In this document: positions 1-36,522 of the stretch, one piece after another
Layout of the letters: every line of letters begins with the position of its first letter
Numbering within the stretch: the first letter of the stretch is position 1
Source of the DNA: Deltaproteobacteria bacterium
GTDB lineage: Bacteria; Myxococcota_A; Polyangia; Haliangiales; J016
Reading direction: 5' to 3'
Assembly (NCBI GenBank): GCA_003696105.1
Contig: RFGE01000347.1
Coordinates: 1 to 36,522 of the forward strand
Length of the DNA: 36,522 nt
The notes under the pieces: generated by a model
Told to the model about the DNA's origin: nothing
Database searches by the model: none
The model's input: the letters and a program-made list of their open reading frames with translations, nothing else
Translations under genes and position numbers: made by a program

Positions 1-526
<526 letters not shown>

Positions 527-566
527 CAGCCCGCCGTCGCTACGCACGCGACGACCGTCGGAGTGT

Positions 567-598
567 CGGGGCCGCGCATGGCGCGGCCCCGTTTTTTT
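567..598 (+). terminator. Intrinsic terminator of groEL
   Basis: A perfect 11-bp stem (567-577 with 581-591, arms CGGGGCCGCGC/GCGCGGCCCCG) closes on a 3-nt loop and is followed by seven T residues (592-598). It sits 40 bp after the groEL stop codon, so the chaperonin transcript probably ends here and the next gene needs its own promoter. Confidence 0.93.
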
Positions 599-676
599 CG
601 CGCTCGTCTACCGCGCGCACCGGCGCGCCCCCTGCCGCTTCTCGGCCCGCTGCCGCCGTCGCTTCCCGGTCCGCAG

Positions 677-691
677 TATCCTCGTGCCGTG
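677..691 (+). promoter_or_regulatory. Leaderless-type -10 element and GTG start of the DnaJ-like gene
   Basis: TATCCT (677-682) lies exactly 6 nt before GTG (689-691). With normal -10 to +1 spacing, transcription would begin on the G of the start codon. No Shine-Dalgarno sequence is present. The same TANNNT-N6-GTG layout recurs at five other genes in the window. Confidence 0.55.
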
Positions 692-2122
692 CCGGCGGTG
701 TTCCTCGCGCTCGACGACCTAGGCCTCGGCATCCAGTGGTCCGACTGGCTCGAGGCGGGCGGCTACGACGTAGCGTGGTCGCGAACGCCGGCCGGGCCGC
801 CCCCCGAGTCCCTCGACCGGGCGCCGGCGGCCGTGATCCTCGGCGACGCCCCCAACGAGCTGTCGCTCGAGAAGTTCGCGCGCAGCTGGCGCGCCCTCGA
901 GCCGCCCCCGGCCGTCCTCGCGCTGGCGCGCGACGCCGGCGCGGCGCGCGCAGCGGATGCCGTTCGGGCAGTACCGCTCCCCGTTTCGGCCGGCGCGGCC
1001 GACGTGTGCGCGCTCGTGCGCCGCGCCATCGACCTGCGGTTCGCGGCAGAGCTGTCGCAGCGGTTCGCGCTGCATGCCCTCGGCGCCGCCGGCGTCGACG
1101 CGACGGATCCAGTCGAGCGCATCATCCACGGCGCCCGCGACGCGCCCCTCGACATCGTCCGCGAGGCGCTGCGGCCGCGCGCGTTCGAGTACGTGTCGGC
1201 CACTGCGCGCGTCGACGACCTGCGCGCCGCGCGCTTGCTCGACGTGCCGGCGATCGAACTCGCGCTGCGATTGACCGGCGCCATCACCCTGGCGACGGCG
1301 ATCGACTCGGCCGCCGACCCGGCCCGCTCGGCGCGCACGCTGTGGGCGCTGCTGTGTGCCGGCGCCGCGCGCCTCACCCGCGAGCCTCCCGACCAGACCA
1401 CGCACGAGCGCCGCGCCGTGTCGCGCGCACGACACCACATACGCGAGCGCCTTCAGCGACTGCGGCGAGGCCGCGCGACCTACTACGACGTGCTCGATGT
1501 CCCCCCCGACGCGACGGCCGCCGAGATCGGCGACGCGCGCGCGCGGCTCGCGCTGCGATTTTCGCCGCAGCGGCTGCGCCACCTCGACCTCGGCGACCTC
1601 GCGGCAGCCGTCGAGCCGCTGTGGCAGCAGGTCGACAAGGCGACCGCGCGCCTGTCGGATGCCTCCGAGCGCGCGCGCTACAATGCGTGGCTGCTGGCCA
1701 AGGGCGTCGATGTCGCGGCGCGCCACCGCGGGCAGCCGATCGACCGATCGGGCGCGGAGGCCGAGTTCGAAGCGGGCCAGCTCGCGCTCGCCCGCGGCGA
1801 CGTCGCCAAGGCGGTGGCGTTCTTCGCCGCCGCGGCGCGCAAGTACCCCGACCACGTCGACTACGAGTCCTACCTGGCGTGGGCGCGTTACCGCGCGGAC
1901 ATCGACCGCGGCGCCGACCGAACGGCGACGGCGCTGCGCTACCGGACCGAGGTCGAACAGCTCCAGTCGGGGCGTGCGCCGCGACCGCGCGCGCTGCTCG
2001 CGCTGGCGCTGCTGTGCGCCGCCTGCCGCGACGACGGAGCCGCCCGCTGGTACCTCGAGGAGGCCCTCGCCATCGATCCGGCGTACGAGCCGGCGCTGCG
2101 GCTGCGGGCGCGCATGGGATGA
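689..2122 (+). CDS. Hybrid protein: N-terminal receiver-like region, degenerate J domain, TPR-like C-terminus
   Basis: The protein has 477 aa from GTG 689. I prefer this start to codons further upstream because the longer frame would begin inside the groEL terminator, and because TATCCT sits 6 nt before it. Residues 1-110 look like a divergent receiver/PatA-type fold (VFLALDDLGLGIQW, then AAVILGD) without convincing acidic-pocket residues. Residues 263-327 match a DnaJ J domain (TYYDVLDVPPDATAAEI ... ASERARYNAWL), but the HPD tripeptide that stimulates DnaK ATPase is replaced by FSPQ near 291-294. Residues 350-475 form TPR-like helices. The position after groEL suggests a role in protein quality control, but without HPD it is more likely an adaptor or scaffold than a true co-chaperone. 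The gene converges on the TonB receptor gene with a 39-bp gap. Confidence 0.75.
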   Translation: MPAVFLALDDLGLGIQWSDWLEAGGYDVAWSRTPAGPPPESLDRAPAAVILGDAPNELSLEKFARSWRALEPPPAVLALARDAGAARAADAVRAVPLPVSAGAADVCALVRRAIDLRFAAELSQRFALHALGAAGVDATDPVERIIHGARDAPLDIVREALRPRAFEYVSATARVDDLRAARLLDVPAIELALRLTGAITLATAIDSAADPARSARTLWALLCAGAARLTREPPDQTTHERRAVSRARHHIRERLQRLRRGRATYYDVLDVPPDATAAEIGDARARLALRFSPQRLRHLDLGDLAAAVEPLWQQVDKATARLSDASERARYNAWLLAKGVDVAARHRGQPIDRSGAEAEFEAGQLALARGDVAKAVAFFAAAARKYPDHVDYESYLAWARYRADIDRGADRTATALRYRTEVEQLQSGRAPRPRALLALALLCAACRDDGAARWYLEEALAIDPAYEPALRLRARMG

Positions 2123-2161
2123 CGTCCCGACGACGGGGGCGCGCCGCGCACGCGGATCGGC

Positions 2162-4102
2162 TCACATTGCATCCCACTGCACTGCCAACGTGATCGACCG
2201 TCCCGGTGCAGCCACCGCCTGCCGGATCTCGTAGCGCTCGTCGGTGGCGTTGTCGACGCGCACCGTTGCGAGCAGCCCGGCGCCCAAACGGGCGTAGGCC
2301 GCCACGCCCAGCTCCGCGTGGGCCGCCAGCGTCGCGCCGCGGTCGACCTGATCATCTTCGTAACGCACGTGGGCACGCACGCCGCCGCGGCCGACCGCGG
2401 CCCCGAGTTCCAGCCACAGCCGGTGCTGCGGCAGGAAGTCCAGCGGCGTGCTGCCGAACCGGGGCGAGTACGCGTCCTGAAACGACCAGCTCGCAACCGC
2501 GCGCCATCGCCCGCGCGTGACCGTTGCCCGCGCATCGACGCCGCGCACAACCAGGTCGTCGACGTTGACCAGCTGCATCCGGTCGCCGTCGTAGCGAATC
2601 ATCCCGTCGGTCGCGCGGACGAACCCGCCGACCCGCGCCGACAGCCCGTCGGCCGGCGCGAGCACCACCGCGAGTTCGGTGAAGGTCGCCATCTCCGGAG
2701 CGAGCTCCGCGTTGCCGATGTCCGTGCGGTAGCGCTCCCGGAGGGTCGGCACGCGCCCCTTGCGCGCGCCGGTCCACTCGAGGGTCAGCGGGCGCGCCGG
2801 CGTCCACGCGAGCGTCAGCTTGGCCTCGGGCCACGGCGCGTGGCCCAGGCCGATGGGGGTCGCGATCCCGGCGGCCCCGTCGACGCGCACGCCTCCGCGC
2901 TCGTACTGCGCCCCGGCCGCAACCTGCGCGACCGTCGACCGCCCCTGCCCCGCGACGGCACCGTCGAGGTCTTCCACTCGCGCTCCCTCGGTGTCCAGGT
3001 ACGCCGCGCCCACGAGGTGCAACCACGGCGTCTGTGGGCGATTGACAACCAGTCCCGCGCCCGCGCGGTTGGCGTCGATGTGCTCGCCGCGGCGCACGTC
3101 GCTCAGCGACGCATCGGCGTAGTAGCGCGAGTCGCGCGCGAGCGCGTGCGCGTAGGCGCGCGCGTGAACGCGCAGCGACCCGGTGTCGATGTCGCCGGAC
3201 GCGCCGGCGCGCGCCGCTGTCTCCCCGGCGACGACGAGGACGTCCGACGACGCATCGTCCCCCGGTGGCGGCACGAAGCTGCGCCGCTGCGCCGACAGGT
3301 CGACCGTGACGCGCCGCTCCAGTTCGCGGCGCCATTCGAACCGCAACGCGGCCGTGAGCGCGCGGCGGCGCTCGTCGAGTTGCTCGCGCGTGCCGTCCGG
3401 CATCGCCACGGCGTAGTCGCGCGCGCCGAGTGCGCCGGCCACCGATCCGCGGACTGCCCAGCCGCGGCCGAGACCGGCGCGCGCCGTGGCCGACGCATCC
3501 GCGGCAGTCGCCATCGTCCCCTGCCCCCGTGCGCGCAGCATGCGCGCGCCGACCGCGTCGCGCGTGTGCACCTCGACGACGCCGCCCGGCCCACCGGCCC
3601 CGTCGATCGGCGACGACGGCGACGTGGCCACGCGAATCTGCTCGATGTCGGTCACCGGGATCGACGACAGATCGAACGTGCCGTAGTACGGCTCGTCGAC
3701 CGGAATGCCGTCGATTAGGATCTTGACCGCGCCCTTGCGCGCGCCGCGGATGTCGGCCTGCGCACCGCCGCGGCCGAGCGCCCGCACGCGCAACTCCGGC
3801 ACGTACTCGAGCGCCTCGGCGAGGTCCACGACGCCGAGTTGATCGAGATCCTCGCCGGTGAGCCGCAGTTCGGTGTCCCGGTCGAACTCCTTGTTCGGGC
3901 GCTCTCCCCACACCTCGACGACCTCCTCGGCCAGTTCGATCGGCGGCACGCTCTCGTCCGATGACGTTGGCTCGCCGCCCGCCGGCGCGGTGGACCGGGA
4001 CGCGACCGCCGACTCGCCGTCGGAATCGCCTCCGGCTGCGGGAGTGCCCGCCGCCGCGATCGCGGGAACGGCCCAGACGACGACCGCGGCCCAGCGCGTC
4101 AT
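2162..4102 (-). CDS. TonB-dependent outer-membrane receptor
   Basis: The protein has 646 aa. The start is ATG 4102, which overlaps the upstream stop as ATGA; a longer frame exists but would override this coupling. It has a signal peptide (MTRWAAVVVWAVPAIAAAG), a Ser/Pro-rich spacer, and a TonB box-like VVEVWGERP (61-69). The plug domain covers about 76-182 (LAEALEYVPELRVRALGRGG, IKILIDGIPVDEPYYG-type hairpin, GGPGGVVEVHT). A beta-barrel of about 460 residues ends in the family-typical VDNATDERYEIRQAVAAPGRS. Such receptors import scarce ligands (siderophores, cobalamin, glycans, metals) using TonB-ExbBD energy. The substrate is not readable from sequence, and no tonB/exbBD is in the window. 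It is the last gene of a three-gene unit with two lipoproteins. The terminal residue is Met rather than the usual aromatic BAM signal. Confidence 0.93.
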   Translation of the reverse strand: MTRWAAVVVWAVPAIAAAGTPAAGGDSDGESAVASRSTAPAGGEPTSSDESVPPIELAEEVVEVWGERPNKEFDRDTELRLTGEDLDQLGVVDLAEALEYVPELRVRALGRGGAQADIRGARKGAVKILIDGIPVDEPYYGTFDLSSIPVTDIEQIRVATSPSSPIDGAGGPGGVVEVHTRDAVGARMLRARGQGTMATAADASATARAGLGRGWAVRGSVAGALGARDYAVAMPDGTREQLDERRRALTAALRFEWRRELERRVTVDLSAQRRSFVPPPGDDASSDVLVVAGETAARAGASGDIDTGSLRVHARAYAHALARDSRYYADASLSDVRRGEHIDANRAGAGLVVNRPQTPWLHLVGAAYLDTEGARVEDLDGAVAGQGRSTVAQVAAGAQYERGGVRVDGAAGIATPIGLGHAPWPEAKLTLAWTPARPLTLEWTGARKGRVPTLRERYRTDIGNAELAPEMATFTELAVVLAPADGLSARVGGFVRATDGMIRYDGDRMQLVNVDDLVVRGVDARATVTRGRWRAVASWSFQDAYSPRFGSTPLDFLPQHRLWLELGAAVGRGGVRAHVRYEDDQVDRGATLAAHAELGVAAYARLGAGLLATVRVDNATDERYEIRQAVAAPGRSITLAVQWDAM

Positions 4103-4443
4103 GGCGCCTTGCACAGCCCCATGTTGTTGCACCCGCGCGACGGGGCCTCGCAGTCCTCGTCCCGCATGCACTCGTGCGTGCAGTGAGGGCCGCGGGAGTT
4201 GAACTGGAAACACACCAGATCGGCGGCACACCGATCGTCGGCGGGATCGCAGGCATCCATGAACCCGAGACCGCCGCCGTCCGGATTCGCGCCCGCCGCG
4301 TCCGCCGACCCGGCGGCGCCCCCGTCCGGCGCGCTGGCGACGCTCGCGTCCGGGCCGGGCGACTCCGTCGCCGCGTCGCCGCAGGCGACCGCGAGTGCCG
4401 CGGCGAGCGCCGCCGCGGGCCACCGCAAGCCGACGAACGGCAT
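4099..4443 (-). CDS. Small cysteine-rich lipoprotein
   Basis: The protein has 114 aa, starting at ATG 4443, one nucleotide after the upstream stop codon; an in-frame upstream extension would be repetitive and lacks a signal peptide. Its lipoprotein signal ends in LAVAC with Cys21 as the predicted lipidation site. An Ala/Gly/Pro/Asp-rich linker follows. The C-terminal module of about 45 residues contains eight Cys in the pattern DACDPADDRC...LVC...HCTHECMRDEDC...GC...LC, probably disulfide-bonded. Modules of this kind are frequent in myxobacterial surface proteins. Its stop overlaps the TonB receptor start by 4 bp (ATGA), implying translational coupling. I infer that it acts with the receptor, for example as a surface ligand-binding partner; no function is assigned. 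Confidence 0.8.
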   Translation of the reverse strand: MPFVGLRWPAAALAAALAVACGDAATESPGPDASVASAPDGGAAGSADAAGANPDGGGLGFMDACDPADDRCAADLVCFQFNSRGPHCTHECMRDEDCEAPSRGCNNMGLCKAP

Positions 4444-4444
4444 G

Positions 4445-5293
4445 TCAGTTGCCTCCGCCGCCGCCTCCTCCGCCGCCGCCTCCGCCACCGTCGAGTTTGT
4501 CGTTGACGTTGACGAGGTGGACGGTGTCGGCGCGCGCCAGGACGATGGCGGTCTTGACCGGATTGCCGCCGCCGTTTTGGCCGTCGTTGTCCTGCGGATA
4601 CGTCGCGGTGAGCGTGTACTGCCCGGGCGGCACGTTCAGGAACGCGACGCGCGCCTTGCCGCCGACCGGAGTCGATACCGTGACCGCCGGGTCGAGATCG
4701 CCCAGCGCGCCGACGAAGTACGGCCCGTCGCCCACCGGATTGCCCGCGGCGTCGGTGAGCGAGATGTCGGCGAGCAGCACGCCGTCGCGCGGCGAACCGT
4801 CGCCCTTGAGCAGATTGCCTTCGACGTACGCGGTGCCGGGCTGCATGACGACGGCGACCGTCGCATACTGGCGTGCGATGTCGGCTTGTGCGGCCACGTA
4901 CACATCGCGCGTCATCGGCGTTCCGGAGTACTTGGCGCGCGCGTTGACCGTCGGCAGATAGTTGCCCGCGAGACTGCCCGCGAGCGTGAACAACTGCTCG
5001 ACCGGAACGCCGTCGAGTGCGTAGGCTCCCGCCGCGTCGCTCGTGGTCGACAGCGGCGGTGTGATCCCTTCGGCGACCACCTCGGCGCCGGCCAGCGGCG
5101 TGCCGGCGAAATAGTCCATCACCGTACCGGACACCGCAGCCTGCGGCAGATCGGGGCCCGCGTCGGGGCCACCGGGGTCCGCCCCCGCATCGGCGCCGCC
5201 GGCCGGATCGGTCGGGTCGAGCGCACCGCCGACCTCACACGCGGCGGCGCACAGCGCGGCAGTGGACAGGGCGAACAAAACACAGCGTCTCAT
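4445..5293 (-). CDS. Lipoprotein with carboxypeptidase-regulatory-like beta-sandwich domains
   Basis: The protein has 282 aa. ATG 5293 is preceded by GAGGAG with an 8-nt gap, a good ribosome site. It has a lipoprotein signal with CAAAC (Cys19), then a Gly/Asp/Pro/Ala linker. Residues 52-110 resemble a CarboxypepD_reg-type domain (VSGTVMDYFAGTPLAGAEVVAEG ... SDAAGAYALDGVP). A second Ig-like region contains NVPPGQYTLTATYP. The protein ends in a run of 13 glycines and Asn, encoded by a perfect 15-bp tandem duplication (4452-4481). The next gene begins one base after its stop. Domains of this type occur in TonB receptors and surface glycan-binding proteins, so I infer a surface accessory protein for the downstream receptor. 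It is the first gene of the unit and has a sigma-54-like site upstream. Confidence 0.82.
   Translation of the reverse strand: MRRCVLFALSTAALCAAACEVGGALDPTDPAGGADAGADPGGPDAGPDLPQAAVSGTVMDYFAGTPLAGAEVVAEGITPPLSTTSDAAGAYALDGVPVEQLFTLAGSLAGNYLPTVNARAKYSGTPMTRDVYVAAQADIARQYATVAVVMQPGTAYVEGNLLKGDGSPRDGVLLADISLTDAAGNPVGDGPYFVGALGDLDPAVTVSTPVGGKARVAFLNVPPGQYTLTATYPQDNDGQNGGGNPVKTAIVLARADTVHLVNVNDKLDGGGGGGGGGGGGGN
4452..4481 (+). repeat. 15-bp perfect tandem duplication encoding the Gly tail
   Basis: CCTCCGCCGCCGCCT occurs twice head-to-tail (4452-4466 and 4467-4481). On the minus strand it encodes the 13-glycine tail of the lipoprotein, a few codons before a stop that is one base from the next start codon. 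The unit is a multiple of 3, so length changes would keep the frame. Confidence 0.85.
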
Positions 5294-5350
5294 CGGCAGG
5301 GCTCCTCGGATGGCTTCGGGGGGAGTGAGTGGCGGTGTGTCCCCTGACAG

Positions 5351-5366
5351 AGCAACATCCTTGCCA
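5351..5366 (-). promoter_or_regulatory. Sigma-54-type -24/-12 promoter of the lipoprotein/TonB receptor unit
   Basis: The minus strand reads TGGCAAGGATGTTGCT, against the known consensus TGGCACG-N4-TTGCW. Eleven of twelve defined positions match, and the invariant GG and GC have the correct spacing. Predicted transcription start is near 5340, giving a leader of about 47 nt with GAGGAG before the start codon at 5293. Further upstream at 5393-5398 there is a GTTACG half-site resembling the palindromes at 7819 and 35585. Confidence 0.6.
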
Positions 5367-5506
5367 CCAAGGTTCCCTCGCCGCGCCGCGTAGTTACGAA
5401 TCCGGCCCCTGGGGCCCGAAGCCCCCGGCGGCGGCGCCCTCCCCCGGAGGACGACCCGGGCCGCGCGGCTCGACGACCGCGGCGGGCCCGGCGCGCCGCC
5501 GCCCGC

Positions 5507-6811
5507 TCAGCGTTCGTACAACAGGCCCGCGTAGACCGCCTGGCGCCGAAACCGCAGCGCGTCCGTCGCAAACTCGTTCGACCACAGCCCGTAGCGCGCC
5601 TCGGCGGTCCACCCGCCTGCGAGCGGCCGGGCCAGGTGGACGACCAGCCCGTTGCGGTTCTCGTCCTCGATCGATACGCCGGTCTGCGCGTTGACGTCTC
5701 GGGCGACCAACAGGCCGTCGACGAACACGTTGTACAGCACGGTGAGCTTCGCCGTCGCCGATACGCCGAACGCCACGTCGGTCGTCACGGCCGCGTCGAC
5801 TCGATGGCGGACCAGCGACTGCCCGAAGCTGTTCGAGTCGTCCACCTGGAGTTCGTAGCGCGCTGCGTAGACGCGGTCACCGGTGTAGGTCACTTCGATC
5901 GACGCGACGTGAAACAGGTCGACCCGACCGAGCGACGGCGCTGGACACGGCGGGTCGCATGCGTCAGTGAGCGCGGCGCCGGCGTAGTCGCGGCGCTCGA
6001 GCCGGTACGCTGCCGCAACCTCCACGGAGCTGGCGTCGGCCTCGCCGGCGCTGTCGGAGCGCCACATCTCCGTCGTGTAGCGCGCGCCGTAGTGGTCGGC
6101 CCGGTAGTCGAACACGCCGTCGGGCTTGAACGTGAACGCGCGCAGTCCCGCGTGCAGCGCGAACCGGTGGCGCTCCGGCCCGACGAGGACGAGTTCCCCG
6201 CGCGCATCGAACGACCGGAAGTTGCGCGCCGTGTCGACTCGATCGTCGCCGATCGCGTCGTAGTAGGAGCCGACGGCGCGCACGATTGCGCGGCGAGACG
6301 CCAGCGCCGCGGCGTACGCCCCCCGTGCCGCCACGATCGCCACGTCCTCGTCGGACGGCGTCCGGCCCGCGTCGTCGCGCGCGTCGCCGAAGAACCGCTT
6401 GGCACCGGCGAACAGATCGTACGACAGCCGATGGCTCGCGCGCGGCCGCACTCCGCCCCGCACGCGCGCGCCGACGCGCACGAGCGGCGCGGCCTGGACG
6501 GCGACGTCCTCGCCGGCGCGCCGCTCGATCCGGTGCACGTTGGTGTCGTACTCCGCGCCGGCCTCGACCTGGACGCGGGTCGGCTCCGCGCGCGCGGGCG
6601 TTGCGGCGATCGCCGCGATCGCGGCGGCGGCGACCGCCCACCGCGCACCGGGGCGCCGGCCGACCGGCGCGGCCGGCAGACGCCGCGGCGGCGCGGGGGC
6701 CGCGCGGCGACACGACCGGCTCGGGGTGGCCCGGCCACCCGGCGGGCACCGCGGTCGGACGCGCGCCGGCAAAGTCGCCGCGGAACCGACTCCGATCCGT
6801 GCTCCGGTCAT
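5507..6811 (-). CDS. Outer-membrane beta-barrel protein of unknown function
   Basis: The protein has 434 aa, starting at ATG 6811, which overlaps the upstream stop (ATGA). The first 55 residues are Arg/Pro-rich; a hydrophobic stretch ending in AATPARA (about residues 58-75) looks like the true signal sequence, so an internal start is possible. The mature part has alternating strands rich in Tyr/Arg/Asp, starting VQVEAGAEYDTNVHRIERR and ending LRFRRQAVYAGLLYER. This is typical of an outer-membrane barrel of 14-18 strands resembling surface-assembly or TPR-linked OMPs. It is cotranscribed with the coiled-coil periplasmic gene. I see no named family. A pore, an assembly factor or a structural barrel are all possible. 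Confidence 0.72.
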   Translation of the reverse strand: MTGARIGVGSAATLPARVRPRCPPGGRATPSRSCRRAAPAPPRRLPAAPVGRRPGARWAVAAAAIAAIAATPARAEPTRVQVEAGAEYDTNVHRIERRAGEDVAVQAAPLVRVGARVRGGVRPRASHRLSYDLFAGAKRFFGDARDDAGRTPSDEDVAIVAARGAYAAALASRRAIVRAVGSYYDAIGDDRVDTARNFRSFDARGELVLVGPERHRFALHAGLRAFTFKPDGVFDYRADHYGARYTTEMWRSDSAGEADASSVEVAAAYRLERRDYAGAALTDACDPPCPAPSLGRVDLFHVASIEVTYTGDRVYAARYELQVDDSNSFGQSLVRHRVDAAVTTDVAFGVSATAKLTVLYNVFVDGLLVARDVNAQTGVSIEDENRNGLVVHLARPLAGGWTAEARYGLWSNEFATDALRFRRQAVYAGLLYER

Positions 6812-7782
6812 CGCGCCCGCAGCGCGCGCAGCCGCGCCTCGATCGCGCGGCGCTGGCGCTCGAGCCGCTCGCGGCGGGCGCGCACCTGGTCGCGCGCGCG
6901 CCGGGCGGCATCGGCCTTGGCCGCCGGGTCGTCGGCCGCTTCGGCGCGGCGAAGCGCAGCGAGCGTGTCTGCGTCCACGACTTCGACCAGCACGATCGCC
7001 GGGTCGGCCGACGAGCCGGGCTCGCCGACCGCCCCCGCGGCGTCGTCGGGATCGGCCTCGGGCGCGCCCGCCCCCACGTCCGCGTTGCCTCCGGCCGCCG
7101 TGTCGGCGCCCGCCTGGCGACTGGTCGTGCGCCGCGGCCGGTTGTCGTCGAACAAGTCGGCCTCGTCGGCGCGCGCCCGCTGCTTGCGCAACCGGGCCAT
7201 CTTCGCGTACCGGAGTTCGCGGCGGGTTAGCAGTCGTTCCTCGCGCTCGAGCCGCCGCGCGGTGTCCTCCAGCAGCTTGGCCTGCGCGCGCAACTCTGCC
7301 TCGTCGGCCAACGGATCGATGCGCTCGCTCGGCATGACGATGCGCCGCGCGGGCGGCGCGAGCTTCGCCAGCGCGTCGGCCCTCCAGGCGGCCAGCGCCC
7401 GCCGCCGCGGCTCCGGAGGCGCCGCGGCGAGTTCGGCGTCGATCGCGCGCACGAGCGCGCGGCGCACCTCGCGCAGCCGCCGATCGACCGCACGCACCGC
7501 CGCGTCGATCGCCGACAGCCGCTGCGCGATGGCGCGCGCGTCAGCCAGAGCGCGGCGCAAAGACCGGTCCCGCCGCCACGACGACCGCTTGCGCTTGAGC
7601 GCGTCCACCTGGGCGACCGCGCGGGCCAGTTCCGCTTCCCGTTGCGCCTTGTCGCGGGCATACCGCGCGCGCTCGGCCTCGAGCTGTGCGACCTGGGCGC
7701 GCAGGTCGTCGGCGGGCGCGGCCGCGGCGGGCCGGACGGCCAGCGCGATCGCGGCGGCCGCGAAAACCAACGTGCGGAGCAT
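6808..7782 (-). CDS. Periplasmic coiled-coil protein of unknown function
   Basis: The protein has 324 aa from ATG 7782. An in-frame TTG at 7800 would lie upstream of the predicted transcription start. A signal peptide (MLRTLVFAAAAIALAVRPAAAAP) is followed by an almost continuous Arg/Ala/Glu-rich helix (LRAQVAQLEAERARYARDKAQ onward) to about residue 215. Next comes an Ala/Gly/Asp linker, then a segment VVDADTLAALRRAEAADDP and a second Arg-rich helix to the C-terminus. The architecture recalls EnvC/septal-ring-like or tether proteins of the periplasm, but no catalytic motif is visible. It overlaps the barrel gene by 4 bp, suggesting a paired periplasm/outer-membrane module. The upstream region carries a sigma-54-like promoter and inverted repeats. 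Confidence 0.7.
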   Translation of the reverse strand: MLRTLVFAAAAIALAVRPAAAAPADDLRAQVAQLEAERARYARDKAQREAELARAVAQVDALKRKRSSWRRDRSLRRALADARAIAQRLSAIDAAVRAVDRRLREVRRALVRAIDAELAAAPPEPRRRALAAWRADALAKLAPPARRIVMPSERIDPLADEAELRAQAKLLEDTARRLEREERLLTRRELRYAKMARLRKQRARADEADLFDDNRPRRTTSRQAGADTAAGGNADVGAGAPEADPDDAAGAVGEPGSSADPAIVLVEVVDADTLAALRRAEAADDPAAKADAARRARDQVRARRERLERQRRAIEARLRALRAR

Positions 7783-7799
7783 GGTCTGCGTGGATCTCA

Positions 7800-7815
7800 A
7801 GCAGCTCCCGTGCCA
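7800..7815 (-). promoter_or_regulatory. Sigma-54-type -24/-12 promoter of the coiled-coil/barrel unit
   Basis: The minus strand reads TGGCACGGGAGCTGCT, matching TGGCACG-N4-TTGCW at eleven of twelve defined positions (first T of TTGC is C). The GG/GC spacing is correct. The predicted start near 7789 gives a leader of only about 7 nt before ATG 7782. Inverted repeats at 7819-7852 lie immediately upstream, and the NtrC-type activator gene ends at 7928. Confidence 0.55.
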
Positions 7816-7818
7816 GTC

Positions 7819-7852
7819 GTTACGCGTGTAAGCTACCTACACTCCTAGTGTA
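7819..7852. promoter_or_regulatory. Cluster of inverted-repeat operator candidates
   Basis: There are two adjacent dyads: GTTACGCGTGTAAG (7819-7832; arms TTAC/GTAA) and TACACTCCTAGTGTA (7838-7852; perfect 6-bp arms around 3 nt). Three GTGTA/TACAC half-sites begin at 7826, 7838 and 7848, about one helical turn apart. They sit at about -30 to -63 of the predicted sigma-54 start. The first dyad matches the one upstream of cdnL (35585-35598) at 11 of 14 bases. Binding by the adjacent NtrC-type regulator is an inference. Confidence 0.5.
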
Positions 7853-7927
7853 CGCAACTCGGCCACCTCGGCCGTCTGCGACCGCGCGGCGCACGCGCCT
7901 CAGATTTTCGAGACGTCGCGCCAGCCG

Positions 7928-9307
<1,380 letters not shown>

Positions 9308-9316
9308 CGCAACCTC

Positions 9317-10768
9317 TCATGCCGTCCGCGGCGCCGCGGTGCCGCCGTCGACCGCCGGCAACGTCAGGCAGAATACCGTGCGCTCGTCCGCGGCGTTGCG
9401 CACCTCGATCGTACCGCCCGCCTCCTCGACGATTTCGCGCGCGAACGCCAACCCGAGGCCAGTTCCCTTTTCCTTGGTGGTGAAAAACGGCTCGAACATG
9501 CGCGCCATCACGTCCTCCGGGATTGGCTCGCGCGCGCTGTTCCACACTTCCACCACCACCGCGTCGCCCCGACGCCGAGCGCGCAGGCCGGCGCGCCCGG
9601 AGCTCGCCTGTACCGCGTTGCGCACCAGGTTCATGAGCGCCCGCTTGATCTGGTTGCGGTCGGCCCGACACATGGCGCCGTCGACGTCGACGTCGACCTC
9701 GACGCCCGCGCGCGACGCCTCCGCGCGCACCGCGTCGGCCACTTCGGCGCCCACCGCGGCCAGATCGACCGGCTCCGGCTGCGGTGCCGGCCGCCGTGCG
9801 TACGCGAGAAAGTCGCCGACGACCGCCTCGAGGTGGTCGAGTTCGGTGTCGATCCGATCGACGTGCGCGCGCAACCTTGCGTCGCCGGCCAGCTCGTCGC
9901 GCAGGATGCCGGCGAACAACTTGATCCCGCCGAGCGGGTTGCGCACCTCGTGCGCGATTCCCGACAGCATCATCTGCATCCGCTCGTCGCGCGCGCGCAA
10001 GCCTCGGCGCATGTCCTCCATCGTTCGCGCCAGCAGGCCGATCTCGTCGGACGCCGGCACGTCGATCGCGGTCGCCAGATCGCCGCGGCCGATCCGCTCG
10101 GCCGCCGCCGCCAGCCGGCGCACCGGCCGCGTGATGCGCGTCGCGACCACGACCGATACCAGCAACCCGAGCACCGCGAACGCCGCGCCGTAGCCGATCA
10201 GCGTGCGGCGCAGGTCGGCCAGCCGATCGAAGTAGGTCGCCGGCGCATCGACTCCGACCGCCAGCGCCGCGCCGGCGTCGGCCGCCGCGGCGCGCGCGTA
10301 GCCCGCCTTGTACAGCCGGCCGTCACGCCCCTCGAACAACACGGACGCCACGGGTCCACCGCCCGCGAACACCCGCGCCAGTTCGGCCGCGTCCTCGCGC
10401 AGTTGGTAGTACGTCGCACCGATCGGCACGCCGTCGTCCGTGTCGCACACCGACGTGTGCCGTTGGGTGAATGCGTAGATGCGCGCCACGCCGGTCGCGC
10501 GCCGGACCGCGTCGAGCCGTGCGCGGCATTGCTGAAAGCGCACGTCGTCCTCCATGCCCGGCTCGAGCCGCGCCAGGCTCGGGTCGCGCAACTCGGTGGC
10601 CGCCGCCGCCGCGATCGCCGCGAGGCGGCTGCCGAGTTCCGCGTCGAGGTTGTCCCGCGCCGTCTCGTACGCGACGAACGCGAACACCGCGAACAGCGCC
10701 GCGGCCGGCGCGACGAACGCGAAGAGGAGCTTGACGAGGATCGTCGGCCGCGGCCGCCGTGCGGGCAC
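9317..10768 (-). CDS. Membrane-bound sensor histidine kinase (partner of the NtrC-type regulator)
   Basis: The protein has 483 aa from GTG 10768. Membrane helix 1 (about 10-34), an extracytoplasmic sensor of about 150 residues with Cys81 and Cys108, membrane helix 2 (about 188-210), HAMP (211-262), H-box with phospho-acceptor His273 ([13 protein letters not shown]), N-box ([18 protein letters not shown], 372-389), F-box (MFEPFFTTK) and G2 GTGLGL (435-440). The G1 box is unusual: [11 protein letters not shown] replaces DxGxG. This resembles the NSG-PIP variant seen in some NtrB/AtoS-like kinases but also lacks its Gly. TAGACT lies 6 nt before the GTG, so the kinase-regulator pair probably has its own leaderless promoter. 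The signal sensed is unknown. Confidence 0.93.
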
Positions 10769-10780
10769 GCCGTCAGTCTA
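10766..10780 (-). promoter_or_regulatory. Leaderless-type -10 element and GTG start of the histidine kinase gene
   Basis: On the minus strand TAGACT (10780-10775) is followed by 6 nt and GTG (10768-10766). It lies in the 45-bp gap after argC, so the two-component pair may be transcribed independently of the ribosomal-protein operon. Confidence 0.5.
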
Positions 10781-10813
10781 CCCCGCGCTCCGACCGCCGC
10801 CGCGGCCACCGCG

Positions 10814-11863
10814 TCAGGGAAACACCGGCGGGGCGTCGAGGCCGTCGGTCTCGGGCCAGCCGCGGGCGGCGTTGAGGCACTGCACCGCCTGGCCGGATGC
10901 GCCCTTGCCGAGGTTGTCGATCGCGCACATGGCCAGGACGCGGCCGGCGCGCCGGTCGACGCACACGTTGACGTGGGCGCGGTTCGAGCCGCGCACGTGG
11001 GCGGTGTCGGGCACGCGGCCGGCGGGCAAGACGGTGATGAACGGCTCCGCCGCGTAGGCCGCGTCGACGGCGGCGCGATAGTCGGCCTCCGGGCGGTCGC
11101 GCTCGGTCGGCACCGCGTACACGCACGTGAAGATGCCGCGCGACATCGGCACCAGATGCGGGGTGAACACGATCCGCGGCGCGCCACCGGCGATCGCGGC
11201 CAGCTCCTGTTCGATCTCCGGGATATGGCGATGCGCGCCGCCGACCTTGTAGGCGCGGATGCCCTCGCCGGCCTCGGGGAGGTGAGTCGCGAGGCCGGGT
11301 TCGCGGCCGGCGCCGCTGGCGCCGCTCTTGGCGTCGACGATCAGGTCGTCGCCGCGCACGAGCCCCGCGGCGAGCAGCGGAGCGATCGCCAGCAGCGCGC
11401 TGGTCGGGTAGCAGCCCGGCGCGGCGATGAGTGCGGCGCCGCGCAGGCGATCGCGGTACCGCTCGGGCAGACCGTAGACCGCGCCGCCGATCAGCTCGGG
11501 ATGCGGGTGCGGGCCGTACCACTCGGCGTAGGCGGCCGGATCGCGCAGCCGGAAGTCGGCCGACAGATCCACGACCGCCACGCCGCGCTCGCGCAGAGCC
11601 GCCACGATCGGCGCGCTCGCGCCGTGCGGCAGCGCGCACAACGCCACCTCGGCGCGCGCGGCGACCTCCGCCGCGTCGAACGGCTCGACCGTCCGGTCCA
11701 CGACGCCCGCGAGGTGCGGGAAGACGTCGGCGATCCGCTCGCCGGCCGACCGCCGCGCGCACACCGCGGCGACTTCGACGCGCGGGTGGCGCAACAGGAT
11801 GCGCAGCAGTTCGGCGCCGGTGTACCCGGACCCGCCGACGATGGCGACCGGCACCCGCGACAC
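10814..11863 (-). CDS. argC: N-acetyl-gamma-glutamyl-phosphate reductase
   Basis: The protein has 349 aa from GTG 11863, 9 bp after the rpsI stop. The N-terminal Rossmann motif is [22 protein letters not shown]. The catalytic cysteine signature is [12 protein letters not shown], and the substrate-binding block is [29 protein letters not shown] late [12 protein letters not shown] and [15 protein letters not shown] complete the type 1 ArgC pattern at normal length. It catalyses NADPH-dependent reduction of N-acetylglutamyl phosphate to the semialdehyde, the third step of arginine synthesis, in the cytoplasm. The order rplM-rpsI-argC suggests cotranscription from the promoter at 12870-12898. No other arg gene is in the window. 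Confidence 0.97.
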
Positions 11864-11872
11864 GGCCGACCG

Positions 11873-12268
11873 TTAGCGCTTCGAGAACTGGAAGCGCGCG
11901 CGCGCGCCCTTCATGCCGTACTTCTTGCGCTCCTTCTTGCGCGGGTCGCGCGTGACGAAACCGGCCTGCTTCAGCGGCGGGCGGTACGCCGGGTCGACCG
12001 CGCACAGCGCGCGGGTGATGCCGTGGCGCAGCGCGCCGGCCTGCGCGGCCGGCCCACCGCCGCGCACGGTCGCGTACACGTCGAACTTGCCGAGGGTGTC
12101 GGTGAGTTCGAACGCCTGGCGGATGACCATGCGCGCGGTCGCGCGGTCGAAGTAATCCTCGTCGCTGCGGCCGTTGATCTCAAAGTTGCCGCTGCCCGGG
12201 CTCAACCAGACCCGCGCCACCGCCGTCTTGCGGCGCCCGGTTGCGTACGTCCTGTTGTCAGTCGCCAT
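11873..12268 (-). CDS. rpsI: 30S ribosomal protein S9
   Basis: The protein has 131 aa from ATG 12268 ([20 protein letters not shown]). A longer frame runs into rplM and is rejected because S9 proteins are about 130 aa and the family begins here. Diagnostic motifs are [31 protein letters not shown] and the basic C-terminus [17 protein letters not shown]. In S9 this tail reaches the P site and contacts tRNA. GAGG sits 8 nt before the start. It lies 26 bp after rplM, the universal L13-S9 pairing. Confidence 0.98.
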
Positions 12269-12294
12269 GTCGATCGCCTCGTGTGCCTGTCCGC

Positions 12295-12741
12295 CTACAG
12301 CGCGAGCGGCTGCGGCTTCTGCGCCTGATGGTGGTGCTCGGTGCCCGCGTAGATTTTCAGCTTCTTGAGCATCTTGCGGCCGAGCCGGTTCTTCGGAAGC
12401 ATGCCCCACACCGCCTCGCGCACGATGCGGTCGGGGTGCGTGTCGCGCATGCGCGCCGCGCTGGTCGTCTTGAGTCCGCCCGGGTACAGCGAGTGGCGGT
12501 AGTAGTTCTTCGCCGACCACTTGTTACCGGTGAGCTTGACCTTGTCGGCGTTGAGGACGATGACGAAGTCGCCGCAGTCGACGTGAGGCGTGTAGGTGGG
12601 CTTGTGCTTGCCGCGGAGCACGCTGGCGATCTTCGAGGCGGCGCGGCCGAGCACCTGGCCCTCGAGGTCCACCACGTACCAGCCGCGTTGGGCGTCGGCG
12701 GCTTCCTTGGTGAGTTGGCTTGTCTTCTGCGGCTTGTGCAT
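12295..12741 (-). CDS. rplM: 50S ribosomal protein L13
   Basis: The protein has 148 aa from ATG 12741 ([32 protein letters not shown]). AGGA lies 9 nt upstream of this ATG; an alternative ATG at 12759 adds six residues and overlaps that ribosome site. Family motifs include [17 protein letters not shown], the nucleotide/rRNA-binding central part [30 protein letters not shown] and [21 protein letters not shown]13 is an early 23S rRNA assembly protein. It heads the rplM-rpsI-argC unit, with a good vegetative promoter and a leader of about 120 nt with hairpins. Confidence 0.97.
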
Positions 12742-12819
12742 GGGGATGCGTCCTACCATGAGTTGCGCCCGACCGGGGCGAAAACACCTGTGCGTCCGGC
12801 CGGTTGCGAGCGTTGGCAC

Positions 12820-12855
12820 GGGGCCGAAGCCCCTGGTTTCACGCGGGATTCCCGC
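12820..12855 (-). promoter_or_regulatory. Structured 5' leader hairpins of rplM
   Basis: The leader RNA contains two hairpins: GCGGG/CCCGC (12843-12855) and GGGGC-UUCG-GCCCC (12820-12833, a stable UUCG tetraloop in the rplM sense). Ribosomal-protein leaders often bind their own product, but whether these hairpins do is not shown. No similarity to a known L13 leader family could be tested. Confidence 0.4.
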
Positions 12856-12869
12856 TGTAAAGCCGGGAT

Positions 12870-12898
12870 CTTCTACAGGAACGCCCCGAGCGTGTCAA
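12870..12898 (-). promoter_or_regulatory. Sigma-70-type promoter of rplM-rpsI-argC
   Basis: On the minus strand a perfect -35 TTGACA (12898-12893), a 17-bp spacer and -10 TAGAAG (12875-12870) point at rplM. The predicted start is near 12863. The intergenic stretch 12742-13050 otherwise holds only the leader hairpins and a weak GC-rich dyad near 12920. Confidence 0.7.
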
Positions 12899-13050
12899 CC
12901 CCGCACGCGGGATCGCCCCCGGCGGGTCGTCCGCCCGCGCGCGCAGGCGCGGCGCGGCGGAGGCGCTGGGTCGGCCCGAGGCGGTGAGGAGCACCGGAGG
13001 CTGAGGGTGCAGGGACCGCGCACGTGGTGTGCCGCATTCGGGGACGGCCC

Positions 13051-15990
13051 CTACAGCCCGATGTACCCGCCGAACCCGGTCGGCGGCGAAGACTGCATCT
13101 CCTGCTGAATCTCGGTCGTCGTGCCCGTGTCCTCGTCGGTGAGCTCCGCGGTCAACGTCTGCGTGCCCTCCTGCTCGAACGTGTACTCGATCGACTCGCC
13201 GGTGCCGAGCCAGTTGCCCATGTCGTCGTACCAGTCGACCTGCTCGGCCTCGGCGGCGCCATCCCCGGTGACGAACAGCAGGATCGTGTCCCCGGTCGAC
13301 GGCTCGTCGGCCCCGACCGGCGAGGACGATAGCCCGCCGCCGGGCGACTCGAGCGTCTGCTGGCCGCCGATGTGCCCGTCCACCATCGGGTTGGTCTGAA
13401 GACAGGTCACGTAGACGGTGTCCGAGGCCGACGGACTGCCGCTGGCCGTGTTGAACGCGATCGCCTTGACCTGGCGCGTGCCCGGCTCGGCGCAGGCGTA
13501 CGCGAACGCCGCGGTCGTCGCGGTGCCGTCGAACGGTTCATCCGTCTCCAACAGCACGCCGTCGACGTACCAGTTGAGCTGGTAGGTCGGCTGGTTGGCC
13601 GCGAATGCCTGGCACCGCGCGGTGACCGGCTCGCCGGAACCATACTCGGTCGCCCAGTGGGTCACCGCGGCGTCGAAGGCCCAATTCGAGCCGACGAGCG
13701 ACGGCGTCACGGCGAAGCCCCAGCACGGCGTCACGATCGTCGATCCCTGGACGTCCTGGACGTCCATGTCGAACTGGAACTGCCCCTGCGCGCCGGCGTC
13801 GTCCGTCACCGTGACCGTGATGGTCCGCATGCCGGGAGTGTCGAACTGGAACGCGACCGGATCGTTGACGACGTCCCGCGTGGTGCCGATCGCTCCGTCC
13901 ACGTCCGATTCGACGTGGACGCGGCAACAGTTGATCCCCTGCTCGGGGTCGTACGTGCGCACGCGGAACGTACCCGGCGCCCCGGCGTACACCGCGATGC
14001 CGCCGGGCGACGACGCGTTCATGTTCGCCACGAACACGTTCTGGATCATCGGCTCCGCGTTGGGCGCGGTCGCGAGCGTCCACTGCGTGTCGAACAGGTC
14101 GATGTCCCAGCTCTGGTTCCACACGATCAGATCGAGTTCGACGAACGCGCGGCCGTCGACCCCCGCGTACAGCTCCCACAGCGGGTCGCGCGGGCTCTCG
14201 GCGTCGAGCGCGACGTAGGCGCCGACGTCCAGCCCGACCCCGGTGACGCCGTACAGCAGCAGGCTGCCGCGCACGCCGAGGCGGCCTTCTGCGTGCAGCG
14301 TGCCGCTGACCGTCACCGGGTCAGAGTCGAAGGACTGCGTCACGTCGTTGATGGGCGAGAACGCGCCGTTGTCGAACTTGACGCCGACGTCGAACGAGTA
14401 GCTCTGGTCGACGTGGTATTGGAACGAACCCGACGCATCCGCCTCGACCGTGAGTTGGACCGCCACCTTCGGCGTGAGGACGATGACGCCGATCGGAATC
14501 GCCGCGAACTTCGCGCTGAACAAGGTGTAGGTGCGGCTTCCTTCCCAGTTGACGTCGCCGGAGATCGACAGATCGGCCGACTCGTCGAACGAGAACTTGG
14601 CTCGGAAGAACGGATCGCTGCACAGGGTGCCGCGGCACGCGAAGCGGACCGACAACCCGGCGCCCAGGTCGAGCGTGCCGTCGACCACGAGTTGGTCGTC
14701 GACCGTGCCGACCTTGTCTCCGTCCGCGTCGTGCACGATCTTGTGGATCTGGATCTGCGGAATCGGCAGCAGGTCGAGCCTGACCGGCCACGTCGCGCGC
14801 GCCTGCGTGATCGTCACGCCGTCGGTGAGCGGCTCGAGCGCGACGACGTCGGCCGCGGTCAAGGTGCGGTCGAAGGTGAACTCGCCGTCTTCGACCAGCT
14901 CGCCGAGCGCCGCCGGCCGCGTGGCGACGACGGTGTTGTCTCCCTCGGAACGCACGTCGGTCACGACGCGCAGAAACCCGTTGGCGAGCCGCCGGAACGG
15001 CTTGGCGACCAGCACGTCGCCCGGCGCGATCTCGTCGAGGATCGGCGCGCCCGGCTCGAACACGAGTTCGCCGTGGCGCACGTCGGCGATGCGCGCCAGG
15101 TCGTACGGGTACAGCTTGTGGACGCGGTCGCGATAGCGGCCGGCGAACCCCGGGTTGATCTCGCGATCCGACAACACCGCGGGCAGCCCGAGCACGTAGA
15201 TCGGCAGCGGACCGGCCTCCTGCGACCAGTGCACGAGCCCGCGGCCGAGGTACAGCGTGCCGATGTGCGTGTCGATGCTGCGCCCCTCGACGTCGGTCGG
15301 CGCGGTGCCCGCGGCGAGCCCGCCCGCGCACGGGTTGCCGCGGATGCGGCTTGCCATCATGATCGCCGGCACATCGGCGCCGGTGCGGGCACGGGTGAGG
15401 TTGACCGCTCCGTAGTAGGCGTTGGGCCGGCAGGCGACGAGAAACGTCCCCCTCGCGCCGTCGATGTCGAACGCGACCGGATCCGGCAGGGTCGGCAGCG
15501 TTGCGTCGGGGGCGACCGCGAGGAACGCCCAGCTCAGCGCGCCGACGAAGCTGCCGTCGGCGTCCGTCTCGGGCGCCATCGCCAGGCCCCGCAAGACGGT
15601 CTGGCCGCCCCAGTCGAGCACCTGCGCCCGGAGGATCATCGGGCCGGAGAAGTCCACCGAGCCAACGGTGCGGTCGGCGCTCAGCAGGACGCCGCGAAAC
15701 GGCGCGCCCGACTTCGTGTGCCCCTCGAACTCGAGCACGATCGGCCGCGGCGTGTTCGCCGGCGCCGGCAGCGCCTCGGGCGGCTCGTCGATCGACGACA
15801 GCACCGTGAGCGTCACCTCGGCGTCGATGTTGCCGTCTTCGTCGGCCCCGCCGGCCAGCTCGTCGACGCCGTTCGGCGGCGGCTCGGTGCCCTCCTGCGA
15901 GCCGGAGCACGCGGCGCCGAGCCCGAGCGCCGCGGCGACCGCGAGACTCCCCGTTCGCCATCCCAAGAGCGCGCGCTTCGATCGATTCAT
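13051..15990 (-). CDS. Giant lipoprotein with PKD/Ig-like C-terminal repeats
   Basis: The protein has 979 aa from ATG 15990 (MNRSKRALLGWRTG). A longer frame upstream overlaps the divergent gene and lacks a signal peptide. The lipoprotein signal ends LGLGAAC (Cys28), followed by a Pro/Glu-rich spacer. The central 500 residues are beta-rich without a family I recognise. From about residue 650 there are three PKD/Ig-like segments, for example GTFRVRTYDPEQGINCCRVHVES ... MRTITVTVTDDAGAQ, WYVDGVLLETDEP ... TRQVKAIAFNTASG and VDWYDDMGNWLG ... TQTLTAELTDEDTG. Such domains mediate adhesion or polysaccharide contact at the surface. It is a single-gene unit with GGGGGA just before the ATG, divergent from a small lipoprotein gene. 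Confidence 0.82.
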   Translation of the reverse strand: MNRSKRALLGWRTGSLAVAAALGLGAACSGSQEGTEPPPNGVDELAGGADEDGNIDAEVTLTVLSSIDEPPEALPAPANTPRPIVLEFEGHTKSGAPFRGVLLSADRTVGSVDFSGPMILRAQVLDWGGQTVLRGLAMAPETDADGSFVGALSWAFLAVAPDATLPTLPDPVAFDIDGARGTFLVACRPNAYYGAVNLTRARTGADVPAIMMASRIRGNPCAGGLAAGTAPTDVEGRSIDTHIGTLYLGRGLVHWSQEAGPLPIYVLGLPAVLSDREINPGFAGRYRDRVHKLYPYDLARIADVRHGELVFEPGAPILDEIAPGDVLVAKPFRRLANGFLRVVTDVRSEGDNTVVATRPAALGELVEDGEFTFDRTLTAADVVALEPLTDGVTITQARATWPVRLDLLPIPQIQIHKIVHDADGDKVGTVDDQLVVDGTLDLGAGLSVRFACRGTLCSDPFFRAKFSFDESADLSISGDVNWEGSRTYTLFSAKFAAIPIGVIVLTPKVAVQLTVEADASGSFQYHVDQSYSFDVGVKFDNGAFSPINDVTQSFDSDPVTVSGTLHAEGRLGVRGSLLLYGVTGVGLDVGAYVALDAESPRDPLWELYAGVDGRAFVELDLIVWNQSWDIDLFDTQWTLATAPNAEPMIQNVFVANMNASSPGGIAVYAGAPGTFRVRTYDPEQGINCCRVHVESDVDGAIGTTRDVVNDPVAFQFDTPGMRTITVTVTDDAGAQGQFQFDMDVQDVQGSTIVTPCWGFAVTPSLVGSNWAFDAAVTHWATEYGSGEPVTARCQAFAANQPTYQLNWYVDGVLLETDEPFDGTATTAAFAYACAEPGTRQVKAIAFNTASGSPSASDTVYVTCLQTNPMVDGHIGGQQTLESPGGGLSSSPVGADEPSTGDTILLFVTGDGAAEAEQVDWYDDMGNWLGTGESIEYTFEQEGTQTLTAELTDEDTGTTTEIQQEMQSSPPTGFGGYIGL

Positions 15991-16103
15991 GGTCCCCCGT
16001 ACGATGTGGAACGTTGGCGTGAATGACCAGAATAGGGCGGCCATCCGGGCCGGGTCAACCGCCGATTCGGCGGCCGGCACGCCCGCCGGCCGGCGCGGTC
16101 GAC

Positions 16104-16120
16104 TATGCTCGGCGGGTATG
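16104..16120 (+). promoter_or_regulatory. -10 element close to the ATG of the small lipoprotein gene
   Basis: TATGCT (16104-16109) lies 8 nt before ATG 16118. There is no ribosome-binding sequence between them, suggesting a leaderless or nearly leaderless mRNA. Confidence 0.45.
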
Positions 16121-16693
16121 CGACACGCCGCGAACCCGACCGCGCCCGGCCGCATCCGGGGGTCGCGCGCGCCGCGGGCCGCGGCCGCGCTCGCCGCGGT
16201 GGCGGCCGCGTGCTCGGGCGGCGGCACGCCGGACGCCGACCGGCCGGACGCGATGGAAGTGGCCGGTCTGGTGGAGATCGGCACCGGAACGACCGCGTGG
16301 CAGCCGCTGGCCGACGGCGCCGAGCTGCCGATCGAGGCGGGCCCGCAGGGCGGCCACCACTTCATCGTGCACGCGCGCGCGCGCGACATCCTGCCCGGCG
16401 ACCCGAGCCAGCCGGGGCTGGCCGACAACCCGCTCACCCGGTTCGAGGCGTGGACCACCGGCGATGCGCCGCGCCAGGTCGACATGGGCGTGAGCGAGTA
16501 CCAGGTCGGCTACGAGGACGGCGGCGACGGCTACCTGTACCTCACCAGCGGGCGGCTGCTGTTCCTCACCGAGAGCGAGGTCGAGGGGCTGTACGGCCAG
16601 CCGGTGCGCCTCACGGTGCACGTGCGCGACGCCGCCGGCACGGCGTCGCGCGACGCGGCGGTGGTGACCGCCGTCCGGCCGCCGGCGCCGTAA
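16118..16693 (+). CDS. Small lipoprotein of unknown function
   Basis: The protein has 191 aa from ATG 16118 (MRHAANPTAPGRIRG). After a basic N-terminus, a hydrophobic Ala-rich stretch ends AAVAAAC (Cys32, lipobox), followed by SGGGTPDADRPDAME. The mature domain (VAGLVEIGTGTTAWQPLADGAELPIEAGPQGG onward) is beta-rich and ends in an Ig-like VRLTVHVRDAAGTASRD. No named family is recognised. Its TAA stop codon is formed by the first three bases of the MITE-like element at 16691, so the gene's original 3' end may have been altered by that insertion. It is divergent from the 979-aa lipoprotein gene. Confidence 0.75.
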   Translation: MRHAANPTAPGRIRGSRAPRAAAALAAVAAACSGGGTPDADRPDAMEVAGLVEIGTGTTAWQPLADGAELPIEAGPQGGHHFIVHARARDILPGDPSQPGLADNPLTRFEAWTTGDAPRQVDMGVSEYQVGYEDGGDGYLYLTSGRLLFLTESEVEGLYGQPVRLTVHVRDAAGTASRDAAVVTAVRPPAP

Positions 16694-16853
16694 ATGAGGA
16701 ATCACGCATCGCGTACGGTCCTCGCGGCGCCCTCACGCCGACGGCGGCGTTGGAGCTCGTCGAAAGGGGGTCCACCCTTCCTTCGTCGCTCCGCCTTTCC
16801 GTCGACGCGATGTGGCTCGCGACCTTCCTGCGTGACACGTGATTCCTCATTTA
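16691..16853. mobile_element. 163-bp MITE-like element with perfect 16-bp terminal inverted repeats
   Basis: TAAATGAGGAATCACG (16691-16706) is repeated exactly inverted at 16838-16853. A second inner pair, CATCGCGT (16707-16714) and ACGCGATG (16805-16812), and a central imperfect hairpin (about 16751-16791) give nested secondary structure. Both ends are TA, consistent with a TA target duplication of the IS630/Tc1 type. No transposase is encoded; the short frames inside are by-products of the repeats. It could alternatively be a large REP-like dispersed repeat. Confidence 0.65.
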
Positions 16854-16886
16854 GGCGGCTGCAGCGCATAGCCGCTGGCTGCGGTC

Positions 16887-16908
16887 GCGATCTGCGGGCG
16901 ATCTGCGG
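16887..16908 (+). repeat. 11-bp perfect tandem duplication
   Basis: GCGATCTGCGG occurs twice head-to-tail (16887-16897, 16898-16908) in the gap 16854-17053 between the MITE-like element and the REC/GGDEF gene. The rest of that gap shows only a TATCGT hexamer (17034-17039), 14 nt before the start codon, as a possible -10. Confidence 0.6.
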
Positions 16909-17053
16909 CGTACGTCCTCGCGCGCACCGGTACCGTAGGTGTAGTTGCGCCCTCGTGCGCTGCGGGCGTGCGCCGAACCTCGCCTCTCGCAACCTCGCTG
17001 GCGCGCCGACACGCAACCGCCTCCGAGCCGGTGTATCGTGACGGCACCGCGCC

Positions 17054-17962
17054 GTGACCGAGCCACCCGCCATCGCGCCGTCCGACTGCACGGTACTGGT
17101 CGCCGACGATCAGGCCCGCGCGCGCGCGCAGGTCGCCGCGCTGTTGGCCGAGCGCGGCTACCGCGTGTTGCTGGCACACGACGGCGCGCAGGCGGTGCAG
17201 ATGGCCAAGCGCGAGGCGCCGGACGTCGCGATCGTCGACGTGGTGATGCCCCACACCGACGGCCTCGACGTGGTGCGCCGCCTGCGCGCCGACGACCGCG
17301 TGCCGTACATCCCCGTGCTGCTGCTGTCGTCGTCGGACGCGCCGCCCGACCGCGTCGCCGGACTGCGCGCCGGCGCGGACGACTTCCTCGGCAAGCCGTA
17401 TCACGACGAGGAACTGGTCGCGCGGGTCGAGGCGCTGGCCCGCGTCGGCCGGCTGGTGCGAGCGGCCCGCCGACCGCCCGGCGGCGGCGACCGCGATCCG
17501 GTCACGGGCCTGCGGACCGCCGCCTACCTGACCGAGCGCGTCCGAGCCGAGTTCGAGCGCGCCGGCCGCCACGCCGAGCCGCTGTCGCTGATGCTGCTGG
17601 ACATCGACGCCGGCGGCGCGGGCGCCGCCGCGGACCGCGCGCTCGCCGCCGCCGCCGACGCGCTGCGCGGCGAGGCGCGCGCGATGGACGTGGTGGCGCG
17701 CGCCGACGGCGCCGCGTTCGCGGTGGTGCTGCCGAACACCCACTTCGCCGGCGCGCTGGCCACCGCCGAGCGGCTGTGGCGCACGCTCGCCGCCGCGGGC
17801 TGGCCTCCGTGGATCGGCGCCGCGTGCTACCCGGGCGCCGCGACCCGCACCGCCCAGCAGCTGGTGTCCGCCGCGCGGTCCGCGCTCGCCCGCGCGCGCG
17901 CCGACGGCCCGGCGAGGGTGTGCCTGGTCCAGCACGAGGCGTACATCTTCCAGCCCGAGTGA
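17054..17962 (+). CDS. Response regulator with degenerate GGDEF output domain
   Basis: The protein has 302 aa from GTG 17054. Receiver 12-130: D18/D19, phospho-acceptor D62 (VAIVDVVMPHTDG), S92-S94 and K114. GGDEF-like domain about 145-290, starting DPVTGLRTAAYL and containing LMLLDID (metal-site Asp). The signature motif is DGAAF (218-222) instead of GGDEF, and the usual FK, N and GH..GD substrate residues are absent, so cyclase activity is unlikely. The allosteric I-site RxxD (R209-D212) is retained exactly five residues before the motif. This suggests a c-di-GMP-binding effector rather than a synthase. It lies 15 bp before nadK; shared transcription is possible, though nadK has its own -10-like element. 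Confidence 0.88.
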   Translation: MTEPPAIAPSDCTVLVADDQARARAQVAALLAERGYRVLLAHDGAQAVQMAKREAPDVAIVDVVMPHTDGLDVVRRLRADDRVPYIPVLLLSSSDAPPDRVAGLRAGADDFLGKPYHDEELVARVEALARVGRLVRAARRPPGGGDRDPVTGLRTAAYLTERVRAEFERAGRHAEPLSLMLLDIDAGGAGAAADRALAAAADALRGEARAMDVVARADGAAFAVVLPNTHFAGALATAERLWRTLAAAGWPPWIGAACYPGAATRTAQQLVSAARSALARARADGPARVCLVQHEAYIFQPE

Positions 17963-17964
17963 AG

Positions 17965-17980
17965 TACGCTGCGCCGCATG
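17965..17980 (+). promoter_or_regulatory. -10 element close to the nadK ATG
   Basis: TACGCT (17965-17970) sits 7 nt before ATG 17978, in the 15-bp gap after the upstream stop codon. There is no Shine-Dalgarno sequence, so a near-leaderless nadK transcript is plausible in addition to read-through. Confidence 0.4.
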
Positions 17981-18841
17981 AGCCGCGTCGGTTTCCTGCC
18001 GCGACCCGACCGCCAACCGCCGGGGCCGCTGTTCGACGAACTGGTCGCGTGGGTCCGCAGCCACGGCCACGAGGCGGTGGTCACCGAGGAGGACGGCCTG
18101 TCGCCGGCCGGCGCGCGCGTGGTGCCCGAGGCGGAGCTGGGCGCATCCATCGACCTCGGCGTCGTGCTGGGCGGCGACGGGTCGATGCTGCGCGCCGCGC
18201 ACCTTCTGGCCGACCACTTCGTCCCCGTGCTCGGCATCAACCTCGGCAGCCTGGGGTTTCTCAGCCCGTTCGACCCGAGCGACGCGACCGCCGCGCTCGA
18301 CGCGGCGTTGGCCGGAGCGTTGCCGATCGTCGAGCGAATGCGCATGGAAGTGACGCTCGAGCAGTGCGACGGGAACCGCCGGACGCGGCGGGGACTCAAC
18401 GAGGCGGTGGTCCACCAGGGCACCGTCGCGCGCCTGGTCGAACTGGAGGCGCGCGTCGACGGCATGCTGGTCACCGAGTACAGCGCGGACGGCCTGATCG
18501 TCGCGACGCCGACCGGCTCGACCGCGTACAACCTCGCCGCCGGCGGGCCGATCATCATGCCCGGGCTCGGCGCGCTCGCGCTCACGCCGATCTGCGCGCA
18601 CGCGCTCACCAACCGGCCGCTCGTCGTCCCCGAGACCTCGATCATCACGATCGTCCTGCCCCGCCAGGCCGCCGGCGACGACGTGGTGCTCACGGTCGAC
18701 GGCAACTGGGTCCATCCGATCCGCCCCGGCGACCGCGTCACGATCAAAGCGGCCGATCGGCCGTTCCGCGTGTTCGCCTCCGACAAGCCCTACTTCGACA
18801 TCCTGCGGGAGAAGCTCCACTGGGGCGCGCGCACCCGCTAG
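17978..18841 (+). CDS. nadK: NAD kinase
   Basis: The protein has 287 aa. The diagnostic GGDGSMLRAAHLL (ATP/polyphosphate and NAD site), GINLGSLGFLSPF, NEAVVHQG and DGLIVATPTGSTAYNLAAGGP motifs are all intact, as is the late DGNWVHPIRPGDRV. It phosphorylates NAD to NADP in the cytoplasm and supplies the NADPH used by ArgC among others. The recN start is 8 bp beyond its stop, the common nadK-recN pairing. Confidence 0.97.
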   Translation: MSRVGFLPRPDRQPPGPLFDELVAWVRSHGHEAVVTEEDGLSPAGARVVPEAELGASIDLGVVLGGDGSMLRAAHLLADHFVPVLGINLGSLGFLSPFDPSDATAALDAALAGALPIVERMRMEVTLEQCDGNRRTRRGLNEAVVHQGTVARLVELEARVDGMLVTEYSADGLIVATPTGSTAYNLAAGGPIIMPGLGALALTPICAHALTNRPLVVPETSIITIVLPRQAAGDDVVLTVDGNWVHPIRPGDRVTIKAADRPFRVFASDKPYFDILREKLHWGARTR

Positions 18842-18849
18842 CAACCGCC

Positions 18850-20520
<1,671 letters not shown>

Positions 20521-20527
20521 TCGACGC

Positions 20528-21307
20528 CTACGACGTCGGCCGCCGGCGCTTGCGGTGCCACTTGCGCGACGGCGCCTTGTCGGGCCCGCTGCCGCCCGGT
20601 GGGCTGCGATCGACCCAGCGATAGCTCTTGGCGCCGGGCGCGCGGAAGTCGATGTGGACGAAGCCGGCGCGCGGGTACAGGCCGATGCCCATGCCGCCGG
20701 TATCCAGCGACTCGGCGAACTCGTACAGCTTGCGCGGGCTCACGCCCGGAATGCGGATGTCCATCGCCGACGCGTGGAAGTGGCGGCTCTTTTCGTTGCG
20801 TTGGAAACGAAAACCGGACACCAACTCGATGCGACGCCGCCCGAAGTGGTCGTAGATGATCGACAGCACCTCGTACAGGCGCGGGTCGACCGCGCGCTCC
20901 TCACGGGTGCGCTTGCAACGAAATGCGTGGTCGAGTGCAGCCAGTGCCTCGTCGTCCAGCGAGCCGTCGTCGCGGTAGATGTGGACCGCCACGTCCTCGC
21001 GGAAGTTGACGAGCCACAGGTGGATGTCGCCGCTGGGTTTGGGCAGCGGCTCGGTCCGCAGCCGCGACGCGGCCACGCCGTGGCCCGCGAATACGGGCAC
21101 CCAGCGACACCGCCGATGTCCGCGCACGCGGCGGCACTCGCGCACGCCGCGCCGCGCGCGCCGCGCCCTGGTCGTGCGCCGCGCCGCGCGCTGCGCCGGC
21201 GCCGCGGAGGCGGCGCGCTGCGCGGGGCGAGCCTCGGCCGGCGAGGCCTCCGCGACGACCGTCGCCACCGCGAACGCGGCGGCCGCAGCAAGCTTCGTCC
21301 ACGTCAT
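20528..21307 (-). CDS. Secreted DUF882/M15-like zinc peptidase
   Basis: The protein has 259 aa from ATG 21307. A signal peptide (MTWTKLAAAAAFAVATVVAEASPAEA) is followed by an Arg-rich segment (40-67) that could bind peptidoglycan or nucleic acid. The YcbK-type domain covers about 85-232. SxH...A.D of the M15 fold is present as S174, H176, A181, D183, and the third zinc ligand is probably H218 in FVHIDF; RFQRNEKSRHFHASAMDI and GGMGIGLYP are family-typical. Members cleave or bind peptidoglycan cross-links in the periplasm. The Gly of SxHxxG is Ala here. A basic tail follows. Confidence 0.87.
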   Translation of the reverse strand: MTWTKLAAAAAFAVATVVAEASPAEARPAQRAASAAPAQRAARRTTRARRARRGVRECRRVRGHRRCRWVPVFAGHGVAASRLRTEPLPKPSGDIHLWLVNFREDVAVHIYRDDGSLDDEALAALDHAFRCKRTREERAVDPRLYEVLSIIYDHFGRRRIELVSGFRFQRNEKSRHFHASAMDIRIPGVSPRKLYEFAESLDTGGMGIGLYPRAGFVHIDFRAPGAKSYRWVDRSPPGGSGPDKAPSRKWHRKRRRPTS

Positions 21308-21335
21308 GGTCCCGGCTCCGGTTCCGATCCGGCCC

Positions 21336-21365
21336 AGGCTACGGGGCCGGCGTGTGCGGTGTCAA
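21336..21365 (-). promoter_or_regulatory. Sigma-70-type promoter of the M15-like peptidase gene
   Basis: On the minus strand TTGACA (21365-21360), an 18-bp spacer and TAGCCT (21341-21336) point at ATG 21307, giving a leader of about 22 nt with GGAG before the start. Confidence 0.6.
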
Positions 21366-21397
21366 CCTCCCGCCGCCCCACACCGGCGGTGCCGCGG

Positions 21398-21877
21398 TCA
21401 CACCGGCGGCAACAGCACCTCGTTGAGCACCGCGTTGACCGGGACGTGGACCAGCTCGAGCCCGATCTTCGCGGCCACGTCGAAGATCCGGTCATCCCGG
21501 TAGAATTCGCCGTAACAGATGCGCCGAATGCCCGCGTTGGCACATTGTTTGAAGCAGTTCCAGCACGGACTCGCCGTGACGTAGACGGTCGCGCCTTCGA
21601 TCATCACGCCGTTTTTCGCGGCCTGGAGGATCGCGTTGGCCTCCGCGTGGATGGTCGCGACGCAGTGGCCGTCCTCCATCATGTGGCCCACGTCGGTGCA
21701 GTGGGGCATGCCCCGGATCGACCCGTTGTAGCCGGTCGACAGGATCGTCCGGTCGCGGACGATCACCGCACCGACGAACTTGCGGTGGCAGGTCGACCGC
21801 GACGACACCACCTGGGCGATGTGCATGAAGTACTGGTCCCACGGGACGCGTTTGGGCGCGTTTTCGCGTTCGCTCAT
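21398..21877 (-). CDS. dCMP deaminase (deoxycytidylate deaminase family)
   Basis: The protein has 159 aa from ATG 21877. Zinc-dependent cytidine/deoxycytidylate deaminase motifs are HAEANAI (His77 ligand, Glu79 proton shuttle) and PCWNCFK (Cys105 and Cys108 ligands). The segment STGYNGSIRGMPHCTDVGHMMEDGHCVATIHAEANAI is typical of dCMP deaminases, including the extra Cys/His zinc site. It converts dCMP to dUMP, feeding thymidylate synthesis. It is close to the ComEB type, but no competence gene is nearby. It shares a 33-bp divergent promoter region with ileS. Confidence 0.93.
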   Translation of the reverse strand: MSERENAPKRVPWDQYFMHIAQVVSSRSTCHRKFVGAVIVRDRTILSTGYNGSIRGMPHCTDVGHMMEDGHCVATIHAEANAILQAAKNGVMIEGATVYVTASPCWNCFKQCANAGIRRICYGEFYRDDRIFDVAAKIGLELVHVPVNAVLNEVLLPPV

Positions 21878-21888
21878 GGCGGAAACCT

Positions 21889-21896
21889 ACTATAGT
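21889..21896. promoter_or_regulatory. Palindromic bidirectional -10 between dCMP deaminase and ileS
   Basis: ACTATAGT is its own reverse complement, so TATAGT reads as a -10 on both strands: 21891-21896 (+) and 21894-21889 (-). The distances to the start codons are 14 nt (ileS) and 11 nt (deaminase), giving leaders of only about 5-8 nt. The whole intergenic gap is 33 bp, so there is no room for a T-box leader. Confidence 0.6.
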
Positions 21897-21910
21897 CCGT
21901 CGCTCCGACG

Positions 21911-24736
21911 ATGGCCGGCAACAACCCCTACAAGGACACGCTCAACCTCCCGCAGACCGAGTTCCCGATGCGCGGCAACCTGGCCGTGCGGGAACCCGAA
22001 CTCCTCGCGGAATGGACCGCAAACGACTTGTACGGGCGGATTCTGGAGCGGCGCAAGGACGCGCCGACCTACGTGCTGCACGACGGACCGCCGTACGCGA
22101 ACGGCCACATCCACTACGGCCACATCCTCAACAAGATCCTCAAGGACCTCGTCATCAAGTACCGCACGATGGCCGGCTTCCGCGCGCCGTACGTGCCCGG
22201 CTGGGACTGCCACGGCCTGCCGATCGAAAACGCGGTCGACCAGGAACTCGGCGACCGCAAGCGCGACCTGTCCAAGGCCGACATCCGCCGCGCCTGCCGC
22301 GACTACGCGCTGCGGTTCATCGACATCCAGCGCGACGAGTTCCGCCGGCTCGGCGTGCTCGGCGCGTGGGACCGGCCCTACCTCACGCTCGATCCCTCCT
22401 ACGAGGCCGCGATCGTGCGCGGGCTGGCGGCGTTTGCGCGCGGCGGCTACCTGTACCGCGGCAAGAAGCCGGTGTTCTGGTGCGCCCACTGCCGCACGGC
22501 GCTGGCCGAGGCGGAGGTCGAGTACGCCGACCACCGGTCGCCGTCGATCTACGTGCGCATGCCGCTGGTCGACTTCGACGCGGCCGCGCTGTCGCCGGCG
22601 CTCGCCGGCAAGGCGGTGGCGCTGCCGATCTGGACGACCACGCCGTGGACGCTGCCGGCCAACCTCGCCATCGTGCTGCACCCGCGCGTCGACTACGTCG
22701 CGATCCCGGCGCACCGCGACGGCGAGGTCTACCTCGTCGCGCGCGCGCTCGCCGCGGCGTTTTCCGCCGCCGTCGGCCTCCCCGCGCCGGAAGACACCTG
22801 GGTGCCGATCGAGCGCGACGCGCTGGCCGCGCTCGAGGGGGCGCGTTACCGCCACCCGTTCATCGATGCCCCCCGCGGCGACGACGACTTCAAGGTGTGG
22901 TTTGCCGACTACGTGACCACCGAGCAGGGCACCGGCCTGGTCCACACCGCGCCCGGCCACGGCATCGAGGACTACCACACCGGGATGGCGCACGGCCTCG
23001 AACCGTACGCACCGCTCGACGATGCGGGCCGGTTCACCGACGACGTGCCCGAGTTCGCCGGCATGTTCGCCACCGACGCCAACGACCCGATCAAGCAGCT
23101 GCTGCGCGAACGCGGCGCACTGCTCAACTCGCCCGACGACTTCATCGACCACAGCTACCCGCATTGTTGGCGGTGCAAGCAACCGATTTTGTACCGCGCG
23201 ACGGCGCAGTGGTTCATCGGCATCGACCACGACGGCCTGCGCAAACGCGCACTCGAGGAGATCGATCGCACCGAGTGGGTGCCGCCGTGGGGGCGCAACC
23301 GCATCTACGGCATGATCGAGAACCGCCCGGACTGGTGCCTGTCGCGCCAGCGCGTGTGGGGGGTGCCGATCCCGGCGTTTTACTGCGACACGTGCGGCCA
23401 CACCCACGCCGACGCCGACGCGATGGAGCACGTCGCCTCCGTGTTCGAACGCGAGGGCGCCGACGCCTGGTACACGCGCCCCGTCGCCGATCTGCTGCCG
23501 CCCGGCACGACGTGTCCGCAATGCGGCGGGTCGTCGTTCTCTCCCGAGCAGGACATCGTCGACGTCTGGTTCGAGTCAGGCGTGTCGTGGCTGGCGGTGT
23601 GCGAGCCGAACCCCGACCTGCGCGACATCGACCTGTACCTGGAAGGTTCCGACCAGCACCGCGGCTGGTTCCACTCGGCGCTGCTCACCGGCATCGGCAT
23701 CAAGGGCAAGGCGCCGTACAAGACGGTGCTCACCCACGGCTTCGTGCTCGACGAGGACGGCAATCCCTACTCCAAGAGCGCGATCGAGCGGGCGCGCCGC
23801 GCCGGCAAGAAGGTCAAGTACATCGCGCCCGAACAGGTGATCGCCACCAGCGGCGCCGAGATGTTCCGCCTGTGGGTCGCGTCGACCGAGTTTCGCAACG
23901 ACATCCCCTACTCGGAGACCATCCTCAAAGGGCTCGGCGACTGGTACCGCAAGTTCCGCAACACCGCGCGGTTTTTGCTCGGCAACCTGTACGACTTCGA
24001 CCCCGAACGCGACGCCGTGGCGGTCGACGAATTGCTGCCGCTCGACCGGTGGGCGCTCGGCCGCCTGCGCGACGCGGTGGCGCGCTGCCGCCGCGCGTAC
24101 GACGCGTTCGAATTCCACGTCGTCTACCGCACGCTGGTCGACTACATCGCGGTCGACCTGTCGGCGCGCTACCTCGATGCGATCAAGGACCGCCTGTACA
24201 CGGACGTCGCCGACGGCCGCCCCCGGCGATCGGCGCAGACGGTCGTCTACGAGGCCGCGCGCGCCCTCGCGCTCGTGAGCGCGCCGATCCTGTGCTTCAC
24301 CGCCGAGGACATCTGGCGCCACCTGCCCAAGCGCGCGGGCGATCCCGATTCGGTGCACCTGGCCGACATGCCGGCCGGCGCCCGCGCCGACGACGACCCG
24401 GTGTGGACGACTCTGCTGGACTACCGCGACGGCGCGTACAAGGCGATCGAGGCGTTCCGCGCGCAGAAGCACAAATCCACCGACGCGCACGTGACGATCA
24501 CGCCGCGCGCCGCCGACCGCGACGTGCTCGCCGCCCACCTGGCCGAACTCACGGAGCTGCTGATCGTGTCGAAGGTGTCGCTCGCCGACGCGAATGCGGA
24601 CGAGCCCGCATTCGCCGTCGGCCAGGCGCCCGGCGAGCGCTGCGCGCGCTGCTGGCGGTTCTTCGAGCAGATGTCGGCGAGCCACCCGGACCTGTGCCCG
24701 CGTTGCTCGGACGCGGTCGCCGCGCTACACCGATAG
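21911..24736 (+). CDS. ileS: Isoleucyl-tRNA synthetase
   Basis: The protein has 941 aa, a normal bacterial length. The Rossmann core has the class I HIGH motif as HYGH (68-71, in [13 protein letters not shown]). The CP1 editing domain has [14 protein letters not shown] and [16 protein letters not shown]. The [15 protein letters not shown] block and [11 protein letters not shown] are typical of IleRS. KMSKS appears as PYSKS (about residues 617-621), followed by a long insert [23 protein letters not shown]-terminal zinc finger has two CxxC pairs (CARC...CPRC). It charges tRNA-Ile with isoleucine and edits valine. lspA follows 5 bp after its stop, a widespread ileS-lspA pairing. Confidence 0.97.
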
Positions 24737-24741
24737 GCGCC

Positions 24742-25257
24742 ATGCCTCGCCGCTACAAGATCTTCCTGGCGTTTTGCGCGGCCACGATTGCGCTCGATCA
24801 GGTCACCAAACTGTGGGCGCGCCGGCTGCCGACCGACGCGCGCGGCTACGGGATCCCACAGCCGGTGATCGACAACTTCTGGGACTGGCGGCTGTCGTTC
24901 AACACCGGCTCCGCGTTCGGCCTGTTCCACTCGGTCGACGGCGCGCGCATCTTCCTGTCGATCGTCGCGGTCGTCGCCGTCGTCGCGATCGTGTGGATGC
25001 TCGTCAAGGCGGCCGACGAGCAACGCTGGTTCGTGGTCGCGCTGGGCCTGGTCGCCGGCGGCGCGATCGGCAACCTCATCGACCGCATCGCGTTCGGCAA
25101 GGTCACCGACTTCATCGTGTGGAAGTACCACGAGCACGAATGGCCGACGTTCAACATCGCCGACGCGGCGCTGTGCGTCGGCGTCGGGCTGATGTTCCTC
25201 AGCGAGTTCAAGAAGGAGGGTCGCGAGCCGGTCGCCGCCGGCGATCCGGCCGACTGA
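24742..25257 (+). CDS. lspA: Lipoprotein signal peptidase (signal peptidase II)
   Basis: The protein has 171 aa from ATG 24742. It is an aspartyl protease of the inner membrane with four predicted helices (about 5-22, 66-86, 96-113, 142-158). Conserved motifs are DQVTKLWA near the N-terminus, FNTGSAFG, GGAIGNLIDRI and FNIADA. The catalytic aspartates are those in NLIDR and FNIADA. It removes signal peptides from prolipoproteins after Lgt has acted on the Cys. It lies between ileS and lgt and presumably processes the six lipoproteins predicted in this window. Confidence 0.97.
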   Translation: MPRRYKIFLAFCAATIALDQVTKLWARRLPTDARGYGIPQPVIDNFWDWRLSFNTGSAFGLFHSVDGARIFLSIVAVVAVVAIVWMLVKAADEQRWFVVALGLVAGGAIGNLIDRIAFGKVTDFIVWKYHEHEWPTFNIADAALCVGVGLMFLSEFKKEGREPVAAGDPAD

Positions 25258-25371
25258 CCGGACCGTGCGGCGCCGACCGTTCGACGCCTCGCCCGCGCGC
25301 CGCGCTCCCGCGGCCGACCGGCGGCGGATTGCCCTGCCGGAGGTCGCGCGCGCCGGCGCCAACGCGCCGCC

Positions 25372-26265
25372 ATGAAACCGATCCTGTTCGCCCCGTTCGG
25401 CGTCGAGTTCCCCGCCTATACGACACTGCTTCTGACCGGCTTTTTGGTCGCGGTCTGGCTGGCCCGTCGCGAAGCCGACCGGGTCGGCCTGCCGGGCGAA
25501 AAAATCGTCGACCTTGGGCTGGCCATGCTGGTCGCCGGCATCGCCGGGGCCCGCATCCTGTCGGTCCTCACCGACGGCATGCTGATGGACTTCGTCCACC
25601 TGTGCACCGACCCGAAGCTCGTGCGCGCGCGCGATGCACTGGTCGACACGTGCACGGCCGACGCGCAGTGCGGGTTCGACTATCTGTGTGACCTGGCCAC
25701 CCACCGCTGCTACCCGCCGCGCGACTGCCTCGCGGCGCTCAAGTTCTGGAACGGCGGCCTCACCTACTACGGCGGCCTGATCGCCGCGGTGCCGGCCGGG
25801 CTGTACCTCGCGCGCCGGTGGAAGCTCGGCGCGCTGCGAACCGCCGACCTCGTCGCGCCGTATCTGATGATCGGCCTGTTCTTCGGCCGCCTCGGTTGCT
25901 TCTTCAACGGATGCTGCTACGGCGCACCGACCGACTCGTGGGTCGGCGTCGTGTTTCCGCCGCACCCGGACCGGCCGCACGTGCCGCTGCACCCGGTCCA
26001 GCTGTACGAGGCGGTGGCGGTGCTCGCGATCGCCGCGGTGCTGTACGGCGTGGTGCGGCCGCGCCGCCGCGCCGACGGCGAGGTGTTCGGCTGGATGCTG
26101 GCGCTGTACGCCGTGTGGCGGTTCGTCGTCGAGTTCTGGCGCATCGACCAGCGCGGCGGGCTCGGCCCGCTGGCGACGTCCCAGTGGCTGTCGATCCCGC
26201 TGGCCACGGCCGGCGGGTGGCTGATTTGGCGAGCCCGCCGCGCATCCGCTACGATCGGCGCGTGA
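25372..26265 (+). CDS. lgt: Prolipoprotein diacylglyceryl transferase with a cysteine-rich insertion
   Basis: The protein has 297 aa from ATG 25372. It is a polytopic inner-membrane enzyme transferring diacylglycerol from phosphatidylglycerol to the lipobox Cys. Core motifs are VAGIAGARILSVL, WNGGLTYYGGLI (Tyr at the position of E. coli His103), FFGRLGCFFNGCCYG (the GC variant of the GRIGNFINGE signature), HPVQLYEA and WRFVVEFWR. Between the second helix and the GG motif lies an extra loop (about 76-120) with six cysteines (78, 94, 100, 106, 113, 119), in a pattern like secreted Cys-rich modules. The stop overlaps the next start as GTGA. The spacer from lspA (25258-25371) shows no clear promoter. 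Confidence 0.95.
   Translation: MKPILFAPFGVEFPAYTTLLLTGFLVAVWLARREADRVGLPGEKIVDLGLAMLVAGIAGARILSVLTDGMLMDFVHLCTDPKLVRARDALVDTCTADAQCGFDYLCDLATHRCYPPRDCLAALKFWNGGLTYYGGLIAAVPAGLYLARRWKLGALRTADLVAPYLMIGLFFGRLGCFFNGCCYGAPTDSWVGVVFPPHPDRPHVPLHPVQLYEAVAVLAIAAVLYGVVRPRRRADGEVFGWMLALYAVWRFVVEFWRIDQRGGLGPLATSQWLSIPLATAGGWLIWRARRASATIGA
26250..26264 (+). promoter_or_regulatory. Leaderless-type -10 element and GTG start of the lipoprotein gene
   Basis: TACGAT (26250-26255) lies 6 nt before GTG 26262, inside the last codons of lgt, with TTGGCG 18 bp further upstream as a possible -35. The gene may therefore be expressed independently of lgt. Confidence 0.5.
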
Positions 26266-27041
26266 ACCGGATCGCCGCGATCGCCGTCGCGCTGGCCGCG
26301 TCCGCCGCGTGCGCGGACGAGGCGGGCACGCACCCGCCCGGCGGCGGCGGGGGCGGCGGTACGGGCGGTCGCATCGACGCGGGCGCGGATGCCGGCGCGG
26401 GCGAGCCCGACGCGGCGCACGCCGCGGCCATCGCCGGGCGCCTGTGCGAGGCGACCGACCTGCGCGCGCCGACCGCGTGCCCCGCGGGCGCCGACTTCTC
26501 CGGCACGGTGGTCGCCAACGCGACCACCGGCGACGCCGCCACCGCGGCGGCCGACGGCCGGTTCGAACTGCCGGCGGCGCCGGGTCTGCGCGCCGCCACC
26601 TTGCGGCTCGCGCCGGGAGACGCGGTGTACCGCGCGTCGCTGGCGCCGATCGTCCTGCGAGACGACGGCACCGCCGGCCCGCTCGACCTGCCGGTCGTGC
26701 CCGAGGAGGACTGGGCCGCTCTCACCAGGACGATCGCGGCGCCCAACGCGCTCGGGCTCGCGGCCATCGTCGTGTACGCGGTCGACGGCGGCGCGCCGCT
26801 GTCCGGCGTGACCGTGGCCGCGGGTGCCGGCGAGGGCGAGGTCTACTACGACGACGGCGGCCCGCTGAGCTGGGACCAGGACGCCGCCGGCACCGGCGAG
26901 GCCGGCGTCATCCTGATCGCGGGCCTGTCGCCGTCGGACCCCGATCGCGACCTGTCGCTCACCGACGGCGTCCGCTCCGTCACCCTGCCGGCCGTCCCGA
27001 TCGAAGCCGACGCGATCACGTTCGTCACCGCGCCGTTTTAG
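26262..27041 (+). CDS. Lipoprotein with beta-sandwich repeats, unknown function
   Basis: The protein has 259 aa from GTG 26262, overlapping the lgt stop. The lipoprotein signal ends AASAAC (Cys17), followed by a Gly-rich run and an Asp/Ala/Gly linker (RIDAGADAGAGEPDAA) typical of myxobacterial surface lipoproteins. Two carboxypeptidase-regulatory-like segments follow: GADFSGTVVANATTGDAATAAADGRFELPAAPG, and GAPLSGVTVAAGAGEGEVYY ending LIAGLSPSDPDRD. It shares its general architecture with the lipoprotein at 4445-5293. Its last 17 bp overlap the 3' end of the convergent pabB. Confidence 0.78.
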   Translation: MNRIAAIAVALAASAACADEAGTHPPGGGGGGGTGGRIDAGADAGAGEPDAAHAAAIAGRLCEATDLRAPTACPAGADFSGTVVANATTGDAATAAADGRFELPAAPGLRAATLRLAPGDAVYRASLAPIVLRDDGTAGPLDLPVVPEEDWAALTRTIAAPNALGLAAIVVYAVDGGAPLSGVTVAAGAGEGEVYYDDGGPLSWDQDAAGTGEAGVILIAGLSPSDPDRDLSLTDGVRSVTLPAVPIEADAITFVTAPF

Positions 27042-28299
27042 CTCGCGGCGCGCTCCGGTCGCCGGCGAGCGCGGCGCGCCACGCGGCGGCCTTCTCCTCG
27101 GTCTCCTCGTACTCGCGCGCCGCCGTCGAGTCGGCGACGATGCCGCCGCCGACGCACAGCGCCAGCTGCCCGCCCGCGATCGTCGCGGTGCGGATCGCGA
27201 TGGACAGGTCGATCGCACCGCCGGGACCGATCCGCCCGATCGCGCCGCAGTACACGCCTCGGCGGAACGGCTCGAGCTCGTCGATGATCTGCATCGCGCG
27301 CACCTTGGGCGCGCCGGTGATCGATCCGCCCGGAAACGTCGCGCGCAGGATGTCCGCGACTCCGACGCCCGGACGCAGTCGACAGCTCACCGTCGACACC
27401 ACGTGGTACAGCGTCGGCAGTTCGACGACGCGCGCGAACGAGTCGACGGCGACGCTGCCCGGCACGGCCACGCGGCCGAGGTCGTTGCGCTCGAGGTCGA
27501 CGATCATGAGGTGCTCGGCGCGCTCCTTGGCGTCCGCGGCCAGCTCCGCCGCCGCGTCGCGATCGCGCGCGGGATCTCCCGTGCGCCGGCGCGTCCCCTT
27601 GATCGGGCGGGTCTCGAGCCGATCCGACCCGGGCGCGCGGTACAGAAACCGCTCCGGCGACGCCGACACGACGCGCACCGCCGGGGTGTCGAGCACGGCG
27701 CCGAACGCGCACGCCGACCGCGCGATCACCGCGGCGTATAACCCGAGCGCGTCGCCGCCGGCGACGACCGGCGCAACCAGCCGGCGCGCGAGGTTGACCT
27801 GGTAGACGTCGCCCGCGCGGATGTACGCGAGCGCGCGCGCGACGGCCGCCTCGTAGTCGCCGCGCCGCGCGCCGTCGACCAGCGCGCCGAACCGCGGCGC
27901 GGCGACCGCGGGCGGCGGCTCCGCCGGGTCGGCCGGAAAGCGCGCGACCGCGTCCGGCTCCCACAAGCCGAACCACAGGTCCGGCTCGACCCCGGGCCGC
28001 GGTGCGAACGCCCCGCGCTCGATCGTGCGGCCCAGGTCGTACGCGAGGTAGCCGATGGCGACGCGCGCCGCGGCCAGCTCCTCGAGCGCCGCCAGCGGGT
28101 CCGCGTCGGCGCGCGCGATCGCGCGGCCGCGGCGGTCGCGGACGACCACGCGCCGGCCGCGCGCCTCGATCGTCTCGATCGGATCGGATGCGACGTACGA
28201 CATCTGGCCGCAGCCATCGTCGTCGCGCGCGCTGTGCAGCAGCACCCGGCCCGGCCGGCCCGCGCGCGCCGCCGCCTCGGCGAGCGCGCCGCCAGTCAC
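27025..28299 (-). CDS. pabB: Aminodeoxychorismate synthase component I
   Basis: The protein has 424 aa from GTG 28299, overlapping the pgsA stop by 4 bp. It belongs to the chorismate-utilising family: [62 protein letters not shown], the [15 protein letters not shown] signature and [27 protein letters not shown] (Lys in the PIKGT motif) distinguishes PabB from TrpE (PIAGT), so this is 4-amino-4-deoxychorismate synthase for folate, not anthranilate synthase. The glutaminase partner PabA and lyase PabC are not in the window. The N-terminal domain is short, giving a length nearer the lower end of the family. Confidence 0.93.
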
Positions 28300-29072
28300 G
28301 CGCCGCTCTCCCCGCCGCCGGCGTCCCCGCCTCGCCTCGCGCGCCGCTGCCGCCTCGCCGCGCGCCGCGCCCGCCTGCGCGCCCGCCGCAACGCGGCGAG
28401 CTTTTCCCGCCGGCGTCGAAGCCGCTCCTTGACCATCGCCCGCGTCACCCCGCGCGCCGCCTGCTCCGCGGCCTGCCGTTCCGCCGCGCGGACGAAAAAC
28501 CGGAAGTACTCCGCCGCCGACAGAACCGACATCACGAGCGACAGATACAGCAGATAGATGCCGACCTCGTGAAAGTCGAGCGCGTAGTCGAACAGCAGGA
28601 TGCGGTAGCGAAAGTGAATCAGCAGAAATACGATTCCCGCCGACTGTAGGGCCGTCTTGGTCTTGCCGCCGGCGCCGGCCGCGATGACCAACCCCTGCTG
28701 CGACGCGATCGCGCGCAGCCCCGTCACCGCCAGCTCGCGCGCCATCAATACGACGACGAGCCACGCCGGCGCGCGGCCGCGATCGACGAGCACGACCAGC
28801 ACCGACAGCACCATGAGCTTGTCGGCCAACGGGTCGAGAAACTTGCCGAGCACGGTGACCAGTCCCATGCGCCGCGCGAGGTAGCCGTCGATCAAGTCGG
28901 TCACCATCGCGGCGCAAAACAGCAGCGCCGCGAGCGCCGACAGTCGCGGACTGTAGTTGTCGACGCACGCCAGGACGCCCGGGATCATCGCGATGCGCGC
29001 GAGCGTCAGCAGGTTCGGAACGTCGGAAATCTCGTCGCGCAGCGGGCGGAACGGCTGGCGAGGGCGGGTCAC
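28296..29072 (-). CDS. pgsA: CDP-diacylglycerol-glycerol-3-phosphate 3-phosphatidyltransferase
   Basis: The protein has 258 aa from GTG 29072 ([27 protein letters not shown]). The longer frame runs into the preceding gene and lacks a family match. The CDP-alcohol phosphotransferase signature is intact as [20 protein letters not shown] followed by LDPLADK. It is a polytopic membrane enzyme making phosphatidylglycerol phosphate; phosphatidylglycerol is also the lipid donor for Lgt. The C-terminal 60 residues are extremely Arg-rich ([20 protein letters not shown]), longer than in most PgsA, perhaps lying on the anionic membrane surface. It is 58 bp after the TPR-AIM24 gene and overlaps pabB. Confidence 0.94.
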
Positions 29073-29130
29073 GGTGCGGCCACTGCGTTTGTCGATTCGT
29101 GGGGAAGAACGGGAGCGCGGTACGCGGCGA

Positions 29131-30594
29131 TCACGGCGCGGTCGGCCCCCCCCGGCCCAGCGCATCGTCCAGCAACACGATCCCCTCGCCGCTGCACTCG
29201 ACGAACAATGCCGACTCCTCGCCGCCCGCCGCCGGCGCGACCACGCGCGGGACGACGCGGCCCACCCAGCCGGCGAGCGCGTCGACGTCGACGTACAACA
29301 CGCGGGTCGGCCGCAGCTTGACCGCGAGGACCGGCGCGGCGGTGCGCAGCGCGACACATCCCTTGCCGCGAAACTGGACGACCGCGATCTTGGCGTCGGA
29401 GCCGGGAACGTAGCCGTTTTCCCAGCGCAGCCGGTCCTCGAACGCATAGACGAGATCCTCGCGGACGTACAGCGCGTCGTCGTCGAGCGCGACGGCCGAA
29501 AACCGCGCCCCGAGCGGCGACGCGACCAGGTGGCCGTCGCCGGTGACGATGAACATCGGCCGTTCGCCGCCGAACGGCTCGTCGGTGACGGCGCCGCGCA
29601 CCTTGCGCGTCGCCGGCTCGTACGCCAGCTCGCCGCCGGACACGATCACGCCCTCGGTGCGCGACAGGATGCGCCCGCGCACGCGGACGACGAGCACGCC
29701 GCCGGAGCTGATCTCGAACGGATATTCGCTGTCCTCGGGGCGGATCAGCTGCTGCGTGGCGAAGCGCGACAGCGGCAGCGGCGGCTCGTGACCGATGGAC
29801 GCGGGCCGCGCCATCTGCTCCGCGTCGCGCGCCGGCGCCGCGGCCTCGAGCGCCTGGGTGATGGCTCCCGTACGGCTCTGGGCGGCGCGGACCGCACCGT
29901 CGGTGGCGCGCGCCGGCTCCTCGTCGAACTCGCGCGCCGCCGTTCCCGCGTCGGTCGCCGCCCGGTCGCCGGCGCGGGGCGCGTCGCGGCCTGGCACCGC
30001 GTCCGCTGCCGGCGGTGCCGCGACCTCCGCATCGGACACCCGCGCGGCGCGGCGGCGGCCGGGCTCGGTCCCCGCGGGCGCGGCCGTGCCCGCGAGCCGT
30101 GCATCGACCTCGGCGATCTGCGCGGCGGTCAGGTGCGGCCGCATCTCGTCGGCCAGCTCTCTCTGGCCGACCCGGCGAAACGCCTCGTACGCGGCGAGAT
30201 AGTTGCCGCTGCGCGCGTAGGCCAACCCGAGGTAGCTCACCGCCTTGTCCATGCTCGGATCCAGCTCGCGCGTCCGCTCGAGTTCCGCGATCGCCCGGTC
30301 CGCCTGCCCGAGCTTCAGGTACACGAGCCCGAGGTTGAGCCGGTACGACGCGTCGGACGGGTCCGCGGCGACGAGCTGGCGGTAGGCGTCCAGCGCCGCG
30401 TCGTAGGCCTGCAAGCGAAAGCATACGAGCCCGAGCAACCCGAGTGCCTTCGTGTCGCCCGGGCGCGCGGCGAGCGCCGCCTCGAGTTCCCCGCGCGCGT
30501 CGGCGAGCCGGTCGCGGCGAAGCAGCGCGCCGGCCGCCGTCAAGTGCCGTTCGAACTTGTCGTCAGCGGTGCGCACAGCGGGCGAGTCCGACAC
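29131..30594 (-). CDS. TPR protein with C-terminal AIM24 domain
   Basis: The protein has 487 aa from GTG 30594. About 15-160: four TPR units ([63 protein letters not shown] and neighbours). About 160-280: a low-complexity Ala/Arg/Asp linker. About 290-470: an AIM24-like beta-barrel ([68 protein letters not shown]). AIM24 domains are found in bacteria and mitochondria with poorly understood roles in membrane organisation. No signal peptide is seen, so it is probably cytoplasmic. Being first in the unit with pgsA, a link to phospholipid or membrane homeostasis is plausible but inferred. Confidence 0.85.
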
Positions 30595-30606
30595 GGCTCG
30601 ACTCTA
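30592..30606 (-). promoter_or_regulatory. Leaderless-type -10 element and GTG start of the TPR-AIM24 gene
   Basis: On the minus strand TAGAGT (30606-30601) is followed by 6 nt and GTG (30594-30592). There is no ribosome-binding sequence. It presumably drives the TPR-AIM24, pgsA, pabB unit. Confidence 0.55.
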
Positions 30607-30680
30607 AAGGAAACTCGCCGGGTGCGCCAGACGACCGCCGCCCGCGCCGGTGCCGCAGCCCCGGCAATGGCGCCGCGCGG

Positions 30681-31307
30681 TCACCGCAGGCCGCGGTAGC
30701 GATAGTAGCGATCGAGCACGGCGCGCACGTAGCGCCGCACGCGCGGAAACGGCGGCACGCCGCCGTAACGCTCCACCTTCGTCGGCCCCGAGTGGTACGC
30801 CGCGATGGTGCGGACGAGGTCGCCGTCGAACCGGTTGGCGAGCACGCGCAGATAGCGCACGCCGCCGAGGATGTTAGTGCGCGGGTCGTGCGCGTCGTCC
30901 ACGCGCATGTCGGCGGCGGCCGCCGGCATCAGCTGCATGAGGCCGCGCGCGCCGGCCGACGACACCACGCGCGGATCGTAGTCCGACTCGGTTTCGATCA
31001 CCGCGCGGATCAGTGCCTCTGGAATGTGGTACAGCGCGGCCGCCTCGCGGATGTAGTCGTCGTAGCGGGTGCGGCGCTCCGGCGACCGGTCGCGGGCCGG
31101 GACCACGTCGCCAGTCGGTCGGCCGGCGCGCGCGCGGCGCGGCGCCTCGCGCAGCACGCGCTTCCACTTGCGCCGGTCCTTGCCCCGGGGCCGCACATTC
31201 GTGAAGTGCACCACCCCGTCGGCATCGGTGTACGTCCACACGTCCGCGGCGGCGGGGGACGCGGCGACCGCCAGGGCCGCCGCCATGGCGAGCGGTGCGA
31301 GGCGCAC
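30681..31307 (-). CDS. Lytic transglycosylase (SLT family) with DUF4124-like N-terminus
   Basis: The protein has 208 aa from GTG 31307. Signal peptide MRLAPLAMAAALAVAASPAAA; residues 23-40 (VWTYTDADGVVHFTNVRP) match the short DUF4124 motif often fused to cell-wall enzymes. The SLT domain covers about 85-200: the catalytic Glu is E107 in VIETESDYDP, followed by SSAGARGLMQLMPAAA, DPRTNILGGVRYLR and AAYHSGPTKVERYGG, a variant of AYNAGP. It cleaves the MurNAc-GlcNAc bond with 1,6-anhydro product in the periplasm. It is transcribed alone, divergent from nadB. Confidence 0.94.
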   Translation of the reverse strand: MRLAPLAMAAALAVAASPAAADVWTYTDADGVVHFTNVRPRGKDRRKWKRVLREAPRRARAGRPTGDVVPARDRSPERRTRYDDYIREAAALYHIPEALIRAVIETESDYDPRVVSSAGARGLMQLMPAAAADMRVDDAHDPRTNILGGVRYLRVLANRFDGDLVRTIAAYHSGPTKVERYGGVPPFPRVRRYVRAVLDRYYRYRGLR

Positions 31308-31319
31308 GCCGCCATCGTA
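31305..31319 (-). promoter_or_regulatory. Leaderless-type promoter and GTG start of the transglycosylase gene
   Basis: On the minus strand TACGAT (31319-31314) precedes GTG (31307-31305) by 6 nt. A TTGCGA 17 bp further upstream is a reasonable -35. This is the best-formed of the leaderless promoters here. Confidence 0.6.
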
Positions 31320-31350
31320 GCAAGGCCCGCCGCGGGTCGCAAAAACCGGC

Positions 31351-31365
31351 TATGGTGCCGGCGTG
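31351..31365 (+). promoter_or_regulatory. Leaderless-type -10 element and GTG start of nadB
   Basis: TATGGT (31351-31356) lies exactly 6 nt before GTG 31363; no ribosome-binding sequence is present. The 55-bp divergent gap with the transglycosylase gene holds both leaderless promoters. Confidence 0.55.
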
Positions 31366-32958
31366 AACTCCATCGAGACCGACTACCTGGTCGTCGGCAG
31401 CGGCATCGCGGGGCTGTACTTCGCTTTGCGCGCCGCCGAACACGGCCGCGTCGTGGTGGTCACCAAGAAGCGGCCAGACGACACCGCCACCGCGATGGCT
31501 CAGGGCGGCGTCGCGGCGGTGTTCGGCCCCGACGACTCGATCGAACAGCACGTGCGCGACACGATCACCGTCGGCGACGGGCTGTGCCGCGAAGCGATCG
31601 TCCGCATCACGGTGTCCGAGGGGCCCGCCCACGTCGAACAACTCGCGCGGCTCGGGGCGCGCTTCGACACCACCGACGCCGGCGAACTCGAGCTCGGCCG
31701 CGAAGGCGGGCACACCCGGCGCCGCGTCGTCCACCACAAGGACACCACCGGCGCCGAGATCGAGCGCGCCCTGCTCGCCGCAGTGCGCGCCCACGACCGG
31801 ATCGAGATCCGCGACCACCACATCGCGGTCGACCTGTTGTCGATGGCCAAGTACGGCGAGGAGCCGGCGTGCTTCGGCGCGTACGTGCTCGACGCGCACA
31901 CTCTCGAGGTCGTGCCGATCGTTGCGCGCGCCACGGTCTTGGCGAGCGGCGGTGCGGGCAAGGTCTACATCTACACGTCCAACCCGGACGTCGCCACCGG
32001 CGACGGCGTCGCCATGGCGTACCGCATCGGCGCCGACATCGCCAACATGGAGTTCGTCCAGTTCCACCCGACCGTGCTGTACCACCCGCACGCCAAGTCG
32101 TTCCTCATTTCCGAGGCGCTGCGCGGCGAAGGCGGCATCCTGCGCCGCGCCGACGGCAGCACGTTCATGGAGCACTACCATCCGATGAAGTCGCTCGCGC
32201 CTCGAGACGTGGTCGCGCGGGCGATCGACCACGAGATCAAGAAGACCGGCTCCGAGTCGGTGCTGCTCGACGTCACCCACCTGGACGCCGAATTCGTCAA
32301 ACGCCGGTTCCCCAACATCTACGAGCGATGCCTCGCGCTCGGCATCGACATCACGCGCCAGCCGATCCCGGTCGTGCCGGCCGCGCACTATCTGTGCGGC
32401 GGTGTCCTCACGGACGAGCACGGACGCACGAGCGTGCCGCACCTGTACGCGATCGGCGAGACCGCATGCACCGGGCTGCACGGCGCCTGCCGGCTCGCGT
32501 CCAACTCGCTGCTCGAGGGGCTCGTATTCGGCGCGCGCGCCGCCGAGGCGGCCCGCGACGAACCGCGCATCGGCCCGAAGCGGGTGGCGCCGTGGACGTC
32601 TGGCGACGCGACCGACTCCAACGACGCGATCGTCGTCGCGCTCAACTGGGACGAAATTCGCCGGTTCATGTGGTCGTACGTCGGCATCGTGCGCAGCAAC
32701 AAGCGCATCGAGCGCGCGCGCCGCCGCATCGAGCTGTTGCGGCAGGAGATCAACGAGTACTACTGGGACTTCAAGGTCACGCCGGACATCGTCGAGTTGC
32801 GCAACCTCGCGCTCGTCGCGCACCTGATCATCGAAAGCGCACACCGGCGCAAGGAGTCGCGCGGGCTCCACTACACGGTCGACTACCCCGCCAAGGACCC
32901 GCGGTACGCGTGCGACACGGTGCTCAACCGGGCGCGCGACAACGTCGCGGCCCGCTGA
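31363..32958 (+). CDS. nadB: L-aspartate oxidase
   Basis: The protein has 531 aa from GTG 31363. FAD-binding dinucleotide fold YLVVGSGIAGLYFAL (9-23), then TAMAQGGVAAVFGPDDS, VLASGGAGKVYIYTSNPDVATGDGVAMAYR, FVQFHPTVLYHP and the substrate-binding EALRGEGGILRR with its catalytic Arg. HYLCGGVLTDEHGRTSVPHLYAIGETACTGLHGACRLASNSLLEG is characteristic of NadB as opposed to succinate dehydrogenase subunit A. It oxidises aspartate to iminoaspartate, which NadA uses to make quinolinate for NAD. nadA and nadC are not adjacent. Together with nadK this gives two NAD(P) genes in the window. Confidence 0.96.
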   Translation: MNSIETDYLVVGSGIAGLYFALRAAEHGRVVVVTKKRPDDTATAMAQGGVAAVFGPDDSIEQHVRDTITVGDGLCREAIVRITVSEGPAHVEQLARLGARFDTTDAGELELGREGGHTRRRVVHHKDTTGAEIERALLAAVRAHDRIEIRDHHIAVDLLSMAKYGEEPACFGAYVLDAHTLEVVPIVARATVLASGGAGKVYIYTSNPDVATGDGVAMAYRIGADIANMEFVQFHPTVLYHPHAKSFLISEALRGEGGILRRADGSTFMEHYHPMKSLAPRDVVARAIDHEIKKTGSESVLLDVTHLDAEFVKRRFPNIYERCLALGIDITRQPIPVVPAAHYLCGGVLTDEHGRTSVPHLYAIGETACTGLHGACRLASNSLLEGLVFGARAAEAARDEPRIGPKRVAPWTSGDATDSNDAIVVALNWDEIRRFMWSYVGIVRSNKRIERARRRIELLRQEINEYYWDFKVTPDIVELRNLALVAHLIIESAHRRKESRGLHYTVDYPAKDPRYACDTVLNRARDNVAAR

Positions 32959-32973
32959 CCGCCCGGCGTGTCC

Positions 32974-32995
32974 GTTCACGCAGCGGTACGTGAAC
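32974..32995. repeat. Inverted repeat downstream of nadB
   Basis: GTTCACG (32974-32980) and CGTGAAC (32989-32995) form a 7-bp dyad with an 8-nt centre. No T run follows, so it is either an operator or an RNA hairpin in the nadB 3' region. The intergenic stretch 32959-33219 also holds a 12-bp palindrome (33038-33049) and the terminator at 33126. Confidence 0.5.
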
Positions 32996-33125
32996 ATTCC
33001 GCCACATCGTCCGCGCAACAGCCTGAAATTACGTCATCCAGCGCGCTGGCATCGCGCTCGCAACATCCCCGGGCGACAGCTGGGCGAAGCAATTTGACAA
33101 GACGGACGGCCACGCGTCGCCCAGG

Positions 33126-33159
33126 CCCGCCGGGGATGGTCCCCGGCGGGTTTGTTTTT
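33126..33159 (+). terminator. Intrinsic terminator downstream of nadB
   Basis: A perfect 11-bp stem CCCGCCGGGGA/TCCCCGGCGGG (33126-33136 with 33140-33150) with a 3-nt loop is followed by TTTGTTTTT. It lies 168 bp after the nadB stop, leaving a long 3' region. Confidence 0.92.
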
Positions 33160-33204
33160 GCCCGCGGCCGGCGGCCCGCCGCGCGCCCGCGGCCGGATTC
33201 GCGC

Positions 33205-33222
33205 TACAACAGCGGCACCGTG
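33205..33222 (+). promoter_or_regulatory. Possible -10 near the GTG of the NTF2-like gene
   Basis: TACAAC (33205-33210) lies 9 nt before GTG 33220. It is weaker than the TANNNT-N6 sites elsewhere, but no ribosome-binding sequence is present and a terminator just upstream requires a new promoter here. Confidence 0.35.
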
Positions 33223-33903
33223 CGCCGTCCGACCCTCGCCGCCGCGCTGCTCGCCGCCACCGTTCAGTGGGCGTGCGGCGGCGCGGCGCCGAGCGAACCG
33301 CGCGCGGCCGACGGAGTCCGCGCCTACCTCGCCGCCGCGCGCACGGGCGACGCAGCAGCCGCGTGGGCCCTGCTCGCCGACGACGTGCGCCGCGCGCTGC
33401 GGCACGACCAGTTCGTCGCGGCGTGGCGCGCGTTCGCGCGCGAGCGCAGGCGGCAGGTCCGCGATCTCGCCGGCGCGGTCGCCGACGGGCGCGACGTCGA
33501 CGAGCGCGCCACCGTGGTCTACGCGGACGGCACGCGCGTCGGCCTGCGCTACGAGCGCGGCCGCTGGCACATCGACACGCCGCTCGTGGCGGGCGCCGCC
33601 GCGCCGACCGCCGCCGATGCCATCGCAAGGTTCGCCGCCGCGCTCGACGACCGCGACTACGCGGGCGCGATCGCGCTGCTGAGCGAGCGCCGCCGCGCGG
33701 CGCTCAATCGCTTCGTCGACGAGTTTGCCGGCAGCCTGCGCGATCAGTCCGCGCGGGATGCGATTCAGTTCACGGGGGACGACCGCGCGGTGTTCGAGTG
33801 GGACGCCGACGGGACGCGCTACCGCATCTTCGTCGTCCGCGAGGGCGACCAGTGGCGCATCGACGACTTCGACGTTCAGCCCGCGCCGCAGCCGTCGCCG
33901 TGA
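33220..33903 (+). CDS. Exported protein with two NTF2-like repeats (possible lipoprotein)
   Basis: The protein has 227 aa from GTG 33220. A hydrophobic signal (MRRPTLAAALLAATVQWAC) ends at Cys19, but QWAC is a poor lipobox, so lipidation is uncertain. The mature region contains two similar halves. Each starts with a helix (VRAYLAAARTGDAAAAWALL, then AIARFAAALDDRDYAGAIALL) and ends with strands closing on a Trp (GLRYERGRWHID, then FVVREGDQWRIDDF), as expected for tandem NTF2/DUF4878-like folds. Such domains bind small molecules or serve as scaffolds. It converges on the MshEN-REC-TPR gene with 30 bp between stops. Function unknown. Confidence 0.72.
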   Translation: MRRPTLAAALLAATVQWACGGAAPSEPRAADGVRAYLAAARTGDAAAAWALLADDVRRALRHDQFVAAWRAFARERRRQVRDLAGAVADGRDVDERATVVYADGTRVGLRYERGRWHIDTPLVAGAAAPTAADAIARFAAALDDRDYAGAIALLSERRRAALNRFVDEFAGSLRDQSARDAIQFTGDDRAVFEWDADGTRYRIFVVREGDQWRIDDFDVQPAPQPSP

Positions 33904-33933
33904 CGCCGTCCGGCGCGCGGCCGCGCCGTGCGG

Positions 33934-35502
33934 TCAGCGGTCTTCCGATTGCATGTTGGCGATGAGCTTGCGCATGAACACTTCGATGTTCTCGCGCAGC
34001 GCCGGGTCCGGGCAGTGCGGCAGCGACCGCCGCCACGTCTCGATCGCCTTGGCGGAAAAGCCCTTCTTGTAATAGAGGTAGGCGAGCCGCGTGAGCGCCG
34101 GGAAGTAGTCGGGTTTGAGGTCAACCGTCGCCTCGTACTCGTCGATCGCCTCGTACAACAGCGACTTCTTCTGTAGCAGGTTGGCCAACACGAAGTGGTG
34201 CTTGGCCGACAACGGGTCGTCGCTGAGCCCCTTGCGGAGAAGCTCCATCGCCTCGTCCACCTTGCCGGCGCGATACAACTCCAGGGCGCGCTCGAACCCG
34301 TCGTCGGTGTTGGCGCGACCGGCGGTCTTGCGCCGCGTTCCCAGCAGGTCCTCGATCTTGCGCAGCAGGCGGTCGGTGTTCAGCGGCTTTTCGAAGTAGG
34401 CGTCGGCACCGTAGCGGCGCAGCACGTCGTCGGTGACGCGCCCCGAGTCGATCACCGCCGACATGAGGATGACCGGAATGTTGCCGTACCGGCGGCTGTT
34501 CTTGATCGCGCGGCACACCTGGAACCCGTCGATCTCCGGCAGCATCACGTCGATCACGACCAGGTCGGGGGGATCGGACTTGATCAGTTGTACCGCCTCC
34601 CCGCCGCCGGACGCCGTCGCCGTGACGTACCCGGCCGGCTGCATCACCTTCACGAGCAGGTGCCGCGTCGCGAAGTCGTCGTCGACGATGAGCACGCGCG
34701 CCGGACCGTCACGCTTGGCGCGATATTCGACCGCGTCCCCCTCGTCGAGATCGATGCGATCGCGCCGCCCGCCGAGCGTCAGCTCGACCGCCGACAGCGG
34801 CGTCGCGGTGTCGGCGCGGCCCATTCCGGCGCGCTCGTCGACGGGCGTCATCCCCTCGACCGTCGATAGATCGTCGCCGGCATCGATGATTTCGAGCAAG
34901 TCCTCGTCGCGGATCTCCTTCGTGATGTCGCCGAACACCGCGTCGTGCGCGACGGCCTCCTCGTCCGTCGCCGGCAGGGCGTCCACGTCGGAGACCACCG
35001 CCATGAACCCGTCCGCCGGGACGTCGCCCGCGAATTCGGCGCCAATCCAGTGCGACTGGCGCCGGGCGCGCGCCGCATACGCCGTGCGAATCGCGCGGGC
35101 CAGCGCGATGTGTAGGGCGACGTGGACCACGACCGCCTTTCCCCGCACGAACTCCATCTCGCGCAGCGCCTCGCGCCCCCGCCGCGGATCCTCGACCGCG
35201 ACGAACACACGCCGGTCGTCCTCGTAGACCGGTAGCATCGCATGGCGCAGCGCCTGGTCGGCGGAGAACCCGTCGAGCACGTCGAGCCGGATCACCGAAC
35301 GGCCGAGCACGACGCCGGGAACGCCGCACTGCTTCGACAGCGCGCGCACGAGCGCCTCCTCGGTCGCGTGGCCGAGCACGTAACACAAAGACGCAAACGG
35401 CAGCGTCCGGCGCTGGCAATCCAGCACGTCGGCGAGCGCCTCCTCGGTGAGCTCCCCGCTGCGGAGCAACACCCGCCCGACCGGATCCACTCGGTGCCGC
35501 AT
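33934..35502 (-). CDS. MshEN-like, receiver and TPR hybrid signalling protein
   Basis: The protein has 522 aa from ATG 35502, preceded by GGAAGG; a GTG 12 bases upstream is less likely. Residues 1-145 match the N-terminal domain of GspE/MshE ATPases (VGRVLLRSGELTEEALADVL, LCYVLGHATEEALVRALSKQ, VEDPRRGREALREMEF). In MshE this domain binds c-di-GMP through two RLGxxL...Q motifs, partly kept here. About 145-265 is an acidic linker. Receiver about 268-388: D274-D276, phospho-acceptor D318 (LVVIDVMLPEIDG), S348, K372. TPRs cover about 400-500. No ATPase or DNA-binding domain is present, so output is probably by protein contact. Related hybrids occur in myxobacterial gliding and pilus signalling, but this one is unplaced. 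Confidence 0.87.
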   Translation of the reverse strand: MRHRVDPVGRVLLRSGELTEEALADVLDCQRRTLPFASLCYVLGHATEEALVRALSKQCGVPGVVLGRSVIRLDVLDGFSADQALRHAMLPVYEDDRRVFVAVEDPRRGREALREMEFVRGKAVVVHVALHIALARAIRTAYAARARRQSHWIGAEFAGDVPADGFMAVVSDVDALPATDEEAVAHDAVFGDITKEIRDEDLLEIIDAGDDLSTVEGMTPVDERAGMGRADTATPLSAVELTLGGRRDRIDLDEGDAVEYRAKRDGPARVLIVDDDFATRHLLVKVMQPAGYVTATASGGGEAVQLIKSDPPDLVVIDVMLPEIDGFQVCRAIKNSRRYGNIPVILMSAVIDSGRVTDDVLRRYGADAYFEKPLNTDRLLRKIEDLLGTRRKTAGRANTDDGFERALELYRAGKVDEAMELLRKGLSDDPLSAKHHFVLANLLQKKSLLYEAIDEYEATVDLKPDYFPALTRLAYLYYKKGFSAKAIETWRRSLPHCPDPALRENIEVFMRKLIANMQSEDR

Positions 35503-35584
35503 CCTGCCTTCCACGGTATCAGAGGCGGTGCAGGCGCGTCCTCCACGCCTGGCTAGTCAGATTGCCACACCCCCGTGCGAGTCC

Positions 35585-35598
35585 GTTACACATGTAAC
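35585..35598. promoter_or_regulatory. Palindromic operator candidate upstream of cdnL
   Basis: GTTACACATGTAAC is a perfect 6-bp-arm dyad around CA. It matches the dyad at 7819-7832 at 11 of 14 bases. It lies about 175-190 bp before the start predicted from the sigma-54-type site at 35747, a normal distance for an enhancer-binding protein. Confidence 0.5.
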
Positions 35599-35746
35599 TT
35601 TCTGCTATGGTTATGAAAACTGAAAACCGCTGGGGATACCGGGCCGGGTGGGCGCGCCAACCTGGCACATGCTCGAATCGGCTCCACGGCCCAGTTTTTC
35701 CCGTATCCACCGATAATTCAAGCGTTGACCGAGCGACTTCGGCCCG

Positions 35747-35762
35747 TGGCACCCAACTTGCT
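35747..35762 (+). promoter_or_regulatory. Sigma-54-type -24/-12 promoter of cdnL
   Basis: TGGCACCCAACTTGCT matches TGGCACG-N4-TTGCW at eleven of twelve defined positions. The predicted start near 35773 gives a leader of about 40 nt, with GGGAGG 8 nt before ATG 35814. Elsewhere in the gap 35503-35813, a GATAAT hexamer (35712-35717) could serve a vegetative promoter but has no good -35. Confidence 0.6.
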
Positions 35763-35813
35763 TGCCGTGGGCCGCCAAGCCCCATTCTAAGCCCGCACCG
35801 GGAGGTTCGTTTC

Positions 35814-36299
35814 ATGGAGTTCAAGATCGGCGACAAAGCTGTCTACCCCGCGCAGGGCGTCGCGGAGGTGATTGGGATCGACAACAAGGAGATCAACAAC
35901 ACCGTCTGCTCGTTCTACGTCCTGCGCGTGCTCGACACCGACATGCAGATCCTCGTGCCCAAGGACAAGGCGGACCAGGTGGGGCTGCGGCCCGTCGCTA
36001 CCGAGGACGAAGTCGAGGAGGTGTTCGACATCCTGCGGGAGACCGACGTCCACATCGACAAGCAGACGTGGAACCGCCGCTACCGCGGGTTCATGGAAAA
36101 GATCAAAACGGGATCGCTGTTCGAGGTGGCCGAGGTGTACCGCGACCTGTACCGCCTCAAGAGCACGAAGACCCTCAGCTTTGGTGAGCGCCGCATGCTC
36201 GATACGGCCAAGAACCTGATCGTGAAGGAGCTGTCCGTCGCGCGCGACTGGAGCGAGCAGCAGGTCGAGAAGGAACTCGAAAAGGCGTTCGCGGCGTAA
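35814..36299 (+). CDS. cdnL: CarD-family transcription regulator (CdnL type)
   Basis: The protein has 161 aa from ATG 35814; GGGAGG 8 nt upstream supports this start, and the longer frame has no family match. The N-terminal RNA-polymerase-interaction Tudor-like domain (MEFKIGDKAVYPAQGVAEV) binds the RNAP beta subunit. The C-terminal helical domain carries the conserved Trp (W86 in DKQTWNRRYRGFMEKIKTG) that contacts the promoter at the upstream edge of the bubble, and ends KLSFGERRMLDTAKNLIVKELS-like helices. Length and lack of an HMGA tail identify CdnL rather than CarD proper. In Myxococcus CdnL is an essential activator of rRNA and housekeeping promoters. A strong terminator follows. Confidence 0.96.
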   Translation: MEFKIGDKAVYPAQGVAEVIGIDNKEINNTVCSFYVLRVLDTDMQILVPKDKADQVGLRPVATEDEVEEVFDILRETDVHIDKQTWNRRYRGFMEKIKTGSLFEVAEVYRDLYRLKSTKTLSFGERRMLDTAKNLIVKELSVARDWSEQQVEKELEKAFAA

Positions 36300-36371
36300 C
36301 CCGCACCCGCGGCCAGCGCCCTCACCTGCGCCGCCGGCGGCGGCCGGACTCGTCCCGACCGGCGACCTCGG

Positions 36372-36403
36372 AAAAAGGCACCCGCGCGGTGCCTTTTTGT
36401 TTT
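36372..36403. terminator. Bidirectional-looking intrinsic terminator after cdnL
   Basis: AAAAAGGCACC (36372-36382) pairs perfectly with GGTGCCTTTTT (36388-36398) around a 5-nt loop, and further T residues follow. It is 73 bp after the cdnL stop. Confidence 0.94.
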
Positions 36404-36410
36404 CGGTACC

Positions 36411-36440
36411 TTGCACGTACGGTGAGCCGCGCGCTACTGT
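36411..36440 (+). promoter_or_regulatory. Sigma-70-type promoter of the macro-domain gene
   Basis: TTGCAC (36411-36416), an 18-bp spacer and TACTGT (36435-36440) lie immediately after the cdnL terminator. The leader is about 17 nt and contains GGGAGGAAG (36448-36456), 7 nt before ATG 36464. Confidence 0.65.
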
Positions 36441-36463
36441 AGGCCGTGGGAGGAAGCCCTCGG

Positions 36464-36522
36464 ATGCAGGTGCACGTGGCTCAGGCGCAAATCACCAACC
36501 TGCCCGTGGACGCGATCGTCAA
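36464..36522 (+). CDS. Macro-domain protein (ADP-ribose binding/deacylase), N-terminal fragment
   Basis: Only the first 19 codons plus two bases are inside the window (MQVHVAQAQITNLPVDAIV, running into what should be Asn). The pattern xDITxLxVDAIVNAAN opens macro domains, which bind or hydrolyse ADP-ribose derivatives; here QAQITNLPVDAIV fits with Gln-Ala before Ile. A good ribosome site and a promoter precede it. The identification rests on a short stretch, so it is tentative; the downstream sequence would settle it. Confidence 0.6.
   Translation, partial: MQVHVAQAQITNLPVDAIV

Follow-up and report, generated by a model that had tools for sequence, protein, structure and literature searches.

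The locus analysed here raises the question of whether a sensor kinase and its adjoining NtrC-type regulator control the envelope genes that lie beside them and, if so, which of those genes they reach and through what kind of message. An earlier, sequence-only reading had joined two minus-strand units, a coiled-coil and barrel pair and a set of two lipoproteins with a TonB receptor, into one five-gene surface module under sigma-54. The window, meaning the whole stretch of 36,522 nucleotides that was analysed, contains the following features relevant to this proposal.

2162–4102, minus strand: TonB-dependent receptor, plug and barrel (Pfam); probable separate unit
4099–4443, minus strand: small Cys-rich lipoprotein; probable separate unit
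4445–5293, minus strand: lipoprotein with a CarboxypepD_reg domain (Pfam); probable separate unit
5351–5366, minus strand: sigma-54 promoter of the lipoprotein/TonB unit, TGGCAAGGATGTTGCT; leader of about 46 nt with a GAGGAG Shine-Dalgarno sequence
5507–6811, minus strand: putative outer-membrane beta-barrel with signal peptide (ten-member family)
6808–7782, minus strand: secreted all-helical coiled-coil protein, 324 aa (ten-member family; AlphaFold2 model)
7800–7815, minus strand: sigma-54 -24/-12 promoter of the coiled-coil/barrel unit, TGGCACGGGAGCTGCT; kept in 11/11 orthologous units
7826–7842, no strand: GTGTA-N7-TACAC repeat, within 7819–7852; window-specific
7899–7912, no strand: conserved palindromic element CTCAGATTTTCGAG, probable regulator UAS, centred near -117; upstream of 11/11 orthologous promoters
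7928–9307, minus strand: NtrC/AtoC-type response regulator with receiver, Sigma54_activat AAA+ and Fis-type HTH/HTH_8 domains (Pfam, motifs, orthologues)
9317–10768, minus strand: sensor histidine kinase with HAMP, HisKA and HATPase_c domains, GTG start (Pfam; orthologues beside the regulator in most relatives)
10775–10780, minus strand: TAGACT, a -10-type element ending 6 nt before the kinase GTG (sequence; genome-wide TANNNT peak at -12)

We consider it highly likely that these features describe a two-component switch acting through sigma-54 on a conserved envelope unit, in which the palindrome would be the site of the regulator, the transcripts would be leaderless or nearly so, and the lipoprotein/TonB genes would form a unit apart. 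The elements, their conservation, their spacing and the missing Shine-Dalgarno sequences come from sequence and its comparison, while binding, activation, 5' ends and the cellular role are what we infer from them.

The regulatory pair is as the sequence-only reading had it, an NtrC-type activator paired with a kinase directly upstream of the first unit: the Pfam domains and the helix-turn-helix are present, and the regulator carries a Walker A motif (GESGTGKE) and a GAFTGA loop, with a Sigma54_activat match of 249 bits. It does not reach the NCBIfam cut-offs for AtoC, ZraR, NtrC and NtrX, scoring 470 of 714 bits for AtoC and 419 of 760 for ZraR. Relatives were located by a codon pattern for the recognition helix of the regulator, which had a single match in 23 of the 28 genomes searched in the order, the genome of the window included; scans of genome contigs and viral contigs with 8-residue peptides, and a tblastn search of plasmids, found no relatives. 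Among the neighbourhoods of 20 relatives compared around these matches, identity to the window proteins is about 50% for the kinase and 69–74% for the regulator, the two genes are adjacent in most, and the recognition helix is nearly invariant. The pair comes after rplM-rpsI in several relatives, with argC intervening in one. Six relatives (L206, L208, L210, L212, L214 and L215) have the regulator, with the coiled-coil and barrel genes absent within about 6–9 kb downstream; enough sequence is available there for this absence to suggest that the regulator has other duties. For the kinase-regulator genes themselves we infer a vegetative, leaderless-type promoter at TAGACT, whose position 6 nt before the kinase GTG fits the genome-wide peak of TANNNT described below.

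Both -24/-12 elements are present where they had been reported, co-directional and with correct GG/GC spacing, and TGGCACGGGAGCTGCT and TGGCAAGGATGTTGCT have one mismatch each against TGGCACG-N4-TTGCW. Scored with an approximate sigma-54 matrix, modelled on the published consensus and controlled by its own reversal, 7800–7815 reaches 17.0 and 5351–5366 reaches 18.6 of a maximum of 20.1, and both are within the top eleven promoter-positioned sites in the first 1.02 Mb of the genome. Counting the raw pattern is of little use, as TGGCAC-N5-TTGCW with at most one mismatch has 133 matches in the genome against 180 for its reversal; because the reversed pattern is as common as the forward one, such counts were rejected as evidence and position alone is informative. 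Genes were called by codon usage in 1.02 Mb, and later 1.71 Mb, of the genome, with start codons predicted without a Shine-Dalgarno term. In the 1.71 Mb sample, about 60% of which consists of contigs picked for containing pattern matches, 48 of 92 sites of at least 13 bits are intergenic, co-directional and no more than 150 nt from a start, as compared with 3 of 108 for the reversed matrix. Contigs taken regardless of matches (0.67 Mb) give 18 promoter-positioned sites of at least 11 bits against a single one for the control. The genome holds one copy of rpoN (one Sigma54_DBD match, 222 bits), and lipoproteins account for 17 of 55 sigma-54 targets, an enrichment of about 4-fold (P = 2e-5).

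A further sigma-54 site in the window, TGGCACCCAACTTGCT at 35747–35762 on the plus strand, precedes a CarD/CdnL-type gene (35814–36299) with a normal Shine-Dalgarno leader, and such a site also precedes the CarD gene of the relative L155. A CarD gene under sigma-54 would be notable because CdnL and sigma-54 are both essential in Myxococcus xanthus. For sigma-54 this is stated in a regulon survey (PMC12316311).

The coiled-coil and barrel genes of the first envelope unit are found downstream of the regulator in ten relatives, separated from it in some by two or three unrelated genes, and each belongs to a family of ten members, with 34–43% identity to the window copy for the coiled-coil protein, which has no Pfam match, and 32–41% for the barrel, for which Pfam and PDB searches gave no relative. 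By HMM search, neither gene has a second copy in the 1.71 Mb genome sample. The AlphaFold2 model of the coiled-coil protein is helical, with a mean pLDDT of 76; structure comparison linked it weakly to generic helical proteins, with no match reaching E≤0.001, and its PDB profile matches (designed helical bundles and other coiled coils) were not taken as homology. The barrel is putatively so named from its signal peptide and the alternating strands in its sequence, a single-sequence structure model having been uninformative. Its ATG overlaps the stop codon of the coiled-coil gene, which makes translational coupling likely. In five relatives a small ORF (78–128 aa) lies 3' of the barrel, and four of the five (104–128 aa) resemble small Cys-rich lipoproteins. 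A sigma-54 site stands before the coiled-coil gene in all eleven cases, that is, the window and ten relatives. In nine of them it is 12–18 nt from the start, and in the other two, which are relatives belonging to the same genus, it is further away, at 38 and about 90 nt. The expectation that the -24/-12 motif of the first unit would be conserved in orthologous regions is thus borne out. As far as comparison among the relatives goes, kinase, regulator, coiled-coil protein and barrel are one unit conserved across the order.

The site through which the regulator would act had been sought in 7819–7852. The GTGTA-N7-TACAC repeat found there is absent from 10 of 10 relatives and was rejected as the activator site for that reason, and the palindrome at 7899–7912 is the better candidate. 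With the consensus CTCAG[AT]NTTCTGAG, the palindrome is found 56–100 nt upstream of the sigma-54 site in all 11 coiled-coil promoters, and its leave-one-out score lies above 200 of 200 shuffles in ten; it is weak in one relative, where 11 of 200 shuffles match the score. No second palindrome of at least 15 bits occurs outside these promoters in 257 kb of the relatives' loci, nor, apart from the one at 7899, is there any in the window, the region upstream of the kinase-regulator genes included, where it would have pointed to autoregulation. The copy at 7899–7912 is the top palindrome match in the 1.71 Mb genome sample, and only the two top matches in that sample, this one and position 6915 of L093, combine at least 11 bits with a nearby sigma-54 site. 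The palindrome is probably the binding site of the regulator, and because promoter and palindrome are kept in 10 of 10 unit-bearing relatives despite the inserted genes, the regulator very probably acts through sigma-54 to turn on the coiled-coil and barrel genes.

The assignment of the palindrome to the regulator is a matter of sequence, and two-component regulators often act at a distance, so it is conceivable that the palindrome serves some other conserved protein, such as a repressor or a nucleoid protein, and that the neighbouring regulator acts elsewhere, as the six relatives that keep the regulator with no coiled-coil and barrel genes nearby might suggest. We think this unlikely, however, given that palindrome and sigma-54 site come together, spaced as is typical of enhancers and close to a conserved activator, and that conservation extends to the recognition helix as well as to the palindrome.

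Binding of the palindrome by the regulator, which we prefer, is also consistent with the second genomic match. At position 6915 of L093 the palindrome lies 43 nt before a sigma-54 site, and the operon behind this promoter encodes a lipoprotein with a lamin-tail domain, a protein with a PPDK_N domain and a porin. In a cross-check independent of the building of the motif, a relative of another family has two genes, one lamin-tail-like and one PPDK-like, that are related to those of the L093 operon and likewise have a palindrome and a sigma-54 site in front of them; by this correspondence a second target operon is common to two families. At 1456–1516 of L171 (relative G015), a palindrome and a leaderless sigma-54 site precede a gene for a universal-stress-like protein, a possible further member of the regulon.

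The five genes of the proposed surface module do lie at the reported positions, and Pfam confirms the TonB receptor and the CarboxypepD_reg lipoprotein. That they constitute one uptake module, with the neighbouring regulator switching on both units, was suggested by the adjacency of the units and by the good co-directional sigma-54 site that each possesses, but we now regard it as very improbable, since the palindrome is missing from the lipoprotein/TonB promoter, where the best score is -1.9 bits, and in the relatives it is other genes that lie 3' of the barrel. In the 20 neighbourhoods no match to the lipoprotein/TonB genes was found, and what is conserved with the kinase and regulator is a two-gene unit and not the five-gene order that had been anticipated. 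Control by the regulator is supported for the coiled-coil and barrel genes, with their conserved promoter and palindrome, and is not supported for the lipoprotein and TonB genes. Because the latter are not beside the kinase-regulator pair in relatives and their promoter is without the palindrome, they are probably a separate sigma-54 unit under another activator. The -24 region of their promoter overlaps a small inverted repeat, CCTTG-GTGG-CAAGG on the minus strand (window 5359–5372).

Among promoter-positioned sigma-54 sites of the 1.71 Mb sample, 32 of 70 are 12–15 nt before the start codon and the remainder are scattered, and a Shine-Dalgarno sequence is present in none of 34 short-spaced genes as opposed to 21 of 31 long-spaced ones, a combination that predicts leaderless mRNAs for the short-spaced class. 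In 18 relatives of the order, the positions of bare ATGs counted from exact sites peak at 12 nt (36) and 13 nt (32), no other distance having more than 8; 68 of 129 ATGs are thus at 12 or 13 nt, and a C precedes 65 of the 68, as expected if the A of the ATG is the transcription start. For sites with a coding ORF, 38 of 47 ORFs begin at 12 or 13 nt, many of them with a signal peptide from that very codon on. Among the short-spaced genes is one for a flagellar rod protein that resembles FlgB (L100), and flagellar rod genes of the FlgB type are a classical class of sigma-54 target. Nor is the pattern restricted to sigma-54: of 844 genes with a gap on their upstream side, 160 have TANNNT at -12 to -16, which is about 10 times background, and as only 21% of the genes so preceded have a Shine-Dalgarno sequence, leaderless translation appears to extend beyond sigma-54 genes and looks general in the lineage, with sigma-54 promoters taking part. 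The idea that the 12–15 nt spacing merely reflects misplaced start codons, the true ones lying further downstream behind leaders, draws on the prediction of starts without protein data but is the least probable of the alternatives, being contradicted by the same peak among bare ATGs in relatives, by the selection of starts with no Shine-Dalgarno term, by the preceding C and the signal peptides that begin at the predicted codon, and by the matching peak of the sigma-70-like TANNNT at -12.

The promoter of the coiled-coil gene in the window lies 17 nt before the ATG, with no Shine-Dalgarno sequence and a predicted leader of about 4–7 nt, so that the unit is short-leadered and not strictly leaderless. 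We think it probable that the order has two classes of sigma-54 promoter, one leadered with a Shine-Dalgarno sequence and the other leaderless with the AUG as the first codon of the mRNA, that the coiled-coil/barrel regulon, whose activator site would be CTCAG[AT]NTTCTGAG, falls at the short-leader end of the latter, and that activator-gated transcription would in this manner be tied to leaderless translation.

A mechanism can be proposed along these lines. A signal would be received by the membrane kinase, which would pass phosphate to the NtrC-type regulator; the phosphorylated regulator would bind the palindrome at 7899–7912, about 80–120 nt upstream of the start, and DNA looping would bring it to the sigma-54 polymerase at 7800–7815, leading to activation. 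Transcription would start near 7787–7789, either at the start codon or a few nucleotides ahead of it, and the coiled-coil protein would be translated from a near-5'-terminal AUG, with the barrel following by coupling. Two proteins would thus be encoded by the message, the coiled-coil one secreted and the other putatively an outer-membrane barrel, and in several relatives a small lipoprotein would join them. Many sigma-54 promoters of the order, at 12–15 nt, would likewise give leaderless mRNAs, as would many vegetative promoters. Considering that the targets are secreted, lipoprotein or porin-like, and that lipoproteins are enriched among sigma-54 targets, the role is probably a response to envelope integrity.

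With this proposal a near-universal two-component system of the order, for which we found no description, gains a likely job, together with a candidate binding site and two or more target operons, and two conserved envelope protein families with no Pfam entries gain a context for study. The spacing moreover predicts that activator-gated sigma-54 transcription feeds leaderless translation in the order. The open-access papers searched gave no account of leaderless mRNAs driven by sigma-54, an absence that is weak evidence. The word 'leaderless' does not occur in the sigma-54 regulon surveys PMC12316311 and PMC3162934, and no sigma-54 leaderless class was seen in term searches of transcription-start maps. 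Leaderless surveys restricted to sigma-70 boxes would have missed such genes.

Among known systems, the closest in layout are ZraSR-ZraP and AtoSC, which share with the present system the receiver-AAA+-Fis HTH arrangement, the adjacent HAMP kinase, a palindromic upstream site and a sigma-54 promoter beside the regulator gene. The target of ZraSR is the periplasmic protein ZraP, whereas the targets here are a coiled-coil protein and a putative barrel outside Pfam, and the regulator scores below the ZraR and AtoC cut-offs. Unlike in ZraSR, no regulator palindrome (at least 15 bits, in the window) lies upstream of the kinase-regulator genes, and in contrast to both systems the kinase-regulator operon seems to be driven by a non-sigma-54 promoter of its own and the target mRNAs are predicted to be leaderless or nearly so. 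The enrichment of lipoproteins among the sigma-54 targets resembles the theme of sigma-54 as a controller of the bacterial exterior, put forward in 2011 with a promoter window of -50 to 300 nt to the translation start (PMC3162934). A survey of leaderless genes of the same year, which considered Pribnow-like boxes only, counted the delta-proteobacteria among the groups that have them (PMC3160421). The genes of that survey with TANNNT at -12 are like those described here in their fixed distance from promoter to start and their missing Shine-Dalgarno sequence, but differ in the promoter itself, which in the present case is a sigma-54 -24/-12 element predicted to need an activator.
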